Assembly (NCBI RefSeq): GCF_022049065.2
Contig: NZ_CP095743.1
Coordinates: forward strand, 3,053,001 to 3,117,000
Direction of reading: 5' to 3'
Length of the DNA stretch: 64,000 nt
DNA from: Niallia sp. Man26
Lineage (GTDB): Bacteria > Bacillota > Bacilli > Bacillales > Cytobacillaceae
Both the position numbers and the translations under genes were made by a program. Of this stretch, positions 1 to 64,000 are shown one piece after another. The notes beneath the pieces are model-generated. The model was given only the letters and a program-made list of their open reading frames with translations. It was not told the DNA's origin and did not search any database. Positions within the stretch are counted from its first letter, which is position 1. Each line of letters begins with the position of its first letter.

Positions 1-1
1 C

Positions 2-190
2 TACTCCTTTAAAGAGCCATTAAAGCCTGGCGATAAAATTGTTTTCTGTGATATGGCTCATTATACAATGGTAAAAAATCATATGTTTAATGGTGTAAAT
101 CTCCCTTCTATCGTATCTTACAATGACGAAGAAGGCATTAAAGTCGTAAGACAATTTAAGTTTGAGGATTACAGCAACCGCCTTTCATAA
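2..190 (+). CDS. nspC: Carboxynorspermidine decarboxylase, C-terminal end (partial)
   Basis: Only the last 62 codons are present; the gene begins before the window. The fragment contains FCDMAHYTMVKNHMFNG, which I recognise as the conserved C-terminal segment of carboxynorspermidine decarboxylase, a PLP-dependent fold-III enzyme that makes norspermidine or spermidine from the carboxy-polyamine. The family is known to place active-site residues of the dimer in this part. It ends just before a strong intrinsic terminator, so it is the last gene of its transcript. The partner dehydrogenase gene would be expected upstream, outside the window. Confidence 0.8.
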   Translation, partial: YSFKEPLKPGDKIVFCDMAHYTMVKNHMFNGVNLPSIVSYNDEEGIKVVRQFKFEDYSNRLS

Positions 191-197
191 GAAATGA

Positions 198-230
198 ATC
201 CCTTCTCTAAATTAGAGAAGGGGTTTTTTC
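198..230 (+). terminator. Intrinsic terminator after nspC
   Basis: The stem CCTTCTCTAA/TTAGAGAAGG is followed by a T tract, starting about 8 bases after the nspC stop. Confidence 0.85.
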
Positions 231-306
231 ATGCATATTCCTTCCTGAAAAGGGTAAGTGGAAAAGGATAATAGTTAAAACTAGTAGGAAATAGGGGTGA
301 CAGGAA

Positions 307-1092
307 ATGAAGCGTATGGAAAACAAAGTAGCTGTCATAACAGGGGGGGCTTCTGGTATTGGTAAGGCCTCTGCCATTCGTTTAGCAAGAGAAGGAGCAA
401 AAATCAGCATACTCGATATGAATCAAGAAAGAGGCATCACGGCCACAAACGAGATTGCAGAGCTAGGCGGCGAGGCAATCTTCTTTCAAGTCGATATAAC
501 TGATGAAGAGCAAGTGGCAAACGCAATGGAAGAAACCTTTAATAAATGGGGAGAAATTACTACCCTTCTTGCAAATGCTGGGATTGTCGGAACATTGTCT
601 CCAATCGAGGATTTTTCCACAAAAGATTGGGCTAATACAATTAATAACAATGTCGTCGGAACATTCGAGACTGTTAAGCAGGCAATTCCTTATATGAAAA
701 ATAACGGAGGAACCATTACTGTTATTAGCTCTGTTAGTGGTAACCGCCGATTTGCTCAAAAAGGTTTTTCCGCTTACAGTACATCCAAGGCAGCAATTGC
801 AGCATTTGCTAAAATGGCTGCAATTGAGTTGGCACCATATAAAATTCGGGTAAATGCCATTTGTCCAGGTACTATTGATACGAATATTTTTGAATCCATT
901 AAAGAATCCAATCATCCTGATGAGATACAGTTTCCATTTGGCATTCCGGAAGAGGCAATCCCGCTAAAGTCAGATGCAGGCAAACCAGAAGAAGTAGCAA
1001 ATCTATTCCTGTTCTTAGCATCTGATGAAGCCTCTCATCTGACAGGAACTGAAATTTATGTCGATGGTGCAGAAACATTAATAAAAGGATAG
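307..1092 (+). CDS. Short-chain dehydrogenase/reductase (SDR family)
   Basis: A 261-residue classical SDR oxidoreductase, predicted cytosolic and NAD(P)-dependent. The N-terminal nucleotide-binding motif TGGASGIG, the NNVVGTFE segment and the catalytic YSTSK (Tyr-x-x-x-Lys) are all visible, and the C-terminus has the usual GTEIYVDGAETL ending. The acidic residue after the second strand (ILDMN) suggests NAD rather than NADP. The start is ATG behind an AGGGGTGACAGG-type site. chaB follows 15 bases downstream with its own strong site, so the two are probably co-transcribed. A second SDR of almost the same length and sequence style lies at 5383-6165. The substrate cannot be told from sequence. 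Confidence 0.9.
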   Translation: MKRMENKVAVITGGASGIGKASAIRLAREGAKISILDMNQERGITATNEIAELGGEAIFFQVDITDEEQVANAMEETFNKWGEITTLLANAGIVGTLSPIEDFSTKDWANTINNNVVGTFETVKQAIPYMKNNGGTITVISSVSGNRRFAQKGFSAYSTSKAAIAAFAKMAAIELAPYKIRVNAICPGTIDTNIFESIKESNHPDEIQFPFGIPEEAIPLKSDAGKPEEVANLFLFLASDEASHLTGTEIYVDGAETLIKG

Positions 1093-1107
1093 CAGGAGGA
1101 GAATAAC

Positions 1108-1308
1108 ATGCCTTACAACGATGTGAAAGATCTGCCAGAATCAGTACGCAATAACCTGCCTTTTCATGCTCAGGAAATTTTTAAAGAAGCGTTCAATGCT
1201 TCCTTAGATGAATATAAAAAAGAAGAAACAGCGTTTAAAGTTGCTTGGAGTGCTGTTAAGAACAAGTACCATAAAGATAAAGCTGGAAATTGGACAGCCA
1301 AGGATTAA
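1108..1308 (+). CDS. chaB: ChaB family protein
   Basis: A 66-residue protein matching the ChaB family: YNDVKDLPESVRNNLP at the N-terminus, then HAQEIFKEAFN and a C-terminal AWSAVKNKY segment. ChaB was named as a putative regulator of cation transport in E. coli, but the biochemical role is not settled. In bacilli such proteins are often stress-associated. A strong AGGAGGAGAATAAC site precedes the ATG. It lies in one transcript with the SDR upstream and ends at a bidirectional terminator. No chaA-type transporter is next to it. Confidence 0.85.
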   Translation: MPYNDVKDLPESVRNNLPFHAQEIFKEAFNASLDEYKKEETAFKVAWSAVKNKYHKDKAGNWTAKD

Positions 1309-1310
1309 AA

Positions 1311-1341
1311 AAAGACATCAGCCTGTCTGCTGATGTCTTTT
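1311..1341. terminator. Bidirectional intrinsic terminator
   Basis: A perfect 10-base stem, AGACATCAGC with GCTGATGTCT, with a 6-base loop, A-rich on the left and T-rich on the right. It can end both chaB (+) and the convergent VOC gene (-). Confidence 0.85.
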
Positions 1342-1350
1342 AAGCAATGC

Positions 1351-1785
1351 TTAACCGTTTGTAAGTTTCCCTTCTGTTGATACTTGCCATTCGAATCCAT
1401 ATTTATCCTCGAGTTGTCCATACAAAGGGCTCCAAAATGTTTCTTGCAGGGGCATTTTTACTTTGCCGCCTTCTTGTAAGGCAGCAAATACTTTCTTTGT
1501 GTCCTCAATATTTTCCAAAATGATTGCGGTAGTAACATTCGTGCCTATTGTGTATGGCATTCCTGGAAATGTGTCAGAAAGCATTAAGTCCGTATCGCCT
1601 ACCTTCAGCTGTGCATTTAACACACGGTCTTTAGCTTCTTCTGGAATTGGCATTTCAGGATTTGGAGGCATGTCACCAAAAAGCTGCATACTTATTACCT
1701 CAGCATTTAGTGCATTTTTATAAAATTCCACTGCTTCATTACCATTCCCATTAAAAACGAAATAAGGGTACATTGATTTAATCAT
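1351..1785 (-). CDS. VOC (glyoxalase/PhnB-like) family protein
   Basis: A 144-residue protein of the vicinal-oxygen-chelate superfamily, closest in style to the PhnB/YjdN group: YPYFVFNGNGNEAVEFYKNAL at the start, DTDLMLSDTFPG in the middle, and WSPLYGQLEDKYGFEW at the end. Members bind a divalent metal in some cases, but many PhnB-like proteins have no known substrate. I chose the ATG at 1785 because GAAGGAG lies 8 bases upstream; the longer frame to 1815 has no such site. It is a single gene, convergent with chaB. Confidence 0.8.
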   Translation of the reverse strand: MIKSMYPYFVFNGNGNEAVEFYKNALNAEVISMQLFGDMPPNPEMPIPEEAKDRVLNAQLKVGDTDLMLSDTFPGMPYTIGTNVTTAIILENIEDTKKVFAALQEGGKVKMPLQETFWSPLYGQLEDKYGFEWQVSTEGKLTNG

Positions 1786-1864
1786 GATCCCACTCCTTCT
1801 TCCCTGAATATTCACTAATATTCTCTTTCATTTAGCAAATTCCTTCTGATTATACAAAAAACAA

Positions 1865-1893
1865 ATTTGACCTCTAAAAGATTAGAGGTCAAA
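1865..1893 (-). terminator. Intrinsic terminator after tlp
   Basis: The hairpin GACCTCTA/TTAGAGGTC is followed on the minus strand by AAATTTGTTTTTTG, just past the tlp stop. Confidence 0.75.
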
Positions 1894-1901
1894 AGGAATG
1901 C

Positions 1902-2135
1902 TTATTGATAGCCGTTTTCACGATTTGCAGCTTCGTCTTTTACTTCTTCTCTGAATGCATCGATTGATTCTTCTCTTCTTTTGTTTTTAGCTTCTATGTT
2001 AGCTCTTTCTTCTGAGGAAGCAAATGCCATTGTCTCTTCAGACTTATCAATATTATCTAATGTATTTTCAATCATATCTTGTAGTTTCTCTACATTATCT
2101 GCTCTGTTATCTGGATTTGGACGATTATTTGTCAT
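1902..2135 (-). CDS. tlp: Small acid-soluble spore protein Tlp
   Basis: A 77-residue protein with the Tlp family pattern: NRPNPDNRADNVEKLQDMI at the N-terminus, EETMAFASSEER in the centre and KDEAANRENGYQ at the C-terminus. Tlp is a minor SASP-type protein made in the forespore and stored in the spore core. It is highly charged and has no signal peptide. The start ATG follows AGGAGG at a normal distance. A sequence resembling a SigG promoter lies upstream (2168-2196), which fits forespore expression. It is a single gene with its own terminator, and is strong evidence for an endospore former. Confidence 0.93.
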   Translation of the reverse strand: MTNNRPNPDNRADNVEKLQDMIENTLDNIDKSEETMAFASSEERANIEAKNKRREESIDAFREEVKDEAANRENGYQ

Positions 2136-2167
2136 GTCATTTCCTCCTGTAATTTAAAATACTATAG

Positions 2168-2196
2168 TATTTTGTTTATTTCTTGGTTTTTTATAC
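2168..2196 (-). promoter_or_regulatory. Candidate SigG (forespore) promoter of tlp
   Basis: On the minus strand GTATA is followed after 17 bases by CAAAATA, close to the SigG pattern (GNATR, 17-18 bases, CATNNTA). It sits about 35 bases before the tlp start. It was recognised by eye only. Confidence 0.4.
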
Positions 2197-2229
2197 ACAG
2201 GAGAAATATGTTATTCCAATACTTTAACA

Positions 2230-2270
2230 TAGATAAAAAGAGGAAAAACATAAATGTCTTTCCTATTTTT
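2230..2270 (-). terminator. Probable terminator after the histidine kinase
   Basis: An AT-rich inverted repeat: on the minus strand ATAAAAATAGGAAAGACAT pairs with GTTTTTCCTCTTTTTAT, ending in T-rich sequence directly after the kinase stop codon. Confidence 0.6.
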
Positions 2271-2271
2271 A

Positions 2272-3990
2272 TCAGCTTATAATAGGAAGGGTAATCATCA
2301 CACATGTTCCCCAGCCTTCCTTGCTTTTCACGGACATTTGCCCGTTATTTTCCTGCAAGAGTCGATTACACACCGTTAAACCGATACCGTTGCCTTTTTC
2401 TTTACTTGTATAATACGGTTCCCATATTTGACTGAGAAGCTCTTTGTTGATGCCTTCTCCATTATCTATTATTCGGATGCGAACCATATCAGATTTACTA
2501 TCAATGATCATCTTGACTTTCCCGCTTCCACCATGGATAGCTTCCAGACTATTTTTTAATACATTGATGATTACCTGCTTGAAATGCGATTTCTCCATAG
2601 ATATAAACGCATTTTTTTCTTGTCTGTTTACTACAATAATTTCCTTATTCTGTTCAATAGCCAATGCCTGGAACAAAAGCTTAATATTTTGCAATTCGAC
2701 ACTCGGAAGAATGGTTAATAATTCAGCTCTTACAGCTGCTTTAGCTTCAGGCTTGCCAAGAATAAGTAATTCCTTTAATACCTGATTAATTCGGTCTATT
2801 TCTTCCAGAAGAATATCTTCAAAGCCAGTTTTATCACTTTTTTCTTTTAAAAGCTGGATAAAGCCTCTTATTGTCGTTAATGGGTTTCTGATTTCATGAG
2901 CAACACTTGCAGCCATTTCTCCAACAACCTTCAGCTTTTCAGAAGAGATGATCAACTGTTCGCTTCTCTTTTGCTCTGTTATATCCATTCCAAAATAAAT
3001 AGTGCGTTTATTTTCGTTATTATAATAAAGTTCTTTCCTGTCCCACAGTATATAATGAACCTTCCCATTAACATCAATGTAATTTTGTGGCTTTACTGTT
3101 TCCATACTGATTTCTTGCAAAATAGTCGAAATTGATTCGCCTAGCAAATCAATTTCGGTCTTTTTCAATAACTTGCATAATGAATCATTTATTTTAATGA
3201 TTGTATTTCCATCTATTACTAGAAGATAATTCGGGTTTATATTCATAATTGTTTCAAGCTGTTCACTCTGCTTCCGCAATTCTCCGTTCATTGCATTTAT
3301 CTTGAATGATTGCATTTGAAAAAAGCCAATAAATAATATAATTGCAGCAAAAATAGAATTGAAACTAGAGTAATATAACGGAATAAAAGCAAAACCGCTT
3401 AAGTTGCCGTTAATGAATATAAGAAGGGCAGCCGCTACCAACTTTATATAGAATCTTTTATCACCAATGTCACGAACCTTTGTCGTAATAAACAGCAACA
3501 GAAATGTATTAAGATAGCCGATAACTATGTTTAGCATGAATAGCAGATTACCTACGCCATACACCGGCAGCAAGTGTGATGGTGCTAACAGCTTAGCATC
3601 TTTCCATGTATATGACACAATCCCAAAGTCAGTAAAGTTAACAATATAGACAACTAACGTATAGAGAATAAAAAAAGTCAGAATTCCTTTATTTAAAAGC
3701 CATCTGTATTTTTTCAACTCCCTATTTTTCCACACTAAGTAATAGGAGAAATAGTACATTATTGGCATAATAAAAATAGAGCCGCCCCTAAAAAAGCGAA
3801 ACAGACTATCTATCCATTTGAGGGGAAGTACATTTTCTGCATACAGTGTTGCAACATCCATTTGCCAAAAAGATAACATCCCCAAAAATAGGGATAGGGT
3901 TACAGCAAGTCTCGTTTTTGAAAAAAACAGGACAGTCAGGGAAATGATGAGTGGTATCATCGCTACCATCATCAATAAAATAAATTCCAT
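2272..3990 (-). CDS. Membrane PAS sensor histidine kinase (sporulation-kinase type)
   Basis: A 572-residue membrane histidine kinase. Residues 1-225 hold about seven hydrophobic segments without a large extracellular loop. A PAS domain follows (about 245-340), then HisKA with the phospho-accepting histidine at about 365 (VAHEIRNPLTTIRGF), an N box (INVLKNSLEAI), a G1 box (DNGEGI) and a G2 box (GNGIGLTV). The H-box wording and the lack of a neighbouring response regulator resemble the Bacillus Kin kinases that feed the Spo0F phosphorelay. Multi-pass topology recalls KinB, but KinB lacks this PAS domain. AGGAGGG sits 7 bases before the ATG. The signal is unknown, and the phosphorelay role is inference. 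Confidence 0.88.
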   Translation of the reverse strand: MEFILLMMVAMIPLIISLTVLFFSKTRLAVTLSLFLGMLSFWQMDVATLYAENVLPLKWIDSLFRFFRGGSIFIMPIMYYFSYYLVWKNRELKKYRWLLNKGILTFFILYTLVVYIVNFTDFGIVSYTWKDAKLLAPSHLLPVYGVGNLLFMLNIVIGYLNTFLLLFITTKVRDIGDKRFYIKLVAAALLIFINGNLSGFAFIPLYYSSFNSIFAAIILFIGFFQMQSFKINAMNGELRKQSEQLETIMNINPNYLLVIDGNTIIKINDSLCKLLKKTEIDLLGESISTILQEISMETVKPQNYIDVNGKVHYILWDRKELYYNNENKRTIYFGMDITEQKRSEQLIISSEKLKVVGEMAASVAHEIRNPLTTIRGFIQLLKEKSDKTGFEDILLEEIDRINQVLKELLILGKPEAKAAVRAELLTILPSVELQNIKLLFQALAIEQNKEIIVVNRQEKNAFISMEKSHFKQVIINVLKNSLEAIHGGSGKVKMIIDSKSDMVRIRIIDNGEGINKELLSQIWEPYYTSKEKGNGIGLTVCNRLLQENNGQMSVKSKEGWGTCVMITLPIIS

Positions 3991-4179
3991 CTTAAATCCC
4001 TCCTGTCCGATACCGCCTGATGTATATTCATATGATTACATTTAAATAGCAATACTGCTGTAATCAAGGATGTAGTATTTGTTATCATGATGAGTGGTGT
4101 TTCCCCAATATAAGTTTTCTTCTTATTTTACTATGAAATGTCTCTTTTGAGTAAAAAGTCTCGTTTTTTTTCTGAAAGA

Positions 4180-4227
4180 AAAAAAGCAATATGGCTTTAA
4201 GATTACCTTTAGCCATGTTGCTTTTTA
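4180..4227 (-). terminator. Terminator after the zinc-type oxidoreductase gene
   Basis: A long inverted repeat, AAAGCAATATGGCTTTA against TTTAGCCATGTTGCTTT, with T-rich flanks on both sides. It lies directly after the stop of the 4229-5233 gene and may also stop transcripts from the left. Confidence 0.75.
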
Positions 4228-4228
4228 A

Positions 4229-5233
4229 TCAGTTCCAGCTGTTAGTTAATGCAACTTTACCTATTGCCTTTCCTGCTTCCAAATATTCATGTGCCTTGTC
4301 TGCTTCTGTAAAGGAGAATTCCTCTTCATCCACAAGCGGATTAAGCTCCCCGTTCGCCACAATCTCGGCAATTTTTTGAAGGATAGCTCCATGCTCCTTC
4401 CTTGATGATTCATCTATTATTTTCAACAGCATAAACGTAACATGCAAGGATAGACCTTTGGCGTGCATCGGTGAAAGGTCATGTGTTGATCTTGCAGCAA
4501 TGGCAAGAACTGTACCATGTATGGCTGCTGCTTGGAATGATTTATCTAAATTCGTTCCGCCAACCGTGTCAAAAACAGTTTGAAATCCGTTGCCTTGTGT
4601 ATATTTTTCAACATACTCACTAATAGATTCTTCCTTGTAGTTAATTACTGTATCTGCTCCTAATGATTTTGCTATTTTTGCTTTTTCATTTGAGGAAACA
4701 GTTGTATAAACCTCTGCTCCCTTCCATTTTGCTAGCTGAATGGCAACATGACCAACACCGCCTGTTCCACCATGAATCAACACTTTTTGTCCCGCAGATA
4801 TATTCCCTTTTTCAAAAAGGGCATCCCAAGCGGTAATGCTTACTAATGGCAAAACAGCAGCTTGCTTCATGGTGATGTTTTTTGGTTTATGTGCTAATAA
4901 CCGGGCGTCTGCGAGCATATATTCAGCTAACGCACCACCTGTTCCTTTAAAGCCGCCAGCACAGCCAAATACTTCATCTCCTGCTTTAAAGTTGTCAACA
5001 CCCTCTCCTACTTCCTCTATAACACCTGCTACATCGCCATGAAGAACTGCTGGTAGCTCCGCGGAAGCGGCAGGAACTGCTCCTGCTCTAATTTTTACAT
5101 CAATAGGATTTACACTTGATGCCATTACTTTAATAAGTACATAACCTTTTTTAATAGTGGGTCTATCCATTTCTGATTCACGGAATACAGACGCATCACC
5201 ATATGAATGAACTAGCATTGCTTTCAACATCAT
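4229..5233 (-). CDS. Quinone-oxidoreductase-like medium-chain dehydrogenase
   Basis: A 334-residue medium-chain dehydrogenase/reductase of the zinc-free quinone oxidoreductase type: GroES-like N-terminal part with SSVNPIDVKIRAG and LHGDVAGVIEEVG, then a Rossmann domain with GGTGGVGHVAIQLAKWKGA. The cysteine/histidine ligands of true zinc alcohol dehydrogenases are not in the expected places, so NADPH-dependent reduction of quinones or enones is more likely than alcohol oxidation. It starts with two adjacent ATG codons behind GGAGAGGAGAG, and either could be used. It is a single gene, divergent from the SDR gene at 5383. Confidence 0.87.
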   Translation of the reverse strand: MMLKAMLVHSYGDASVFRESEMDRPTIKKGYVLIKVMASSVNPIDVKIRAGAVPAASAELPAVLHGDVAGVIEEVGEGVDNFKAGDEVFGCAGGFKGTGGALAEYMLADARLLAHKPKNITMKQAAVLPLVSITAWDALFEKGNISAGQKVLIHGGTGGVGHVAIQLAKWKGAEVYTTVSSNEKAKIAKSLGADTVINYKEESISEYVEKYTQGNGFQTVFDTVGGTNLDKSFQAAAIHGTVLAIAARSTHDLSPMHAKGLSLHVTFMLLKIIDESSRKEHGAILQKIAEIVANGELNPLVDEEEFSFTEADKAHEYLEAGKAIGKVALTNSWN

Positions 5234-5382
5234 CTCTCCTCTCCATTATCTATTATTTTACAGAAAACAGGCATAATCTGCATTGGTTTTAATTTCACCA
5301 AAAAAGGTTATTAGAAAAATAACTTGCTAGCTGCATTATTTCTTATGTATTAAAACAGAACAACCATACAGGAGGAGTTATT

Positions 5383-6165
5383 ATGAGTGACATGTCAAAT
5401 AAGGTAGCAATAATTACAGGTGCGGCATCAGGGATTGGCCATGCAGCCGCTATCTCTCTAGTTAAAAGTGGAGTTAAAGTAGCATTGCTCGATTTAATTC
5501 CTGAAAACTTAGAATCTGTTGATAAGGAAATAAAAGAACTTGGCGGAGAAGCAATCATTTTAGAAGCAAATATTTCTGATGCCTGTTCCATGAGTACAGC
5601 ATTTGATTATGTCATTAAAAAATGGGGTAAGCTTGATATTGTTTTTGCTAATGCAGGAATTAACGGGAAGGTCTCCCCAATTGAACATCTCTCTCCAGAG
5701 GATTGGGACATGACTATGGAAACCAATCTTAAAGGAACCTTCCTTACATTAAAATATGCTGTTCCTCATATGAAACAAAATGGCGGAAGTATTATTATTA
5801 CTAGCAGCATTAACGGCAACCGAACTTATTCAAGCTTTGGTATGTCAGCATATAGTACTTCTAAAGCTGGTCAGGTTGCCTTTGGCAAAATGGCAGCATT
5901 GGAGCTGGCTAAATATAAAATAAGAGTAAATATCATTTGCCCTGGTGCAATTGATACAAATATTGAAGAAAACACGTTCCGAGAGGAAGAAAAATTAAAG
6001 GAAATTGCCATACCGGTAGAATATCCTGAAGGAAGTCAGCCGCTTGCACAAAAGTCAGGTGAGCCAAAACAGGTAGCTGATTTAGTTCAGTTCCTGAGCT
6101 CAGATGCCTCCAGCCATATCACTGGAACAGAAATTTATATTGATGGCGCTGAATCACTGCTTTAA
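5383..6165 (+). CDS. Short-chain dehydrogenase/reductase, paralogue of 307-1092
   Basis: A 260-residue classical SDR with TGAASGIG, the segment NLKGTFLT, catalytic YSTSK and a C-terminal GTEIYIDGAESLL. It runs parallel to the SDR at 307-1092 over the whole length, including the unusual DTNIxE stretch after the PGAI motif, so the two are clear paralogues. AGGAGGAG precedes the ATG at 5383. It is transcribed alone between a divergent oxidoreductase and its own terminator. The LLDLI sequence after strand two again suggests NAD. The substrate is unknown. Confidence 0.9.
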   Translation: MSDMSNKVAIITGAASGIGHAAAISLVKSGVKVALLDLIPENLESVDKEIKELGGEAIILEANISDACSMSTAFDYVIKKWGKLDIVFANAGINGKVSPIEHLSPEDWDMTMETNLKGTFLTLKYAVPHMKQNGGSIIITSSINGNRTYSSFGMSAYSTSKAGQVAFGKMAALELAKYKIRVNIICPGAIDTNIEENTFREEEKLKEIAIPVEYPEGSQPLAQKSGEPKQVADLVQFLSSDASSHITGTEIYIDGAESLL

Positions 6166-6167
6166 TA

Positions 6168-6205
6168 AACAAAGGCTAAAGGGGTTACTCCTTTAGCCTT
6201 TGTTA
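6168..6205 (+). terminator. Intrinsic terminator
   Basis: The stem AACAAAGGCTAAAGG/CCTTTAGCCTTTGTT with a 7-base loop, then a T-rich tail, begins right after the SDR stop. Confidence 0.88.
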
Positions 6206-6286
6206 TTTTCTAGCAAGCAAGTGAGTAAGTATTTAAAACGAATTGTGCTACAATACACCTTATAAACTTACGGGAGGTAATAGATA

Positions 6287-7030
6287 ATGAATCAGGTAAT
6301 AGAGACTTTAAAACAGCATCGTTCTTATCGAAAATACGAAAACAAACCAGTTCCTAAAGAAATGGTTGAGGCTATTTTGGATTCAGCGCAAGCTGCCCCT
6401 TCATGGGCGAATGGACAGCAGGTTACTGTTATACTGGTAGAGGATACAGCAAGGAAGGAAAGATTAGCAGAGCTTTGCGGAAATCAGCAGCATATTAAGG
6501 AAGCACCAATATTTTTAGTATTCTGCATGGATTTCTACCGGACAGAGCTTGCAGCCAACCTGGAAAACACTGCTTTTGGTGCTGCTGATCAATCAGACTT
6601 GCTTCTTGTTGGAGCAACAGATGCTGGAATTGCCTTGGCAAATGCGATAACAGCTGCTGAATCCTTAGGGTTAGGGACTGTTCCTATTGGCGGAATAAGA
6701 AGAAATGCACCAGAAGTTGTTGAGTATTTACAGCTTCCTAAATATGTATTGCCTATCTCTGGTTTAAGTATTGGCTTCCCAGCTGAAGATCCTGGTGTTA
6801 AACCACGACTTCCTAAAGAAAGCTATGTTCATAAGGAAACTTATAACAGTGATCAAATCGGTTCATTAAAAGAATATAACGATATTTTTAAGCAATACTT
6901 GCAAGAACGGGGCAGTGAACAAGCTAACTGGACAAACAGGGTGGCAAACTTTTATAAGCAGCCCTATTACCCAAGTCTAGGACCATTACTGAAAAAACAA
7001 GGCTTTACTGCGAAAGATCTGAGCGAATGA
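6287..7030 (+). CDS. NADPH-dependent nitro/flavin oxidoreductase (NfrA-like)
   Basis: A 247-residue nitroreductase-family protein. RSYRKYENKPVP at residues 13-24 is the FMN-binding start typical of the family, followed by AQAAPSWANGQQ and the GLGTVPIGGIRRN region. Length and the extended C-terminus (with SLKEYNDIFKQYLQERG) fit the NfrA/YcnD group, which reduces flavins, quinones and nitro compounds using NADPH. GGGAGGT lies 8 bases before the ATG. It is a single gene with a bidirectional terminator after it. A redox-stress role is inferred from the family. Confidence 0.88.
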   Translation: MNQVIETLKQHRSYRKYENKPVPKEMVEAILDSAQAAPSWANGQQVTVILVEDTARKERLAELCGNQQHIKEAPIFLVFCMDFYRTELAANLENTAFGAADQSDLLLVGATDAGIALANAITAAESLGLGTVPIGGIRRNAPEVVEYLQLPKYVLPISGLSIGFPAEDPGVKPRLPKESYVHKETYNSDQIGSLKEYNDIFKQYLQERGSEQANWTNRVANFYKQPYYPSLGPLLKKQGFTAKDLSE

Positions 7031-7070
7031 AAAAAAACATCCTCCCTTAAATTTCGGAGGATGTTTTTTT
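7031..7070. terminator. Bidirectional intrinsic terminator
   Basis: The stem ACATCCTCC/GGAGGATGT is flanked by A7 and T7, between the convergent nitroreductase and histidine kinase genes. Confidence 0.88.
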
Positions 7071-7072
7071 GG

Positions 7073-8305
7073 CTACTGGCCAAGCTTTGGGAAGGTAATT
7101 TCAAATTTTGTCCCTTTTTCCAGCTCACTGTCAACCTTAATAGTGCCTGAATGCTTTTCTATAATCCACTTAGCAATAGACAAGCCTAATCCAGTGCCTT
7201 CCATATCTGTCCTTGATTGCTCCACTTGATAAAACCGGTTGAAGACTTTTGGTATATCTTGTTTTGGGATGCCAATTCCGTTATCTTTCACCTCTAATTC
7301 AACAGTGTGAGTTTTAGCTGTGGCATTTATTGCAATCGTGCCTCCCTCACCTGTGAATTTCATGCTGTTATCCACTAGGATGACAAGCAGTTGGTGAATA
7401 CGTTCCTTGTCACCGATCAGCTTGATAGGTGACCTTGTATCAGTATAAATTCTTTTTCCTTGAAACTCTGCGATATCGGCATACTGGTCAATCACTTCCT
7501 GGATGAGGAGATTCAAGGCAAATTCTTGCTTCGATATTTCCATTTGATTTGAGTCGCTTCTGGCAAGTGTCAGCAAATTTGTGACGAGCTTGTTCAATCG
7601 TCGTGTTTCCTTTGAAATGACTGAAATATCTATAGCCTTTTCTTGAATGGTGGCATCAGGCTCTTGGAAGAGCAGGTCTGTTCTTGTTTGGATGACTGCT
7701 AAAGGTGTTCTCAGCTCATGGGAGGCATCTGATACGAATTGCTGCTGAGATTCCCATGATTTTTGAATCGGTACAAGAGCTCTTCCAGCAAGGAAATAAC
7801 CAGCCATTATGGCGAAGATGCTTCCTGCCAGCACACCTACTGTCATAATAATAATCAATCGGTTCAGCATTGATTTTTCTGGATCAATGCTGCGGATAAA
7901 TTGAATTATTTCCTTTGATCCATCCTCCATTGTTACTTTAACAGCAATCGTGTTATAACTGTAGCCGCTGACTGTCTGCTTCTCTACAATCTTATCGTAT
8001 TGCTCTGGATAGAAATTCTCGAATTCACTCGCATAATTCATGATGTCTTGGGAAATAACATCAATTTCCTTATCGTCTGTCCACTTAATAACAGAGATTT
8101 GCCGGGGCGGCTCTTGCATTGGTCCCCTTCCATCTCTTTGTTCAAAATGGCTGATCGTTTCCGCCGTTTCTTCCAAGGACTGATTAATATCCTTATATAT
8201 TTGCTTTTCGGTATAATGATAAATCATCACACCGAGGACTACCATTAATAAGATAAATACAAGCGAGTTAAGGAAGGTTAGTTTAATTCTTGTTTTCTGG
8301 AACAT
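7073..8305 (-). CDS. Two-component sensor histidine kinase
   Basis: A 410-residue membrane kinase. Transmembrane helices lie near residues 10-30 and 149-173, with an extracytoplasmic domain of about 115 residues between them, then a short HAMP-like linker. The H box SHELRTPLAVIQ places the phosphorylated histidine at about residue 196; an N box (VILVDNSMKF), G1 (DNGIGIP), F box and G2 (GTGLGLSIAKW) follow. It is the classical EnvZ/PhoR-type layout. The response regulator gene lies 11 bases upstream. Its position after the glycosyltransferase block suggests a cell-envelope signal, which is inference. Confidence 0.93.
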   Translation of the reverse strand: MFQKTRIKLTFLNSLVFILLMVVLGVMIYHYTEKQIYKDINQSLEETAETISHFEQRDGRGPMQEPPRQISVIKWTDDKEIDVISQDIMNYASEFENFYPEQYDKIVEKQTVSGYSYNTIAVKVTMEDGSKEIIQFIRSIDPEKSMLNRLIIIMTVGVLAGSIFAIMAGYFLAGRALVPIQKSWESQQQFVSDASHELRTPLAVIQTRTDLLFQEPDATIQEKAIDISVISKETRRLNKLVTNLLTLARSDSNQMEISKQEFALNLLIQEVIDQYADIAEFQGKRIYTDTRSPIKLIGDKERIHQLLVILVDNSMKFTGEGGTIAINATAKTHTVELEVKDNGIGIPKQDIPKVFNRFYQVEQSRTDMEGTGLGLSIAKWIIEKHSGTIKVDSELEKGTKFEITFPKLGQ

Positions 8306-8316
8306 TATTTATCCCC

Positions 8317-8988
8317 TTATACTCTTTTTAAAATATAGCCAACACCTCGGACTGTTTGAATATCTTTATGATAGGCGAATTCTTCTAATTTTTTACGCAG
8401 TTGGTGGATGAACACTTCCACAATTGCAATCGTCGTATCAGAATCGAATCCCCATATCCGATCAAATATTTGTTCCTTCGTGAGGATTTTCCCAGTATTT
8501 TGAATTAAATACTCAAGCAGCTCATATTGTTTGACTGTTAACTTGATTGGCATTCCTTTAACAAGCACATCATTTTCCTTGCCTGTCAGCACGATTTCTT
8601 CATACTTAAGCCCTTCATCAATATCTAATGCCCCGCTCCTTCTCAAGAGAGCCTTGATTCTTGCTTCAAGCTCAGGAGCCTGGAAAGGCTTTACTAAATA
8701 ATCGTCGCCGCCAAATTCCAGCCCTTTTACCCGATCCTCAAGTGAATCCTTTGCTGTTAAGAATAAAACAGGTGTATTGACTTTTTCTTTACGCAAGGTT
8801 TGAACAATGTCAAAACCGTTAATATAAGGAAGCATGACATCGAGCACGATCAAATCATAGATATTTTGCTGTGCATAAAACAAGCCGTCTTCTCCATTAT
8901 CTGCTGTATCAACAGAATACTCCTTCTCCAATATCCCCTTTATGGATTCTAATAAAGGTTTATTATCCTCCACAACTAGTATCTTCAT
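8317..8988 (-). CDS. OmpR/PhoB-family response regulator
   Basis: A 223-residue response regulator. The receiver domain has the acidic pair E7/D8, phospho-acceptor D50 in LIVLDVMLP, T78 and K100 (YLVKPF). The C-terminal half is a winged-helix DNA-binding domain ending in VRGVGYIL, the usual OmpR-type ending. GGAGATTGAAAC precedes the ATG. It is followed after 11 bases by the sensor kinase gene, so the two form one transcription unit. A hairpin separates the pair from the GT39 gene upstream, so they may be expressed both by read-through and from a local promoter in 8989-9146. Confidence 0.94.
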   Translation of the reverse strand: MKILVVEDNKPLLESIKGILEKEYSVDTADNGEDGLFYAQQNIYDLIVLDVMLPYINGFDIVQTLRKEKVNTPVLFLTAKDSLEDRVKGLEFGGDDYLVKPFQAPELEARIKALLRRSGALDIDEGLKYEEIVLTGKENDVLVKGMPIKLTVKQYELLEYLIQNTGKILTKEQIFDRIWGFDSDTTIAIVEVFIHQLRKKLEEFAYHKDIQTVRGVGYILKRV

Positions 8989-9104
8989 TGTTTCAATCTC
9001 CTTTGGCTTTTAAATCTGACAATTGCTTGATTCATTAGCATTATTAAAACATAAGCCTCTATATAAATAAATACTCTCACGAATGTTTTTGTGCCAGCTT
9101 GAAA

Positions 9105-9137
9105 GAGAAGCGATTCGCATCTGCGGACCGCTTCTTT
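9105..9137 (-). terminator. Probable terminator or attenuating hairpin between GT39 and the two-component genes
   Basis: On the minus strand GAAGCG and CGCTTC enclose a 16-base loop that itself contains short GC pairs, followed by TCTTTC. The T run is short, so read-through is likely. Confidence 0.55.
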
Positions 9138-9146
9138 TCTACCATA

Positions 9147-11279
9147 CTATTTTTGTTGATACTCGTACAAGGTTTGCCCCATGCCTCTCATATTAGATAA
9201 ATCAGTAGCAGAGCTGTCAGTAGTGCTAGTATCAGATGAATACTCGCTGCTAGGTACCTCAACACAGTTTTCTTGAATCCACTCTGTCACTTCACTATTG
9301 CCGCCCATTCCTTGACCAGATACTAAGAAATACTTGATTTCTCCTGCTTCAGCCATCTCCTCCAGCTCATCTACTGTCGGTGCCGGATCTGATCCGCCAA
9401 AGCCGCCCATTGCCATTACTGCATAGTCTGTGTTCAGCATAATAGAATATGCCGATTGGGCTCTTTGTACTGCCAAGAAGAATTTTTCGCCATTGTAATT
9501 GTCTTCAAGATACGACATTAAGCCAGAATCGATACTGTCCATATCGCCCCCGCCGCCTGGTCCGCCTGTAAAACCACTGCTGGCATTATTCTCAGAAGCT
9601 CCCGGGAAACCAGTTGGAGCCTCATTAGAATCACTTGGCATTTCATTTGGAATGGAACCTTGCTCCATATTACCACCATCGAAGGCACGCATGCCTCCAC
9701 CTCCGCCGCCTGGTCCGCCCATTCCACTTGTCGGACCTGCAGTTGGTGTAGATTCATTGCCAGTCTTTGTAATCGTTATAGCAGTCCAATAAATCGGCAG
9801 TACTAATAATGCCAATATGCTGATAACTGCTATTGTCTCCTTTATGGATGCACTTGATTTGCCTGCTATTAACAGCATAAACAGTACAACCCCTAAAATA
9901 ATAGCAACCCACATCCATACAATGGATACAGAAGAGCTGTTCTGATAGACAATCAGCGCTTCAAAGAAGAAAGTAATTAATATTCCAACAGGCAGCAGCC
10001 AGCTCTCCCAGCCATTCTCTTCTTTATAAAAGTTCCATAATGTCGTAAAACCGATACCGACAAGTGCGGCAATTGCAGGCCCCATCATACTTAAATAATA
10101 ATGATGGTAAAATAGCGCGATGCTGAAGAAAACAAACATAGGTGCTAGCCAGAAAAACCAAAATGCTGCAAAATGGTGCTGTATTGTATACTTTCTCGTC
10201 TTTAAGAAAGACAAGACTAAACCAATAATGGCAAAGACCACGAATGGCAGCAGCCAGCTAATTTGTCCAGACAGCTCGCTTTGGAATAATCGCAGCGGGC
10301 CTGCTTCACCAGTGTTAAACATGCCAGATTGGCTGGAGCTGCCTCCATCTCCTTGCTGTCCACCATTAGGCATAGTAGTAGGAGCTTCCTCACTAGTATT
10401 GCTGGAATCTGAAGCACTAGTACTAGTTTCATCAGTCGAAGTCTGAGTCTGCGGTGCTTGAGCATTCCCTCCGCCTCCCATGCCAGAATCTTGACCAGTT
10501 AATCTTGATAAGCCATTATAGCCAAAAGCAAGCTCTAGTACAGAGTTCGTTTCACTTCCGCCCATATACGGCCTTTCACTTTTTGGGGTCAAATCAACTG
10601 CAAGTGCCCATGACAAGGAGATAACAACTAGCAAAACAGTGGATGCTGCTAAGTGCATCAGCTTTTTCCAGATTTTCAATTCTCTCGTTGCAAAGAAATA
10701 ATAGAAAGCAAATGCCGGCAACACCATATATGCCTGCAGCATTTTCACATTAAAGCCGACGCCCACAAGAGCAAAGCTTAATAATAGCCAGCCAAGCTTC
10801 TGCTTTTCGACTGCTTTCATCAATGCCCATGCTGCTATCATCAGTGTAACAATCAAGATACTGTCTACATTATTAGTTCTGACAACTGCTACAAAAATTG
10901 GCGAGCAAGCTAAAACCAAACTGGCAATCAGTGCTGCCGGTCTGCCGAATTTCGGCTTAATCATGATATATAACAACCAGACAGAAACGACACCAGCAAG
11001 TGCCTCTGGCAAAAGAAGCACAAAATCATTGAAGCCGAAGATCTTAGCAAAAATCGCTTGAATCCATAAAGCTACTGGAGGTTTATCAACGGTTATAAAT
11101 CCAGCAGGATCAAAGGAAACAAAGAAAAAGTTATGGAAGCTAGTCAACATGCTTTTCACAGCTACAGAATAATACGAATTCGTGCCAGCATTCTGCAAAT
11201 TATAGAAATTTAAACCGGCCGAAAACAGCAATATAGCTATTAAAAGGATGTCGACTCTTCCTTTAGTACAATTTTTCAT
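9147..11279 (-). CDS. ykcB: GT39-family membrane glycosyltransferase (YkcB-like)
   Basis: A 710-residue multi-pass membrane protein of the dolichyl-phosphate-mannose/ArnT-type glycosyltransferase superfamily. The first loop has the FVSFDPAGFITVDKPPVALWIQ-like segment with the catalytic-type acidic residue (FDPAG, VDKPPV), followed by about 12 hydrophobic segments. It is expected to move a sugar from an undecaprenyl-phosphate carrier onto an envelope target outside the membrane. Two low-complexity inserts rich in Gly, Ser, Thr and Asn (about 268-320 and 512-572) interrupt the hydrophobic part. The C-terminal soluble segment ends in YEYQQK. The GT2 and GtrA genes directly upstream match the carrier-charging and flipping steps. 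The symbol follows B. subtilis ykcB by resemblance. Confidence 0.82.
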   Translation of the reverse strand: MKNCTKGRVDILLIAILLFSAGLNFYNLQNAGTNSYYSVAVKSMLTSFHNFFFVSFDPAGFITVDKPPVALWIQAIFAKIFGFNDFVLLLPEALAGVVSVWLLYIMIKPKFGRPAALIASLVLACSPIFVAVVRTNNVDSILIVTLMIAAWALMKAVEKQKLGWLLLSFALVGVGFNVKMLQAYMVLPAFAFYYFFATRELKIWKKLMHLAASTVLLVVISLSWALAVDLTPKSERPYMGGSETNSVLELAFGYNGLSRLTGQDSGMGGGGNAQAPQTQTSTDETSTSASDSSNTSEEAPTTMPNGGQQGDGGSSSQSGMFNTGEAGPLRLFQSELSGQISWLLPFVVFAIIGLVLSFLKTRKYTIQHHFAAFWFFWLAPMFVFFSIALFYHHYYLSMMGPAIAALVGIGFTTLWNFYKEENGWESWLLPVGILITFFFEALIVYQNSSSVSIVWMWVAIILGVVLFMLLIAGKSSASIKETIAVISILALLVLPIYWTAITITKTGNESTPTAGPTSGMGGPGGGGGGMRAFDGGNMEQGSIPNEMPSDSNEAPTGFPGASENNASSGFTGGPGGGGDMDSIDSGLMSYLEDNYNGEKFFLAVQRAQSAYSIMLNTDYAVMAMGGFGGSDPAPTVDELEEMAEAGEIKYFLVSGQGMGGNSEVTEWIQENCVEVPSSEYSSDTSTTDSSATDLSNMRGMGQTLYEYQQK

Positions 11280-11314
11280 ATCTTACTCCATTCTTATAAT
11301 AATTTTTTTATAAA

Positions 11315-11707
11315 TTAATTTGTGTTTGCCTTCGTAAAAACGAGCATCTTCGTTCCAATAAAGTTGAAGATTGTTCCTATCGCTGTTACTAAAAATTTGC
11401 TCAACAGCAAATTTAAGCCCTGCTTTGTATATAAAAAATCGAGCAATATCAATGTTAACGATAATGTGGCAGCATTGACCGCAAGGAAACGAATAAACTC
11501 CTTCATGCTTGCCTTATCTTTTTGTTTAAATGTCCATGTTCTGTTTACAAAGTAACTGTTTAATAGTCCACATGAATAGGAAAGTATTTGCGATAGAAGA
11601 TAATTTGCTCCAACGCTAGTCAAAAGCGCATAAACAACAAAGTCAATGATTGTATTTAACGAACCAACAATTCCAAACTTAAAAAAAACAAGCCACTTCC
11701 TAGTCAT
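11315..11707 (-). CDS. gtrA: GtrA-family membrane protein
   Basis: A 130-residue protein with four hydrophobic segments and the GtrA family pattern: FGIVGSLNTIIDFVVY at the start, SYFVNRTWTF after the second helix. GtrA proteins are thought to flip undecaprenyl-phosphate-linked sugars across the membrane. Its ATG overlaps the stop of the upstream GT2 gene by four bases (ATGA), so the two are translationally coupled. The GT39 gene starts 35 bases after its stop. The three proteins make a coherent glycosylation module. Confidence 0.87.
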   Translation of the reverse strand: MTRKWLVFFKFGIVGSLNTIIDFVVYALLTSVGANYLLSQILSYSCGLLNSYFVNRTWTFKQKDKASMKEFIRFLAVNAATLSLTLILLDFLYTKQGLNLLLSKFLVTAIGTIFNFIGTKMLVFTKANTN

Positions 11708-12681
11708 TTCATCACATATGATTTCGCCGCTGATTCATGCTGGTAAATGTCTTTCACAATATAAAGCGGTCTGTCTTTTGCTTCGTCATAAATACGGCCG
11801 ATATATTCACCGATTACACCAAGCATCATAAGCGTAATTCCACTAAAGAATAGCTGAATGACAATAATAGAAGACCAGCCAGTAACAGTAGTTGTTGTAA
11901 ACAGTTTTTGATAAAGCACAATCAGCATGTAAACAAATCCAATCACCGACAAGGAAGCACCTAAATAATTGGCCAGCTTTAATGGTTTATAAGAGAAAGA
12001 CGTTATTCCGTCCAAAGATAATTTAAGCATTCTTTTTAAAGGATATTTTGTTTCACCAGCAAATCTCTCATCTCTTTCATATTCAACAGCACTCTGTTTA
12101 AAGCCAACCCAACTGACAAGCCCTCTGACAAAGCGGTTTTTTTCATGAATATTCTTCATTTGATTACACACCTTGCGGTCAATTAATCGGAAATCTCCTG
12201 TATCAATCGGTATTTCAATTTCTGTCATTGCCCTTAATGTCCTGTAAAAGGCCGAGGCTGTCTGTTTCTTAAAAAAGGTCTCTCCTTTTCTGGCAGTACG
12301 CTTCGCATAGACGACATCATAGCCTTCTTTCCATTTTTGAATCATTTCTAGAATAAGCTCAGGAGGATCCTGAAGATCTGCATCAATTATGACAATAGCA
12401 TCTCCTAACGCATAATCCATTCCAGCAGTTATGGCGATTTGGTGGCCGAAGTTTCTGGAGAAATCAACGATTTTAATCCTGTTGTCCTGCTCACTTAAAT
12501 TCAATAATATTTCGACAGACCGGTCTCTGCTTCCGTCATTGATAAACAATAGCTCATAATTTCCATCTGCATTCTTCATCACTGTCTTAATCCGCTCATA
12601 CGTATGTTCAATGACTTCCTCCTCATTAAACACGGGAATTACAATCGAATATTTTACTTTCTCGTTCGTCATGAAAATCAC
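11704..12681 (-). CDS. ykcC: GT2 undecaprenyl-phosphate glycosyltransferase (GtrB/YkcC-like)
   Basis: A 325-residue family 2 glycosyltransferase. The N-terminal GT-A domain has SIVIPVFNEEEVIEHT, the NDGSRDRS motif and IIDADLQDPPELI, where the DxD-like aspartates bind the metal and sugar nucleotide. Two C-terminal hydrophobic helices (about 230-250 and 265-290) anchor it, as in the GtrB/DPM1 group that loads a sugar onto undecaprenyl phosphate. It is first in the operon and overlaps gtrA by four bases. The start could be GTG at 12681 or ATG at 12672; neither has ideal spacing from AAAGGATG. Confidence 0.88.
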   Translation of the reverse strand: MIFMTNEKVKYSIVIPVFNEEEVIEHTYERIKTVMKNADGNYELLFINDGSRDRSVEILLNLSEQDNRIKIVDFSRNFGHQIAITAGMDYALGDAIVIIDADLQDPPELILEMIQKWKEGYDVVYAKRTARKGETFFKKQTASAFYRTLRAMTEIEIPIDTGDFRLIDRKVCNQMKNIHEKNRFVRGLVSWVGFKQSAVEYERDERFAGETKYPLKRMLKLSLDGITSFSYKPLKLANYLGASLSVIGFVYMLIVLYQKLFTTTTVTGWSSIIVIQLFFSGITLMMLGVIGEYIGRIYDEAKDRPLYIVKDIYQHESAAKSYVMK

Positions 12682-12701
12682 TCATCCTTTCTAGTAGCTC
12701 G

Positions 12702-12720
12702 TGACGTTTCGTTCGTCACT
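12702..12720. repeat. Inverted repeat upstream of the GT2 gene
   Basis: GTGACG and CGTCAC face each other across 7 bases in the leader of the glycosylation operon. It could be an operator or an RNA hairpin; no regulator is assigned. Confidence 0.45.
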
Positions 12721-12754
12721 TCCGAATGGAATAGCCTGATTTTAGCGAACAATT

Positions 12755-12776
12755 CTTAATTAATCCTTAACTTATT
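12755..12776. promoter_or_regulatory. Direct repeat with 11-base period, candidate response-regulator site
   Basis: CTTAA occurs at 12755 and 12766 in similar context (CTTAATTAATC then CTTAACTTATT). An 11-base direct repeat is the usual layout for OmpR-family binding sites. It lies 75-95 bases before the first glycosylation gene. Binding by the regulator encoded at 8317 is inference. Confidence 0.35.
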
Positions 12777-12794
12777 AACAATATTTAGAAATAC

Positions 12795-12841
12795 AAAAAA
12801 GGCTCTATGCATGCTGTTTTGCATGCATAGAGCCTTACTTT
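12795..12841. terminator. Strong palindromic terminator
   Basis: A perfect 16-base stem, AAGGCTCTATGCATGC with its complement, and a 6-base loop. On the minus strand, T-rich sequence follows it, so it ends the IrrE-like gene. Confidence 0.85.
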
Positions 12842-12842
12842 T

Positions 12843-13220
12843 CTAAATAACCTCAGGTAAGATAAAATAATTTCTTAATTTACTGTCGACATGTGCTTGC
12901 CAATGGTCTAAAGAAACACCAAGCTCATTAAGGAGCTTATAAGCATTCACCCATGCGCTCATTTCTGCGTTTACTCTGTACGACCAATCATTTAACCATT
13001 TATCATAATCTAAATCGCCATTCACATAATCCATTACATGGCCAATCTCGTGTGCAAGTGCATATGTATTCTCCAATGTAATTAAGAATGGAACTGTAAT
13101 ATACATATTAGCATTAAAGCTGATTTTCTTGTCCGCGTCATAAACGACCTTACAGCCGAGCTGTTCTGCCTTCGAAACTACTTCCATGAATTTATCTATT
13201 GTAATCATGTATTTAATCAT
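12843..13220 (-). CDS. ImmA/IrrE-like metallopeptidase-fold protein
   Basis: A 125-residue protein carrying a zincin motif, YALAHEIGHVMDYV (HExxH at about residues 57-61), inside a domain of the ImmA/IrrE size. In ImmA-type proteins this motif cleaves a repressor and in IrrE it cleaves a stress regulator, but here no repressor gene or mobile element is adjacent. The rest is acidic and Trp/Tyr-rich without further recognised motifs. The longest start (13220) follows AAAGGGG closely; ATG at 13208 is an alternative. It is a single gene, divergent from gsiB. The substrate is unknown. Confidence 0.65.
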   Translation of the reverse strand: MIKYMITIDKFMEVVSKAEQLGCKVVYDADKKISFNANMYITVPFLITLENTYALAHEIGHVMDYVNGDLDYDKWLNDWSYRVNAEMSAWVNAYKLLNELGVSLDHWQAHVDSKLRNYFILPEVI

Positions 13221-13328
13221 ATCCCCTTTTTTGTAAGCTATCTAAAAACGTATATGTCTATATTATCGGTTTTATAAGTGCTGATTAGTATTACCAAACT
13301 TTTCCTCGGCAAAAAATCCGACAAAAAT

Positions 13329-13353
13329 GTTTATATGAAGTGAAATCGGCTAT
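13329..13353 (+). promoter_or_regulatory. SigB-type general stress promoter of gsiB
   Basis: GTTTAT, 13 bases, then GGCTAT, which closely matches the SigB pattern (GTTTAA, 12-15 bases, GGGTAT). The gsiB start codon is 49 bases after the -10 element. B. subtilis gsiB is a well-known SigB-dependent gene, so site and gene agree. Confidence 0.7.
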
Positions 13354-13401
13354 ATAACCAATGTACAATTTAATAACTAAAATTTCTAAGGAGTGATAAT
13401 C

Positions 13402-13779
13402 ATGGCAAACAACAACAAAATGAGTCGAGAAGAAGCAGGTAAAAAAGGTGGACAAGCAACTTCTAAAAATCACGATAAGGAATTTTACCAAGAAATTGGA
13501 CAAAAAGGCGGAGAAGCCACTTCCAAGAATCATGATAAGGAATTCTATCAAGAAATCGGGAAAAAGGGCGGAGAAGCTACTTCTGATAATCATGATAAAG
13601 AATTCTATCAAGAAATCGGGAAAAAAGGCGGAGAAGCTACTTCCGATAATCATGATAAAGAATTCTATCAAGAAATCGGCAAAAAAGGCGGAGAAGCCAC
13701 TTCCGAAAATCATGATAAAGAATTTTACCAAGAAATTGGCCGTAAAGGCGGCAACTCCACTAACAATAACAACAACTAA
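13402..13779 (+). CDS. gsiB: General stress protein GsiB (KGG-repeat hydrophilin)
   Basis: A 125-residue, highly hydrophilic protein made almost wholly of a 20-residue repeat of the form KKGGEATSxNHDKEFYQEIG, after the N-terminal NNNKMSREEAGKKGG. This is the GsiB pattern, a glucose-starvation and general-stress protein related to LEA/hydrophilins. The start is the ATG at 13402, 8 bases after AAGGAG; the frame extends three codons further but has no site there. Five full repeats and one partial copy are present, then a TNNNN tail. A SigB-type promoter precedes it. It is a single gene with a strong terminator. Confidence 0.95.
   Translation: MANNNKMSREEAGKKGGQATSKNHDKEFYQEIGQKGGEATSKNHDKEFYQEIGKKGGEATSDNHDKEFYQEIGKKGGEATSDNHDKEFYQEIGKKGGEATSENHDKEFYQEIGRKGGNSTNNNNN
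13441..13755 (+). repeat. Five tandem 60-bp coding repeats plus a partial sixth
   Basis: Units start at 13441, 13501, 13561, 13621 and 13681, with a partial unit at 13741. Units three and four differ at only 3 of 60 positions, while the first is more diverged, pointing to recent unit duplication in the centre of the array. Confidence 0.95.
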
Positions 13780-13803
13780 TATTAAAAGTATATCAAATTT
13801 AAA

Positions 13804-13849
13804 AAGAAGAAGAAACCCAAATGCCCAATCGCATTTGGGTTTCTTCTTT
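13804..13849. terminator. Bidirectional intrinsic terminator
   Basis: The stem AAGAAGAAACCCAAATGC with its complement across CCAATC separates the convergent gsiB and 13848-14117 genes; it overlaps the last bases of the latter. Confidence 0.85.
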
Positions 13850-14117
13850 ATACGGGATAAACCGTTTTATGATCTGCAGTTACTTGCACTTTGTCGGAAT
13901 CTACTATTTTGATGCTGGCATCTGAAGAATAATACCAAGTTTTTTCGTTTTTTCCAACGATAAATAAATTTAATTCCTCTTTGAAGGCAATCAAGTTCTC
14001 AAGCTCTTCTTTATTTGCAGCTGCCGTAATGACCCAGTTATCCCCTTGGGGCAGAACCGAGTAATCCTCTGTCTGCAGAAACAGCCTGCTGCCAATAGCA
14101 TGTCTGATCATCAGCAT
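13848..14117 (-). CDS. Small uncharacterised protein in the quinone-stress operon
   Basis: An 89-residue protein with no motif I recognise. It is mostly beta-like and polar, with no signal peptide or membrane segment. The ATG at 14117 follows GGGAGGGG; longer starts lie inside the pirin gene. It begins one base after the pirin stop, so it is very probably co-transcribed and perhaps translationally coupled with pirin. Its place as the last gene of the MhqR-type operon suggests a role in quinone or electrophile stress, but that is only from context. Confidence 0.7.
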   Translation of the reverse strand: MLMIRHAIGSRLFLQTEDYSVLPQGDNWVITAAANKEELENLIAFKEELNLFIVGKNEKTWYYSSDASIKIVDSDKVQVTADHKTVYPV

Positions 14118-14118
14118 C

Positions 14119-14829
14119 TTATTCCCCTCCCGGCAAATCAATCAGCATAAAGAAACAGTCTTTTGAAGCTGCTAACTGTAACTCAGAAACATCCGTGATA
14201 CGGGCTGATTCTTGTTTTCCAAGCAGATGTTCATTGTTAAGAAGAACTCTGCCTTCTATCACATACACTAGAATTCTCCTGCCATCTTCCTGGCTGAACT
14301 CAAGACTTTTCCCCTGCTCAAGCTTTGATAAATAAATCGTCGCATCTTGATGAATCATCGCCACACCTTCACTTGCTGTTGGAGCAACTACTGGCAATAA
14401 GTTATTAGATAATTTACTCACATCATATATTACATCTTCATAGGAAGGAGGCAGCTGTTTCGTCTCAGGAAAGAACCAAAGCTGCAGAAATCTGCCTGGT
14501 TCTGTTGTGGATGGATTCACTTCAGAATGAAGAATTCCTGTTCCAGCCGTCATGCGCTGCACCTGTCCAAATTCGATAACTCCACTGTTTCCTAAGCTGT
14601 CCTCATGTTTCAATTGTCCATCAATGGCGATAGAAACAACCTCAGCCTCTCTGTGCGGATGGATACCGAACCCTTTATCCGGCTGAATGGTATCATCATT
14701 TAATACACGCATAGGGCCAAAATTAACATTCTCCGGGTCGTAATAATTACCAAAGGAAAAGCTGAAATGACTTTCTACCCAGTCATTGCTTGCAGAATGA
14801 CCATCTGCTTTCGTAAATATTTTAATCAT
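14119..14829 (-). CDS. Pirin family protein
   Basis: A 236-residue bicupin of the pirin family. DKGFGIHPHREAEVVSI and HEDSLGNSG give the conserved N-terminal cupin with His ligands for a metal, and TAGTGILHSEVNP is the second signature segment. Several bacterial pirins are quercetinases, and others modulate metabolic enzymes. The ATG at 14829 is preferred because AAAGAGGTG lies 6 bases upstream; a GTG three codons earlier is also in frame. It sits 13 bases after the mhqD-like hydrolase gene in a putative MhqR operon, which fits a part in handling aromatic or quinone compounds. Confidence 0.88.
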   Translation of the reverse strand: MIKIFTKADGHSASNDWVESHFSFSFGNYYDPENVNFGPMRVLNDDTIQPDKGFGIHPHREAEVVSIAIDGQLKHEDSLGNSGVIEFGQVQRMTAGTGILHSEVNPSTTEPGRFLQLWFFPETKQLPPSYEDVIYDVSKLSNNLLPVVAPTASEGVAMIHQDATIYLSKLEQGKSLEFSQEDGRRILVYVIEGRVLLNNEHLLGKQESARITDVSELQLAASKDCFFMLIDLPGGE

Positions 14830-14842
14830 CCTTAACACCTCT

Positions 14843-15448
14843 TTATTTTATTGTGTTAAACCAAGCAGCTGCAGCATCAACTTCTGTTCGCGTCAATTGA
14901 TGGCCATAATTCTCCCAATGAACCGTAACATTTGCTCCTGCTCCTTCTAAAAGAGTTGTCAGTTCCTCTGATTCACTTCGAGGGCAGATTGGGTCATTTG
15001 TGCCCGCTGAAATAAAGACAGGCACATCAGTAAGTTCAGGCAATGCGATACCTCTTAACGGCACCATCGGGTGATGCAAAATCGCTCCCTTCAAGCCTTT
15101 GGCGTAATGAAACAAAATGCTTGCTGCGATATTTGCACCATTTGAATAACCTATTGCAATAATATTGCGACGATCAAAGCCGTACTGTTCTGCGCTGCTG
15201 TCTAAAAAGTCATGCAGCTCCTTTGTACGCTCCTTTAGGTCTTCAATATCAAAAACGCCTTCAGCTAGTCGGCGGAAGAACCGAGGCATTCCGTTCTCCA
15301 ACACATTCCCTCGTACACTGAGCACAGATGATTGTGGACTAATCAGCTCTGCCAGTGGCAATAAATCATTCTCCGTTCCTCCAGTTCCATGCAATAGTAA
15401 TAAGGTTGGCAACTGTTCATTTGTTCCTTTTTTAAAAATATGCTTCAT
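14843..15448 (-). CDS. mhqD: Alpha/beta hydrolase MhqD
   Basis: A 201-residue alpha/beta hydrolase of the carboxylesterase/phospholipase type. The nucleophile elbow GYSNG holds the catalytic serine; the later SAGTNDPICP gives the acid and NYGHQLT the histidine. LLLHGTGGTENDLLPL near the start forms the oxyanion loop. The wording of VRGNVLENGMPRFFRRL and the whole length match B. subtilis MhqD, a hydrolase induced by methylhydroquinone and catechol. TAGGAGACGAAG precedes the ATG. It is the second gene in an operon controlled by a MhqR-like operator at 16152. Confidence 0.88.
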   Translation of the reverse strand: MKHIFKKGTNEQLPTLLLLHGTGGTENDLLPLAELISPQSSVLSVRGNVLENGMPRFFRRLAEGVFDIEDLKERTKELHDFLDSSAEQYGFDRRNIIAIGYSNGANIAASILFHYAKGLKGAILHHPMVPLRGIALPELTDVPVFISAGTNDPICPRSESEELTTLLEGAGANVTVHWENYGHQLTRTEVDAAAAWFNTIK

Positions 15449-15485
15449 CTTCGTCTCCTAGTCATGAGGCTTAATAAGCCCTGCT

Positions 15486-16097
15486 TTATTTTGGTCTGTT
15501 GATTGTAAACATTTCACCCAGCTTGCTATAATCATTTCCCGCAAGCCTGCTGACAGGCTTTAAAAGCTTCGGATCGATTCTTCCATTTTCATATAATTGA
15601 TCTTCAATATGGAAGCAAACAGCACGGCCCAGTATTAAATCGCAAGTAGGTATCCCATTATCATCCTTAATCTCTACAATTCCCTCTAATTTACACTCAA
15701 TCCGGACTTTCGCTTCCTTAATTCCAGGCACTGAAATAACAGAACTTTCAGCAACCGACAGTCCAGCAAGTTCTATCTCACTTTCGTCCGGCGGAAGATT
15801 TGCAGCAGTTTCATTAATTGCTGCAATATTATCCTCGTCACAAACATGGATGACAAATTCGCTGTACTCCTTAATATTTTTAGCTGTATCTTTTTCATTA
15901 CCGCCATTTCTTTGAACTGCAACAGATAAGATTGGAGGATTGGAAGATACGATATTAAAGAAGCTGAACGGTGCACCATTAATAACACCGCCGCTTCCTT
16001 TAGAAGTAACAAACGCGATTGGTCTCGGAATAATGCTGCCGATAAAGAACTTATACACCTCTTTCGCAGAAAGCGTGCTTGGATCAATTGTTAACAT
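15486..16097 (-). CDS. Flavin reductase-like FMN-binding protein
   Basis: A 203-residue protein of the flavin reductase/DIM6-NTAB family. SIIPRPIAFVTSKGSGGVINGAPFSFFN-type wording marks the FMN-binding split barrel (IIPRPIAF, NGAPFSFFN). It probably supplies reduced flavin or reduces a quinone directly. The ATG at 16097 has GGAGG 6 bases upstream, and the longer frame to 16145 runs into the promoter region. It is the first gene after the MhqR-type operator, followed by mhqD (37 bases on), pirin and a small protein. Confidence 0.86.
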   Translation of the reverse strand: MLTIDPSTLSAKEVYKFFIGSIIPRPIAFVTSKGSGGVINGAPFSFFNIVSSNPPILSVAVQRNGGNEKDTAKNIKEYSEFVIHVCDEDNIAAINETAANLPPDESEIELAGLSVAESSVISVPGIKEAKVRIECKLEGIVEIKDDNGIPTCDLILGRAVCFHIEDQLYENGRIDPKLLKPVSRLAGNDYSKLGEMFTINRPK

Positions 16098-16151
16098 GCT
16101 ATTCCTCCATTCATGGCAAACTTCGCCGGTAAAATTTTTATACAAGCTATT

Positions 16152-16171
16152 TTATCTTGAATTCGAGATAA
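16152..16171. promoter_or_regulatory. MhqR-type operator
   Basis: The core ATCTTGAATTCGAGAT, flanked by TT and AA, is a 20-base inverted repeat with one mismatch. It matches the MhqR operator pattern I recall from B. subtilis (TATCTCGAATTCGAGATA). It lies directly downstream of the predicted -10 element, where a MarR-type repressor would block transcription. Confidence 0.75.
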
Positions 16172-16200
16172 TCATACTATTATTAATTACTGTCTGTCAA
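16171..16200 (-). promoter_or_regulatory. SigA promoter of the flavin reductase-mhqD-pirin operon
   Basis: On the minus strand TTGACA (16200-16195), 18 bases, then TATGAT (16176-16171), immediately followed by the MhqR-type operator. Confidence 0.7.
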
Positions 16201-16434
16201 GAATGAGTCCTTGCTTCTAGTAAAAATAAAGAAAATTACTCTATTTTTTCCTATTATAGTTTGCTATCATTAATTTGTATAATTTTTACTCTGTTTCCAT
16301 TAGAAAAACTACTCATTTAGACCTAATTTAATAACTTTTACCTATTACAATTAAACTATATTTTAGATAAAATAAGGTATAATCTTAGAGTCTAGCAAAT
16401 TAGCTTCTATTGTAAAAAGAGAGAGGGAAATAGT

Positions 16435-17340
16435 GTGGGTATATTAAATGAAGGAGAGTTTATTGAAACAGTATATTTTAAAGGCTTGCAGCTTTCATTA
16501 ATTGCAGCAGGTGACGGAACGGAAGTTATTCACCATAAACTGCAGCCAGGTTCTAGCTGGGCGATGGGTCCAGAAGAGGGCTGGGAAGGACTGGAGTATT
16601 TTTTTATTGTTTCTGGCAAACTAGTATATCAAAGAGATGAAGTATCTATCGAGCTTATACCCGGACAGTCCTTTTTTGAGAGCCCAATCAAGGAATATAC
16701 TATTTTCCATGCTAAAGAAGAAACAGAGTTTATTTATGTGACAAGTCAGCCAGTGTTTCACCACTATAGCCAACTTTCTAAAGACTTATTAGAGCTGACT
16801 ATTTCTATAGAAGAAAAAGACGGGTACACAAGAGATCATTGTGAGAGAATTAAGGACTATTCGATGCTCGTTGGTGAAGTGCTTGATCTTAACACAAAAC
16901 AAATTGCCCGCCTAAACCTTGCTTCCTTTTTTCATGATCTTGGCAAAGTTAAAGTACCTTTAAATATATTGCAAAAACCTAGTAAACTCACAGATGATGA
17001 ATGGGAAATCATGAAACTACATACAACTTTTGGTCGTGAGCTGTTAGAAGAAACGAGAATTCCATTACTAGGCGAAATAGGTTTAATAGTTGAACAGCAT
17101 CATGAAAGGTATGACGGTAAAGGATATCCTAAGGGTTTAAAGGGTGACGAAATTACAGTTGAAGCAGCTATAATTGCTGTCGTTGACTCCTTTGATGCAA
17201 TGACAACAGATAGGGTCTATAAAAAAGGCAAATCAAAAAAGGCAGCCTTTGAGGAAATTCTAAAAAACAGAGGTACAATGTATCATCCACAAGTAGTTGA
17301 TGCTTTTATAGCATTACAAGATAAAATAGAAAACTATTAA
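16435..17340 (+). CDS. Cupin/HD-GYP fusion protein (candidate c-di-GMP phosphodiesterase)
   Basis: A 301-residue protein. Residues about 1-105 look like a cupin sensor domain (PGSSWAMGPEEGWEGLEYFFIVSG, then ESPIKEYTIFHAKEET). Residues about 115-300 are an HD-GYP domain with FFHDLGKVKVP and HHERYDGKGYPKG, the diagnostic HD and GYP motifs, so hydrolysis of cyclic di-GMP is likely. The start is GTG at 16435 behind GAGAGAGGG. There is no membrane segment, so it should be cytosolic. A short secreted protein gene follows 18 bases later and is probably co-transcribed. The cupin ligand is unknown. Confidence 0.85.
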   Translation: MGILNEGEFIETVYFKGLQLSLIAAGDGTEVIHHKLQPGSSWAMGPEEGWEGLEYFFIVSGKLVYQRDEVSIELIPGQSFFESPIKEYTIFHAKEETEFIYVTSQPVFHHYSQLSKDLLELTISIEEKDGYTRDHCERIKDYSMLVGEVLDLNTKQIARLNLASFFHDLGKVKVPLNILQKPSKLTDDEWEIMKLHTTFGRELLEETRIPLLGEIGLIVEQHHERYDGKGYPKGLKGDEITVEAAIIAVVDSFDAMTTDRVYKKGKSKKAAFEEILKNRGTMYHPQVVDAFIALQDKIENY

Positions 17341-17358
17341 CATGAGGGAGAGACTATT

Positions 17359-17679
17359 ATGAAAAAACTAGTTTGGAGCTTATTGGCTGTCATTTTAATC
17401 GTTTCCTTGCAAGTAAAGCCTGCAGAAGCAGCTTATTTGCCAGAATACGATAAATATGTAGAAGTAACCTATGATCAAGCAAGACAAATTGCTGACTTAT
17501 TAGGGATGAAGAATATTCCTCTTGGTGAACAAACTGCTAAGATTACTTTTGATGTTCAGGAAAAGGTTATTGCTAAAATCGAAAAAATTATCGGTAAAGA
17601 AATTGACCATTATTATATCTGGCTAACTGTAGATGGACAACCTGTACTTGGAATTGATCCGCCTATAATACTGGCTTAA
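17359..17679 (+). CDS. Small secreted protein of unknown function
   Basis: A 106-residue protein with a clear signal peptide: KK, a hydrophobic core LVWSLLAVILIVSLQV, and a likely cleavage after PAEA. The mature part of about 82 residues has no cysteines and no motif I recognise; it looks mixed alpha/beta, ending in LGIDPPIILA. GAGGGAGAG precedes the ATG. It lies 18 bases after the cupin/HD-GYP gene and is followed by a terminator, so the pair forms one operon. A link to envelope or c-di-GMP signalling would be from context only. Confidence 0.72.
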   Translation: MKKLVWSLLAVILIVSLQVKPAEAAYLPEYDKYVEVTYDQARQIADLLGMKNIPLGEQTAKITFDVQEKVIAKIEKIIGKEIDHYYIWLTVDGQPVLGIDPPIILA

Positions 17680-17683
17680 TCAG

Positions 17684-17722
17684 AAACAAAAAGGACTTCG
17701 GAAACCCCGAAGCCCTTTTTTA
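17684..17722 (+). terminator. Intrinsic terminator
   Basis: AAAGGACTTCGG pairs with CCGAAGCCCTTT (one mismatch) and a T run follows. Confidence 0.82.
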
Positions 17723-17729
17723 TTTATTT

Positions 17730-17840
17730 CTAAACAAAATGATAAATTAGCTTAACCCATCCAAAAAAGGAAATCCACAGTGGTACGCTCAATAAGATGC
17801 CCCATTTCAATCCATTAAAAAAATTCGCTTGTTCTTCCAT
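17730..17840 (-). CDS. 36-residue single-span membrane peptide
   Basis: A short reading frame below usual cut-offs. It starts with ATG at 17840 behind GGGGTGG and encodes a polar start (MEEQANFFNGLKWG), a hydrophobic span ILLSVPLWISFFGW, and a short tail VKLIYHFV. The size and the single aromatic-flanked helix are typical of small membrane proteins in Bacillus. It converges with the secreted protein gene at 17359 and shares the terminator region. I do not recognise a family. The good ribosome site, membrane pattern and clean stop support it as real. Confidence 0.55.
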   Translation of the reverse strand: MEEQANFFNGLKWGILLSVPLWISFFGWVKLIYHFV

Positions 17841-18177
17841 GCCATCCACCCCTTATCAGTAAGTGAGACCAGAGTTAATGATTAGCTTATATCCATTATA
17901 TACGAAAACGCTTTCATTATGTCTGTATTTATTATTAATATGACCCATTTTTTTATTAAATAAACATCTTTACCTACTTGAAACTTGTAATGGTGCTTCT
18001 TACCAAATATATCGTCCTAGCGATTTCTGTTATTTATAGGACTATATACTTATTATTTAAAAACTTTTATTTTTTCTATTCTTTTAAATGAGGGGTCTGA
18101 ATTAATAACTAATATTTTTTATTTTTTAATGGTTTGTTCATTATTTATTCATAATTACCAAGTAGAATAAATTTATG

Positions 18178-18240
18178 TTAAGAGTTTCCCCTCTTAAAAT
18201 ATATTTTTTTGGTCCGGCTATTTAAGCCGGATCTTTTTTT
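18178..18240 (+). terminator. Two tandem orphan terminator-like hairpins
   Basis: TTAAGAG/CTCTTAA is followed by an AT-rich tract with T7. Then TCCGGC/GCCGGA is followed by TCTTTTTTT. No + strand gene lies between the terminator at 17684 and here, so a short untranslated transcript may end here. Confidence 0.55.
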
Positions 18241-18251
18241 GTTTGCAGACA

Positions 18252-18287
18252 AGAAAAAAACGAACATCGTTAACATGTTCGTTTCTC
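18252..18287 (-). terminator. Intrinsic terminator after ade
   Basis: On the minus strand CGAACATG and its near-complement CGATGTTCG form a stem followed by T7, starting 8 bases after the ade stop. Confidence 0.8.
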
Positions 18288-18294
18288 TATAGAG

Positions 18295-20028
18295 TCATTT
18301 CGTTGCTTCAATTGTTGTATATGAAAAACTGCTGAAGTCGAATAAGCCTTTATCTGTTAATTTCAATGTAGGAATGACAGATAATGATAGGAAGGATAAT
18401 GTCAGGAATGGATTAAAGTTGCTTGATCCTCCTAATTGCTTCACTTGTTCATTAAGTGTGTTCATTTGGTCATACAGTGTTTCATAGCTTTGGTCTGAGA
18501 TAAGGCCAGCTATCGGCAATGGCAAGGCTGCGATTAATTGTCCTTCTGCTACTGCTGTTATGCCTCCATTAATATTTTTCAACTCTTCTATCGCAAGCTG
18601 GATATCTTCATCATTTGTTCCAACTGCGACAATATTGTGAGAATCATGGGATATGGTTGTTGCAATCGCTCCTTTTTTGAAACCAAATCCCTTTACAATG
18701 CCCCGCCCAATATTGCCAGTCCGATGATGTCTCTCCACAACAACCAGTTTTAGCAAATCCTGCTCGACAGATGGCTGAAAAATACCATTTTCCACACTAA
18801 CCTTTTCTATCAAATGCTCTGTTACAATGCTGTTAGGAATAATGCCAATAACATTGCAAATATCTGATTGGAGCGGCAATTGTAGCTCACTAGTATTAAA
18901 TGGAGCATAATTCAAGCCAGGCAGGCTGGTATCTTCATAGCCTTGTTTCTTAAACTGCTCTGTTTTCAGCTTGCCGTTTTCCACAATACACTTGCCTTCT
19001 TTATATACATGCTCTATCGTAAGCTCCTCCAGGCTGTCTACAATCAGGAAGTCTGCCTTATAGCCTGGTGACACTGCACCGATTCTATCTTGCTTATAAC
19101 ATTCAGCCGTATTAATCGTAGCCATTTGAATGGCTGTGATTGGGTCCAGTCCTTCTTTTATTGCTAAACGAATACAATGGTCAACACTGCCCTCATGCAA
19201 AAGATCGTCAATCAGCTTATCATCTGTTACAAAAAGACATCTGCGTGCATTTCTTTCTGTCACAACAGGCAGCAATGCTTTTAAGTCTTTAGCAACTGTT
19301 CCTTCCCTAATCATTAAATAAAGACCTAAATCCAGTCTGTCTTTCCCTTCCTGCTCTGTTGTAGCTTCATGATCATTGCGAATTCCTGCAGCACTGTAAA
19401 CATTTAGGCTCTCACGCTCAATGCCGGCAGCATGGCCATCTATTACCCCGTTATTCTCTTTTGTCAGAATAAGCTTTTTGACCATATCTGCACTGGTGTT
19501 TTGGACAGACGGAAAGTCCATTACCTCTGCTAGGCCTAAAACACGCTCATGTTTAAAAAAAGGAGCCAGATCATCAGCGTACAGTGCTGCACCATTACTG
19601 TCATTCGGCACGGCTGGCACACAGGAGGGCAGCATGACACGAATATCAAGTGGCAATCCTTCCGACTGGTCAAGCATGTATTGAATTCCCTTTGTCCCGG
19701 CAACATTCGCTATTTCATGTGGGTCAGTTATCGCTGTTGTAACACCATGGAGCATGAGGACCTTTGCAAATTCCTGCGGTGCGAGCATGCTGCTTTCAAT
19801 ATGAACATGACCGTCTATCAGTCCAGGAATGATGAATTTTCCTTTTGCATCTATTGTTTGCTTTCCTTCATACTGGCCTATCCCGGCAATAGTATCATCA
19901 GATACAGCTAGATCGCCCTTCATCAGTTCTCCAGTAAACACATTGACTATAGATGCATGCTTAATAACTAAGTCTGCCTTTTCTCGTTTTGCTGCTATTC
20001 TCAATCTTTTTTCAAATTTGCTGCTCAT
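18295..20028 (-). CDS. ade: Adenine deaminase
   Basis: A 577-residue amidohydrolase that converts adenine to hypoxanthine in purine salvage. PGLIDGHVHIESSM carries the first metal-binding His pair, DPHEIANVAG and the VIDGHAAG histidine follow, and ISHDSHNIVAVGTNDED is the characteristic C-terminal motif of the adenine deaminase group. Length fits the family (about 580). The ATG at 20028 has AAGGGGG at 9 bases; the ATG two codons earlier is too close. It is a single gene with its own terminator, divergent from the chromate transporter genes. I saw no purine riboswitch or PurR box upstream. Confidence 0.96.
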   Translation of the reverse strand: MSSKFEKRLRIAAKREKADLVIKHASIVNVFTGELMKGDLAVSDDTIAGIGQYEGKQTIDAKGKFIIPGLIDGHVHIESSMLAPQEFAKVLMLHGVTTAITDPHEIANVAGTKGIQYMLDQSEGLPLDIRVMLPSCVPAVPNDSNGAALYADDLAPFFKHERVLGLAEVMDFPSVQNTSADMVKKLILTKENNGVIDGHAAGIERESLNVYSAAGIRNDHEATTEQEGKDRLDLGLYLMIREGTVAKDLKALLPVVTERNARRCLFVTDDKLIDDLLHEGSVDHCIRLAIKEGLDPITAIQMATINTAECYKQDRIGAVSPGYKADFLIVDSLEELTIEHVYKEGKCIVENGKLKTEQFKKQGYEDTSLPGLNYAPFNTSELQLPLQSDICNVIGIIPNSIVTEHLIEKVSVENGIFQPSVEQDLLKLVVVERHHRTGNIGRGIVKGFGFKKGAIATTISHDSHNIVAVGTNDEDIQLAIEELKNINGGITAVAEGQLIAALPLPIAGLISDQSYETLYDQMNTLNEQVKQLGGSSNFNPFLTLSFLSLSVIPTLKLTDKGLFDFSSFSYTTIEATK

Positions 20029-20420
20029 GTGCATTTTCCCCCTTATTTCTTTTTGGTAGTTTCACTTTGCTAAATTTTTGCAAATGCTTTTGTACGTTAA
20101 GTTCCATAATTAAAATGATTTACGGGAAATATATAGAAATCGTATGGAAGAGTAAATGCACGAAGATTTAGTTCCAATCAAGCAAATGGAGAATTGGCAT
20201 TTCATGCCTTTTTGAAATTATTTTTACTATTGTATTATAGTTCGCAACAAGATTCAATTTCTTTTTGAAGTGCCCCTGCACAAAAATATAATTTCATATT
20301 GTTATATTTTTTAACATTTTACGATTCATATAAAATAAATTATGGTATTATATTTACGAAAAGATAATAATAAAGGTTTTTCCAATTACATAGTGTCTAA
20401 TTACGAAAGGAGAAATAAAG
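20029..20420. other. 392-bp divergent intergenic region between ade and ywrB
   Basis: AT-rich. GGCAT-TTC-ATGCC followed by T5 at about 20196-20217 resembles a short + strand terminator. I looked for a purine riboswitch core and for PurR boxes and found none. Promoter elements are not clear enough to call. Confidence 0.5.
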
Positions 20421-20990
20421 ATGATCTATAAAGAACTCATCATCGCGATGGGCCGGTCTGGATTATTAGGATTTGGAGGTGGTCCTTCTGTTATACCGCT
20501 TATTCGCTATGAAGCAGTAAATAAATTCAAGTGGCTTGATAATGAAGAGTTTGGGGAAATATTGGCGATTGCTAATACTTTGCCTGGACCAATCGCTACA
20601 AAAATGGCCGCCTATTTAGGCTACCGCCAAAAAGGTATTTCAGGAGCTATCGTTTCTGTGCTCGCCCATATTCTGCCGACATGCCTGGCAATGGTTGTGC
20701 TAATTTCCTTTATTAACGTTGTCAGCCATTCTGCTGTCATCACAAGCATGGTGTCTGCTGTTATTCCTGTTATTGCAGTAATGCTTGGCATGATGGCCTA
20801 TGAGTTTGCAGAAAAAGCAGTCAAAGGCTTAGGTATCTATGTTGGTGCAGCACTAACACTGTTATGTCTGTTCCTGCTTCAATACATTTCCCTTCACCCA
20901 GCTATTGTTGTATTAATCTTCTTGATTTACGGAGCATTTCATTTCAATCTTAAAGATCGTATTCTACATAAAAAAGAAAGAGGCATGTAA
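20421..20990 (+). CDS. ywrB: Chromate transporter, N-terminal-type subunit
   Basis: A 189-residue membrane protein, one half of a split CHR-family chromate transporter. FGGGPSVIPLIRYEAV and the ANTLPGPIATKMAAYLGYR signature are the conserved CHR motifs, followed by about five hydrophobic segments. In short-chain CHR systems two such proteins of opposite topology work together to export chromate. The downstream partner starts two bases after this stop. AAAGGAGAAATAAAG precedes the ATG. Symbols follow B. subtilis ywrA/ywrB by pattern, and which half is which is not certain. Confidence 0.88.
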   Translation: MIYKELIIAMGRSGLLGFGGGPSVIPLIRYEAVNKFKWLDNEEFGEILAIANTLPGPIATKMAAYLGYRQKGISGAIVSVLAHILPTCLAMVVLISFINVVSHSAVITSMVSAVIPVIAVMLGMMAYEFAEKAVKGLGIYVGAALTLLCLFLLQYISLHPAIVVLIFLIYGAFHFNLKDRILHKKERGM

Positions 20991-20992
20991 AC

Positions 20993-21535
20993 ATGGTATT
21001 AATCAGCATCTTTTTAAGCTTTTTGTTATCAAATATATTTGGATATGGCGGCGGTCCTGCCTCTATTCCACTCATGTATGAAGAGATTGTTAACCGGTAC
21101 AATTGGCTGTCAAATGCGGAGTTTTCCAATATGCTCGCACTTGGAAACGCCCTGCCTGGTCCAATCGCAACAAAAATTGCTGCTTATGTCGGGTTTGGCA
21201 TCGGTGGCTGGTGGGGCTTTATTGCTGCACTGGCAGCGACGGTCATTCCATCTGCTGCAGCGCTCATTTTCCTTGCCAATGTGATGAGCAAGCACCGCGA
21301 TTCGAAAATAGTGAAAGGGATGACACTGTTGGTTCAGCCTGTTATTGCCGCATTGATGATAATCCTTACTTTTGAAATGCTGCAAGACTCCTATATTTCA
21401 TTAGGCTGGATTCAAACAGCAGCAATCGCTGTAATCGCATTTGCCTTACTGCAAAAATTCAAAGTTCACCCAGCTTTTGTAATCATTCTTGCCTTCCTTT
21501 ATGGTGGTCTTGTTGTTCCACATCTAAACAGTTAA
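20993..21535 (+). CDS. ywrA: Chromate transporter, second subunit
   Basis: A 180-residue membrane protein homologous to its upstream neighbour: FGYGGGPASIPLMYEEIVNRY, LGNALPGPIATKIAAYVG and a similar helix pattern. It is the second half of the split CHR transporter. The stop-to-start distance of two bases implies tight co-expression. It is followed after 21 bases by an Lrp-type regulator gene. The internal similarity of the two subunits reflects the ancient duplication that fused into single long ChrA proteins in other bacteria. Confidence 0.88.
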   Translation: MVLISIFLSFLLSNIFGYGGGPASIPLMYEEIVNRYNWLSNAEFSNMLALGNALPGPIATKIAAYVGFGIGGWWGFIAALAATVIPSAAALIFLANVMSKHRDSKIVKGMTLLVQPVIAALMIILTFEMLQDSYISLGWIQTAAIAVIAFALLQKFKVHPAFVIILAFLYGGLVVPHLNS

Positions 21536-21556
21536 AAGGAGAAAGGAACATATTTT

Positions 21557-22033
21557 ATGACAAATGGACATGATCTTGCACCTAGCAAACTAGATCAGAT
21601 TGATCATTTAATCTTGTCTTTATTGCATGATAACGGCAGGATTTCCTACACCGATATCGGCAAAGAAGTCGGGATCTCAAGGGTAGCTGTACAGATGCGG
21701 ATTAATGCAATGATCGAAAATGGCATTATTGAAAAGTTCACGGCTGTAATAAATCCAGAAAAAATCGGCAAAACAGTTTCTGCTTTCTTCAATATTGATG
21801 TAGAACCGAAGCATCTCGAAGAAGTAGCCAAACTATTAGCAGACAATGCTGCTGTAGGCAGTCTCTATCATATGACTGGCCCCAGTAAACTGCATATGCA
21901 CGGATTATTTGCTGATAATCAGGAAATGGAGCTATTCCTTACAGACAAGCTATATGCTATCGAAGGTGTCGTCAGCGTAGATTGCCAAATATTAATTAAA
22001 AGATACAAGAGCAGAATGGGAATGAAGCTGTAG
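21557..22033 (+). CDS. ywrC: Lrp/AsnC-family regulator of the chromate genes
   Basis: A 158-residue regulator. The N-terminal helix-turn-helix ([31 protein letters not shown]) is the AsnC type, and the C-terminal RAM-like domain (about 70-150) follows. B. subtilis YwrC (ChrS) represses the ywr chromate transporter genes and is the likely counterpart, although here its gene is last rather than first. It ends at a bidirectional terminator facing the HAD gene. The effector is unknown; chromate is proposed for the B. subtilis protein. Confidence 0.85.
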
Positions 22034-22053
22034 CTTGCAGATTATCTCCATAC

Positions 22054-22092
22054 AAAAAAGCAGGGATACATTCTCCCTGCTTTTATTTTTTT
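22054..22092. terminator. Bidirectional intrinsic terminator
   Basis: AAAAGCAGGGA/TCCCTGCTTTT with a short loop, between ywrC (+) and the HAD phosphatase gene (-), whose stop it overlaps. Confidence 0.87.
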
Positions 22093-22661
22093 TCCTCATT
22101 TAAATTAAGAAAATCCCAAACCTCAGCCCAGCTATGAACCCTGTCATAAGAAAGATCTTTATTGTATGATTGATCTTTTACTAACAAGTGAACTCCTGTT
22201 TGTGCCAGTGTGTTTAGCACCGCTGGCTTATCATCCATATAGAAATCAAGGTCCAGGCTTGAAATAACATCGATTTTTTCATGATCAGCCATACCGCAGA
22301 AGAACTGCTCATCCTTAACTGGAAAGCCTTTAGTCTTCATCCATTCCTTCGTCCGTTCTGCAAATTCCTTATTACGTGCGGTAATATAATACACTTCATG
22401 TCCGCTATTTGTCAGCCTTTGCAGAAATTCAACTGCATTCGGATATGGCGGGCAATCTGTGAAATAAATTTCTTCGCTTAAAGTGGTCCACATGTTCTTC
22501 CCTTCATCAGCATTAAGGCCAAAGGGCTCATGTATTTCCACGGTCTTCAGTGCATGAAAATAATCGAGATGCACTTCCTTTTGCAGTTTCTTATTATATA
22601 AATGAAAGGCATGCTCTCTTAAATTTATTAATGTATCATCAATGTCAAAACCGAACTTCAT
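22083..22661 (-). CDS. yqfW: HAD-superfamily 5'-nucleotidase-like phosphatase (YqfW-like)
   Basis: A 192-residue HAD hydrolase of the NT5C/YqfW group. FGFDIDDTLINL supplies the nucleophile Asp and acid Asp, YYITARN the motif II threonine, and DFYMDDKP the metal-binding motif. GGAAGG sits before the ATG. It begins only 17 bases after the FAD monooxygenase stop with no terminator between, so it is probably the fourth gene of the ribA-ribD-monooxygenase operon. There it could remove the phosphate from the RibD product, a step done by HAD enzymes in riboflavin synthesis. That role is inference; YqfW itself has no proven substrate. Confidence 0.8.
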   Translation of the reverse strand: MKFGFDIDDTLINLREHAFHLYNKKLQKEVHLDYFHALKTVEIHEPFGLNADEGKNMWTTLSEEIYFTDCPPYPNAVEFLQRLTNSGHEVYYITARNKEFAERTKEWMKTKGFPVKDEQFFCGMADHEKIDVISSLDLDFYMDDKPAVLNTLAQTGVHLLVKDQSYNKDLSYDRVHSWAEVWDFLNLNEEKK

Positions 22662-22678
22662 CTATTGCATCCTTCCAA

Positions 22679-23791
22679 TTAATTACTAACGCCAATTGCC
22701 GTTGCTTTTGGAAAATGATCCTTAAAAGTAGATTCTCTGTAAAGCTGTTCTGCTTGGACTTTTTCTACCTCTGTTTTCCGAATTGCTTCGTAGGTCTCTA
22801 ATAGCGCTGGTGATTTGTGATAGAGTAAAATTTGTTTCAGCACTTCTGCAAGTTTTTCTGCATCCTTTAAGGAACTGTTGAGTCCAAATGCGCCGGTTGG
22901 GCTCATTGTGTGGGCTGCATCGCCTAAGAGCACTGCATTATTATTGATCCACGTGCTGCTTTTAGAGCTTTCCACCTTCAACAGGACAAAATCCTTCCAT
23001 GCCTTAATATGAGTGCGGACAGTTTCCTCCAACTCAGGAAAAGCAGACAGAAGATTGTCGATAAAGTGCTCAAATGATCCTTTCCGGATTTTTGAGAAGC
23101 TTCCCTCCTCAATATTCCAGCCGATCTGAATATAACCTCCATATTGGGTAAACAGAGCAACCTGACTGCCGTTAACAAGAGCCATTTTAATCGCTGGCTC
23201 CCAGCCAGATGGAGCCGGAATTTTTGCCCACAGCAAATCATAACCATGCTTGATCGCTTCAACAGGAAAGCGCCCCTGCTTTCTTATCGTTGAAAACCTG
23301 CCGTCAGCACCGACAATTATCTTGCTGTTCACTTTTGTTTCTATGCCATTAATCCAGGCGACGACGCCTGAATACTCTCCTGTTTCAGTCTGAATGAGCT
23401 CTTTCACAACACTGTCCATTTCCAGCCTGAAGGCAGCCTCTTTCGATGATTCCTCCAACAGCAGCTTCAATAAATGCTTTTGCGGAACATGAATGCCAGT
23501 ATGGCCTGTTTCTGAATGGGGAAGTATTCTTTTAACCACTTTGCCGTCTGCAATATAATCAACATGAGTCATGCAGAGTATGCCTTTTTCCTTCAGCTTA
23601 GCAAAAAGACCTGCGTCTATGAGGACTTGTTCTCCTTCCTCATTTAAATGCTCTCCACGAAATTCTTTATCTACATCATGATGCCGCTCCAGCAGGATTG
23701 TGGAAACCCCGGCCTTGCTAAGCAAATAAGCAAGCATTGCACCGCCGGGACCTGCACCAACAATACAAACTTCTGCATTCAGAACTGTCAT
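22679..23791 (-). CDS. FAD-dependent monooxygenase
   Basis: A 370-residue flavoprotein of the PHBH-type aromatic hydroxylase fold. It shows the N-terminal FAD motif VGAGPGGAMLAYLLSKAG, the family's VGADGRFSTIRK (DG motif) and GDAAHTMSPTGAFGLN (GD motif). It is predicted to use NAD(P)H and oxygen to hydroxylate a ring or amine. It starts 17 bases after ribD and is followed 17 bases later by the HAD gene. Its placement with two enzymes that make a ribityl-aminopyrimidine suggests that compound or a derivative as substrate, which is inference. It is not a known step of riboflavin synthesis. Confidence 0.85.
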   Translation of the reverse strand: MTVLNAEVCIVGAGPGGAMLAYLLSKAGVSTILLERHHDVDKEFRGEHLNEEGEQVLIDAGLFAKLKEKGILCMTHVDYIADGKVVKRILPHSETGHTGIHVPQKHLLKLLLEESSKEAAFRLEMDSVVKELIQTETGEYSGVVAWINGIETKVNSKIIVGADGRFSTIRKQGRFPVEAIKHGYDLLWAKIPAPSGWEPAIKMALVNGSQVALFTQYGGYIQIGWNIEEGSFSKIRKGSFEHFIDNLLSAFPELEETVRTHIKAWKDFVLLKVESSKSSTWINNNAVLLGDAAHTMSPTGAFGLNSSLKDAEKLAEVLKQILLYHKSPALLETYEAIRKTEVEKVQAEQLYRESTFKDHFPKATAIGVSN

Positions 23792-23808
23792 TTCCCCATC
23801 CTCTTCCC

Positions 23809-24909
23809 TTAAACTTTAGCAGGATATGCGTAGACTTTTAAGTCTTCGCCTACCTTCTCCACTGTTTCAAACCTTAGCTGAACAGCTTCATCTATCGTAT
23901 CTACATCCTCGCCTCTAAATGGTGTAAAAGAAGATTTTCCACCTAAGATTTTCGGCGCAATATAAACAATGTATTTTTGAATAAGTCTCTCTCTCATAAA
24001 GCTGGCATTTACTTCACTGCCGCCTTCGAGCAGAATATCTGTTACTCCTGCTTCATACAGCCTTTTCAATGCAGCTTGAAGGTCCATTTTCCCGTTTGTA
24101 TATGGAACTTGAATAATTTGAACGCCCTTCTGTTTTAAACCTTCAGCCTTCTTGTCATCCTCGGCAAGACCAGTCAAAATAATCGTTTGTGCCTCAGAGC
24201 AATCTGCCACATTTGCATCGAGCGGTGTTCGCAGCTTGCTATCCAAAATAATCCTGATTGGATTTTTAGATGGTTGGTCTAATCGAGTCGTTAATTTCGG
24301 ATTATCTGCTAATACTGTACCTACTCCAACTAGGATAGCATCTACCTCATTGCGAAGGTAATGCACTTCCTTCCGAGCCTCTTCCCCTGTAATCCATTGG
24401 CTGTGCCCTGTATAGGCAGCGATTTTTCCGTCTAAAGTCATCGCAACCTTTGATACAACAAATGGAGTTTGAGTAATCATATTATGCATAAAACGCTCAT
24501 TGAGTTTTTTTGCTTCTTCCTCAAGCACACCAACTTCTACTTCGATCCCCGCTTCTTTTATGATGCCAATCCCCTTACCAGCAACATGAGGATTCGGATC
24601 TTGAGCTGCCACTACAACTCTTTTCACTCCAGAATCTTTGACTAAATTCGCACATGGCGGTGTTTTTCCATAGTGGGAGCAAGGCTCCAGCGTAACATAT
24701 AGTGTAGCCCCTTTAGCATGTTCTCCTGCCATATTAAATGCATGTACCTCTGCATGCGGTTCTCCAGCCTTTCTGTGCAAACCGGAGCCTACTATGACGC
24801 CATCCTTCACTAATACCGCACCAACTACTGGGTTTGGATTTGTTTTTCCCTTCGCTGTTTCTGCAAGGTCCAATGCCATTTTCATAAAATCATGATCATT
24901 TCTCATCAT
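23809..24909 (-). CDS. ribD: RibD: bifunctional pyrimidine deaminase/reductase
   Basis: A 366-residue two-domain enzyme. The deaminase domain has PHAEVHAF (zinc His52, Glu54) and LEPCSHYGKTPPC (Cys77, Cys86). The reductase domain (about 148-362) has KVAMTLDGKIA and VGVGTVLADNP. Together they convert the GTP cyclohydrolase II product into 5-amino-6-ribitylaminouracil 5'-phosphate. Both active sites look intact. GAGGAGT lies before the ATG, 10 bases after ribA. ribE, the ribB part and ribH are not here, and no FMN riboswitch leads the operon, so this is probably not the main riboflavin operon but a dedicated copy. Confidence 0.92.
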   Translation of the reverse strand: MMRNDHDFMKMALDLAETAKGKTNPNPVVGAVLVKDGVIVGSGLHRKAGEPHAEVHAFNMAGEHAKGATLYVTLEPCSHYGKTPPCANLVKDSGVKRVVVAAQDPNPHVAGKGIGIIKEAGIEVEVGVLEEEAKKLNERFMHNMITQTPFVVSKVAMTLDGKIAAYTGHSQWITGEEARKEVHYLRNEVDAILVGVGTVLADNPKLTTRLDQPSKNPIRIILDSKLRTPLDANVADCSEAQTIILTGLAEDDKKAEGLKQKGVQIIQVPYTNGKMDLQAALKRLYEAGVTDILLEGGSEVNASFMRERLIQKYIVYIAPKILGGKSSFTPFRGEDVDTIDEAVQLRFETVEKVGEDLKVYAYPAKV

Positions 24910-24919
24910 CGTTTACTCC

Positions 24920-25660
24920 TCAAATTGTCACAATCTCTTCTTGCAATGGTATATGTCCAGATTTCTGCACTTTCGTGTCCAAATACTTCTCGTTAAACGC
25001 TGATCTGTCTCCCCATAACGGAACATTCTCACTTGCAGTTAATCCAATCTTCTTCAATGCTTCCAGCTTTTTAGGATTGTTCGTAATTAGTTTAACAGGC
25101 TTTGTGCGCAATGCTTGCAGGACACTGATCGGCTCTTCATAGCTTCTTGTGTCATCAGCAAAATCAAGAGCATGGTTTGCCTCTACTGTATCCAATCCTT
25201 CCTGCTGCAGCAAATAAGCTAATGACTTTGTGAACAGACCAATTCCTCTGCCTTCATGGTTGGCAAGGTAAAAGAGGGCACCACTGCCGTGTTCAACAAT
25301 CATCTTCATTGACTGATGCAGCTGGAATCCGCAGTCACAGCGCTTGCTACCGAAAATATCACCTGTATGACAAATGCTGTGCATGCGGATAAGCGTATCT
25401 TCTGTCTGCTCAAAATCGCCATATACTAAGACTGATGATTGCTGCAAGTCTGCAAGATGCATCGAAGGCAAGCTGTTTAACAGCTCCTCTTTTGACTGCT
25501 GCTCTTCTATTGGCAGCCATGTGTACCATTGGAAAGTTACAACTTGATCTTCAAGCTGAACAGGCAGCTTGACTGGCCCGACAAGGCATATTTTTTTATC
25601 TTCCTTAAACGGAATCATTTTCATTTTATCTTGAAGAAGATCAATCACTTCTTTTTTCAT
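24920..25660 (-). CDS. ribA: GTP cyclohydrolase II, monofunctional
   Basis: A 246-residue GTP cyclohydrolase II. The zinc site CHTGDIFGSKRCDC gives Cys97, Cys108 and Cys110 with the exact family spacing, and NHEGRGIGL and the LITNNPKK segment are present. The DHBP synthase domain found in the usual Bacillus RibA fusion is absent, and there is about 40 residues of extra N-terminal sequence compared with short RibA. The ATG at 25660 has AAAGGAG at 8 bases, so I reject the longer start at 25684. It opens an operon with ribD, a monooxygenase and a HAD phosphatase, led by a Fur-type box and two promoters. Confidence 0.92.
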   Translation of the reverse strand: MKKEVIDLLQDKMKMIPFKEDKKICLVGPVKLPVQLEDQVVTFQWYTWLPIEEQQSKEELLNSLPSMHLADLQQSSVLVYGDFEQTEDTLIRMHSICHTGDIFGSKRCDCGFQLHQSMKMIVEHGSGALFYLANHEGRGIGLFTKSLAYLLQQEGLDTVEANHALDFADDTRSYEEPISVLQALRTKPVKLITNNPKKLEALKKIGLTASENVPLWGDRSAFNEKYLDTKVQKSGHIPLQEEIVTI

Positions 25661-25723
25661 ATTTAAGTCTCCTTTAAATTTCATCTATCTTAATTTGTTC
25701 CAATCAAATATTTTTATCAAACC

Positions 25724-25740
25724 ACTTACTATATGTAAGT
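25724..25740. promoter_or_regulatory. Palindromic operator at the ribA transcription start
   Basis: ACTTAC-TATAT-GTAAGT, perfect 6-base arms, sits directly downstream of the -10 element of the ribA promoter. Its position is that of a repressor site, and the divergent TetR-family protein is the natural candidate. Confidence 0.55.
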
Positions 25741-25741
25741 A

Positions 25742-25770
25742 AGTATATATATATAAGAAAATAGCGTCAA
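25742..25770 (-). promoter_or_regulatory. SigA promoter of ribA (proximal)
   Basis: On the minus strand TTGACG (25770-25765), 17 bases, TATACT (25747-25742), about 80 bases before the ribA start. Confidence 0.7.
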
Positions 25771-25820
25771 GTAATTAATTTACCCATTTTTCTTTAGCAT
25801 TTCCTTACATGAGCAATAAG

Positions 25821-25835
25821 TGATAATTATTATCA
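25821..25835. promoter_or_regulatory. Perfect 7-1-7 Fur box
   Basis: TGATAATTATTATCA is an exact match to the Bacillus Fur consensus TGATAATNATTATCA. It overlaps the -10 of the distal minus promoter and of a possible + promoter, so iron-loaded Fur could repress in both directions. Confidence 0.78.
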
Positions 25836-25860
25836 TATCGGAAGATAGGTATTTGTACAA
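25832..25860 (-). promoter_or_regulatory. SigA promoter of ribA (distal, Fur-box-linked)
   Basis: On the minus strand TTGTAC (25860-25855), 17 bases, TATGAT (25837-25832); the -10 overlaps the Fur palindrome. Confidence 0.55.
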
Positions 25861-26015
25861 ATAACTAATTTTACTGGTTCCCAAGACAAATTATTAGCTT
25901 TTTTTTTACATATTTTAAGTTGTGTGGTTTAATAGTAAAATCTCTATAAGAGTTTATTTCGCTAAAAAATAACTATTTTCAACTCTTCCTTATAAAAAAA
26001 TAGGAGGCGCTTCCA

Positions 26016-26891
26016 TTGAAAGAGAAAGAAAAAAAGATCATAGACTCTGCGCTGAAACTTTTCGCGCAAAAAGGATATTCCTCCACTTCCATTCAAGAAA
26101 TAGCAAATGATTGCGGCATATCTAAAGGTGCTTTCTATATATATTTCAAGTCAAAGGATTCTTTATTATTTGCCATTCTTGATTATTATTACAAGGAATT
26201 AGTACAGCTTTTTGACAGCATTAGGCTAGAAGACATCACTGCAAAAGAAAAGCTGGTCGAACAGACAGCAGCTTTTTTTGAACATGCTTTGAAGCATAAG
26301 GATTTCATTATTATGCAAACCCGTGAGCAGGCGATTCCCCTTAATGATTCCATCAAGCATTTAATTATGCAGATGCAAACAGATATCAGAGAGTTTTCTC
26401 TAGCATATCTGCTCGAATTATATGGAGAAAAAACGAGCCGCTTTCATTTAGATTTGCAAATCATGTACGAAGGGTTACTGCAGTCCTTCTTAAGACTTCT
26501 TCTTCATGATCAGATTGACAGGAATGCTAAAGATGTTTCCGAATATTTATGGAGAAGAATGGACTCCATTGCAGCAGGTATTATGGAAGAGAAGCCAATA
26601 TTCACTGAAGCGAATCTTTACAAATTAATGCATAAGCCAAAAATCGATTTTATGGCAGATGCTACAGAAAAATCCCTGGATATCCTTAATCAAATTCGCA
26701 AGCTTACAGAAAGCTATCCTAACAAGGAAACGATTGAAGTTACCCTTGATGTTCTAGAGTCAGAAATCAAAACAGATGCCCCAAGAAGTCCAATTATTCA
26801 AGGAATGCTTTCCAATCTTGAAGGACATGAAGAATTGCAGGACTGGATTGAAAAAATTAAAAGGCATTATCAAATAACCTCACATAAGTGA
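26016..26891 (+). CDS. TetR/AcrR-family transcriptional regulator
   Basis: A 291-residue regulator. The first 60 residues are a TetR helix-turn-helix (FAQKGYSSTSIQEIANDCGISKGAFYIYF-type, with YFKSKDSLL closing it). The remaining 230 residues are a long ligand-binding and dimer domain, larger than the usual 130-150. The start is TTG at 26016, 8 bases after AGGAGG. It is transcribed divergently from the ribA-ribD-monooxygenase operon and is the best candidate for binding the palindrome at 25724. A similar long TetR type is also found next to efflux pumps, but none is present here. The ligand is unknown. Confidence 0.87.
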   Translation: MKEKEKKIIDSALKLFAQKGYSSTSIQEIANDCGISKGAFYIYFKSKDSLLFAILDYYYKELVQLFDSIRLEDITAKEKLVEQTAAFFEHALKHKDFIIMQTREQAIPLNDSIKHLIMQMQTDIREFSLAYLLELYGEKTSRFHLDLQIMYEGLLQSFLRLLLHDQIDRNAKDVSEYLWRRMDSIAAGIMEEKPIFTEANLYKLMHKPKIDFMADATEKSLDILNQIRKLTESYPNKETIEVTLDVLESEIKTDAPRSPIIQGMLSNLEGHEELQDWIEKIKRHYQITSHK

Positions 26892-26892
26892 A

Positions 26893-26933
26893 CATATAAA
26901 AATCTTTCATTTCATTATGAAAGGTTTTTTATA
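26893..26933 (+). terminator. Intrinsic terminator
   Basis: AAATCTTTCAT and ATGAAAGGTTTTTT form a stem with a TTCATT loop and T tail after the TetR gene. Confidence 0.8.
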
Positions 26934-26976
26934 TGTCCATAATGGTTTTATACACATGATGATGAGGTGAAATATA

Positions 26977-27975
26977 TTGCCGAATACCGTACTAACCGCT
27001 TTTCTGCGCCTGCCTATCAGTGTGAGGATTTTGTCAATCGCAGCAAGTATTATCCTATTTTTTGGATTAATCATCACCATAGTGGAGCCAAAAACCTTTC
27101 CGACTTTTTTTGAGGGGGTTTGGTGGGCTATTATCACAGCCTCCACTGTTGGTTATGGTGATTACGCTCCAAGCACCATTGTAGGAAGAATTGCCGGCAT
27201 GCTGCTCATATTGACTGGTGCAGGGTTTTTATCGACTTATTTAGTAACTTTGGCAACAGCAGCAGTCGCCAGACAAAATGCCTTTATAGAAGGGAAATCA
27301 ACTTTTAGAGGACAGAGTCATATCGTGATTATCGGCTGGAATGAGCGTTCGAAGGCATTGATTAATACGATCATCAAGGATGGGAAGAGATCACTCCTCA
27401 CTCTTATTGATGAATCGCTCCCAAAAAACCCGCTGCCAGAATCGCTTCATTTTATCCAAGGCAATCCAAATATTGATGAAACACTCCTGCGGGCAAATAT
27501 CTCACAGGCTAACAAGGTAATCATCACCTCTGACCAAAGCAAAGATGAAATGAACGCCGATATGAATTCGATTTTGACACTGCTTGCAATAAAAGGACTG
27601 AATCCAGAGGTTCCTTGCATCATTGAGATATTGACTGCTGAGCAAGTGACTAATGCACACAGAGCAGGTGCAGATGAGATTATTCAAACCAATCGCCTGT
27701 CGAGCTTTGTCATGCACAGCAGTCTCAATTCGCAAGAAACAATGATTGCCTTTCTCGATTTACTGGGGAACTTCAAGGACAAGAGATTGCAAATTGTTTC
27801 TTTGGGCGAATGGACAAACGACGAGCAGCTGAATTTTGCTGCCCTCAGTTCGTATCTTCTTTTAGAGGACAAACTCTTGTTAGGAGTTAAAAGAGGCAGC
27901 CAATCCTACATTAAACCTGGTGCCTCCTTTATAGTAGAAGAAAAGGATGAGCTGATCTTGATTGCCGGCTCATAA
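26977..27975 (+). CDS. yugO: Two-helix potassium channel with RCK/TrkA-N domain (YugO-like)
   Basis: A 332-residue ion channel. A helix near 15-38, pore helix WWAIITAS, selectivity filter TVGYGDY and a second helix at about 70-92 form the channel. A TrkA-N/RCK domain follows (IVIIGWNERSKALI, then a Rossmann-like fold) and a C-terminal part ends in LILIAGS. This is the MthK/YugO layout; in B. subtilis YugO supports biofilm signalling and potassium release. GAGGTG precedes the TTG start. It lies next to pgi and yugJ homologues, as the yug region does in B. subtilis, though no mstX partner is seen immediately upstream. Confidence 0.85.
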   Translation: MPNTVLTAFLRLPISVRILSIAASIILFFGLIITIVEPKTFPTFFEGVWWAIITASTVGYGDYAPSTIVGRIAGMLLILTGAGFLSTYLVTLATAAVARQNAFIEGKSTFRGQSHIVIIGWNERSKALINTIIKDGKRSLLTLIDESLPKNPLPESLHFIQGNPNIDETLLRANISQANKVIITSDQSKDEMNADMNSILTLLAIKGLNPEVPCIIEILTAEQVTNAHRAGADEIIQTNRLSSFVMHSSLNSQETMIAFLDLLGNFKDKRLQIVSLGEWTNDEQLNFAALSSYLLLEDKLLLGVKRGSQSYIKPGASFIVEEKDELILIAGS

Positions 27976-27982
27976 ATGCATG

Positions 27983-28020
27983 AAAAAACAGCGCTTGCCA
28001 TATTTAGCGCTGTTTTTTTG
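27983..28020 (+). terminator. Intrinsic terminator
   Basis: ACAGCGCT/AGCGCTGT with a 10-base loop and T7, after the channel gene; A-rich on the other side, so it can also end the convergent gene. Confidence 0.87.
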
Positions 28021-28030
28021 TTTATTAATA

Positions 28031-28363
28031 TTAGTTGTTTAAATAGGTTTTACATGCTTCCATACATTGCAAGCAAACTTCAGCACAATACTGACAATGC
28101 TTATGGTCATGTTTTTGGCATTCCTGTGCACAATCCTCACAAACTTGCATACAGATTTTAGCAAGTTCTTTAGCATATGGAGATTGACGGATAATAGCCT
28201 GTTCTAGATATCCACAGAATTCCAAGCATTCTCGGTCTGTTCGTATGCAGTCTATCATCATGCTTGATTTATCTTCAGCGAGACATTCATTCAGGCAATG
28301 ATTGCAGACTATCATACATTCTTGCAATGCCCTTACTAATGTTTGTTCTTGTTCTACTAGCAT
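28031..28363 (-). CDS. Cysteine-rich four-helix-bundle copper-binding protein (YhjQ-like)
   Basis: A 110-residue protein with 14 or so cysteines in CxxC and CxxxC patterns (CMIVCNHCLNEC, CMQVCEDCAQEC, HCQYCAEVCLQC). This is the YhjQ/Csp type, a four-helix bundle that stores many Cu(I) ions through core cysteines. There is no signal peptide, so it is a cytosolic form. The ATG at 28363 follows AGGAGGG by 5 bases; the longer frame has no site. It is a single gene between pgi and the potassium channel gene. No copper regulator or pump is adjacent. Confidence 0.87.
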   Translation of the reverse strand: MLVEQEQTLVRALQECMIVCNHCLNECLAEDKSSMMIDCIRTDRECLEFCGYLEQAIIRQSPYAKELAKICMQVCEDCAQECQKHDHKHCQYCAEVCLQCMEACKTYLNN

Positions 28364-28451
28364 AGTATCCCTCCTTAACACTTATGTAACCTAGTAGTTA
28401 TTTATCCTTAAATCTCCTCCTAAAAACATGAAATGATAGATTTATAAAATG

Positions 28452-28488
28452 AGAAAGGGCAATCCATTTCGGATTGCCCTTTTTTACT
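28452..28488 (-). terminator. Intrinsic terminator after pgi
   Basis: AAGGGCAATCC/GGATTGCCCTT with a 5-base loop; T6 lies on the right and the left flank is less T-rich, so it may act in both directions. Confidence 0.8.
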
Positions 28489-28489
28489 C

Positions 28490-29839
28490 TTATTTCAAAC
28501 GGCTTTCAAGTTCCGCTTTTTTCTCTTCAAAACCTGGTTTACCAAGCAATGCAAACATGTTAACTTTATAAGCTTCTACTCCCGGCTGATCGAATGGATT
28601 TACACCAAGAAGGTATCCGCTGATAGCGCAAGCTTTTTCGAAGAAATACACTAAGTAACCGAAAGTATATTCATCCATTTCAGGAATTGTCACAATCAGA
28701 TTCGGCACACCGCCGTCTGTATGTGCAAGAAGCGTACCTTCAAATGCTTTGTTGTTTACGAAGTCAACTGTTTTGCCAGCAAGATAGTTCAAGCCGTCAA
28801 GGTCGTTTTCTTCTGCTTCAATTGTTAATTCATGACGAGGCTTGTCCACTTTAACAACTGTTTCGAAAATATCGCGACGTCCTTCTTGAACATATTGCCC
28901 TAATGAGTGCAAGTCAGTTGAGAAGTTAGCGGAAGATGGATAAATACCTTTTTGGTCTTTTCCTTCGCTCTCGCCGAAAAGCTGCTTCCACCATTCAGAG
29001 AAGTATTGAAGTCCTGGCTCATAGTTGATAAGCATTTCGATTGTTTTGCCTTTATTGTAAAGCACGTTGCGAACTGCAGCATATTGGTATGCAGCATTTT
29101 CACTAAGTTCAGATGAGCTGAAGTCTTCACGAGCAGCTGCTGCACCTTTCATCATTGCTTCAATGTCTGCACCGCTTACAGCGATTGGAAGCAAGCCTAC
29201 TGCTGTAAGAACAGAGTAACGACCGCCGACATCATCAGGAATAACAAAAGTTTCAAAGCCTTCTTCAGTAGCAAGTGTTTTTAGTGCACCGCGCGCTTTA
29301 TCAGTTGTTGCATAAATTCTTGATTTAGCTTCTTCTGCTCCGTATTTTTGTTCCAAAAGCTTGCGGAAAATACGGAATGCGATAGCAGGCTCTGTTGTTG
29401 TGCCTGATTTAGAGATAACATTGATTGAGAAATCTTTGTCACCTAAGAAATCGATAACATCGCTCATATATGTTGAGCTGATGTCTTTACCGATAAAGAT
29501 GATTTGCGGAGTTTTTCTTTTATCCTTAGACAAAGCATTGTGGAAGCTGTGGTTCAGCATCTCGATTGCTGCACGTGCTCCAAGATAAGATCCGCCGATT
29601 CCGATAACAAGCAATACTTCAGAATCGTTTTGGATTTTTTGTGATGCTTTTAAGATACGGGAAAATTCTTCTTTATCGTAATCAACAGGAAGATCAATCC
29701 AGCCTAAAAAGTCGCTTCCAGCTCCTGTTTTTTCATGTAGGGAATGATGAGCCACTTTAACTGCATCAGATAGGTATGTAATTTCATGTTCTCCAAAAAA
29801 GCTTAATGCCTTTGAGTAATCAAAACGAACGTGTGTCAT
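28490..29839 (-). CDS. pgi: Glucose-6-phosphate isomerase
   Basis: A 449-residue phosphoglucose isomerase, the typical length for Gram-positive [18 protein letters not shown] and [14 protein letters not shown] are the two family signatures, and the C-terminal [13 protein letters not shown] carries the catalytic lysine. It interconverts glucose-6-phosphate and fructose-6-phosphate in glycolysis. GGAGG lies before the ATG. It is a single gene, next to yugJ as in B. subtilis. CACTTT-ATCG-AAAGTG (about 29878-29893) is a small inverted repeat in its leader. Confidence 0.97.
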
Positions 29840-29976
29840 GAATGATCCTCCATTATATTTATTTTTGTATCCTCTTTCACTTTATCGAAAGTGTCCAAAC
29901 TAATCAAGAATGAGATTGTTTTGAAAGCGGATACAACTTGAGTTTTTTTCGGTTATTCTTCTTTTAGTCACTATTA

Positions 29977-30017
29977 CCTACTAAGTCCCAGCTATTAACA
30001 TAGCTGGGACTTAGTAA
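29977..30017 (+). terminator. Orphan perfect palindrome with + strand T tail
   Basis: ACTAAGTCCCAGCTAT and its exact complement enclose a 4-base loop, followed by AATTTTTTTA on the + strand. Both flanking genes are on the minus strand, so its orientation is unexpected. It may still act as a minus-strand terminator for yugJ, though without a U tract. Confidence 0.65.
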
Positions 30018-30038
30018 TTTTTTTATAATAAGCTCTGC

Positions 30039-31202
30039 TTACAAGGAAGCTTTGTAAATGGAGCGAACATCATCCGCCTTCAATAAATTGAAGCGTCCGA
30101 ATTCTCCTCTTGCCATTGCTCTGTCCACCATCAGCTCAAGCTTGCTGTCATCAATATCATAGTCTGCCAGCCTTGAAGGTGCTCCGATGCTGTTCCAGAA
30201 TTCTCTAAGCTTCTCAATGCCTTCCAATCCAGCTTCTTCATCTGTTTTACCTTCTGGATCAACCCCAAATACCCGAACAGCAAGCTGCTTGAATCTTGAA
30301 GGTTTTACACTTAAGTTATGCTTCATCCAGTTAGGGAATAGAATAGCAAGTCCCCCTCCGTGCGGAATGTCATAAACTGCTGATACAGCATGCTCAATAT
30401 TGTGAGTTGCCCAGTCTCCCTGGTAGCCCATGTTAAGCATTCCGTTTAATGCCATTGTACCGGAGTACAGGATTGTGGAACGATATTCATAATTCTCTAA
30501 GTCGTTAACAAGTTTTGGACCTGTTTCCATTACTGTCTTAAGCAAGGACTCACACATATAGTCTTGGAATTGTGTATTTTCTTCCAAATGGAAATAATGC
30601 TCAAGTACATGAGACATCATGTCTACAATTCCATAAATTGTCTGATTTTTAGGTACTGTGTATGTATTCTCTGGATCGAGGATAGAGAAAACAGGGAATG
30701 TAAGCGGGCTTCCCCAGCCGTATTTTTCTTGCGTTTCCCAATTAGTAATAACAGAGCCTGAATTCATTTCAGAGCCTGTAGCTGCTAATGTTAATACAGT
30801 TCCAAATGGTACAGCATCACTTGGTATTGCTTTTCTTGTTACGATATCCCAAGGATCACCGTCATATTTTGCTCCGACAGAAATTGCTTTCGTGCAATCG
30901 ATGACACTTCCTCCACCTACTGCTAAAAGGAAATCAATTCCCTCTGTCTTACAGATATCCACACCTCTTTGAACTGTAGTTAAGCGAGGGTTTGGTTCAA
31001 CTCCTGAAAGTTCAAACACTTCTTTATTATTTTCTTTTAAAAGCTCAATAACTTGATCGTATAAACCGCTGCGTTTAATACTACCTCCACCATATACAAG
31101 AAGGACTTTATTTCCGTATGGAGCCAGTTGATCTGCAAGCTGGGATAGTTGGCCTTTCCCAAAGATCAGTTTTGTCGGGTTATAGAATGTAAAATTATTC
31201 AT
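30039..31202 (-). CDS. yugJ: Iron-containing NADPH-dependent alcohol (butanol) dehydrogenase
   Basis: A 387-residue type III alcohol dehydrogenase. [16 protein letters not shown] is the nucleotide-binding signature, and [11 protein letters not shown] and the later [16 protein letters not shown] supply the histidines that bind iron. It matches the YugJ/YqhD/BdhA group that reduces aldehydes with NADPH. AGGAGG is seen in the leader close to the ATG. It is a single gene, beside pgi and yuzA exactly as in B. subtilis. Confidence 0.92.
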
Positions 31203-31451
31203 GTTCCCTTTTCCTCCTATTATAAATATTAATGCTCCTTTTGCTTCCCAATACTAGAAACCAGCAGGAGGACACTATTTATTATTTACTAAAGTAATTC
31301 GAAAATCAAAAGATAAGAACTGGATTTTTTTATAGTTGCTTACCAAACTTTATAATGCCCCAAAAAAGGAAAAAATGCAGACAAAGAAATGCATAAATAT
31401 ATTCTCTTTGCATCATGATAATAGGGAATCCAATACAAGGAGGAAACAATC

Positions 31452-31685
31452 ATGAGTGGTATTCAAAGAACAGCTTTAGTGTTAACGATTATTGGAGCAA
31501 TAAATTGGGGACTAATTGGATTTTTTCAATTTGATTTAGTAGCAGCAATCTTTGGCGGTCAAGAATCAGCATTATCCAGAATCATTTACGGATTAGTTGG
31601 GATTGCCGGTTTGATTAACTTAGGATTGTTGTTTAAACCAAGTGCCGAAGTTTCTCGTGAACCTGAACCAAGATCTGCTAAATAA
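31452..31685 (+). CDS. yuzA: DUF378 membrane protein YuzA
   Basis: A 77-residue protein with two hydrophobic helices: TALVLTIIGAINWGLIGFF and IIYGLVGIAGLINLGLLF. The INWGLIG motif is the DUF378 hallmark. The function of the family is unknown. A polar, basic C-terminal tail is probably cytosolic. AAGGAGG lies before the ATG. Its place between yugJ and yugI matches B. subtilis yuzA. Confidence 0.9.
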   Translation: MSGIQRTALVLTIIGAINWGLIGFFQFDLVAAIFGGQESALSRIIYGLVGIAGLINLGLLFKPSAEVSREPEPRSAK

Positions 31686-31698
31686 GATTTTTCAATAA

Positions 31699-31737
31699 AA
31701 AAAGCAGGATGCTTATGGCATCCTGCTTCTTTTATTA
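31699..31737. terminator. Bidirectional intrinsic terminator
   Basis: AAGCAGGATGC/GCATCCTGCTT with a 5-base loop between yuzA (+) and yugI (-). Confidence 0.88.
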
Positions 31738-32145
31738 TTTCTTAATTAGGTCATTGCGGTTAGACTGGTCAATCCACTCTTGCAATTTGTCTTTAAGCGT
31801 ATTGAAACCTTGGCTGCTGTCTGCATCTACTTTAACTGGTGCAGCTTGGCGTTTAGCACGAGGCTTTTTAGCTTTTTCAGCATCAGCAGGTGCTGCTGGC
31901 GCTTCTTCTGTAGCGCGGATAGACAAGCCGATTTTTCCAGCATTATCATCAACAGAAAGAACCTTAACTTTTACTTCGTCGCCTACTTTAAGAAATTCAT
32001 TAATATCTTTAACATAGCCGTGTGTTACTTCTGAAATATGAACAAGGCCTTGCAAGTTTTCGTCTAAAGAAACGAAAGCGCCGTATGGCTGAATGCCTGT
32101 TACCTTTCCTGTAATTATGCTTCCAACTTCGATTTTATCTGACAT
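31735..32145 (-). CDS. yugI: S1-domain general stress protein YugI (Gsp13)
   Basis: A 136-residue protein. An S1 RNA-binding domain fills residues 1-78 (GSIITGKVTGIQPYGAFVSLDE, LVHISEV, then VKVKVLSVDDNAGKIGLSI). An Ala/Lys-rich linker and a C-terminal helix (TLKDKLQEWIDQSNRNDLIKK) follow. It matches B. subtilis YugI, a ribosome-associated stress protein. The ATG at 32145 follows GGAG by 7 bases; the longer frame to 32190 lacks a site. It is a single gene. Confidence 0.92.
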   Translation of the reverse strand: MSDKIEVGSIITGKVTGIQPYGAFVSLDENLQGLVHISEVTHGYVKDINEFLKVGDEVKVKVLSVDDNAGKIGLSIRATEEAPAAPADAEKAKKPRAKRQAAPVKVDADSSQGFNTLKDKLQEWIDQSNRNDLIKK

Positions 32146-32315
32146 GAGAACACTCCTAGTTTTTATATTCATTTTTCCTTTAATATGCATTATAAAATTA
32201 TATCACAAAACAGACCTTAATACAAAAGTATTTATTATTATCTCTGAATTGTGCTTTGTCAGTTAAAGTTTTTGCAAATTTTTTAAATAAATGCTGACTG
32301 ATTTTTTCCAAACGA

Positions 32316-32341
32316 AAGGACCGTTTTAAAAACGGTCCTTG
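32316..32341 (-). terminator. Hairpin after alaT
   Basis: AAGGACCGTTTT with its complement, directly after the alaT stop; the T-rich tail on the minus strand is weak. Confidence 0.65.
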
Positions 32342-33514
32342 TTACTTACTGTATCTTTCTGTAAAAGCCTTCATTCTCTTTAAAGCTTCTTGCAGCTGTT
32401 CTAAGGAAGATGCATAAGAACAGCGGATATGGCCTTCCCCGCTCTCGCCAAACACATTTCCCGGCACAACCGCTACCTTTTCTTCCATCAGCAGCTTTTC
32501 AGCGAATTGTTCTGATGTCAGCCCAGTTGATGTAATATCAGGGAATGCATAAAAAGCTCCACCTGGAATATGACAAGTCAGCCCCATTTCGTTTAATGAC
32601 TGTACAACGAAATTACGTCTTCTTCGATAGCTCTTCTTCATTTCCTCGACATCGTTGCTGCCTGATCTCAACGCTTCAAGTCCGGCAAATTGCGCCATTG
32701 TCGGAGCACACATTAAGCTGTATTGATGGATTTTAAGCATAGCCTGCGTCAATTCTTCCGGTGCGCAAACAAAACCAAGTCTCCAGCCCGTCATCGCGAA
32801 CCCTTTTGAGAATCCGGATATGAGCAATGTTCTCTCCCACATGCCGTTTAGGGCGCTCATACTTGTATATTCCTCGTCATAGCACAGCTCTGCATATATC
32901 TCATCAGAAATTATAAGCAGGTCATGCTTCTTAGCAACGTCTGCGATTGCTGCTAATTCTGCTGCAGACAATAGGGAGCCTGTCGGATTGCTCGGGGAGC
33001 ATATCATGATTGCTTTTGTCTTATCTGTAATCACTTCCTCCAGCTGCTCTGGCAGAACCTTGAACTCATGTTCTTTTAACGTCTGAACAGGTACCGGCAC
33101 ACCGCCTGCAAGTGTAACTAGCGGTGCATACGCAACAAAACAAGGTTCAAGCACGATCACTTCCTCATCTGGATTTAGAATCGCCCGCAACGCAATATCA
33201 ATCGCCTGGCTCGCACCAACTGTTACAATAATCTCTGAATTCGGATTATAAGCGACCTGGAATCTTCTGTTCATGTAAGACGATATTTCCTCGCGCAGCT
33301 CAAGCATTCCTGGATTTGCCGTATAGGAAGTATAGCCTTGCTCTAAGGAAAGAATAGCAGCTTCCCTTGCTGACCATGATGTAACAAAGTCAGGTTCACC
33401 GACTCCAAGTGAGATGACCCCTTCCATATTGGAAGCCAAATCAAAAAATCGTCTTATCCCGGAAGGCTTCATTTCTGCTACTTTGTCGGCGATATAGCTT
33501 TTCGTTTGATTCAT
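32342..33514 (-). CDS. alaT: Class I/II PLP aminotransferase (AlaT/YugH)
   Basis: A 390-residue aminotransferase. GASQAIDIALRA, the CSPSNPTGSL stretch, DEIYAEL and the PLP-lysine segment SGFSKGFAMTGWRLG are all present. With the Lrp-type regulator in front it matches the B. subtilis alaRT pair, in which AlaT makes alanine from pyruvate and glutamate. The start is ATG at 33514 or GTG at 33517; both overlap the alaR stop, so the genes are translationally coupled. I prefer the ATG because GGTG is then 8 bases away. Confidence 0.92.
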   Translation of the reverse strand: MNQTKSYIADKVAEMKPSGIRRFFDLASNMEGVISLGVGEPDFVTSWSAREAAILSLEQGYTSYTANPGMLELREEISSYMNRRFQVAYNPNSEIIVTVGASQAIDIALRAILNPDEEVIVLEPCFVAYAPLVTLAGGVPVPVQTLKEHEFKVLPEQLEEVITDKTKAIMICSPSNPTGSLLSAAELAAIADVAKKHDLLIISDEIYAELCYDEEYTSMSALNGMWERTLLISGFSKGFAMTGWRLGFVCAPEELTQAMLKIHQYSLMCAPTMAQFAGLEALRSGSNDVEEMKKSYRRRRNFVVQSLNEMGLTCHIPGGAFYAFPDITSTGLTSEQFAEKLLMEEKVAVVPGNVFGESGEGHIRCSYASSLEQLQEALKRMKAFTERYSK

Positions 33515-34014
33515 CACGGTGACACCACTATCCTTTTATCATCATTATTCGGTTCAAAAATTGTTCCATCATGTTTATACTGCTTTAGAATAAAATGGGT
33601 TGTTGTGGAAAGAACAGAATCCAAAGTGGACAGCTTTTCCGAAACAAATCTTGCCACATCATTCATCGATTTCCCTTCAATAATCACAGACAGATCATAT
33701 GTCCCTGACATTAAATACAGCGATTTCACTTCTTGGAAACGATAAATTCTTTGGGCTACTTCATCAAATCCAACTCCCCGTTTTGGAGTTACTTTAACAT
33801 CAATCATTGCTGTAACGCCTTCATGTCCTTCAACCTTTGACCAGTCAACAATACTTGTATAGCGGACAACTACTTTCAAATCTTCAAGCTTTGCGACAAT
33901 TTCTTTCGTTGTCTGAAGGTCCTCTTCAATCATTTTAGCTATGTCTTCATCTGTAATACGGGCGTTTTTTTCTAAAATTTCTGCCACTTCAATTTCTTTT
34001 TCCGTCAACTTCAT
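33514..34014 (-). CDS. alaR: Lrp/AsnC-family regulator (AlaR/YugG)
   Basis: A 166-residue Lrp-type protein: an N-terminal winged helix (about 1-60, EILEKNARITDEDIAKMI) and a C-terminal RAM ligand domain (about 75-150). It matches the B. subtilis regulator that activates alaRT in the absence of alanine. GGAGGGATAAAG lies just before the ATG. It overlaps alaT by up to four bases. Its C-terminus ends with an unusual DDKRIVVSP tail. Confidence 0.88.
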   Translation of the reverse strand: MKLTEKEIEVAEILEKNARITDEDIAKMIEEDLQTTKEIVAKLEDLKVVVRYTSIVDWSKVEGHEGVTAMIDVKVTPKRGVGFDEVAQRIYRFQEVKSLYLMSGTYDLSVIIEGKSMNDVARFVSEKLSTLDSVLSTTTHFILKQYKHDGTIFEPNNDDKRIVVSP

Positions 34015-34054
34015 CTTTATCCCTCCAGATTATACAGTACTTTTTTATTGCAAA

Positions 34055-34315
34055 TTACAGGGAGCAAGAGCCGTTATCTTTTGTTAACAGCAGCTTTGTC
34101 GATATAGAAAGACACTCATCCATTGGTATGAATTCCTCAAAAGAAAACTCATAAATTTTTTGGATTTCTGCTGCAAGCTCTTCCCTATTGTCCAGCTCAT
34201 GGACGGCATAGACGCAATCGGCTATTTCCGTATCATAATTCCCTTCCCCAAGCTTGAAGGGATCCCATTCATTCAGCAGTTTTACAAGCTCTAGATTAAC
34301 TTCTTGATTGTTCAT
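34055..34315 (-). CDS. yugE: DUF1871 protein YugE
   Basis: An 86-residue acidic protein. NEWDPFKLGEGNYDTEIADCVYAVHE is characteristic of the DUF1871/YugE family, whose function is unknown. No signal or membrane segment is seen. It lies just upstream of alaR in the same direction (40-base gap) and probably begins that transcript. Position next to alaR matches B. subtilis. Confidence 0.87.
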   Translation of the reverse strand: MNNQEVNLELVKLLNEWDPFKLGEGNYDTEIADCVYAVHELDNREELAAEIQKIYEFSFEEFIPMDECLSISTKLLLTKDNGSCSL

Positions 34316-34480
34316 ACTTTCACCTTTTTACTCCTATTTTGCTGTCCATATTCTATCACAAAATATACGCAGTTAACACGATAACAGCTAAAAAGGGCTA
34401 TTTTTTTGCGGTCCTAATTTTTACGATACAGAGAACCAATAGGTCAATTTATTTACTCTATACATTTTATTGCAGATTCA

Positions 34481-34509
34481 TTGACAAAATAGAAATCGAG
34501 GAATATCCT
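34481..34509 (+). promoter_or_regulatory. SigA promoter of mntH
   Basis: TTGACA (34481-34486), 17 bases, TATCCT (34504-34509). The expected transcript start near 34516 lies inside the longest mntH reading frame, so the real start codon must be later. Confidence 0.75.
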
Positions 34510-34520
34510 AAAGGAAAGTT
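34502..34520. promoter_or_regulatory. MntR-like operator
   Basis: AATATCCTAAAGGAAAGTT overlaps the mntH -10 element and resembles the MntR pattern (TTTGCCTTAAGGAAACT-type), with a well-matched right half (AAGGAAAGT) and a poorer left half. Mn-loaded MntR would repress here. Confidence 0.55.
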
Positions 34521-34575
34521 GCGCAAAGGAAACATTTTATCACTTAGGAAAAATCAACAGAAATCAGGTGAACAT

Positions 34576-35832
34576 ATGGATAAAAGTAAAGAGGCTTCTC
34601 ACGCAGGTTCTGTATTACATGGTCCTGGAGGGCTAAGAAAGTTCCTGCCGTTTCTTGGTCCTGCCTTTATTGCTGCAATTGCTTATATCGATCCAGGAAA
34701 TTTCGCAACAAACATAGCTGCAGGTTCTCAATATGGTTATTTATTATTATGGGTTATCTTGTTTTCAAATATTATGGCCTTAATTATTCAGTCACTGTCT
34801 GCAAAATTAGGGATTGCTACAGGAAAAAATCTAGCTGAGGTCGCCCGGGAGGAATTTCCTAAGCCTGTCAGCATCGGTTTATGGATTCAAGGTGAAATAG
34901 TTATCATTGCTACCGATTTAGCTGAATTTATTGGTGCTGCACTCGGCATTTACTTACTGTTTGGCATTCCGATGCTTGAATCAAGCATTATCGCTGCAAT
35001 CGGCAGCTTTGCCATACTGGAGCTGCAAAGACGAGGCTACAGATCGCTTGAGGCTGGGATAACAGCAATGCTGTTTATAGTTGTCTTATCCTTTATTGTG
35101 CAAATGTTCTTCGCAAAACCAGAGCTCCATTCTGTGCTGCACGGTTTGTTTACACCACAATTCCAAGGAACAGACAGTGTACTGCTTGCAGCTGGAATAC
35201 TCGGAGCAACGGTTATGCCCCACGCGATTTATCTGCACTCTGCCTTAACGCAAAAACGGATTGTCGGTACAACAGAAAAAGAGAAGAAAATGATTTTCCG
35301 CTTTGAGTTTTTTGATATCCTTATTGCCATGCTGATTGCAGGATTTATTAATGCGGCTATGCTTATTGTCGCAAGTGCCTTATTCCATGCAAATGGCTTT
35401 ATCGTAAATGACTTGGATGTTGCCTTTCAGCATTTCGAGCAGCTTGTAAGTCCAGCTTCAGCTATTCTGTTCGGTCTCGGCCTTTTGATTGCCGGCCTGT
35501 CCAGCTCGTCTGTTGGTACTATGTCCGGAGATGTCATTATGCAAGGCTTCATTCAATTTCGAATTCCCATCTATGTCAGAAGGCTGATTACGATTATTCC
35601 GCCCATTATTATTATTGCATCAGGAGTAAATCCTACATCAGCATTAGTATTAAGCCAGGTTATTCTTTCATTTGGAATTGGCTTCGCATTAATCCCGTTA
35701 ATTATGTTTACAAGCAGCAAACGGATTATGGGCAGCCTGCAAAACTCGAAAGCAATTACGATTATCTCTTGGCTGATCGCAGCAGTTATTGTCCTTTTAA
35801 ATCTTTTTTTACTGTACGATACTTTCTTCTAA
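34576..35832 (+). CDS. mntH: Manganese transporter MntH (Nramp family)
   Basis: A 418-residue proton-coupled divalent metal transporter. AYIDPGNFATNIAAGS carries the Nramp metal-binding DPGN in helix 1, and ATVMPHAIYLHSALTQKR is the family's MPH motif in helix 6, with about 11 helices in total. The ATG at 34576 follows AGGTGA; the frame is open for 79 codons further up, but that stretch contains the promoter and operator, so it is not coding. It occupies the position between yugE and kapB where B. subtilis has patB and kinB. Confidence 0.94.
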   Translation: MDKSKEASHAGSVLHGPGGLRKFLPFLGPAFIAAIAYIDPGNFATNIAAGSQYGYLLLWVILFSNIMALIIQSLSAKLGIATGKNLAEVAREEFPKPVSIGLWIQGEIVIIATDLAEFIGAALGIYLLFGIPMLESSIIAAIGSFAILELQRRGYRSLEAGITAMLFIVVLSFIVQMFFAKPELHSVLHGLFTPQFQGTDSVLLAAGILGATVMPHAIYLHSALTQKRIVGTTEKEKKMIFRFEFFDILIAMLIAGFINAAMLIVASALFHANGFIVNDLDVAFQHFEQLVSPASAILFGLGLLIAGLSSSSVGTMSGDVIMQGFIQFRIPIYVRRLITIIPPIIIIASGVNPTSALVLSQVILSFGIGFALIPLIMFTSSKRIMGSLQNSKAITIISWLIAAVIVLLNLFLLYDTFF

Positions 35833-35837
35833 TAAAA

Positions 35838-35879
35838 GAAAAGAAGCATGCAAACCAACTGGTTTCATGCTTCTTTTTG
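35838..35879. terminator. Bidirectional intrinsic terminator
   Basis: AAAAGAAGCATG ... CATGCTTCTTTTT with an inner AAACC/GGTTT stem, between mntH (+) and the superoxide dismutase gene (-). Confidence 0.82.
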
Positions 35880-36392
35880 CTATCTTTTGACTTCGCCGCA
35901 ATAAACTCGTTCCCCCGAATTACCTGCCGGCTGTGTCATTCCATCATCTGCCTGGTCAGTGATGACAATGGATGTTCCTTTCGGTTTAAATAATGAATTC
36001 TTGCCGTCCCTTAATGTGACTTGCGGTGCCAACAGCTCAGCTTTGACAGTTCCGTCATCCTCAACAATTAGATTGGGAAGGTCTCCTGCATGAGCTCCTT
36101 TTGGATGGAGCAGACCATGCTCCTTATCCTCAGGATTAAAGTGATTTCCTGCACTTTGAAATGTAGGAGCCTCACATTTTCCTACCTCATGTATGTGTAG
36201 GCCATGTACTCCAGGTGTCAACCCCTTTAAGTTGACTGTAAGCATCACTCCTGCAGACTGCTCCTCCAAATTAATACTGCCTAAAGAATCGCCGACATCA
36301 TTGAACATTTCCACATCTACCTTTGTTGCTTCTCCTTCCGCACAGCCTGCCATTAAAAGAAGCAATGCTAACATAGGCATGATTTTTTTCAT
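35880..36392 (-). CDS. sodC: Cu/Zn superoxide dismutase-like lipoprotein (YojM-like)
   Basis: A 170-residue SodC-family protein. The lipoprotein signal ends in LLLLMAGC, so it is anchored outside the membrane. [11 protein letters not shown] supplies two copper-ligand histidines and the disulphide cysteine; SAGNHFNP and HAGDLPNL give zinc and copper ligand positions, and VYCGEV holds the second cysteine. In B. subtilis YojM this family has been questioned as an active dismutase because some copper ligands are missing, so activity here needs testing. It is a single gene divergent from kapB. Confidence 0.88.
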
Positions 36393-36524
36393 TTACGAAC
36401 TCCTCCAATACCGATAATAGGAGTATTATTTGTAGAATTGTTTAAATTATGCTGTTTCCCTGTTTCTAACATAGTGATTTATTATGGTACTATTTAAGAA
36501 AGAATGTTTTTGGAGGCGAATGAT

Positions 36525-36920
36525 GTGGAAGAGCTAACAATTGGCACAAAGGTTACTGCCATATACAAAACAGGCAAATATATCGGCGAAATTACAGATA
36601 TACGCAGCAACAGCTACTTAGTGAGGGTATTAGCTGTTCTTAAGCACCCTATGCAAGGTGATTTACATAATCCGAAGCAGGCAGAAAATGTCTTTTTTCA
36701 TGAGCGAAAAGCCCTCTCATACAGAGAACAGATGAATACTCCCAAACCGATGGTAAAGCCATATGAGGAGGAGACTCCAGAATACGGGACATCCCTTTTG
36801 CAGGCTGTCTCGAAAATGAAGGATGAACTGAGTAAAGACAATTCCCCATTTGCAGCAAGGAGCTTAAGCAATCTTGACATACTGGAGCAGGAGTACCGCC
36901 GGGCAATTACAAAAGCTTAA
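36525..36920 (+). CDS. kapB: Kinase-associated protein KapB
   Basis: A 131-residue protein matching KapB: YKTGKYIGEITDIR, YLVRVLAVLKHPMQGDLHNPKQAE and FFHERKALSYREQ are the family's conserved core. In B. subtilis KapB is needed for the sporulation kinase KinB to signal. The GTG at 36525, 8 bases after GGAGG, is the real start; the ATG at 36504 is on the other side of that site. No lipobox is visible in this start region. kinB is not beside it here, although kapD is. Confidence 0.9.
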   Translation: MEELTIGTKVTAIYKTGKYIGEITDIRSNSYLVRVLAVLKHPMQGDLHNPKQAENVFFHERKALSYREQMNTPKPMVKPYEEETPEYGTSLLQAVSKMKDELSKDNSPFAARSLSNLDILEQEYRRAITKA

Positions 36921-36927
36921 TTTTTTT

Positions 36928-36964
36928 CGGGATTTCTTCCTTATATGGGAGGAATCCTTTTTAG
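36928..36964 (+). terminator. Intrinsic terminator after kapB
   Basis: GGGATTTCTTCC pairs with GGGAGGAATCC around TTATAT, then TTTTT. Confidence 0.78.
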
Positions 36965-37020
36965 GCAAAAAAATAAAAGGGTGGCAACTAGTAGAACAAG
37001 CTTAGCTGTCAATCCTTTTT

Positions 37021-37641
37021 TCATGCAAATTTATTATAAAACTTAGATAGATCAATTAAATCGCCAATCGTTGTCGTTTCCGTCTTTCCTAAATACCTTT
37101 TGTCCTTTTCAACAAACTTAAATATGTCATAGGTTGTCAGCGCATCATCTAAGGCGCGGTGATGTCTTCCTGTCCCTTCGCTCCCGTATTCCCGCACTGC
37201 TTTCCATAATCCTGTCTGATTTTGGTCTCCGAAAAACCGCTTATATTCCATCGACAAATCTATTTCACTGCAAGCAAGAGGAAATGACGCACCTGCCATA
37301 GTGCAATTATTCCTGAGCACCTTCATGTCCATATTACCCCATGTTACAACTGTATTTGAGAAACCGCTGCCCATCTCCTTGATTTTATCGAGCAAACCGT
37401 GAAATGGAATTCCGTTATCGACTTGTTCCTGATGTATGTGCAGGAAGGATTTGCATCGCTCTGAAAGAATGGGAAACTTGCTTGGAGCCACATAGGCAGA
37501 AAAGGTTTCTCTTATCTTGTCATTAACGACGGCGACGATGCCCACTTCAATTATTTCAGGTTGAAAACCTTTATACTTAGCATTTTTTTCTGGCATGGTA
37601 AACTCAAAATCTATAAATAAATATTGTTGCTGCTTCTCCAT
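37021..37641 (-). CDS. kapD: KapD: DEDDh 3'-5' exonuclease-like inhibitor of the KinA pathway
   Basis: A 206-residue exonuclease-fold protein. FIDFEFTMPE supplies the first Asp-x-Glu, WGNMDMKVL the second Asp, and GRHHRALDDALTTYDIF the terminal His and Asp, so all DEDDh residues are present. In B. subtilis KapD inhibits the KinA route to sporulation. The start is ATG at 37641 with AGAAAGAAGGTG before it. It is convergent with kapB and divergent from pbpD, as in B. subtilis apart from orientation details. Confidence 0.93.
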   Translation of the reverse strand: MEKQQQYLFIDFEFTMPEKNAKYKGFQPEIIEVGIVAVVNDKIRETFSAYVAPSKFPILSERCKSFLHIHQEQVDNGIPFHGLLDKIKEMGSGFSNTVVTWGNMDMKVLRNNCTMAGASFPLACSEIDLSMEYKRFFGDQNQTGLWKAVREYGSEGTGRHHRALDDALTTYDIFKFVEKDKRYLGKTETTTIGDLIDLSKFYNKFA

Positions 37642-37863
37642 TTTTTCACCTTCTTTCTCTAAGTAAATCTCCGATCCATCTATCCTAAAAACCTTTTCTT
37701 ATATTATAACAGAATATTCGCGAAGCTTTAAAATTTTCTATTTATTTTTTTGTTTACTATTATGGTAATATTTTGCCCTTTTTTTCAGCAAAATACTTCA
37801 TGCATATTTATAAAAAATCCTTTATGCTTTTATTAACGGATTTTAAGTAATGAGGGAAAATTA

Positions 37864-39723
37864 ATGCGAAAAAAACTTGGGGTTTCCTTTATAGTAATAA
37901 TGCTAATTGCTTTAGTAGCTGTTCTTTATTTTACAGCAGCAGAAAAAAAGAAATATGTCAGCTTCCATCAATTTTTGGACGACAATATACCAGTCTCTTC
38001 CATGACACTCGCTCAATCTAGCTACATTTTGGATAATAGTGGAAGAAGTATATCAGAAATCAGCCCGCAAGCAGGGATACGAAAAAACTTGATAAATGAA
38101 GAAATCCCCCAATATGTGAAAGATTTGTTCATCTTATCAGAGGATCAGCATTTTTATGAACATGCTGGCTTTGATCTGCCGGCAATCGGGAGGGCTCTCT
38201 TGACCAATGCTGAATCAGATACTATTGAACAAGGCGGGAGTACTATTACCCAGCAGTTAGCCCGGAATATGTTTCAATCTTACGATAAAACCTACAATCG
38301 AAAACTAAAAGAGCTTCTATACGCTTATGAGCTTGAAAGAAAGTGGTCAAAAGCAGAAATTCTTACTCAATATATTAATGCCGTTTATTTTGCCAATAAT
38401 ATGTATGGCATTGAAGCAGCAGCGAATTATTACTTCAGCAGCAAATTGAGTGACTTGTCCAAAGCAGAACTGTCTTTTTTGGCAAGCATCCCTAATAATC
38501 CAACTATATATGATCCGCTTAAACATTTTGAGCAAACAAAAAAGAGACAAGAACGGTTAATATCCTTAATGGAAAAAGAGGGTAAAATATCCAGCAGTGA
38601 AGCTAAAAAGATGACAAATGAAAAAATAACACTTCACGTGCAAAAGAAAACAGATTTTTATCCAGACTATGTCTCATATGTGGAGGATGAATTACGAGCA
38701 CTCGTTTCTGAAGAAAAAGGTTATGCTAAAAAAATAACAAAAGCAAATGACAAGGAAAAGGAAATTCTCAGCAAAGAGCTGGATGCTGAAGTTCAGAAGC
38801 TCCTTGAAAGTGGCGTTATTATTCATACAGGAATGGACCGCAGCTTGCAGGAGAAAGCGGTAAAAGCAGTGAAAAGCTCCCTGATAACAACAGATGTAGA
38901 AGCAGCAGCAGTTGTCATCGATCACAAGAGCCATACAATAGGCGCACTTGTTGGCGGGAAGAACTATAAAAAATATGAGTTTAACCGGAGCTATCAAGCA
39001 TATCGCCAGCCTGGTTCTGCTATCAAGCCGCTTCTTGTGTATGGACCTTATCTGCAGGAAACAGGTAAAGGAGTTAAATCCACCGTTAATGCGGATGCTT
39101 TTTGCAAAGACGGTTATTGCCCGCAAAATTACAGTGGTCAAGACTATGGAAATGTCACATTAGATCAAGCTTTTATTCATTCCTATAATACACCTGCTGT
39201 CAGGCTTGCAGATAGTATTGGACTAAAAACTGCTTTCAGCTATTTAGCTCATTTTCCTTTTAAAAAGGTGACAGAAGAGGATGTTCATCTGTCCTCCGCT
39301 ATCGGTGGATTCACAGTTGGTATGTCTCCGCTTGAGATGACGAATGCTTATACTGTCTTTGGAAATAACGGCAGCTTTAAAAGCTCACATGCCATCACGT
39401 CCGTAACAGATGCTGACGGCAATCTGCTTTATGAATGGAAGGAAGCAGAGGAAACGGTCTGGAATAAAGCGACGAATGACAAGATGAGAACCTTGCTAAA
39501 ACACACAGTGACATCCGGAACAGCAAAGAAGGCAAATTTTCAAGCTCCTTATCTGGGAGGAAAAACTGGTACTACAAATGATTATAAAGATTATTGGATG
39601 GTCGGTTTATCTAATGATTTAACTGTTGGTGTTTGGGTCGGAAAGGATGCCCCAACCAATTTGAAAAGCATTGAAAGCAATGCTCCCCATCTTTCTATTT
39701 GGAAAAAGATATTGATACCATAA
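37864..39723 (+). CDS. pbpD: Penicillin-binding protein 4 (PbpD, class A)
   Basis: A 619-residue bifunctional class A PBP. An N-terminal membrane anchor (about 7-24) is followed by the GT51 glycosyltransferase domain (SEDQHFYEHAGFD, GGSTITQQLARNMF) and the transpeptidase domain with SAIK (S-x-x-K), SYN and KTGT motifs. It polymerises and cross-links peptidoglycan outside the cell. ATG at 37864 follows GAGGGAAAATTA. It sits next to kapD and before yufK, matching B. subtilis pbpD. Confidence 0.95.
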   Translation: MRKKLGVSFIVIMLIALVAVLYFTAAEKKKYVSFHQFLDDNIPVSSMTLAQSSYILDNSGRSISEISPQAGIRKNLINEEIPQYVKDLFILSEDQHFYEHAGFDLPAIGRALLTNAESDTIEQGGSTITQQLARNMFQSYDKTYNRKLKELLYAYELERKWSKAEILTQYINAVYFANNMYGIEAAANYYFSSKLSDLSKAELSFLASIPNNPTIYDPLKHFEQTKKRQERLISLMEKEGKISSSEAKKMTNEKITLHVQKKTDFYPDYVSYVEDELRALVSEEKGYAKKITKANDKEKEILSKELDAEVQKLLESGVIIHTGMDRSLQEKAVKAVKSSLITTDVEAAAVVIDHKSHTIGALVGGKNYKKYEFNRSYQAYRQPGSAIKPLLVYGPYLQETGKGVKSTVNADAFCKDGYCPQNYSGQDYGNVTLDQAFIHSYNTPAVRLADSIGLKTAFSYLAHFPFKKVTEEDVHLSSAIGGFTVGMSPLEMTNAYTVFGNNGSFKSSHAITSVTDADGNLLYEWKEAEETVWNKATNDKMRTLLKHTVTSGTAKKANFQAPYLGGKTGTTNDYKDYWMVGLSNDLTVGVWVGKDAPTNLKSIESNAPHLSIWKKILIP

Positions 39724-39763
39724 AAAAGCACCTGTTCAAAAAATGGACAGGTGCTTTTTTAGA
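39722..39763. terminator. Bidirectional intrinsic terminator
   Basis: AAAAGCACCTGT/ACAGGTGCTTTT flanked by A and T tracts between pbpD (+) and yufK (-). Confidence 0.87.
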
Positions 39764-40313
39764 TTGGCAAGCTGCCAATAATAGCGTTATATAGCTTGAT
39801 ACATAATAACAGAAATCCTGTAATCATGACAGCCCATGTTAATACTTGAAAGAAAATATAAAAAATGATTCCGCTAAAATTCAGACTGCCGCTTGCAGAG
39901 TTAACGAAATAAACAAAGTAAACAAGTGTCGTCACGACAAAGATAGCAAGAAGAATAATATAGCTGTATACACCGAACAAGGAGAGAATACTGCCGCAAA
40001 AATAAATGAAGCTTCCTTTCCTTGTTTTGATTAAGCTGTCCCCTTTTGAATCAATGGAAAAAAACAATAACGATAACCCATTTAAAGTGTCTGCAATCAG
40101 TTTAAGTGCAGATAACGCCATAAAAATAAACACGCAAAAAAACAGCAGCAATGCAAGCCTAATCCCTGTCTCTGAGAAAAATTCCAACAAACCCTCATAC
40201 ATCCCCAGCCTTTTAAAAAGGTCAATCACTGTTGACTGGATGCGGATTGCAAAAGATAAGCTAAAAAAACTGATAGAAAAAAGCGGAAAGTAACTAGTCA
40301 GATATGTATTCAT
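39759..40313 (-). CDS. yufK: YufK-like membrane protein (DUF5366 family)
   Basis: A 184-residue protein with four long hydrophobic segments (about 8-25, 48-75, 102-135, 147-172) and no soluble domain. SFFSLSFAIRIQST near the start and the overall layout match YufK, a protein of unknown function. Its position after pbpD is the B. subtilis one. The DUF number is from memory. No clear ribosome site beats the one before the ATG at 40313 (GGAATTAG, weak). Confidence 0.75.
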   Translation of the reverse strand: MNTYLTSYFPLFSISFFSLSFAIRIQSTVIDLFKRLGMYEGLLEFFSETGIRLALLLFFCVFIFMALSALKLIADTLNGLSLLFFSIDSKGDSLIKTRKGSFIYFCGSILSLFGVYSYIILLAIFVVTTLVYFVYFVNSASGSLNFSGIIFYIFFQVLTWAVMITGFLLLCIKLYNAIIGSLPI

Positions 40314-40591
40314 CTAATTCCTTTAATAACTCCTTATGCTAAACATTGGTAATAAAGATATAGCTCTTATTGTATTAGGAAATGCCTTATTAAGCAAAAA
40401 TCCATCTTTCTAAAAGCTTACTCCTCTCTATTTTTTCCTTACATATTGGTTAATACACAAAGTATGAACAATTTTAATGAAGCTTTAAAAACAATATGTA
40501 CCAATCCAATACAGGGCTTAATAAAGGGGGTTTAAGCACATACTATTATTGTCCTACAAGAAGGGGCAAATTATAACTGGGGTGAAGCTAA

Positions 40592-40771
40592 ATGGAAAAT
40601 ATTCGTGAAGGTTTAATTCCGACTGTTTTAGGTACTGCAGTAACTACAGCTGGCCTTGTAATGAAGCAGAACCGCAAAATCGACTCTATGGTTTCCAATA
40701 CGGTGTTTGGCTTTGGCTTAGCACATATTGTATTAGGAGCGATTGATTTAGTGGAGCACCGCAACAAGTAA
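40592..40771 (+). CDS. 59-residue conserved small membrane-associated protein
   Basis: A short gene below the usual cut-off. The ATG at 40592 follows GGGGTGAAGCTAA. It encodes MENIREGLIPTVLGTAVTT, a helical stretch TAGLVMKQNRK, and a C-terminal VFGFGLAHIVLGAIDLVEH. I recall similar proteins of about 56-60 residues in many Bacillus genomes, sometimes wrongly labelled asparagine synthase. The two hydrophobic segments suggest membrane contact. The function is unknown. A hairpin with a T run follows. Confidence 0.75.
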   Translation: MENIREGLIPTVLGTAVTTAGLVMKQNRKIDSMVSNTVFGFGLAHIVLGAIDLVEHRNK

Positions 40772-40785
40772 TGAATTTATGCATT

Positions 40786-40828
40786 AGCGCGAAGCGGCTT
40801 TTCGTTTCGCCTAGTGCTTTTTTTATTA
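40786..40828 (+). terminator. Probable intrinsic terminator
   Basis: GCATTAGCGCGAAGC pairs imperfectly with GTTTCGCCTAGTGC and T7 follows. Confidence 0.7.
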
Positions 40829-40925
40829 CGCCAAAGGACATAAAAGTGCCTAAAGTGTACATATGAAAAACTGGATAGGAATACGATAAAGTAGCCACTA
40901 ACAGAAACCGATTGGAGTGAATAAT

Positions 40926-41300
40926 ATGTTAAGACCTTCTCATCGTGTTTATCCTTATCAGCCAATTCCCATTCACCCATATTTGCATTATCCTTATCCC
41001 ATTCGTCAGCTTCCGGAAGTAAAGCCAGATCAGTTTGTTAAAAGTGCGCAAAGCAGCATGGCCCTGTTAACAGATGCAAATACACTTATAACAAGATTCC
41101 AATCAAGAGATTATGCAAGAAGAGTTATGCAAGCAGCTCAAGCCTCCAATTCCAGCGCTGTAAATGAATTACTTCGCACAAGCGGAATAAAAAACCTCCC
41201 AAAAATTAAATATAATCCGGATGGAATCACACTTGATTTTGACAATAAGAATGCTCCTCCATGCTGTTATTTAACATTGAAGCTGCGCTGGAGTGAATAA
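40926..41300 (+). CDS. Small protein with a Pro/Tyr/His-rich start, possibly spore-associated
   Basis: A 124-residue protein. The first 35 residues are rich in Pro, Tyr and His (YPYQPIPIHPYLHYPYP), like spore coat proteins. The rest is a compact domain with helix TLITRFQSRDYARRVMQAAQ and a C-terminal strand-rich part containing CCYLTLKLRW. The ATG at 40926 has GGAG 8 bases upstream. I do not recognise the family with certainty; YuzC of B. subtilis is a possibility by size and region. It converges with the Gly/Tyr-rich gene at 41343. Confidence 0.68.
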   Translation: MLRPSHRVYPYQPIPIHPYLHYPYPIRQLPEVKPDQFVKSAQSSMALLTDANTLITRFQSRDYARRVMQAAQASNSSAVNELLRTSGIKNLPKIKYNPDGITLDFDNKNAPPCCYLTLKLRWSE

Positions 41301-41307
41301 TAAAAAA

Positions 41308-41340
41308 AAACTCCCGCATACAAATAATGCGGGAAAATAC
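41308..41340. terminator. Hairpin between convergent small genes
   Basis: CCCGCAT/ATGCGGG with a 7-base loop, A-tract on the left and T-containing sequence on the right. Confidence 0.75.
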
Positions 41341-41342
41341 TT

Positions 41343-41549
41343 TTAATAATAAGGGTATGGGCCGTACGGAGCTGGACCATATGGAACCGGTCCATAAGGG
41401 ACTGGCGGTCCATAAAAATAAGGTCTTGGTCTAACTAGCGCACCTCCGACTGCTCCTCCTACTAATCCACCTATTAATCCACCAACTAATGGTGCTCCAA
41501 AGAAAATTCTTGAATCTTGAGGACGATATCTATATCCATACATATGCAC
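41343..41549 (-). CDS. Glycine-zipper protein with Pro/Gly/Tyr-rich tail
   Basis: A 68-residue protein. A glycine-zipper membrane segment (VGGLIGGLVGGAVGGALV) sits between a Tyr/Arg-rich head (YGYRYRPQD) and a tail of YGP repeats ending in YPYY. Such proteins occur in spore coats and cell envelopes of bacilli, but no function is established. The GTG at 41549 lies 6 bases after AGGAGG and the in-frame ATG two codons on would be 12 bases away. It is a single gene. Confidence 0.68.
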   Translation of the reverse strand: MHMYGYRYRPQDSRIFFGAPLVGGLIGGLVGGAVGGALVRPRPYFYGPPVPYGPVPYGPAPYGPYPYY

Positions 41550-41750
41550 GCATTGCCTCCTCTTCTTTATTTGTAGCAGTATACTCTATTACATATGCAT
41601 CTGTCCCTCTTTTGGACTGGGCAGCCGCCTTCCCTGTAAAAATTCTCCCTTAATAGGCTTGGGGATTATCATTATTTTTCGCACCTTTCACCCACTGCTT
41701 GTTTATACTATAGGGAAAAAACTTGAACTACAGGAGGCAAGGGCATAGAG

Positions 41751-42518
41751 ATGAATGAGTTGTTTGATCTAACAGGCAAAACAGCTATTGTAACAGGCGG
41801 GGGACGAGGGTTAGGCAAAGAGATGGCCGCTGCATTAGGCGAAGCAGGTGCCAACATTGTTATTTGCTCAAGAAAGCTAAGCAACAGCAGTGAAACAGTC
41901 GAGTTTCTTAAAGAAAAAGGTATACAGGCATTGGCACTTTCTTGTGATGTTTCCAATCAAAAGGATATCGATCAGGTTATCGCAAAAACTGAAGAACAGT
42001 TTGGCTCCATAGACATTCTTGTTAACAACAGCGGCACTTCCTGGATAGCACCTACATTAGATTATCCGGAAGATAAATGGGACAAAGTGATGGATGTAAA
42101 TGTTAAAGGAACCTTTATGTTTTCCCAAGCTGCTGCCAAAAAAATGCTGCAGCAAAAAAGCGGAAAAATTATCAACATCTCCTCTGTTACAGCTAACTTC
42201 GGCACACACCCTCTTTTCTTAGATGCAATTGCCTATAATACGAGCAAAGGTGCGATTATAACTCTAACTAAAGAACTAGCAGTAAAACTAGCTCCGTATA
42301 ATATCCAAGTCAATGCAATTGCTCCGGGCTTTTTCCCAACAAAAATCACTTCTGTATTAGAGAAACATGAAAAACAGCTATTGATGAAGATTCCAGCACA
42401 TAGAGTCGGCGACTCCAGTGACTTAAAAGGGTTGACACTATTATTGGCAGGCATAGGTTCGGACTATATAACAGGACAGACTATTGCCATAGATGGCGGT
42501 TTGTCATCCATGCTCTAA
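41751..42518 (+). CDS. SDR-family reductase, first gene of the PHA-like cluster
   Basis: A 255-residue classical SDR with TGGGRGLG, NSGTS (second strand region), YNTSKGA (catalytic Tyr and Lys) and a C-terminal YITGQTIAIDGG. CSRK after strand two favours NADPH. Its style is close to gluconate 5-dehydrogenase-like SDRs, not typical PhaB. Since it lies before a PhaR-like gene and phaC, it may supply (R)-3-hydroxyacyl-CoA, but this is inference. AGGAGG is 13 bases before the ATG, longer than ideal. The 53-base gap to the next gene contains GAAAGGATG. Confidence 0.82.
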   Translation: MNELFDLTGKTAIVTGGGRGLGKEMAAALGEAGANIVICSRKLSNSSETVEFLKEKGIQALALSCDVSNQKDIDQVIAKTEEQFGSIDILVNNSGTSWIAPTLDYPEDKWDKVMDVNVKGTFMFSQAAAKKMLQQKSGKIINISSVTANFGTHPLFLDAIAYNTSKGAIITLTKELAVKLAPYNIQVNAIAPGFFPTKITSVLEKHEKQLLMKIPAHRVGDSSDLKGLTLLLAGIGSDYITGQTIAIDGGLSSML

Positions 42519-42571
42519 GCTTTGCAAGGGTGTGACAAATCTGATATTTGAAAAAGAAAGGATGTTAACAA

Positions 42572-43093
42572 ATGGGTCAGGTTACATTAGATGTATATGA
42601 TTTACTCAAAAAGGGAGGAACCTTCCTTCAGTTTAAAATTAACAATATGATTCAAAATCAGCTCAACCATTATTCATTAATCAATGTTGCAAAAACACAA
42701 ACAAATGCCCTTACAAAAAAGATAAAAAAACTTCAACAATATACAGAACAAACAGCTGCTGTTTTAAATTTTCCTACTAAGACAGACCTGTCTAATGCCA
42801 CACAGCTTATCCTGCAATCAGAAGAAAAAATCGACAATATTGACGACCAGCTTTATCAAATTACAAAAATGCTTCATGAAATGAAAGAGCTTGTCGCAAA
42901 GATTGCATTAAGCAATCATGAATCAATGGATGCTCCACTTTCTGCAAGCTTAAGTGAAGAAATTGCCAAACAAGAAGAGGAGATTGCCACACTTCAACAA
43001 GAGATGCTGCAAGTTAAACAAAAAATGGCCGAACAAAAAGAGCAGCTGATTATAACGGAAACACCTTCTGTTGATCCTTACAAGGTGAACTGA
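42572..43093 (+). CDS. Coiled-coil protein, probable PhaR-like subunit or phasin
   Basis: A 173-residue helical protein with heptad-like stretches (TQTNALTKKIKKLQQYTEQ and EEIATLQQEMLQVKQKMAEQ). It starts 53 bases after the SDR gene and ends one base before phaC. Class IV PHA synthases of Bacillus need a small helical partner, PhaR, encoded beside phaC, and this gene has the right place, size and helicity. I do not see clear sequence identity with PhaR, so phasin or scaffold are alternatives. AAAGAAAGGATG precedes the ATG. Confidence 0.6.
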   Translation: MGQVTLDVYDLLKKGGTFLQFKINNMIQNQLNHYSLINVAKTQTNALTKKIKKLQQYTEQTAAVLNFPTKTDLSNATQLILQSEEKIDNIDDQLYQITKMLHEMKELVAKIALSNHESMDAPLSASLSEEIAKQEEEIATLQQEMLQVKQKMAEQKEQLIITETPSVDPYKVN

Positions 43094-43094
43094 T

Positions 43095-44123
43095 ATGGTT
43101 TTAAAACGATTCTCTCATTTTTTGGATGCACTTTCGGAGGATGAAATACCTGTCGGCCTCTCTGAGAAATATCCAATCTGGAAGAAAAACAAAGCAACCC
43201 TCTGGTATTATCCTTCTAAACATAGAAAGTTTAAAGAACCGATTTTCTTGATATATTCTGTCGTTAACAAAGCATATATTTTAGATTTAGCTCCATCACT
43301 CAGTCTGATTGAGGCATTTACAAATGCCGGATATGACACCTATTTAATTGACTTTGGCACTCCAGGTTTCGAAGATCGCAATACTACAATTGATGACTAT
43401 ATTACGAAGTATATTGAAAAAGCATACACAAGAGCACTGCGCCATGCTTGCACAAACGAGATGACAGTTATTGGCTTTTGCCTTGGAGGGACATTGGCAA
43501 CCGTTTTTGCAGCTATTACCGATCAAAAAATAAAAAACCTTATTTTAGCTGTATCTCCGATTGACTTCTGCCAATTTCCTATCTTTGACAAATGGCAGAA
43601 AGCCTTGCGCGACGAGGAAGTGAAAGTAGATGATTTTATTGATACCATTGGAATGGTACCGCCTGATTTCATTAAATACGGAACAAGGCTTATCGTTGCT
43701 CCTGTATCATACAGTCACTATCTGGCATTATTAAACCGCAGTGATGATCCAAAATACCGGGAAAAATGGCTGCGGATGAACAAATGGACGCTTGATCATA
43801 TCCCGCTCCCTGGCAAAGCCTTTAACCAGCTCATGAACGACTATGTCCGCGATAACAAGATTGTTGAAGGCGGTTTAGAAGTTAACGGAATTCCTGTTGA
43901 TTTTCGGAATATTACTTGCAACCTGCTTGTTTTTTCAACCAAATATGATCCCCTTGTTCCGAGTGAATTGTGCGAGCCGATCATGGATCTTGTGGGAAGT
44001 GAAGACAAGACATTCATCCTGTTTGAAGGCGGGCATGCATCGTTAGTTGCCAATAAATCTATGCCTTTCCCAATGGAGGATTGGCTACTCAACCATTGCA
44101 CTCCAGTTGATGATGATTGTTAA
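43095..44123 (+). CDS. phaC: Polyhydroxyalkanoate synthase PhaC (class III/IV-like)
   Basis: A 342-residue alpha/beta-fold synthase. GFCLGG is the PHA-synthase lipase-like box with Cys129 as nucleophile; STKYDPLVP gives Asp285 and EGGHASL gives His314. IWKKNKATLWYYP, VNKAYILDL and LIDFGTPGFED align well with B. megaterium PhaC as I recall it, but the N-terminus is about 20-30 residues shorter. It would polymerise (R)-hydroxyacyl-CoA into storage granules with a PhaR partner. Its start lies one base after the upstream stop, so expression is coupled. No phaP, phaQ or typical phaB is adjacent. Confidence 0.84.
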   Translation: MVLKRFSHFLDALSEDEIPVGLSEKYPIWKKNKATLWYYPSKHRKFKEPIFLIYSVVNKAYILDLAPSLSLIEAFTNAGYDTYLIDFGTPGFEDRNTTIDDYITKYIEKAYTRALRHACTNEMTVIGFCLGGTLATVFAAITDQKIKNLILAVSPIDFCQFPIFDKWQKALRDEEVKVDDFIDTIGMVPPDFIKYGTRLIVAPVSYSHYLALLNRSDDPKYREKWLRMNKWTLDHIPLPGKAFNQLMNDYVRDNKIVEGGLEVNGIPVDFRNITCNLLVFSTKYDPLVPSELCEPIMDLVGSEDKTFILFEGGHASLVANKSMPFPMEDWLLNHCTPVDDDC

Positions 44124-44129
44124 AATGCT

Positions 44130-44164
44130 AAAAAGCTGCATCCCTTTGGATGCAGCTCTTTTAA
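44130..44164. terminator. Bidirectional intrinsic terminator
   Basis: AGCTGCATCC/GGATGCAGCT with a 4-base loop between phaC (+) and pepA (-). Confidence 0.85.
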
Positions 44165-44170
44165 TATTTT

Positions 44171-45673
44171 TTATCCCTCTTGATTAAATCTTTCAATCAA
44201 TAGCGCTAATGTTCTTGTCATAACACCTGTTGCTCCTGCTTTCTGCAGTTCTGAGCTGTTATTTGTATAAGAAGTACCGGCAATATCAAGATGTACCCAT
44301 GGTGTTCCTTCTGCAAACTCACCAATAAAAGCACCTGCCACAATGGCATGTCCTTCTCGTCCAGGAGAATTGTTCAAATCAGCAACCGGGCTGTTTCTGA
44401 CTCTTTTCTTATGGCTTTCAAATATAGGCAGTCTCCAAATAGGCTCTCCTGCTTCATAAGATGCTTCTAGCACTTGTTCAAACAGAGCTTCATCATTTGT
44501 CATTGCACCAGTTGTTTCCATACCTAGTGCAACAATCACACCGCCAGTTAATGTTGCTACATCCACTAAATAACCTGCACCGTGTTGCTTCGCATATGTG
44601 ACAGCATCAGCAAGCACGAGACGGCCCTCTGCGTCTGTATTTAATACTTCAATAGTTTTGCCGCTCATCGAAGTGATAACGTCATCTGGCTTAAAAGCAG
44701 AACCGCTGATCATATTATCTGTTGAAGCAATGACAGCAACTACATTTTGTTCTGGCTTAAGCTCTCCAATGATTTCCATTGCGCCAAGAACAGCAGCCGC
44801 ACCGCCCATATCTGTTTTCATGCCGACAATCCCGTCCTTCGGCTTGATAGAATAACCGCCCGTATCAAAGGTGACTCCTTTTCCTACAAGACCGATTACA
44901 TCTGTCCATTCTTCTTTGCCCTGATACTTAAGGACAATCATTTTTGGCGGTTCGGTCGAGCCTTGATTCACTGCAAGAATAGCTCCCATTCCAAGCTTGA
45001 GCATATCCTCCTTCTCCAGAATCTCAACCTCAAAGCTGTATTTTTCTCCAAGCTGCTTTGCATACTCAGCCATATCAGTAGCTGTCAGCATGTTACCAGG
45101 CAGGTTGACAAGTGTTCTCGCAGAGTTAGTTCCCTTTCCGTATGTATAGCCTACAATTGCAGCAGCACGTACTTCTTCTTCGTCTGTTGCGCTGTAGAGA
45201 ATTACTTCCTCAATCTTTTTCTCTGGCTCATTGGATTTTTGCTTATAGCCTTCAAACTCGTATGTAGACAATGCTAATGCTTCTGCTAATGCATGGGAAT
45301 TGTCAAGAGCATCTAGAGTTTCCGTCACAAAGGATTCTACAAAAACGGCTGCTTGCTGATACTTAGCTTTAGAAAGCTCTTGAAATACAGCTCCATAAAT
45401 TTCCTGCACTTCATGGAAGGTAAGCTCCTTTTGTTTTCCTAACCCAGCAAAAACAATTCTTTTTGCGCCAATTTTACCGAATGTATGCACAATATGTATG
45501 TGTTTTTTCTTTGCAGACAGATCGTTTTCCTTCAGCAGATTAGTTAATTCTCCTCCAAAGACTTCATCAAGCTCTGCTAATTTACCTTCCAGTTTAATAG
45601 ACTTTTCAAACAATCCAATTACTATACATTCTAATTTATCTGTAAAGTTCCATTCTTGTTTAAAGTTAAACAT
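44171..45673 (-). CDS. pepA: Leucyl aminopeptidase (M17), PepA/YuiE
   Basis: A 500-residue M17 cytosol aminopeptidase. The catalytic C-terminal domain has [16 protein letters not shown] and the signature [17 protein letters not shown], which carry the metal ligands and catalytic lysine. The N-terminal 160 residues are the usual macro-like domain. It removes N-terminal residues, with a preference for Leu. The ATG at 45673 has GGAGG at 9 bases, giving the B. subtilis YuiE length. It is next to yuiD, divergently, as in that species. Confidence 0.95.
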
Positions 45674-45965
45674 ATATTTTTCTTCCTCCATTCTGTTGCT
45701 GCTTCTTTTCTATTATAGCGGACTGCGAGATATTTCGTATAGCTAATTAATTTTCTTCCCAAGATAATATTGCTTTTTAAGTAGAACTCCAGTAATTTGG
45801 TTATGTTATAATAAGAGAAAGCAATATCTTTCAATTAACACTATTTCCATAATTATTGACTTTTATTATTGGATTGGAAGGACTTGCTTTTCAAAAAGAT
45901 TTAATTTGCTGCAATACGGGTAGTGTTTTATTTTAGAGAGAATACATAACCTTGAGGTGATTTTT

Positions 45966-46442
45966 TTGGATCTGCTTATCAATTTTCCTTTTTTAGCAAG
46001 TCTTGCAGCAATTTTCTTCGCTCAGTTTGTTAAGGTCCCAATTACTTTTTTTGTTACAAAAAAAATTGACTGGTCCTTGCTTACAAGCACAGGAGGCATG
46101 CCAAGTTCTCATTCAGCTGCAGTAACAGCACTCTCAACAGGCGTTGCCTTAGAAACTGGCGCTGATTCCCCGATTTTCGCCGTGTCAGCTATCTTTGCGA
46201 TCATTACTATGTTCGATGCAACTGGTGTTAGACGGCAGGCTGGGGAACAAGCAATAGTGCTGAATCAGCTGGTGGATGATTTCAATAAATTTGTAGATGA
46301 TGCTAAGGGCTGGCAGCAAAAGCCTGAACAGCAAAAGAGAAAGCAGTTGAAAGAGCTCCTCGGACATAAGCCGATTGAGGTTTTCTTTGGAGGACTTACC
46401 GGGATAGCTTTAACACTCATTCTCGATTTAATTTTTCACTAA
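45966..46442 (+). CDS. yuiD: Divergent PAP2-family membrane protein YuiD (DUF212)
   Basis: A 158-residue membrane protein. TSTGGMPSSHSAAVTALSTGVAL and FDATGVRRQAGEQ are the DUF212/YuiD signatures, related to acid phosphatase/PAP2 motifs (PSSHSA). Hydrophobic segments lie near 6-22, 55-85 and 135-155. The TTG at 45966 is 5 bases after AGGTGA; the GTG at 45957 lies within that site. The function is not established; a phosphatase or phosphatidate role is possible from the family. Confidence 0.9.
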   Translation: MDLLINFPFLASLAAIFFAQFVKVPITFFVTKKIDWSLLTSTGGMPSSHSAAVTALSTGVALETGADSPIFAVSAIFAIITMFDATGVRRQAGEQAIVLNQLVDDFNKFVDDAKGWQQKPEQQKRKQLKELLGHKPIEVFFGGLTGIALTLILDLIFH

Positions 46443-46481
46443 AAAAAGTTCCACGGAGAAATCTCCTGTGGAACTTTTTTT
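46441..46481. terminator. Bidirectional intrinsic terminator
   Basis: AAAAAAGTTCCAC/GTGGAACTTTTTT around GGAGAAATCTCCT, between yuiD and yuiC. Confidence 0.88.
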
Positions 46482-47173
46482 TATTTGCTTTCTGCACTTG
46501 TGTATTGCTGGCGGAAAACCTGCATAGATTTCGCTTCATTAAACGCTGTTAATGTTTTCTCTGTCAGTTTCCCTTTGCCCATTTCCACTATGTATACGTC
46601 TACTGTTTTCTTGCCCCATTGGCTATATACGTCGTCTACTGTTTCATAGTATAAATCAAGCTTATTCCCTTTGATGGCAGAGCCAGTGTCTGCAACAACT
46701 CCAAATCCATAGCCTGGGATAAATAGCACGGTCCCGATTGGGAATACACTTATATCTGCAGCAATCGTGCTGTATAAATCACGCTTCACCTTTACACCAG
46801 AATAGGTGATGCCAAATGACGGATGACTAGGGTTTTTTCCTGTTGATTCAAAGCCAGCCGTATAACCAGTAGCCACAACTTGTTTCTTTGGATATTGGGA
46901 CCAATCTCTTTCTTCAAGCAAAGGCGGATTGCCTGTTACCTCTGTACTAGAAGATATTTGTGTGCTTGCTGCAAAAGCTTCCTTCAAATTCTTAATTCCA
47001 AATCCAATCTTTTTAAATGTATGATCTAAATAAGAATCATCCTCTGTTTCATTACTGTCTGAAAGATGGAATGAGCTCGCTTGTACTCCTGAAATGGATT
47101 GAAATGTTGTTAGTAGTGCTGCAATGAAAAGTAAGGTCATTCCGACCCTTCTAAAAATTTTTTTACTTGTCAT
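46481..47173 (-). CDS. yuiC: 3D-domain (RlpA/MltA-type) exported protein YuiC
   Basis: A 230-residue exported protein. The N-terminal hydrophobic segment ([23 protein letters not shown]) is a signal peptide or anchor. The C-terminal half is a 3D domain: [20 protein letters not shown] and [19 protein letters not shown], with the three conserved Asp residues seen in lytic-transglycosylase-like and Sps/YuiC proteins. B. subtilis YuiC is a stationary-phase survival (Sps) muralytic factor related to resuscitation proteins. The ATG at 47173 lies 9 bases after GGAGGAG. It is next to yuiD as in B. subtilis. Confidence 0.9.
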
Positions 47174-47386
47174 ATTTTTCAACTCCTCCAAAACTATTCA
47201 TTTCCCAAAATGGAAACAATTATTCACAAATAGTTTAAAAGAGAAGCCATTTACCTAGTAAATTAACAAAAATTGCTATAAAATCCCGGTTTTTCACTAG
47301 TATAATTTGGTTAACAGCCGCCTATTTATCTTTTTCTGCACTCTTTTTTAGGTATTTTACATATTTTAAGAGGAGATTTAAAAGAG

Positions 47387-47424
47387 AAAAAAACTGCCTC
47401 TTCCATTCGGAAAAGGCAGTTTTT
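47387..47424 (-). terminator. Intrinsic terminator after yutM
   Basis: AAACTGCCT ... AGGCAGTTT with TTCC/GGAA inside; on the minus strand a T run follows. Confidence 0.83.
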
Positions 47425-47426
47425 GT

Positions 47427-47792
47427 TTAGCACTCTTCAGGCGTACCTGCGTTAACTGCTGTGCGGAAAGAGGAACCGCATCCGCAAGATGCGATGGCGT
47501 TCGGGTTGTCGATTGTGAAACCGCCGCCCATTAAAGATTGTTTATAATCAATTTTTGTGCCTTTTAAGATGGCTGTGTCATTCTTATCAACAAGCACTTG
47601 AATACCGTGCTGCTCTGTTACATAATCATTTTCTTCTTTTTCAGGTGCAAAGCCCATCCCGTAAGAAAGTCCGCTGCAGCCTCCTCCTCTGATTGCAACC
47701 CTAAGATAAGAGCCTTCCTCTTCGTTGTCTTTCATCATTTCTTTAATTTGTAATGCTGCCGCATCTGTAATATGAAGTACTTCTTCTGTCAT
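47427..47792 (-). CDS. yutM: A-type Fe-S cluster carrier (SufA/YutM)
   Basis: A 121-residue HesB/IscA-family protein. GGGCSGLSYGM carries the first cysteine and SCGCGSSF the two C-terminal cysteines, the three ligands of the transferable Fe-S cluster. Cytosolic. In B. subtilis YutM (SufA) delivers clusters from the SUF system to target enzymes. GGGAGG lies before the ATG. Lipoyl synthase (lipA, 59788) and the NfuA-like yutI (50855), both in this window, fit the same Fe-S pathway. Confidence 0.93.
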   Translation of the reverse strand: MTEEVLHITDAAALQIKEMMKDNEEEGSYLRVAIRGGGCSGLSYGMGFAPEKEENDYVTEQHGIQVLVDKNDTAILKGTKIDYKQSLMGGGFTIDNPNAIASCGCGSSFRTAVNAGTPEEC

Positions 47793-48028
47793 AATAAATC
47801 CTCCCTTTCTGATGTTTCTTCTTCCTTATATTATATACCTCGCGACAAAACTACTCAACTTGTGCAACTCACCAAATATATACCAATTAATTGCAGAAGC
47901 ATGACAACTGTTATTTGATAATATTATTAATTTTTTAAATAATCGTTACTTTAATAGGTAATTATCCTTAATGTTATGTATAATAGTAGTATAAATTAAC
48001 TAAATTATTTTTGGAGAGGTATGAGAAA

Positions 48029-48709
48029 ATGACCACCATTGAACCTCTTTATGATAAAAATTGTCTATGTCCATTATGTACCACCTCTTTTACAACAAAG
48101 AAGCTGCGTTCCCGATTTATTAAAGCAAAAGGGTTTGATTCTGACTTTTTTCCATACTATGAAGAACATAATCCGCTTCTTTATTATGTCAATGTCTGTC
48201 CTGCATGCGGTTTTGCGTTCGCAGATCAAGCAGAGGTCCGTTTAAATGAAGCAGAAAAAGCAATCTTAACAGAAAAGATTTCAAGCCAATGGAATCCGCA
48301 AAACTTTGGAGAAAGCAGAACGATAAGAGACAGTGTAAAAACATATAAACTTGCTGCATATGCTGGGATTCTAAGACATGAGAAGCATATTTTGATAGCT
48401 GGTTTATACATAAGACTGGCATGGCTTTATCGAATGCTGGAGGACGTAAACGAGGAAACTCGCTTCATGAAGCTGGCGTTATCTGAATACGAGCTGTCTT
48501 ATTCAACCGGAGACTTCAGAGGAACTCAAGTTTCTGAAATAAAGACACTATATTTAGCAGGTGAGCTTTGCAGAAGAACAACAAAAACAGAACAAGCTGT
48601 TAAGTATTTCTCAAAAGTAATCGAACAGCAAAGCAAAACGATTGAAAAAAATATTATCAGTCTCGCAAAAGATGGCTGGCTAAAAATCAGAGAGCTGCAA
48701 AAAGCTTAA
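48029..48709 (+). CDS. DUF2225 zinc-finger/TPR-like protein
   Basis: A 226-residue protein of the DUF2225 family. Two CxxC knuckles (CLCPLCTTSF and VCPACGFAF) make a likely zinc site in the first 65 residues. The rest is helical, with a TPR-like C-terminus (LYLAGELCRRTTKTEQAVKYFSKVIEQ). The function is unknown; zinc ligands suggest a structural or scaffold role. ATG at 48029 is 9 bases after GGAGAGG. TGATAATATTATTAA near 47917, in the leader, is a partial Fur-like sequence that I do not trust. Confidence 0.85.
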   Translation: MTTIEPLYDKNCLCPLCTTSFTTKKLRSRFIKAKGFDSDFFPYYEEHNPLLYYVNVCPACGFAFADQAEVRLNEAEKAILTEKISSQWNPQNFGESRTIRDSVKTYKLAAYAGILRHEKHILIAGLYIRLAWLYRMLEDVNEETRFMKLALSEYELSYSTGDFRGTQVSEIKTLYLAGELCRRTTKTEQAVKYFSKVIEQQSKTIEKNIISLAKDGWLKIRELQKA

Positions 48710-48737
48710 AAGCAGGCGAGTTTCGCCTGCTTTGTCT
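48708..48737. terminator. Intrinsic terminator
   Basis: AGCAGGCGA/TCGCCTGCT with a GTT loop and TTGTCT tail between the DUF2225 gene and yuzB. Confidence 0.78.
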
Positions 48738-48750
48738 GTGTTCCTTCTAT

Positions 48751-48990
48751 TTAAAACATCGGATTTTCTTCTATATGCTTGTACACATTCTGAACAAGCT
48801 CTTCAGGTGTTTCACCTGTCACCATTTCTCCGTCTACAAGGGCAAATAAAGATTCCCCGCACTGTCCGCACATGCCTAAACAGCCATAATCTATTACATC
48901 CAGTTTATCATCCTGCTCTAATTGGAGCTTTGCCGGTTCTGCCCCGGATGCTAGATTGCTTAAACAAAATTCAATAATCGGTTTAAACAA
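48751..48990 (-). CDS. yuzB: YuzB (DUF1450) thioredoxin-like Fe-S/Zn protein
   Basis: A 79-residue protein. [21 protein letters not shown] carries three or four cysteines in the YuzB pattern, resembling a [2Fe-2S] thioredoxin-like ferredoxin, and IEENPMF is the family's C-terminus. The start is the TTG at 48990, behind GAGGTGAT by 5 bases, giving the family length; the longer frame to 49044 adds a foreign N-terminus. It sits between the DUF2225 gene and yutJ. Redox function is inferred from cysteines. Confidence 0.85.
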
Positions 48991-49204
48991 TATAATCACC
49001 TCTTCAATAACACATATACTAACTTTTTTTATTTTATTTATCAAGCTTAACAGTATGTTTGTTATTTCTTCTTCAATTAAGAATAAACCGCCTAATCCTC
49101 ATAATATACTTAAAAATAGTTAAGGATAAAATGCTTCGAAAAAGTTGTATATATTAACAACCTTTGTTCAAATACAATATGAATGTCCTTTTTAGGGAGG
49201 TTTT

Positions 49205-50296
49205 ATGAAAAAACTAATTATACTTGGAGGCGGCTATGGCGGCATGATGCTGTTGTCCCGCCTGATTTCTAATCTGCCATATAACATAATGGTTATCCTT
49301 ATTGATAGAGCCCCTTACCATTTTTTAAAGACAGAATACTATGCTCTAGCCGCAGGCACCGTCACAGATGAGCATATTAGGATTCCCTTTCCTAAACATC
49401 CCCAAGTTTCCATTCTAAATGCAGAAGTAGCAAGTATTGATTTACCATCACATAAAGTGAATCTCGTAAATGGAGAAAGCATCGTTTACGATGATTTAGT
49501 TATTGGCTTAGGCTGCGAGGATAACTATCATGGCATAACAGGAGCCGATAAGTTTACACACAGCATTCAAACGAGAAGCCGCTCACAGATGACTTACTCA
49601 GAGCTTAATCTATTGGCGGAGGAATCAAGGGTTGCTATCATCGGCGGAGGCTTAAGCGGGGTGGAGCTCGCCTCTGAAATTGCGGAGAGCCGCCAAGATT
49701 TGCATGTTACCTTGTTTGACCGGGGAGATACAATCCTTTCATCATATCCTTCGAAGGTAAGCGATTATGTGGAGAAGTGGTTTGGAGAACGAAATGTGGA
49801 AATAATCAAAAATTCCACTATTACCTTAATTGAAGAGAATACGGTATACAATAATGGAGAGCCTTATCCCTTTGACTGCATTGTTTGGACTGCTGGCGTC
49901 AAGCCGAACAAAATAGTTCTCGATCTTGCGGCAGACAAAGATAAAAAAGGGCGAATACTTCTCACCGATCATCATCACTTGCCTGATGATGACAAAGTAT
50001 TTGTAGTTGGAGACTGCGCGAGTCTTGGCCTGCCACCGAGCGCCCAGCTCGCAGAAAAACAGGCTGTGCAAATAGCTGCCGTTTTGATTGCCCGTTGGAA
50101 AGGAGAGAGACTTCCTTCCTTTCCAACGCTGAAACTGAAAGGGGTGCTGGGCTCACTTGGAAAAAAGCATGGATTTGGGCTTATTGCCAACACTGCATTG
50201 ACTGGCCGTATTCCGAGAATTTTAAAGCACGGGGTATTATGGAAAGATAAAAATAAAAAAAAAAGTTACTTCATTCAGCCCAAAAATCGCGGCTGA
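49205..50296 (+). CDS. yutJ: NADH dehydrogenase-like flavoprotein YutJ
   Basis: A 363-residue FAD/NAD(P) oxidoreductase of the type II NADH dehydrogenase family. LIILGGGYGGMMLLSRL binds FAD, VAIIGGGLSGVELASEI binds NAD(P)H, and VFVVGDCASLGLPPSAQ is the second FAD motif. It is shorter than Ndh and lacks the amphipathic membrane tail, so partner and location are uncertain. AGGGAGG precedes the ATG. It is divergent from yuzB and convergent with yuzD, as in B. subtilis. Confidence 0.92.
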   Translation: MKKLIILGGGYGGMMLLSRLISNLPYNIMVILIDRAPYHFLKTEYYALAAGTVTDEHIRIPFPKHPQVSILNAEVASIDLPSHKVNLVNGESIVYDDLVIGLGCEDNYHGITGADKFTHSIQTRSRSQMTYSELNLLAEESRVAIIGGGLSGVELASEIAESRQDLHVTLFDRGDTILSSYPSKVSDYVEKWFGERNVEIIKNSTITLIEENTVYNNGEPYPFDCIVWTAGVKPNKIVLDLAADKDKKGRILLTDHHHLPDDDKVFVVGDCASLGLPPSAQLAEKQAVQIAAVLIARWKGERLPSFPTLKLKGVLGSLGKKHGFGLIANTALTGRIPRILKHGVLWKDKNKKKSYFIQPKNRG

Positions 50297-50357
50297 AGTG
50301 ATGAGGCTTTGAGCCTTTTGAGGCTGACGAGACAACATCTCTTCAGCCTGTTTTCTT
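50285..50357. terminator. Branched hairpin terminator
   Basis: GGCTGAAGTGATG pairs with CATCTCTTCAGCC around an inner AGGCTTTGAGCCT stem; T-rich after. It ends yutJ and the convergent yuzD. Confidence 0.75.
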
Positions 50358-50361
50358 TGGA

Positions 50362-50688
50362 TTATTGTGCGCTATTGTATCCGTACCTTTCAAACTCCTC
50401 ATAAATCCGTTTCAGCTTCGGATTGCCTTCACCAATTATTTCATCGTCAATTACGACAACTGGATAGAATAAATCTTCTTCAATGACCCTTTTACAAAAG
50501 GCGTTTTTATCCTCATCATAATTAGCTTCAAAGATATCATAATAATGAATCTTGAAATCTTGATCAGGGAATTTCCTTTTAAGAGCAGCCTGCAGCCACT
50601 CATATGTATCCTTTGAAGAAGGGAGATTCACACAGCTCGCACAAATTTGTTCTGCACCGTAAATGCTTATTTCTAATTCTCTTTTCAT
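50362..50688 (-). CDS. yuzD: YuzD (DUF1462) thioredoxin-fold protein
   Basis: A 108-residue protein matching DUF1462. ISIYGAEQICASCVNLPSS has a CASC (CxxC) redox motif in thioredoxin position, then YYDIFEANYDEDKNAFCKRV and the cis-Pro-like YPVVVIDDEIIGEG. It is expected to be cytosolic. Its function is unknown; a role with the divergent NfuA-like yutI gene in Fe-S or thiol chemistry is possible from context. The ATG at 50688 has AGGAAG-type sequence before it. Confidence 0.88.
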   Translation of the reverse strand: MKRELEISIYGAEQICASCVNLPSSKDTYEWLQAALKRKFPDQDFKIHYYDIFEANYDEDKNAFCKRVIEEDLFYPVVVIDDEIIGEGNPKLKRIYEEFERYGYNSAQ

Positions 50689-50729
50689 TTTTCTTCCTCT
50701 CTTTCCTGTTTAATTCACTCATTGAAGTG

Positions 50730-50758
50730 TTGACATTATTGTCTCAGGAAGAGACAAT
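50730..50758 (+). promoter_or_regulatory. Candidate yutI promoter with perfect inverted repeat
   Basis: TTGACA (50730-50735), 17 bases, GACAAT. Overlapping it, ATTGTCTC-AGGAA-GAGACAAT (50738-50758) is a perfect 8-base inverted repeat. This could be an operator for the divergent yutI/yuzD pair; the regulator is unknown. Confidence 0.5.
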
Positions 50759-50854
50759 GCAATATGAAATAATGTTTAGGTGTTTTCATGTTTCTAGAAT
50801 AGATTTTTCTCTTTAATGTGATTATAATAAATTATAGGAAAGGAGTCGATATGA

Positions 50855-51091
50855 ATGGCAGAATTAGAAATGAGAGAACAAGTACAGGAAGTACTAGATA
50901 AATTACGCCCATTCCTTCTTAGAGATGGTGGGGATTGTGAATTGGTAGATGTGGAAGACGGCATCGTAAAATTGCGTTTGCTTGGAGCTTGCGGAAGCTG
51001 CCCAAGTTCGACAATCACGCTAAAAGCTGGTATTGAGCGCGCTCTTTTGGAAGAAGTTCCAGGGGTATATGAAGTAGAGCAAGTATTCTAA
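50855..51091 (+). CDS. yutI: NifU C-terminal-domain Fe-S scaffold (YutI/NfuA-like)
   Basis: A 78-residue protein consisting of a NifU C-terminal domain only. [12 protein letters not shown] and [16 protein letters not shown] carry the CxxC that holds a [4Fe-4S] cluster. It is expected to act as a carrier alongside the A-type YutM, for example toward lipoyl synthase. AGGAG lies 9 bases before the ATG. It is a single gene, divergent from yuzD, with a terminator shared with thrB. Confidence 0.93.
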
Positions 51092-51107
51092 TACAAACTT
51101 TAATAGC

Positions 51108-51139
51108 TAAAAAGGGCAGCCAATGGCTGCCCTTTTTAT
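51108..51139. terminator. Bidirectional intrinsic terminator
   Basis: AAAGGGCAGCCA/TGGCTGCCCTTT with a minimal loop and T-rich right side; between yutI (+) and thrB (-). Confidence 0.88.
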
Positions 51140-52053
51140 ATATTGCTGTATGCTTTCCCTTTTACTTCCACACCATTCTTATCAATTTGCACGGGAAGAT
51201 AATTCATATCAGGCAAAAGCTCCTTCAGTCCAGCGGCAACCGCTTCTGTCTTCCCTGTTTCAATGAAACATAAGACTGTTGGACCTGCACCGCTTAAGGC
51301 GACACCGTATGCCCCTAATTTCTGAGCATGCTGTTCTATTATCTCCAGATGCGGGACAAGCTCCTTTCGATACGGCTGATGATATTTGTCCAGCGCCATC
51401 ATCTTGCCGGCAAGCTTGTTGTTGCCTGTCAGCAATGCGGCCACAAGAAGATTGGAAACAGCACCTGCTGCAACTGCTTCTGCAAATGGCATCGATTTAG
51501 GGAGCACATCTCTTGCTGATTTCGTAAGAAGCTCTTCATTCGGTATAACCGCCAGCAATTCCAATTCTACTGAATGGATTACTTCCACATCTGCCTCGCT
51601 TCCAAGCTGACATCCAACCACAAGGCCGCCAAATATGCTTGCACCGACATTATCCGGATGCCCTTCCATATTGGTTGCGATGGTAAATTTCTCTTCCTCT
51701 GTCAATTGAAGCTCACCTAAGGAATCGGCAAGCTCTATTGCAGCAACAATTGCCGACGCACTAGAACCGAGACCTCTAGCCAGCGGAATTTCGCTTGAAA
51801 CGCTTACCCTGCAAGGCGGCAATTCTTTATTGTAGCTTTTGGCTACTTGTATAGCTGTTGCGATGATAAAGTTGCTTTCATCTGACGGAAAAGTCTTCAA
51901 TTTTTCTGAGAGCGGTATTACCTCCCATTTTTCTGCTGGAGAAGCTTCCACAATCAAATATAGGCTCAGAGCCATGCCAAGGCTGTCAAATCCCGGTCCA
52001 AGATTTGCCGTACTTGCTGGAACCTTGATTTGAAGCATCTCACTTTCCATCAT
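51136..52053 (-). CDS. thrB: Homoserine kinase
   Basis: A 305-residue GHMP kinase. [19 protein letters not shown], the ATP-loop [17 protein letters not shown] and the C-terminal [14 protein letters not shown] are the three GHMP motifs. It phosphorylates homoserine in threonine synthesis. Its ATG overlaps the thrC stop by four bases (ATGA), so the two are coupled. It is the third gene of hom-thrC-thrB and ends at a strong terminator. Confidence 0.96.
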
Positions 52054-53111
52054 ATATGAACGACTCCCTTAATATGAGCCGCCACTGCCTTCTCATCGTT
52101 CGGCAGAACAACAGGCTTAATTGGACTTACATCTATAGCTGTGTTCGGATCTTTTAAGCCATTTCCTGTCAGTACAGCAACGATCTTGCTGCCTTTAGCA
52201 ATCTTACCGCTTTGCAAATGCTTGTAAACTCCAGCGATAGAAGCACAAGAACCAGGTTCTGCAAATACGCCTTCTTTAGCTGCAATCGTACGGTAAGCAG
52301 CGATGATTTCTTCATCTGTTACTTCATCAATAATACCTTCTGATTCCTGCTGGGCTTGTACAGCCAGCTTCCAGCTCGCCGGATTTCCAATGCGAATTGC
52401 TGTTGCGATTGTTTCCGGATTTTCAAACACACGATTATGGACGATTGCTGCTGCTCCTGCTGCTTCAAATCCATGAATCTTTGGCAGTCCTGTTTGTTTT
52501 GCTTCGTTATATTCCTTAAAGCCTTTCCAGTAGGCGCTAATATTGCCTGCATTTCCGACTGGAATTGCCAAGATATCAGGTGCTGTGCCAAGCTGGTCAC
52601 AAACTTCAAATGCAGCTGTTTTCTGGCCTTCTAATCTGTATGGATTGACAGAATTCACTAGCGCAACTGGTTCTGTTTCGCTGATTTTCCGAACCATTTG
52701 CAATGCTTGGTCAAAGTTTCCTTCAATCGATATAATCTCAGCACCGTACATAACAGCTTGAGCTAGTTTACCCATCGCAATTTTACCTTCTGGAATTACA
52801 ACGATACAGCGCATGCCTGCACGAGCTGCATATGCTGCAGCTGCAGCCGATGTATTTCCAGTAGAGGCGCAAATAACAGTGGAATTGCCTTCCTCCTTAG
52901 CTTTAGCGACAGCCATCACCATGCCTCTGTCTTTAAATGAACCAGTCGGGTTTGTACCTTCTGTTTTTACATACAGCTCTACTCCCCATTCCTCTGAAAG
53001 CTGTTCAAGCTTTATTAAAGGAGTGTTACCCTCATTTAAAGTCAGACTTGGTGTGTTATCGTTAATTGGCAAATAATTTTTATATTCTTCAAGCAGGCCT
53101 TTCCATCTCAT
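52050..53111 (-). CDS. thrC: Threonine synthase
   Basis: A 353-residue PLP-dependent lyase that converts O-phosphohomoserine to threonine. The PLP-lysine is in [14 protein letters not shown] and the phosphate-binding GNAGNIS loop and [19 protein letters not shown] segment are present. It lacks the long N-terminus of the E. coli type, matching the short Bacillus form. It overlaps hom by one base (TAATG) and thrB by four. Confidence 0.96.
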
Positions 53112-54406
53112 TACTTAGTTCCTCCTTCTACACGGTAAGAGCTTTTTACTGTACGGACAGATGATAAGTCTCTTAATTGAATTAGTATATTTTCATAGTT
53201 TAACAAGGATGCATGATGCGTAATTAAGACTATTTCTGCCATGCCTTTTTCTTTTACAGGCAATTGCAGAATCTTTTCAAAGCTCACACCATTTTTGGAG
53301 AAGATTGATGTAATTTCAGCAAATACACCTACTGCATCTTCTACTTGCAGACGAAGGAAGTATTTGGAGTACATTTCGTCCGGTTTCTTCAAGTTCTTTT
53401 TAAATTGTGGTGTAATAGCGGTTTTTCCGTTTACACCCAATCTCATGTTTTTTAGGACATTCACTAAATCAGAAACGACTGCAGTTGCTGTCGGCATGCT
53501 GCCGGCACCAGGCCCGTAAAACATCGTTTCTCCTACTGCTTCACCGTATACATAAACAGCATTAAATTCATTGTTGACTGCCGCTAGCGGGTGACTGTCA
53601 ATTAAGAAGGCTGGCTGAACGCTCACTTCTACTTTTCCGTCCTGTCTATGGGCAAAACCAATCAATTTCATCGTATAGCCAAGCTGCTTGCCATACTGAA
53701 TGTCTTCTTCCGTGACCTGAGTAATCCCCTCAACCTTCACATCTTCAAGGCTGATGTTCATAGAAAAGCCTAATGTAGCCAATATCGTCATTTTCCGAGC
53801 TGCATCAAGACCTTCCACGTCAGATGTCGGATCGCTTTCGGCGAATCCGAGTCGTTGTGCTTCTTCCAAGACTTCGTCGTACGCTTTTCCTTGCTTAGTC
53901 ATTTTTGTCAAAATAAAGTTTGTCGTTCCATTCACGATTCCCATCAGTTTCGTAATGTGGTCTGATGCTAGGCCATCGACAAGTCCTCGAATGATAGGAA
54001 TCCCGCCAGCAACGCTTGCTTCGTAGAATAAATCACAATTATTTTCTGAGGCAACTTGTAAGAGGCGCGCCCCGTAAACAGCCATTAAATCCTTGTTAGC
54101 TGTTACAACGTGCTTGCGATTTTTAAGGGCTTGGAGCAGCCTTTCTTTTGTCTCCTCTACGCCGCCCATCACTTCAATAATCACATCTATTTCTGGATCA
54201 TTCAGAATCTCATCTGGATTTGTTGTTAACATGTCAGTTGCAATGGATACATCCCGGTCTTTATCTATATTTTTTACAAGTATCTTTTTTACTTTGACGG
54301 GACAGCCGATTTGGTGCATGATTTTATCTTGGTGATTTTCTATGATTTTTACAACACCTGTGCCGACAGTGCCCAATCCAAGCAGTCCAATTGATATTGT
54401 CTCCAA
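53111..54406 (-). CDS. hom: Homoserine dehydrogenase
   Basis: A 431-residue monofunctional homoserine dehydrogenase. [16 protein letters not shown] binds NAD(P); [30 protein letters not shown] and [19 protein letters not shown] form the catalytic core. A C-terminal ACT domain (about 350-425, [19 protein letters not shown]) probably gives threonine feedback. It makes homoserine from aspartate semialdehyde and heads the threonine operon. AGGGGGAATAG precedes the ATG. No T-box is visible in the 250-base leader. Confidence 0.96.
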
Positions 54407-54605
54407 TTTGCTATTCCCCCTAAGATGTTCTCTTTAAAAAAACAACTGTCTTTGTATAGTAGACATTATAGTGTTAGATCTGATTTTTTACAAGAGGTGA
54501 ATTATATATTCTTTGAAAATTTATTCAACTCTTATTTTTGTCATTTTACTGTTTTTTCTATTATAAAGTAATTTGTAAGAAAAAGGGGAACTATTTTGGA
54601 CAAGA

Positions 54606-54635
54606 ATACCCGGCTAGAAAGCGAGCCGGGGAAAG
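54606..54635 (-). terminator. Hairpin after yutH
   Basis: CCGGCT/AGCCGG with an 8-base loop lies 20 bases after the yutH stop; the T run is weak, so termination may be partial. Confidence 0.5.
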
Positions 54636-54657
54636 GGTAATTGTATAAAAAGGAAGG

Positions 54658-55662
54658 TTAATAAAGCCAGCTTAATGTGGGGATTTTTGATTTTTTGACA
54701 GGTGCTTCAACCATCTCAAAAAAAACGCGCAGGAACTCCTCTGAATCCTTTGACTGATTTAAATATTTCTTTAATTGATCCTCTAAATAATGCCGTTGTG
54801 CCTCACTTGAGCTTGAATAATAATTTTCGACACACTCCACAAAATGAAGAGGAAACAGCAATCTCGCATAGATCAGCCTCCAGGAAAACGGGCTTAATGG
54901 TGCAATGCTTTGATAGTCATTGTAAAAATTTCGAACATCCCGATAATAGGTTTTAATATTAAGAAAATATCTTTCTCTTGTCCATTCTGCTAAATCTCTG
55001 CCGCAATGATCGAATACCCAATCAAATGGATTCTTTACATAATACTCTCCCATCCATGTTGATTTCATGAAACGGTTATGGCAAATCGTCCCGCTGTCAA
55101 TCGGTGAAGGTTCATCATCAAGCTCTGTATCGACCAAATACTGAATCGCATTTTCAGAAACTCCCATATAATATGGAAATGCCTCGAGAAACAGTTTATC
55201 AAATTCGCTTTCAGGTTCCTGGTACATCTTTGTATTCCAAAAGGCCTCCATCTGGTCAATCCTCTTTTCCCACAAACCTTTCCATTGTCCCATTCGCGAA
55301 ATTTTCTCGACACCAAATTGGACCGATCTGCCCCGATAATGAAACTTTCCTAATTTCCTTCCTAATTGCTTTGATTGAAAAGGCTGAACATGCTCATTCA
55401 GCATAATACAGTACGCCTGTCCTTCCACCTCTTCTCTAATATTGCCATCCTTTGATTCCAGAAATGTCCCAACTCTGTAATCACCCAAATTTGTCATATG
55501 ATTTACAAGCTCATGAAGCTCTAATATCTCTTCATCCTCTTTGTTGTCTACTGGTATAAGCGTATACAGCTTGCCATCCTTTCTGCAGGCTTCATAGTGA
55601 CCAAACCTCATTTCATCTGTGACCTCTACGCCATAATGACTGTGTAAGATTTTCCGAATCAT
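54658..55662 (-). CDS. yutH: Spore coat protein YutH (CotS-related)
   Basis: A 334-residue protein of the CotS/YutH family with a kinase-like (APH) fold. GTICHNRFMKSTWMGEYYVKNPFDWVFDHCGRDLAEW-type wording marks the equivalent of the catalytic loop, but the canonical HGDxxxxN is replaced by CHNRF, so phosphotransfer is doubtful. It is known as a spore coat component in B. subtilis and flanks hom there as here. The ATG at 55662 is chosen because AGGAGG lies 6 bases away; ATG at 55665 is equally possible. Confidence 0.88.
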   Translation of the reverse strand: MIRKILHSHYGVEVTDEMRFGHYEACRKDGKLYTLIPVDNKEDEEILELHELVNHMTNLGDYRVGTFLESKDGNIREEVEGQAYCIMLNEHVQPFQSKQLGRKLGKFHYRGRSVQFGVEKISRMGQWKGLWEKRIDQMEAFWNTKMYQEPESEFDKLFLEAFPYYMGVSENAIQYLVDTELDDEPSPIDSGTICHNRFMKSTWMGEYYVKNPFDWVFDHCGRDLAEWTRERYFLNIKTYYRDVRNFYNDYQSIAPLSPFSWRLIYARLLFPLHFVECVENYYSSSSEAQRHYLEDQLKKYLNQSKDSEEFLRVFFEMVEAPVKKSKIPTLSWLY

Positions 55663-55949
55663 CATACTCCTCCTTTTCAAAGAACGAATCTGCAAAACAC
55701 CTTATAAGAAAATATATGTCGTTAAGTGATAATCTTGAGTTTTTTCTTTTATAACCTGTTGCTAAAGAAATTTTCAGTAAAGAATGACACATACCTTTAT
55801 AGAAGTCCTACATATACTAACAAGTATACAGCTATTATCACAGCCTGCCTTTTACGCAATGCTCGGTAAAGCGTACAGCCAATATTGGCATAGTAAGCAA
55901 TGATGACCACTGTGTTTAGATAGTGAATACAATTAGAAAAGGTGATAAT

Positions 55950-56435
55950 ATGTCAGATATTACAGAAAAAACAGCGAGAAAATGGCTTCACGAGCGCGGA
56001 GTTACCATAGAAGATATTGGAGAACTAGTTTATTTATTACAGGAAAAATATCACGAGAATTTAGAAATGGCTGAATGTATCCATAATGTAGAGCGTGTAT
56101 TGTCCAAAAGGGAAGTACAAAATGCCTTGTTAACTGGCATACAATTAGATGTGCTTGCAGAAAAGAAAATGCTCGAGGCACCGCTTCAAGCCATTATCGA
56201 AAGTGATGAAAGTCTTTACGGCGTTGACGAAGTACTGAGCTTTTCCATCGTAAATGTATATGGCTCAATCGGCTTTACTAATTACGGATATGTAGATAAA
56301 TTAAAACCTGGCATCCTTAAGAAGCTTAATGATAAATCGACAGGGAAATGTCATACTTTTTTAGATGATATAGTTGGTGCTATTGCTGCGGCAGCATCAA
56401 GCAGGCTGGCACATAGTGTCAGGGGTGAAAAATAG
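55950..56435 (+). CDS. yutG: Phosphatidylglycerophosphatase A-like protein YutG
   Basis: A 161-residue protein of the PgpA/YutG family. The C-terminal part has GYVDKLKPGILKKLND and HTFLDDIVGAIAAAASSRLAH, with the conserved DD of the family; the N-terminal 60 residues are helical. Unlike E. coli PgpA it has few hydrophobic segments, so the actual substrate is uncertain. The ATG at 55950 is preceded by AAGGTGATAAT; the longer frame from 55923 has no good site. It lies between yutH and yutF as in B. subtilis. Confidence 0.87.
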   Translation: MSDITEKTARKWLHERGVTIEDIGELVYLLQEKYHENLEMAECIHNVERVLSKREVQNALLTGIQLDVLAEKKMLEAPLQAIIESDESLYGVDEVLSFSIVNVYGSIGFTNYGYVDKLKPGILKKLNDKSTGKCHTFLDDIVGAIAAAASSRLAHSVRGEK

Positions 56436-56442
56436 ATGAAAA

Positions 56443-56483
56443 TAAAAAAGGAAGAACACACTAAGTGCTTCTTCCTTTTTTGT
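56443..56483. terminator. Bidirectional intrinsic terminator
   Basis: AAAAAAGGAAGA/TCTTCCTTTTTT with an imperfect CAC/GTG inner stem between yutG and yutF. Confidence 0.85.
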
Positions 56484-57250
56484 TATTCCCACTCAGAAAG
56501 ACTGTTAACGGAATATGTAGGTTTTTGCTCATAAGTGGCTAAATGCTCTGCTGTTGTGACACCAGAATGAACTAACAATGTATCAATTCCTGCATTTACC
56601 CCAGCTAATATATCGGTATGATAATTATCGCCTACCATAATAGCCTCATTCTTATTTACGCCAAGCAGTTTCAATGCTTGTTCCACGATGATTGCCTCTG
56701 GCTTGCCCATATTAAGTGGGGCTGTGTTTGTTGAAACTGTTATGACTGATGTAAGGGCACCGTTTCCAGGAAGAAGTCCCCTCTCCGTCGGCAAAGCTGT
56801 ATCACCGTTTGTGATAATGTATTTAGCTCCGCTGCGGACAGCAAGACATGCCTGCGCCAGCTTTTCATACGTGATTTGCTGGTCCATGCCTGCTACTACA
56901 TAATCAGCCTCTTCATGGTTAGCCAGTATTTGAATGTCTTTTTCTGTAAGTGCATGGCGCAAGCCTTCTTCACCTATCATATAAACACTTGCTGATTTGT
57001 TCTGTTCGTATATATATCCAGCTGCAGCCATAGCGGAAGTAAACACTTCCTCTTTTTTTGCAGGTATGTGGAAATCTCTTAACTTTTGGGCTACTTGCTC
57101 TGGTGTTTTTGTCGAGTTGTTCGTCACATATAAATATGGGATACCAAGGGCAATTAAGCGTTTGACAAATTCAGCCGCTTCTTGAATTACTTCTGTCCCT
57201 TTATACATAGTCCCATCTAGATCGATTAAGTATCCTTTATAGTTTTTCAT
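56483..57250 (-). CDS. yutF: HAD-IIA family sugar/nucleotide phosphatase YutF
   Basis: A 255-residue NagD-type HAD phosphatase. YLIDLDGTMYKG is motif I, YVTNNSTKTP motif II, and IMVGDNYHTDILAGVNAGI motif III/IV, with the IIA cap between. B. subtilis YutF and relatives dephosphorylate sugar phosphates and nucleotides. AAAGGGC lies before the ATG at 57250; the frame extends 23 codons up but without a site. Confidence 0.93.
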   Translation of the reverse strand: MKNYKGYLIDLDGTMYKGTEVIQEAAEFVKRLIALGIPYLYVTNNSTKTPEQVAQKLRDFHIPAKKEEVFTSAMAAAGYIYEQNKSASVYMIGEEGLRHALTEKDIQILANHEEADYVVAGMDQQITYEKLAQACLAVRSGAKYIITNGDTALPTERGLLPGNGALTSVITVSTNTAPLNMGKPEAIIVEQALKLLGVNKNEAIMVGDNYHTDILAGVNAGIDTLLVHSGVTTAEHLATYEQKPTYSVNSLSEWE

Positions 57251-57284
57251 GAATATAAAAGCCCTTTCTATTCCATTTATCATG

Positions 57285-57722
57285 CTAGTTTTTGAAGGCA
57301 GTAACTGGACCGAGTTCATTAATCAAGTAGTTTTTAACAGATAACGAGAAGGATTCAACAGAAGGTATTCCCTTCTCCAATGCTTCCCTGACAATCTCAT
57401 GAGAGATATTCGTATAATCATGCACCAGTGTTTTTCTCAAACCTAGCAGCTCTTTAATTTCACCTGCAACGCTAACTGAAAGTACTTTTTCGTCAGTAAG
57501 AATTTCCATAATATCCTCATAGCTGCCTGGATCTCGCATGATAAAACCGTCAATCATACTGTTGCCGACATCAAGCATTGCCTCAATCATCATATGTGCA
57601 AGTCTTTCTAATGCCAATTTCTCAAGTTTGGATTCAAACGAATCCTGTTCTTTAAACATCTGAACCAATTGCTGTAAATATTGTAATTGCTGCCCGATTT
57701 TTTCCCGATCCACAAAATACAT
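57285..57722 (-). CDS. yutE: DUF86/HepT-like HEPN protein YutE
   Basis: A 145-residue helical protein of the DUF86 family. RKTLVHDY contains the R-x4-H-x-Y motif that forms the RNase or AMPylation-target site in HepT toxins. The partner nucleotidyltransferase (MntA-type antitoxin) gene is not adjacent, and B. subtilis yutE is also solitary, so a toxin role is doubtful. The ATG at 57722 lies 7 bases after GAAGGAGG. It is between yutF and the EAL gene, both in the same direction. Confidence 0.88.
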   Translation of the reverse strand: MYFVDREKIGQQLQYLQQLVQMFKEQDSFESKLEKLALERLAHMMIEAMLDVGNSMIDGFIMRDPGSYEDIMEILTDEKVLSVSVAGEIKELLGLRKTLVHDYTNISHEIVREALEKGIPSVESFSLSVKNYLINELGPVTAFKN

Positions 57723-57762
57723 TTGAATGCCTCCTTCAATTTTTTTTAGTATAGACAAAACC

Positions 57763-59073
57763 TCACACAATCGTTTGCAGATTATTGCTTAAGCTTGTCG
57801 GCCTCGCATAAAAATAGCCTTGTGCCAAATCAACCTTATTTCTTGAGAGAACAAGCGCTTCTTCCGCACTTTCAATCCCTTCTGCTACAACTATTGAACC
57901 TACTTCCTTAGCTATTAGCAGCAAGCCTTTAAGCATCGATTCTTTGACAGAATTTTTGTCAATATTCTGGATGACAGAACGGTCTATTTTAATGATATCA
58001 GGCATGATTTCACTTATCGAGTTCAAGCTTGCATAGCCTGCTCCTGTATCATCTATAGCCACTCTGAATCCAATTAGGCGCAAAAGCTTCAAGTTAGAAA
58101 TGAAGTATTCTAATCCCTCAATTGAATCCCGTTCTGTCACCTCAATGGTAATCCTGTTTGGAGATATCTCTTTATATTTGTTCATCAGCTTTTTCAAGTC
58201 TTTCACAAAATGCTGATTACCTAATGTTAACGGTGTAAAATTAATAAAAATATCGAACTTCCAGGTAGTTAATTTTATTTGTTCAAGCGCTTTTTCCAAT
58301 ACGACCATTTCAAGGTCATAAAGATGGTTGGTTTGCCGTGCAACAGAAAACAGTTGGAGGGGATTTTCAAGCGATGTGCCGACAGGTCCTCTTGTCAGCA
58401 TTTCACATGCTTTAACCTTATTTGTTTCCACATCCAATATCGGCTGTGCTAACAAGCTAATATCTTTATTTGCTACAATTTTCCCTAACGCAAATGACAT
58501 TTCATTAAATTCGGACGTTAAGCCTTTTTGGGCCATTGATAAAGCCTGCTGATAAGCAAGATAAATAGCATCCCTTAATTGGTCGATTTGCCTGTCAATA
58601 AATATATAGCCTGTGCAAAAAATCGGCTGTACCGACTGCTGCAGAGATCTCCAAACTTTTGTTTGCAGCTTTTCCAATATTAACTGAATCGTAAAATCTA
58701 TGTTAGGAACAGTGTCCATCTTGTGATCAATCTTCAAGAATAAGGCAATTCCATCCTGATAATAGGCACGGACTGCTGCAATTTGGTCAGAAGGTATTTC
58801 TTCTCTAATAACGGTATGGAATGCTTCTCTCACTTGCTCCCATAATCTTTGGGATGCTGCGCTGTCCATTTCCCGTTTTAAGATGGCCAAGTTATGGATG
58901 GAAAAGACAATTACAGCCACTTCATTTCCTTTATGAAGGGCCGCACTTACGTTTTGCTCCACAGGATCCCTCAAAATAAATTGAGGAGGATAATATTTTA
59001 ATTTACTGGCAGGAAAAATAATCTTCCCCCAGTTCGTTAAGCTTTTTATTTTGTTGACATACACATGGACCAT
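57763..59073 (-). CDS. Degenerate GGDEF plus EAL-domain protein
   Basis: A 436-residue cytosolic protein. The C-terminal 240 residues are an EAL domain with EML for EAL, NFTP, EVTERD, IDDTGAGYASL (for DDFG), KIDRSVI, VAEGIES and QGYFYARP; most catalytic residues remain. The N-terminal 180 residues look like a GGDEF-fold without the GGDEF loop. It is probably a cyclic-di-GMP phosphodiesterase or a sensor. The ATG at 59073 has AGAGGA at 9 bases. It lies upstream of yutE in the same direction (40 bases). Confidence 0.83.
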   Translation of the reverse strand: MVHVYVNKIKSLTNWGKIIFPASKLKYYPPQFILRDPVEQNVSAALHKGNEVAVIVFSIHNLAILKREMDSAASQRLWEQVREAFHTVIREEIPSDQIAAVRAYYQDGIALFLKIDHKMDTVPNIDFTIQLILEKLQTKVWRSLQQSVQPIFCTGYIFIDRQIDQLRDAIYLAYQQALSMAQKGLTSEFNEMSFALGKIVANKDISLLAQPILDVETNKVKACEMLTRGPVGTSLENPLQLFSVARQTNHLYDLEMVVLEKALEQIKLTTWKFDIFINFTPLTLGNQHFVKDLKKLMNKYKEISPNRITIEVTERDSIEGLEYFISNLKLLRLIGFRVAIDDTGAGYASLNSISEIMPDIIKIDRSVIQNIDKNSVKESMLKGLLLIAKEVGSIVVAEGIESAEEALVLSRNKVDLAQGYFYARPTSLSNNLQTIV

Positions 59074-59208
59074 CTCTTCATTTCCTCTCATACAGCAAAC
59101 CTGATAAGTAATAGCAAAACAGCTCTAAAAAAAACATTTATTTTTATTAGTAAACGTTTTCCTTATTTATGAAGAAGTGCTGCAAAAAGAGTCAGCACTG
59201 TACTTACA

Positions 59209-59496
59209 TTATTGTTTTTTTATTTTCTTAACGACAAAATAAGGACATCCGAAATTGCAATATTCATACAAATATTCTGTTAACGTACTGATTTTTGTAT
59301 CAAAGCTGGATTTCTGATTTTGGTCATCAAAAAATCCTCTGAGTCTAAGCTGACCATAGCCCCAATCACCGACAATATAATCATACTTTGTTAAAATATC
59401 ACTGTATCTTCCTTTAAATGCCTCCTCATTGAAGCCCTCTTTTCGTTCTTCAATAAGTTCATAACAATGATTATTTATGCAAACCAAAACCTTCAC
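59209..59496 (-). CDS. yutD: YutD (DUF1027) protein
   Basis: A 95-residue protein with the DUF1027 pattern: NEEAFKGRYSDILTKYDYIVGDWGYGQLRLRGFF at the centre and YEYCNFGCPYFVVKK near the end. The function is unknown. It starts with GTG behind a weak site (AAGTGGG). It sits between the EAL gene and lipA, as yutD does in B. subtilis. TTATAATAATTATGA at 59666-59680, upstream, resembles a PerR/Fur box. Confidence 0.87.
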   Translation of the reverse strand: MKVLVCINNHCYELIEERKEGFNEEAFKGRYSDILTKYDYIVGDWGYGQLRLRGFFDDQNQKSSFDTKISTLTEYLYEYCNFGCPYFVVKKIKKQ

Positions 59497-59730
59497 CCCA
59501 CTTTTTTGAAGCTTCCTTTTTCATATGTATATATGTATGACTTTATATGTAATCCTAAATAAGTCCTATTTAAGATAAACGTGCATATAACCTAATAGGT
59601 ACTATATCTCACCATTTCATTATAACCCGACAATAGACAATTTACATAGTGCTGGCAAGGAAAAATTATAATAATTATGACAAGAAATAGGAAAGGCCCT
59701 CCATTTATAACTGATTATTCAGGAAAAACA

Positions 59731-59782
59731 AAAACAGAGTAAACTATGCTTCCTAAATAGCAGCAAGATTTACTCTGTTCCT
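59731..59782 (-). terminator. Intrinsic terminator after lipA
   Basis: ACAGAGTAAA/TTTACTCTGT enclose about 28 bases; on the minus strand TTTTGTTTTT follows. Confidence 0.78.
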
Positions 59783-59787
59783 TTACA

Positions 59788-60702
59788 TTATGCTTCTTTC
59801 TTTTGTCCTGAAAGCATTTGGTTTTTCTTTGCCTCACTGACTTGTTCATCCGCATGATACGAAGAACGGACAAGCGGACCTGCTTCACAGTGACTGAAGC
59901 CTTTGCTTAAAGCAATTTTCTTTAGTTCCTTAAATTCATCTGGATGATAATACTTTTGTACTTTAAGATGCTTTGCTGTTGGCTGCAAGTATTGTCCTAT
60001 TGTCATGATATCAACGTTGTTTGCTCGCAAATCATCCATCGTTTGAATGATTTCTTCCTTCGTTTCCCCTAATCCAATCATCAAGCTTGATTTTGTAGGA
60101 ATCTCAGGATACATTTCTTTTGCTCTTCTCAAAAACTCAAGCGATCTTTGATATTTAGCACGTGCACGTACTCTTGGCGTCAGGCGCTCTACTGTCTCAA
60201 TATTATGGTTCATAATATCAGGCTTCGCATCCATTAATTGGCGCAGATTCTCCTCTATTCCTCCCATATCAGACGGAAGGACCTCTATGCTAGTAAATGG
60301 ATTTTTCCTGCGGATTGCCCGTACCGTTTCAGCAAAAACAGCTGCACCGCCATCCTTCAAATCGTCTCTTGCGACAGCTGTGATAACAACGTGCTTTAAG
60401 TTCATACTAAAAACAGAATCAGCAACTCTTTCCGGCTCTTGCCAGTCAAGCTCTGTCGGCAAGCCTGTTTTAACTGCACAGAATCGGCATGCTCTTGTAC
60501 AAATATCTCCTAAAATCATGAAGGTAGCTGTTCGTCTCACAGCCCAGCATTCATGAATATTCGGACATCTTGCTTCTTCACATACTGTATGCAGCTTTTT
60601 TTCTCGCATCATTTTTTTTAAACCAGTGTAGTTTTCATTCGTGTTAAGTTTGATTTTCAGCCATTCAGGTTTTCGTTGGTATTCGTCTTTTCTTTCTGCC
60701 AT
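59788..60702 (-). CDS. lipA: Lipoyl synthase
   Basis: A 304-residue radical SAM enzyme. [12 protein letters not shown] holds the cysteines of the auxiliary sulphur-donating cluster, [10 protein letters not shown] the SAM-binding [4Fe-4S] cluster (CxxxCxxC), and the C-terminal [10 protein letters not shown] the last serine ligand. It inserts two sulphurs into octanoyl groups on GcvH and E2 proteins. It needs Fe-S delivery, which yutM and yutI in this window could supply. It is a single gene, placed as in B. subtilis (yutB). Confidence 0.97.
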
Positions 60703-61023
60703 TTCGATTCATCTCCTAGTGATCTTTTTAGAACTCGTATCTTCTAGTCCTCTCTTTTCTTTGTATTTCGAAAAAAGAGACAACTGTTTGTAAACAAGTG
60801 TCGCCAGAAGCTTAAAAATGCTGCAAAGCTCAGCTATACTACAACACATGTCACAATGATTTAGATGTATCTTATACACAAATACTAGGCTTGTTATTGT
60901 TCCAATGTCACTTTAACATAACCAAATCTCACCTACAAGCTGGTTATTACCATTTATTGATATTCATTTATTTTGCTGGTTGCACACAAAATAAAACGAC
61001 TAGTTTTAGGAAGGAGGGATTTG
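60703..61023. other. 321-bp divergent region between lipA and lytH
   Basis: AT-rich with a 24-base imperfect palindrome at 60779-60802 (GACA-N2-TGTTT-GT-AAACA-N2-TGTC). No reading frame is supported. A lytH promoter probably lies at the right end but cannot be assigned by eye. Confidence 0.5.
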
Positions 61024-62025
61024 ATGCGAAAAATATGTTTCTTAGCTGTCTTGCTTGCATTTTTGGCGCCTAATATTGTATCTCATGCAGCGGAAAATAA
61101 ATCCTCTGCTGATGATACATATTATAAAAGGATGGAGCTGTATGAAAAGATTGAAGCGGTAACACAGCTGCCATGGTATTATATAGCTGCAGTTGACCAA
61201 TATGAACGAAATATACGAGCTTCACGTAGGGATCTTCCTAAAGCGACCGGCTTGACCGGCATCTATTTCCCAAAAGAAACATGGGCTGGCATCATAAATC
61301 CAGACAGTGATGATACAAATCCTAAAAGCATTGCTTTTTTCGGAGGACTTGGTGTCGATGGCAATGGGGATGGAAAAGCAGACTCTTTAAATGACGAGGA
61401 TGTGCTATTTACATTTGCCAATCATATTCTTAAATTTGGCGTTGATGAAGATAACTTCCGAATTGGACTTTGGGATTATTACAAACGAGATAAAACAGTA
61501 AGCATTATTATGGGTAAAGCTGCCATTTACCGGCATTTCGGCCGCTTAAACCTCGACGATCATGCATTTCCAGTTCCGTTAAGAAGTAATTACAGTTATC
61601 GGAGTACTTGGGGAGATGCACGAGGATGGGGCGGAAAACGAATACATGAGGGAACAGATATTTTTGCCGACTACAGTGTTCCTGTTAGGGCAACATCTTA
61701 TGGCATCATAGAAATGAAGGGCTGGAACAGATATGGCGGCTGGAGAATTGGAATCCGCGATATCAATAACAATTATCATTATTTTGCCCATCTAAGCGGT
61801 TTTGCGAAGGATGTGCATAATGGCATGATTGTCGAACCGGGAATGCTTATCGGCGGTGTCGGCAGTTCAGGCTATGGACCTCCAGGAACTTCTGGAAAGT
61901 TCCCGCCTCATTTGCACTATGGCATGTATAAGGATAACGGCAAGACAGAATGGTCTTACGACCCGTTCTCCCATTTAAAAGTGTGGGAAAGGCAAGAAAG
62001 AATTAAATTAAAAGCAAAAAAATAG
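61024..62025 (+). CDS. lytH: M23 peptidase LytH/YunA (spore cortex maturation)
   Basis: A 333-residue exported peptidase. The signal peptide ends near VSHAAEN. An N-terminal domain (about 40-190) with an FGGLGVDGNGDG calcium-like loop precedes the M23 domain, with IHEGTDIFA (His and Asp ligands) and PHLHYGM (HxH). B. subtilis LytH is a mother-cell L-Ala-D-Glu endopeptidase that shapes cortex peptidoglycan. GGAGGG lies 5 bases before the ATG at 61024. It is flanked by lipA and yunB, as in B. subtilis. Confidence 0.92.
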   Translation: MRKICFLAVLLAFLAPNIVSHAAENKSSADDTYYKRMELYEKIEAVTQLPWYYIAAVDQYERNIRASRRDLPKATGLTGIYFPKETWAGIINPDSDDTNPKSIAFFGGLGVDGNGDGKADSLNDEDVLFTFANHILKFGVDEDNFRIGLWDYYKRDKTVSIIMGKAAIYRHFGRLNLDDHAFPVPLRSNYSYRSTWGDARGWGGKRIHEGTDIFADYSVPVRATSYGIIEMKGWNRYGGWRIGIRDINNNYHYFAHLSGFAKDVHNGMIVEPGMLIGGVGSSGYGPPGTSGKFPPHLHYGMYKDNGKTEWSYDPFSHLKVWERQERIKLKAKK

Positions 62026-62027
62026 AA

Positions 62028-62079
62028 TATTGGCTCATGTGTCCCGCTGCTTTTAAAAGGACCTTGAGCCAATATTCAT
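62028..62079. terminator. Bidirectional intrinsic terminator
   Basis: TATTGGCTCA/TGAGCCAATA with a long loop containing further pairs, between lytH (+) and yunB (-). Confidence 0.8.
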
Positions 62080-62822
62080 TCTTTATTATCTGCCGGTAAT
62101 TCTACAGCAGGAATACTGCTCCCGCTTCCATTATAAAACTCAGGCACATCTCCTTCAAATCCTGCCATCGCAATTAATATATCTTGTTTGACAGTCGTCA
62201 GCTCTGTTGCAAACGGGATAATAATTTGAATGTCTACCTTTAACTCCACGAATGCTTTTACTACAACATAATTAATGCCGACATTCTCTGTCTCTGTCTT
62301 TAAATCTGATTTAACACTGCCGACAACATTAAATTTAATTGGTACATCAGGACCAAGATTTGCGAGCAGTGCATTATTTGTTGCTTGGCCGATCGGGACA
62401 TTATAAACTATTCCTTCATCTCTTGCAGTTAAATCTTTATCTAATTTAATATCCGTTAACTCTGCTGCTGCAGGAATATCGCCCTTTTCCATCCTGTTTA
62501 TGTTGTCCTGTACTAAGCTCGTAATTTCTTGTTGTTTTTTTACAACTTGTGCCGTATTGAATACAAAATTATTGCCATCTATCATTAAATTATTCTCTTC
62601 TTCTCCTGTCTCGCTTTTAAGTGCATCATTAATCACCAAAGTTGCCAGCTTCTTTGTCTGTGACTGTGCATAATAGGCCAGCGTAGGCTTTAAGCCATTA
62701 TTGATAATCCAGAGGCTCAATATGGTGGAGAAGATAAAAAACACTGCTGTAATTACAAGAGTCTGCTGAAAGGTCAACGGTTTTTTCCGAGTCATCCTTT
62801 GACGAAAATAAAATTTCCGCAA
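62076..62822 (-). CDS. yunB: Sporulation protein YunB
   Basis: A 248-residue protein with one N-terminal membrane helix (about 17-40, VITAVFFIFSTILSLWIINN) and a long extracytoplasmic domain. KPTLAYYAQSQTK follows the helix, and ATNNALLANLGPDVPIKFNVVG and FVELKVDIQIIIPFATE match YunB, a mother-cell protein needed for normal spore formation. The start is TTG at 62822, 8 bases after GGAAGGAGGG; the ATG at 62843 lies upstream of that site. Confidence 0.9.
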   Translation of the reverse strand: MRKFYFRQRMTRKKPLTFQQTLVITAVFFIFSTILSLWIINNGLKPTLAYYAQSQTKKLATLVINDALKSETGEEENNLMIDGNNFVFNTAQVVKKQQEITSLVQDNINRMEKGDIPAAAELTDIKLDKDLTARDEGIVYNVPIGQATNNALLANLGPDVPIKFNVVGSVKSDLKTETENVGINYVVVKAFVELKVDIQIIIPFATELTTVKQDILIAMAGFEGDVPEFYNGSGSSIPAVELPADNKE

Positions 62823-62910
62823 AAAAATATCCCTCCTTCCCATGCTAATGTATATGCAGAAAGAGGGACATGTAGAAGGCTAAACCACATGTGAATATTC
62901 GATATTTTGC

Positions 62911-63996
62911 TTACCCTAAAGCCTCACAATCAATAATTGTAATTGCAAGGTTTTCCTTTAAATCAAGATCATATGGTTGTATTGCTGTTCCATTCTTTTC
63001 AATAACGCGGATGACAGGACGTTCATTAAATCCTTTGTTCTGCCTTGAAACAATGCCTTTTTCACCGCTGCTTAACATAACACTTACTCCATTTGGGTAA
63101 AGAATGATGGCATTGCGGAATGCTTCGACAATTTTCGCGTCAAAGAGTGTATCGATCCCTGTATACAGCACTTCCAACGCCTCATGCGGAAGCATTGCCT
63201 GTCTGTAAACACGATTGGAAGTTATCGCATCAAAAACATCTGCAACAGCAATGACCTTGCCGAACAGATGAATTTCTTCCCCTGTAATTCCTCTCGGATA
63301 GCCTGATCCATTCAGTCTTTCATGATGTTGATAAGCACAGTGCGCTACAATTAAAGGCATATTATGGACTTTCCTAAGCATATCAAATCCAGCATTTGCA
63401 TGCTTTTTAATTTCCGTAAATTCATCTAACGTCAGCTTTCCAGGTTTGAGCAAAATCTCCAATGGAATATCCATCTTGCCGACATCATGCAGAATCGCAC
63501 CAAGACCGAGAGTCTCGAGCTGCTTCCTTGGCAGCTTTAACTCCATTCCTAACGCTAAAGAATAAAGAGTGACATTCAAGCTATGTGAAAAAATATAATT
63601 GTCATACAAAAACACATCGCTCATAATAGAAAACAGTTCTTGATGTCCTTTTAGTTCCTCAAGGACTTTGTCAATAAGCTGCTTAAAAGCAGGAGCTGAT
63701 TTTTCCATGATGAAGGATTTTTCCTTACTGCTGGAACCCTTCAGTTCCTTAAAGCTTGTTTCAATTGTCTGCATTGCCTCTCTCTTTAACCGATCAGAGA
63801 TCGGAGCAACCGGATAGATATCATCGGTTAATTTATCATCTATATATAAATAAGCAACGCCTAACTGCACTAATCGATCTATTAATTGTTTATCAAGCCT
63901 CACGCCGTTGTTGACGAGAATATTTCCCTGTTCATTATGTATTGGTTTCGCTAATATTGCTCCTTCTGAAAGGTATTTTGTTCTTACTAATCTCAT
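62911..63996 (-). CDS. HD-GYP domain protein (candidate c-di-GMP phosphodiesterase)
   Basis: A 361-residue protein. A 100-residue N-terminal part (LVRTKYLSEGAILAKPI, then LVQLGVAYLYI) is the DUF3391-like start seen in many HD-GYP proteins. The HD-GYP domain has ILHDVGKMDIP and HHERLNGSGYPRG, with VFDAITSNRVYRQ. A C-terminal 60-residue beta part (NGVSVMLSSGEKG, QNKGFNERPVIRVI) may be a PilZ-like or SH3-like module. The start at 63996 leaves only four bases in the window, so its ribosome site cannot be checked. Confidence 0.9.
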   Translation of the reverse strand: MRLVRTKYLSEGAILAKPIHNEQGNILVNNGVRLDKQLIDRLVQLGVAYLYIDDKLTDDIYPVAPISDRLKREAMQTIETSFKELKGSSSKEKSFIMEKSAPAFKQLIDKVLEELKGHQELFSIMSDVFLYDNYIFSHSLNVTLYSLALGMELKLPRKQLETLGLGAILHDVGKMDIPLEILLKPGKLTLDEFTEIKKHANAGFDMLRKVHNMPLIVAHCAYQHHERLNGSGYPRGITGEEIHLFGKVIAVADVFDAITSNRVYRQAMLPHEALEVLYTGIDTLFDAKIVEAFRNAIILYPNGVSVMLSSGEKGIVSRQNKGFNERPVIRVIEKNGTAIQPYDLDLKENLAITIIDCEALG

Positions 63997-64000
63997 TCCA

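Follow-up and report, generated by a model that had tools for sequence, protein, structure and literature searches.

The first half of a split riboflavin pathway in Niallia lies in an operon with a flavin monooxygenase and predicted Fur and YodB-type sites

Riboflavin synthesis in Niallia sp. is split in two, and we hold with high confidence that the four-gene ribA operon described here is its relocated first half, in which the committed step is off the FMN riboswitch and apparently under iron and thiol-stress regulators. The split of the pathway, the single gene copies, the conservation of the leader sites and the linkage of the genes were all observed by computation. The reading that we favour, with a probability of roughly 0.5, is that the operon is an iron- and electrophile-responsive flavin supply that includes a ring-hydroxylating class A FAD monooxygenase (FMO).

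Locus organisation

The four genes reported in the initial annotation were confirmed on the minus strand of the window (the whole 64-kb stretch of DNA analysed). These are ribA (24920..25660), a divergent stand-alone GTP cyclohydrolase II with the profile domain GTP_cyclohydro2, whose ATG at 25660 follows AAAGGAG and whose longest frame begins at 25684 and gives 254 aa; ribD (23809..24909), a bifunctional enzyme with RibD deaminase and reductase domains; the FMO gene (22679..23791), with an FAD_binding_3 domain; and a gene for an NT5C-type HAD enzyme (22083..22661; PF06941). The description of a one-direction set, separated by gaps of 10, 17 and 17 bases with no terminator between, held up: a scan of 21500-26200 returned three terminator-like sites (shuffle mean 3.2), none of them in any of the three intergenic gaps. 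Two of the three fall within ribA and ribD, and the strongest, an 11-pair hairpin at 22056..22084 listed on the plus strand, lies between the HAD gene and a converging chrS-like gene; read on the minus strand, this hairpin continues into TTTTTTGT.

RibA and the split pathway

The ribA gene of this operon encodes the sole GTP cyclohydrolase II in the genome, and its ribD the only full-length RibD, the other RibD_C match being a 178-aa frame. A second, riboswitch-led rib operon is present on this contig at a distance of ~0.74 Mb, and it carries the second half of the pathway only: ribE-ribB-ribH under an FMN riboswitch, without ribA and ribD. Because ribA and full-length ribD are single and the riboswitch operon has neither, the operon in the window is the housekeeping first half of the pathway and not a side branch. 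By the refuting condition that the initial annotation itself named, this overturns the earlier proposal of a product made outside riboflavin synthesis; the reported lack of DHBP, lumazine and riboflavin synthases holds for the operon itself, and the genome has them elsewhere. The single copies also leave no room for additional ribA and ribD paralogues serving a side pathway or a dedicated natural-product cluster, and ribA and ribD next to an oxygenase are insufficient proof of such a cluster. Riboswitch control of the first half was likewise ruled out, since no FMN riboswitch precedes the ribA operon and no Rfam match was found anywhere in the window; the two FMN aptamers of the genome both lie outside the ribA operon region. 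A single unfused RibA was found in each of 13/13 genomes of the genus and RibB-only frames in all 11 relatives searched, and in a set of 46 genomes, 11 of them Niallia and 35 from relatives that bear the FMO, exactly one RibD was counted in 44; of the remaining two genomes, one has a pair and the other lacks RibD.

RibA matches PF00925 with an E value of 1.8e-45, but the alignment starts at profile position 27, and its score falls below the TIGR00505 cut-off. Residues that align to 2bz0, and which we take to be the zinc Cys and the active-site Tyr, Asp and Arg, are invariant across the window copy and 29 relatives, and the top structural match of a predicted model (pLDDT 83.6) is the GTP cyclohydrolase II of E. 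coli (TMq 0.57, TMt 0.79). RibD scores 401.9 bits against TIGR00326 and matches the B. subtilis RibD structure at 5.3e-109. A UTP cyclohydrolase identity for RibA, to which the model match is much weaker, was set aside because this RibA is the only one of a complete pathway. A clade analysis, which took 17 of 18 classical RibBA loci (one was without the search motif), placed the operon RibA in a separate, divergent family; the FMO-linked RibAs split over more than one clade, and we therefore claim no FMO-specific RibA subtype.

The leader of the ribA operon

Two promoter-like sites lie ahead of ribA, one overlapping a perfect Fur box and the other the inverted repeat TACT-N7-AGTA; such promoter-like sites are about as frequent in the region as in shuffles (15 versus 12.1). 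The Fur box, TGATAATAATTATCA (25821..25835, minus strand), is an exact match, had zero matches in 100 shuffles, and overlaps a weak -10-like TATGAT (25837-25832). As a predicted site in the ribA promoter region, it lends weight to the low-iron hint of the initial annotation. The box is present with 0 or 1 mismatch in 7/7 FMO-bearing Niallia genomes, and in the five FMO-less Niallia its counterpart near the promoter has 1, 2, 3, >4 and >4 mismatches, a decay that counts as one event because these five form a single clade. (Niallia genome G009, which has a perfect Fur box and an operon broken by a contig edge, was counted in neither FMO group.) Among 88 leaders of other genera none has the box at 0-1 mismatch and one has it at 2; the box is thus confined to the genus, and Fur control as a general feature of the operon was ruled out beyond Niallia. 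In favour of Fur, other sites of this type in the genome lie at genes for flavodoxin, for a binding protein of the siderophore type and for two FecCD permeases; against it, the pattern also matches near a DUF2573 gene (perfectly), flagellin and phosphotransacetylase.

The other promoter-like site, TTGACG-17-TATACT (25742..25770, minus strand), agrees with 10/12 consensus positions, and TTGACG-17-TAWACT is kept in 13 aligned Niallia leaders. The repeat overlapping it, CTTACTTACATATAGTAAG (25725..25743, minus strand), is a YodB-type operator candidate, YodB favouring TACT-7-AGTA according to a published study (PMC8063818). It is the only occurrence of TTACT-N7-AGTAA in the window, and is exact in 11 of the 13 Niallia leaders, with one mismatch in 2. 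TACT-N7-AGTA also precedes the operon in other Bacillales genera, often next to a YodB-like regulator gene, and a YodB-like/HxlR regulator gene adjoins the operon in 22/54 relatives. The repeat is exact in 14/22 HxlR-operon gaps against 0.18 expected, and 4/22 gaps have no clear repeat; the gap ends at a VOC gene in 5/22 loci. In a separate count of the repeat, one locus had been entered twice, so that 14/23 becomes 13/22 distinct, and two entries are of one species. The shuffles behind these repeat counts preserve base composition only. Across the 54 loci, which add up to 667,336 bp, all 15 exact TTACT-N7-AGTAA sites stand ahead of the gene set described here. The neighbouring regulator is closest to YodB (1e-27), with the N-terminal Cys aligned; the regulator whose sequence we inspected has no counterpart of the second YodB cysteine, Cys101. 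An HxlR gene is absent from the window and from 12 Niallia loci of 5-7 kb. Judged from sequence, the two leader elements are probably repressor sites, predicted for Fur and for a YodB-type protein, and the leader signals suggest that low iron or reactive chemicals, not the vitamin, may control the ribA operon.

The FMO and HAD genes

The nearest solved relative of the FMO is a Bacillus niacini flavin monooxygenase (8uiu, 8urc, 8urd) that binds 2,6-dihydroxypyridine; the fold is shared over 359 residues at 28% identity, a level that leaves the substrate unshown. A literature search turned up no recognisable source paper for these three structures. PqsL comes second among the structures; its ligand in the solved structure is 2-aminobenzoylacetate, an aromatic amine.

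At 54 Bacillales loci with an FMO relative, the divergent RibA is found at 29, RibD at 22, the HAD enzyme at 19 and all three at 17, and because they recur in this way their grouping with the FMO is not chance. The FMO stands apart from RibA at 25 loci, and at seven it accompanies ribA without ribD. An MFS gene lies near the FMO at only 7/54 loci and a VOC gene beside it at 5/54, and no tailoring gene is conserved. From these loci 35 genomes were examined, 27 picked for adjacent RibA and 8 for FMO alone. Divergent RibA occurs in 34/34 FMO-positive family genomes versus 31/87 FMO-negative ones, as well as in 8/8 chosen genomes with a non-adjacent FMO, and the association spans differing gene orders; within-genus tests used two genera, picked as mixed. 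Two surveyed genera have divergent RibA in all sampled genomes (8 and 5) and the FMO in none, and five Niallia species have ribA-ribD-HAD without the FMO. FMO and HAD do co-occur with ribA and ribD in relatives, as the initial annotation required, although the FMO is missing from those five species. The HAD gene adjoins ribA-ribD in relatives both with and without the FMO; the HAD enzyme, for which a search of PDB sequences at E 0.1 gave no relative, is probably the pathway phosphatase.

Discussion

In the scheme that we favour, RibA would convert GTP to a diaminopyrimidine, RibD would then deaminate and reduce it, and the HAD enzyme would probably strip the phosphate to give 5-amino-6-ribitylaminouracil. 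Fur would repress this first-half operon at high iron, and a YodB-like thiol sensor would repress it when quinone or another electrophile is absent; a shortage of iron or an attack by electrophiles would in that case yield more flavin for flavodoxin and other flavoenzymes, including the co-transcribed FMO, which would most likely hydroxylate an electron-rich phenolic or N-heteroaromatic ring. We infer the repressor identities, the enzyme activities and the phosphatase step, and the FMO substrate is the least certain part. That the FMO is a stress-linked ring hydroxylase coupled to flavin supply is a tentative assignment, somewhat short of even odds, and flavin supply alone leaves the separation of FMO and RibA at 25/54 loci unexplained.

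The earlier idea of a diverted intermediate is retained here as a branch, not a separate pathway, and we regard it as unlikely. Here the first half would be common to riboflavin and the branch, and the FMO would oxidise the RibA/RibD pyrimidine (diaminopyrimidine phosphate or 5-amino-6-ribitylaminouracil) at C5 or the 5-amino group, giving a redox-active or metal-binding product. The confinement of the FMO to genomes with divergent RibA, whether or not the genes are adjacent, argues for such a branch, as do the seven loci without ribD, which make RibA the minimal FMO partner, and the uracil-like ring bound by the nearest FMO structure, with PqsL and its ligand next. GTP cyclohydrolase II products are also known to feed other metabolites: vicine in faba bean draws on them (PMC12273248), and work on 8-azaguanine started from the compound that RibA makes (PMC7109123). 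Set against this, the single RibA and RibD of Niallia must supply riboflavin, two genera combine divergent RibA throughout with no FMO, the FMO was lost in five Niallia species, conserved tailoring genes are lacking (with an MFS gene at just 7/54 loci), and a common fold at 28% identity does not establish a substrate. It is similarly doubtful that the FMO takes a diaminopyrimidine directly from the divergent RibA/RibD and oxidises it at C5, under a Fur/YodB-type switch, to a product that would be the bacterial equivalent of redox-active pyrimidines of the divicine type; if true, a divicine-type product would form under iron starvation or quinone stress from the cell's only riboflavin precursor. 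We find it more improbable still that this is an ordinary housekeeping riboflavin block in a new place, in which the FMO and the promoter repeats are either carried along neutrally or control something unrelated. The sole RibA and RibD, the five Niallia species without the FMO and the 25/54 loci with no RibA nearby would all suit it; the operator repeat in 13/13 Niallia leaders and its recurrence across genera, the absence of the exact repeat elsewhere in 667,336 bp of neighbourhood, and the tight linkage of FMO and divergent RibA in varied gene orders count against it.

A pathway split in this way, with the committed step apparently passed to iron and thiol-stress regulators, makes the link between iron and flavin and the electrophile control of flavin synthesis directly testable in Gram-positive bacteria. 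As precedents, E. coli ribA belongs to the SoxRS regulon (PMC6092379) and iron regulation of riboflavin genes is known (PMC6041382). That an orphan FMO is so strictly tied to a single family of RibA hints at a reaction not yet known. The ribA-ribD-FMO-HAD set was not found in the literature searched, a scope outside which subscription papers fell, and its novelty in print is not established.

Among known systems, the classical riboswitch-led ribDE(BA)H operon of Bacillus has the same enzymes and intermediate, and the second half in Niallia likewise keeps the FMN riboswitch, in the order ribE-ribB-ribH; in Niallia, however, RibB is unfused and the first half stands by itself, with a RibA from the separate, divergent family, no riboswitch, and the FMO and HAD enzyme as additions. 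The B. subtilis catDE operon, controlled by Fur plus CatR/YodB (PMC6212828), similarly pairs a Fur box with an operator of the DUF24/HxlR type in a single promoter region, and the VOC gene beside the FMO in 5/54 relatives extends the parallel, whereas the predicted Niallia sites precede flavin synthesis and an FMO instead of a catechol dioxygenase. The B. niacini flavin monooxygenase resembles the FMO along its aligned length, but at low identity. Toxoflavin and similar pathways reuse GTP cyclohydrolase II and RibD-like proteins; unlike such routes, the four-gene operon of Niallia has no methyltransferase, and its ribA and ribD are the genome's only copies.

A split riboflavin pathway

The four genes of the operon lie on the minus strand at 22083–25660 with gaps of 10, 17 and 17 bases, as the initial annotation had it, and a terminator-like hairpin stands 3' of the last. 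The first, ribA (24920–25660, minus strand), matches the GTP cyclohydrolase II profile, which covers it only from profile position 27, and scores 179.8 against TIGR00505, below the cut-off of 205.85. Aligned to 2bz0, RibA retains the zinc cysteines and the active-site Tyr, Asp and Arg, and all are invariant across the window protein and 29 relatives. RibD scores 401.9 bits against TIGR00326; by domain, the third product is a class A flavin monooxygenase (FMO) and the fourth an NT5C-type HAD enzyme.

The host genome measures 5.71 Mb at 97.95% completeness, and our search of it found a single RibA and a single full-length RibD, each of them in this operon; a second RibD_C match is a 178-aa frame. 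The genome's two FMN riboswitches lie upstream of an ECF riboflavin-type transporter gene and upstream of ribE, in an operon ordered ribE-ribB-ribH; ribB there is 208 aa long, has no RibA portion and shares an overlap with the beginning of ribH. Since the sole RibA and RibD are encoded here and ribE-ribB-ribH stands elsewhere under a riboswitch, the riboflavin pathway is, judged by sequence, split, with single copies and no riboswitch before its first half. The initial annotation had suggested that the operon could yield a product outside riboflavin synthesis, while allowing that single copies would mean the housekeeping pathway; because the only RibA and full-length RibD of the genome sit here, such a dedicated pathway is ruled out. 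The second, riboswitch-led rib operon for which it suggested a search does exist, but holds ribE-ribB-ribH only, without ribA and ribD.

Across the genus, RibA is single and unfused in 13/13 genomes (frames of 246–271 aa), a DHBP model search of 11 Niallia relatives gave RibB frames of 209–251 aa throughout, and RibD is single in ten of these 11, missing only from a genome whose contig ends inside the operon. Five Niallia species carry ribA-ribD-HAD without the FMO.

The neighbouring genes at 20421–22033 form a chromate-efflux pair with a regulator (chrB-like, chrS-like and a second chromate-transporter-like frame) and converge on the operon; of 12 Niallia relative loci searched, 11 also have chrS-like or chrB-like genes. 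A TetR-family gene (26016–26891), divergent from ribA, lies beside it in 10/12 Niallia relatives (not at loci L042 and L044), and 28031–28381 encodes a Cys-rich four-helix protein resembling Csp1 (copper storage), a weak match below the family cut-off.

Two candidate control sites

A perfect Fur box (25821–25835; 0 matches in 100 shuffles) overlaps the hexamer TATGAT. Genome-wide, 15 places fit the Fur pattern at no more than one mismatch and the reversed pattern fits six; genes so marked include those for a flavodoxin (perfect), an esterase, a siderophore-type binding protein and two FecCD permeases. Further matches adjoin a DUF2573 gene (perfect) and LuxR-type, flagellin and phosphotransacetylase genes, so the pattern does not mark iron-related genes cleanly.

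The second promoter-like site, TTGACG-17-TATACT, is kept as TTGACG-17-TAWACT in 13 aligned Niallia leaders, promoter-like sites in the region showing no excess over shuffles, and is overlapped by the inverted repeat CTTACTTACATATAGTAAG. The TTACT-N7-AGTAA core of this repeat is exact in 11 of the 13 leaders and has one mismatch in two; PMC8063818 gives TACT-N7-AGTA as the preference of YodB. Some relatives carry beside the operon an HxlR-family regulator whose nearest solved protein is YodB (1e-27, N-terminal Cys aligned), and 14 of the 22 gaps between this gene and the operon contain TACT-N7-AGTA, with 0.18 expected from shuffles; of the other eight, four carry a one-mismatch version, whereas three from Paenibacillus and one from Neobacillus show no repeat or just an unrelated near-match. 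One such regulator examined has no second Cys near its end, and searches of the window and of 12 Niallia loci gave no HxlR gene.

Exact TTACT-N7-AGTAA occurs 15 times in the 667,336 bp of the 54 loci, always before the operon gene set. Psychrobacillus ribA-ribD-HAD leaders have it too (two of three exact, one with one mismatch); it is absent from the six other FMO-less ribA-ribD-HAD leaders and from all 15 lone ribA leaders, was not found at the riboswitch operon or transporter locus, and appears with one mismatch in 3/25 FMO-only leaders (0.96 expected). As sequence features, both putative control sites and their conservation are established, and so is the linkage of the genes.

The gene set across Bacillales

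Scanning genome contigs with the FMO as query gave 54 Bacillales loci, with RibA of the same kind in 29, RibD in 22 and HAD in 19; seven have RibA without RibD, and 22 have a divergently placed HxlR-family regulator (Pfam), always with RibA present. All three partners accompany the FMO at 17/54 loci. Gene order varies: Niallia, Ureibacillus and Lysinibacillus have ribA-ribD-FMO-HAD, Gottfriedia-like genomes and several of Neobacillus and Mesobacillus have FMO-ribA-ribD-HAD, Paenibacillus has FMO-ribA-ribD and no HAD, and one Peribacillus has ribA-ribD-HAD-FMO. The FMO-less ribA-ribD-HAD set also occurs in Neobacillus, Psychrobacillus and Priestia. In one Psychrobacillus (L102:5986–7067) the FMO gene is divided between two reading frames, which may reflect either a pseudogene or an error in sequencing.

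All 35 FMO genomes examined have at least one copy of the operon's divergent RibA family (149–163 bits), which a long branch with support of 100 splits from classical RibBA (234–272 bits, 397–425 aa), additionally present in 18. RibD is single in 44 of 46 genomes, double in one and missing from one. Where the FMO operon encodes RibD, that copy is thus normally alone, also in genomes with classical RibBA, and there too the operon belongs to riboflavin synthesis.

In a survey of 121 family genomes (FMO called at E ≤ 1e-60; RibA kinds assigned from the best E-value and the match count rather than from a tree), 34 have the FMO. Divergent RibA was found in 34/34 of these versus 31/87 FMO-negative genomes (Fisher 2.8e-12), and within two mixed genera in 3/3 versus 1/12 (p 0.009) and 5/5 versus 2/10 (p 0.007), values that are too small because genomes are not independent. 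Two further genera have divergent RibA in 8/8 and 5/5 sampled genomes and the FMO in none, which counts against a strict dependence of either gene on its partner.

Proposed function and precedents

The operon, a relocated, riboswitch-free first half of riboflavin synthesis, is not quite ordinary: it combines two control sites of stress type with an orphan oxygenase. From the predicted sites, Fur and a YodB-like protein would repress it; RibA, RibD and HAD, the last as phosphatase, would carry GTP to 5-amino-6-ribitylaminouracil, and flavin output would rise under electrophile stress and under iron limitation. The flavodoxin gene of the same genome (L012:983–1459) likewise stands 42 bases downstream of a perfect Fur box. 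The FMO might oxidise a pyrimidine derived from RibA and RibD, which fits the tie to divergent RibA better, or might detoxify ring compounds under the same stress, which fits YodB-type control and the VOC gene at 5/54 loci better.

Precedents for such stress-linked flavin supply exist: E. coli ribA belongs to the SoxRS regulon (PMC6092379), and riboflavin genes are iron-regulated in other bacteria (PMC6041382). B. subtilis catDE is under Fur plus CatR and YodB (PMC6212828).
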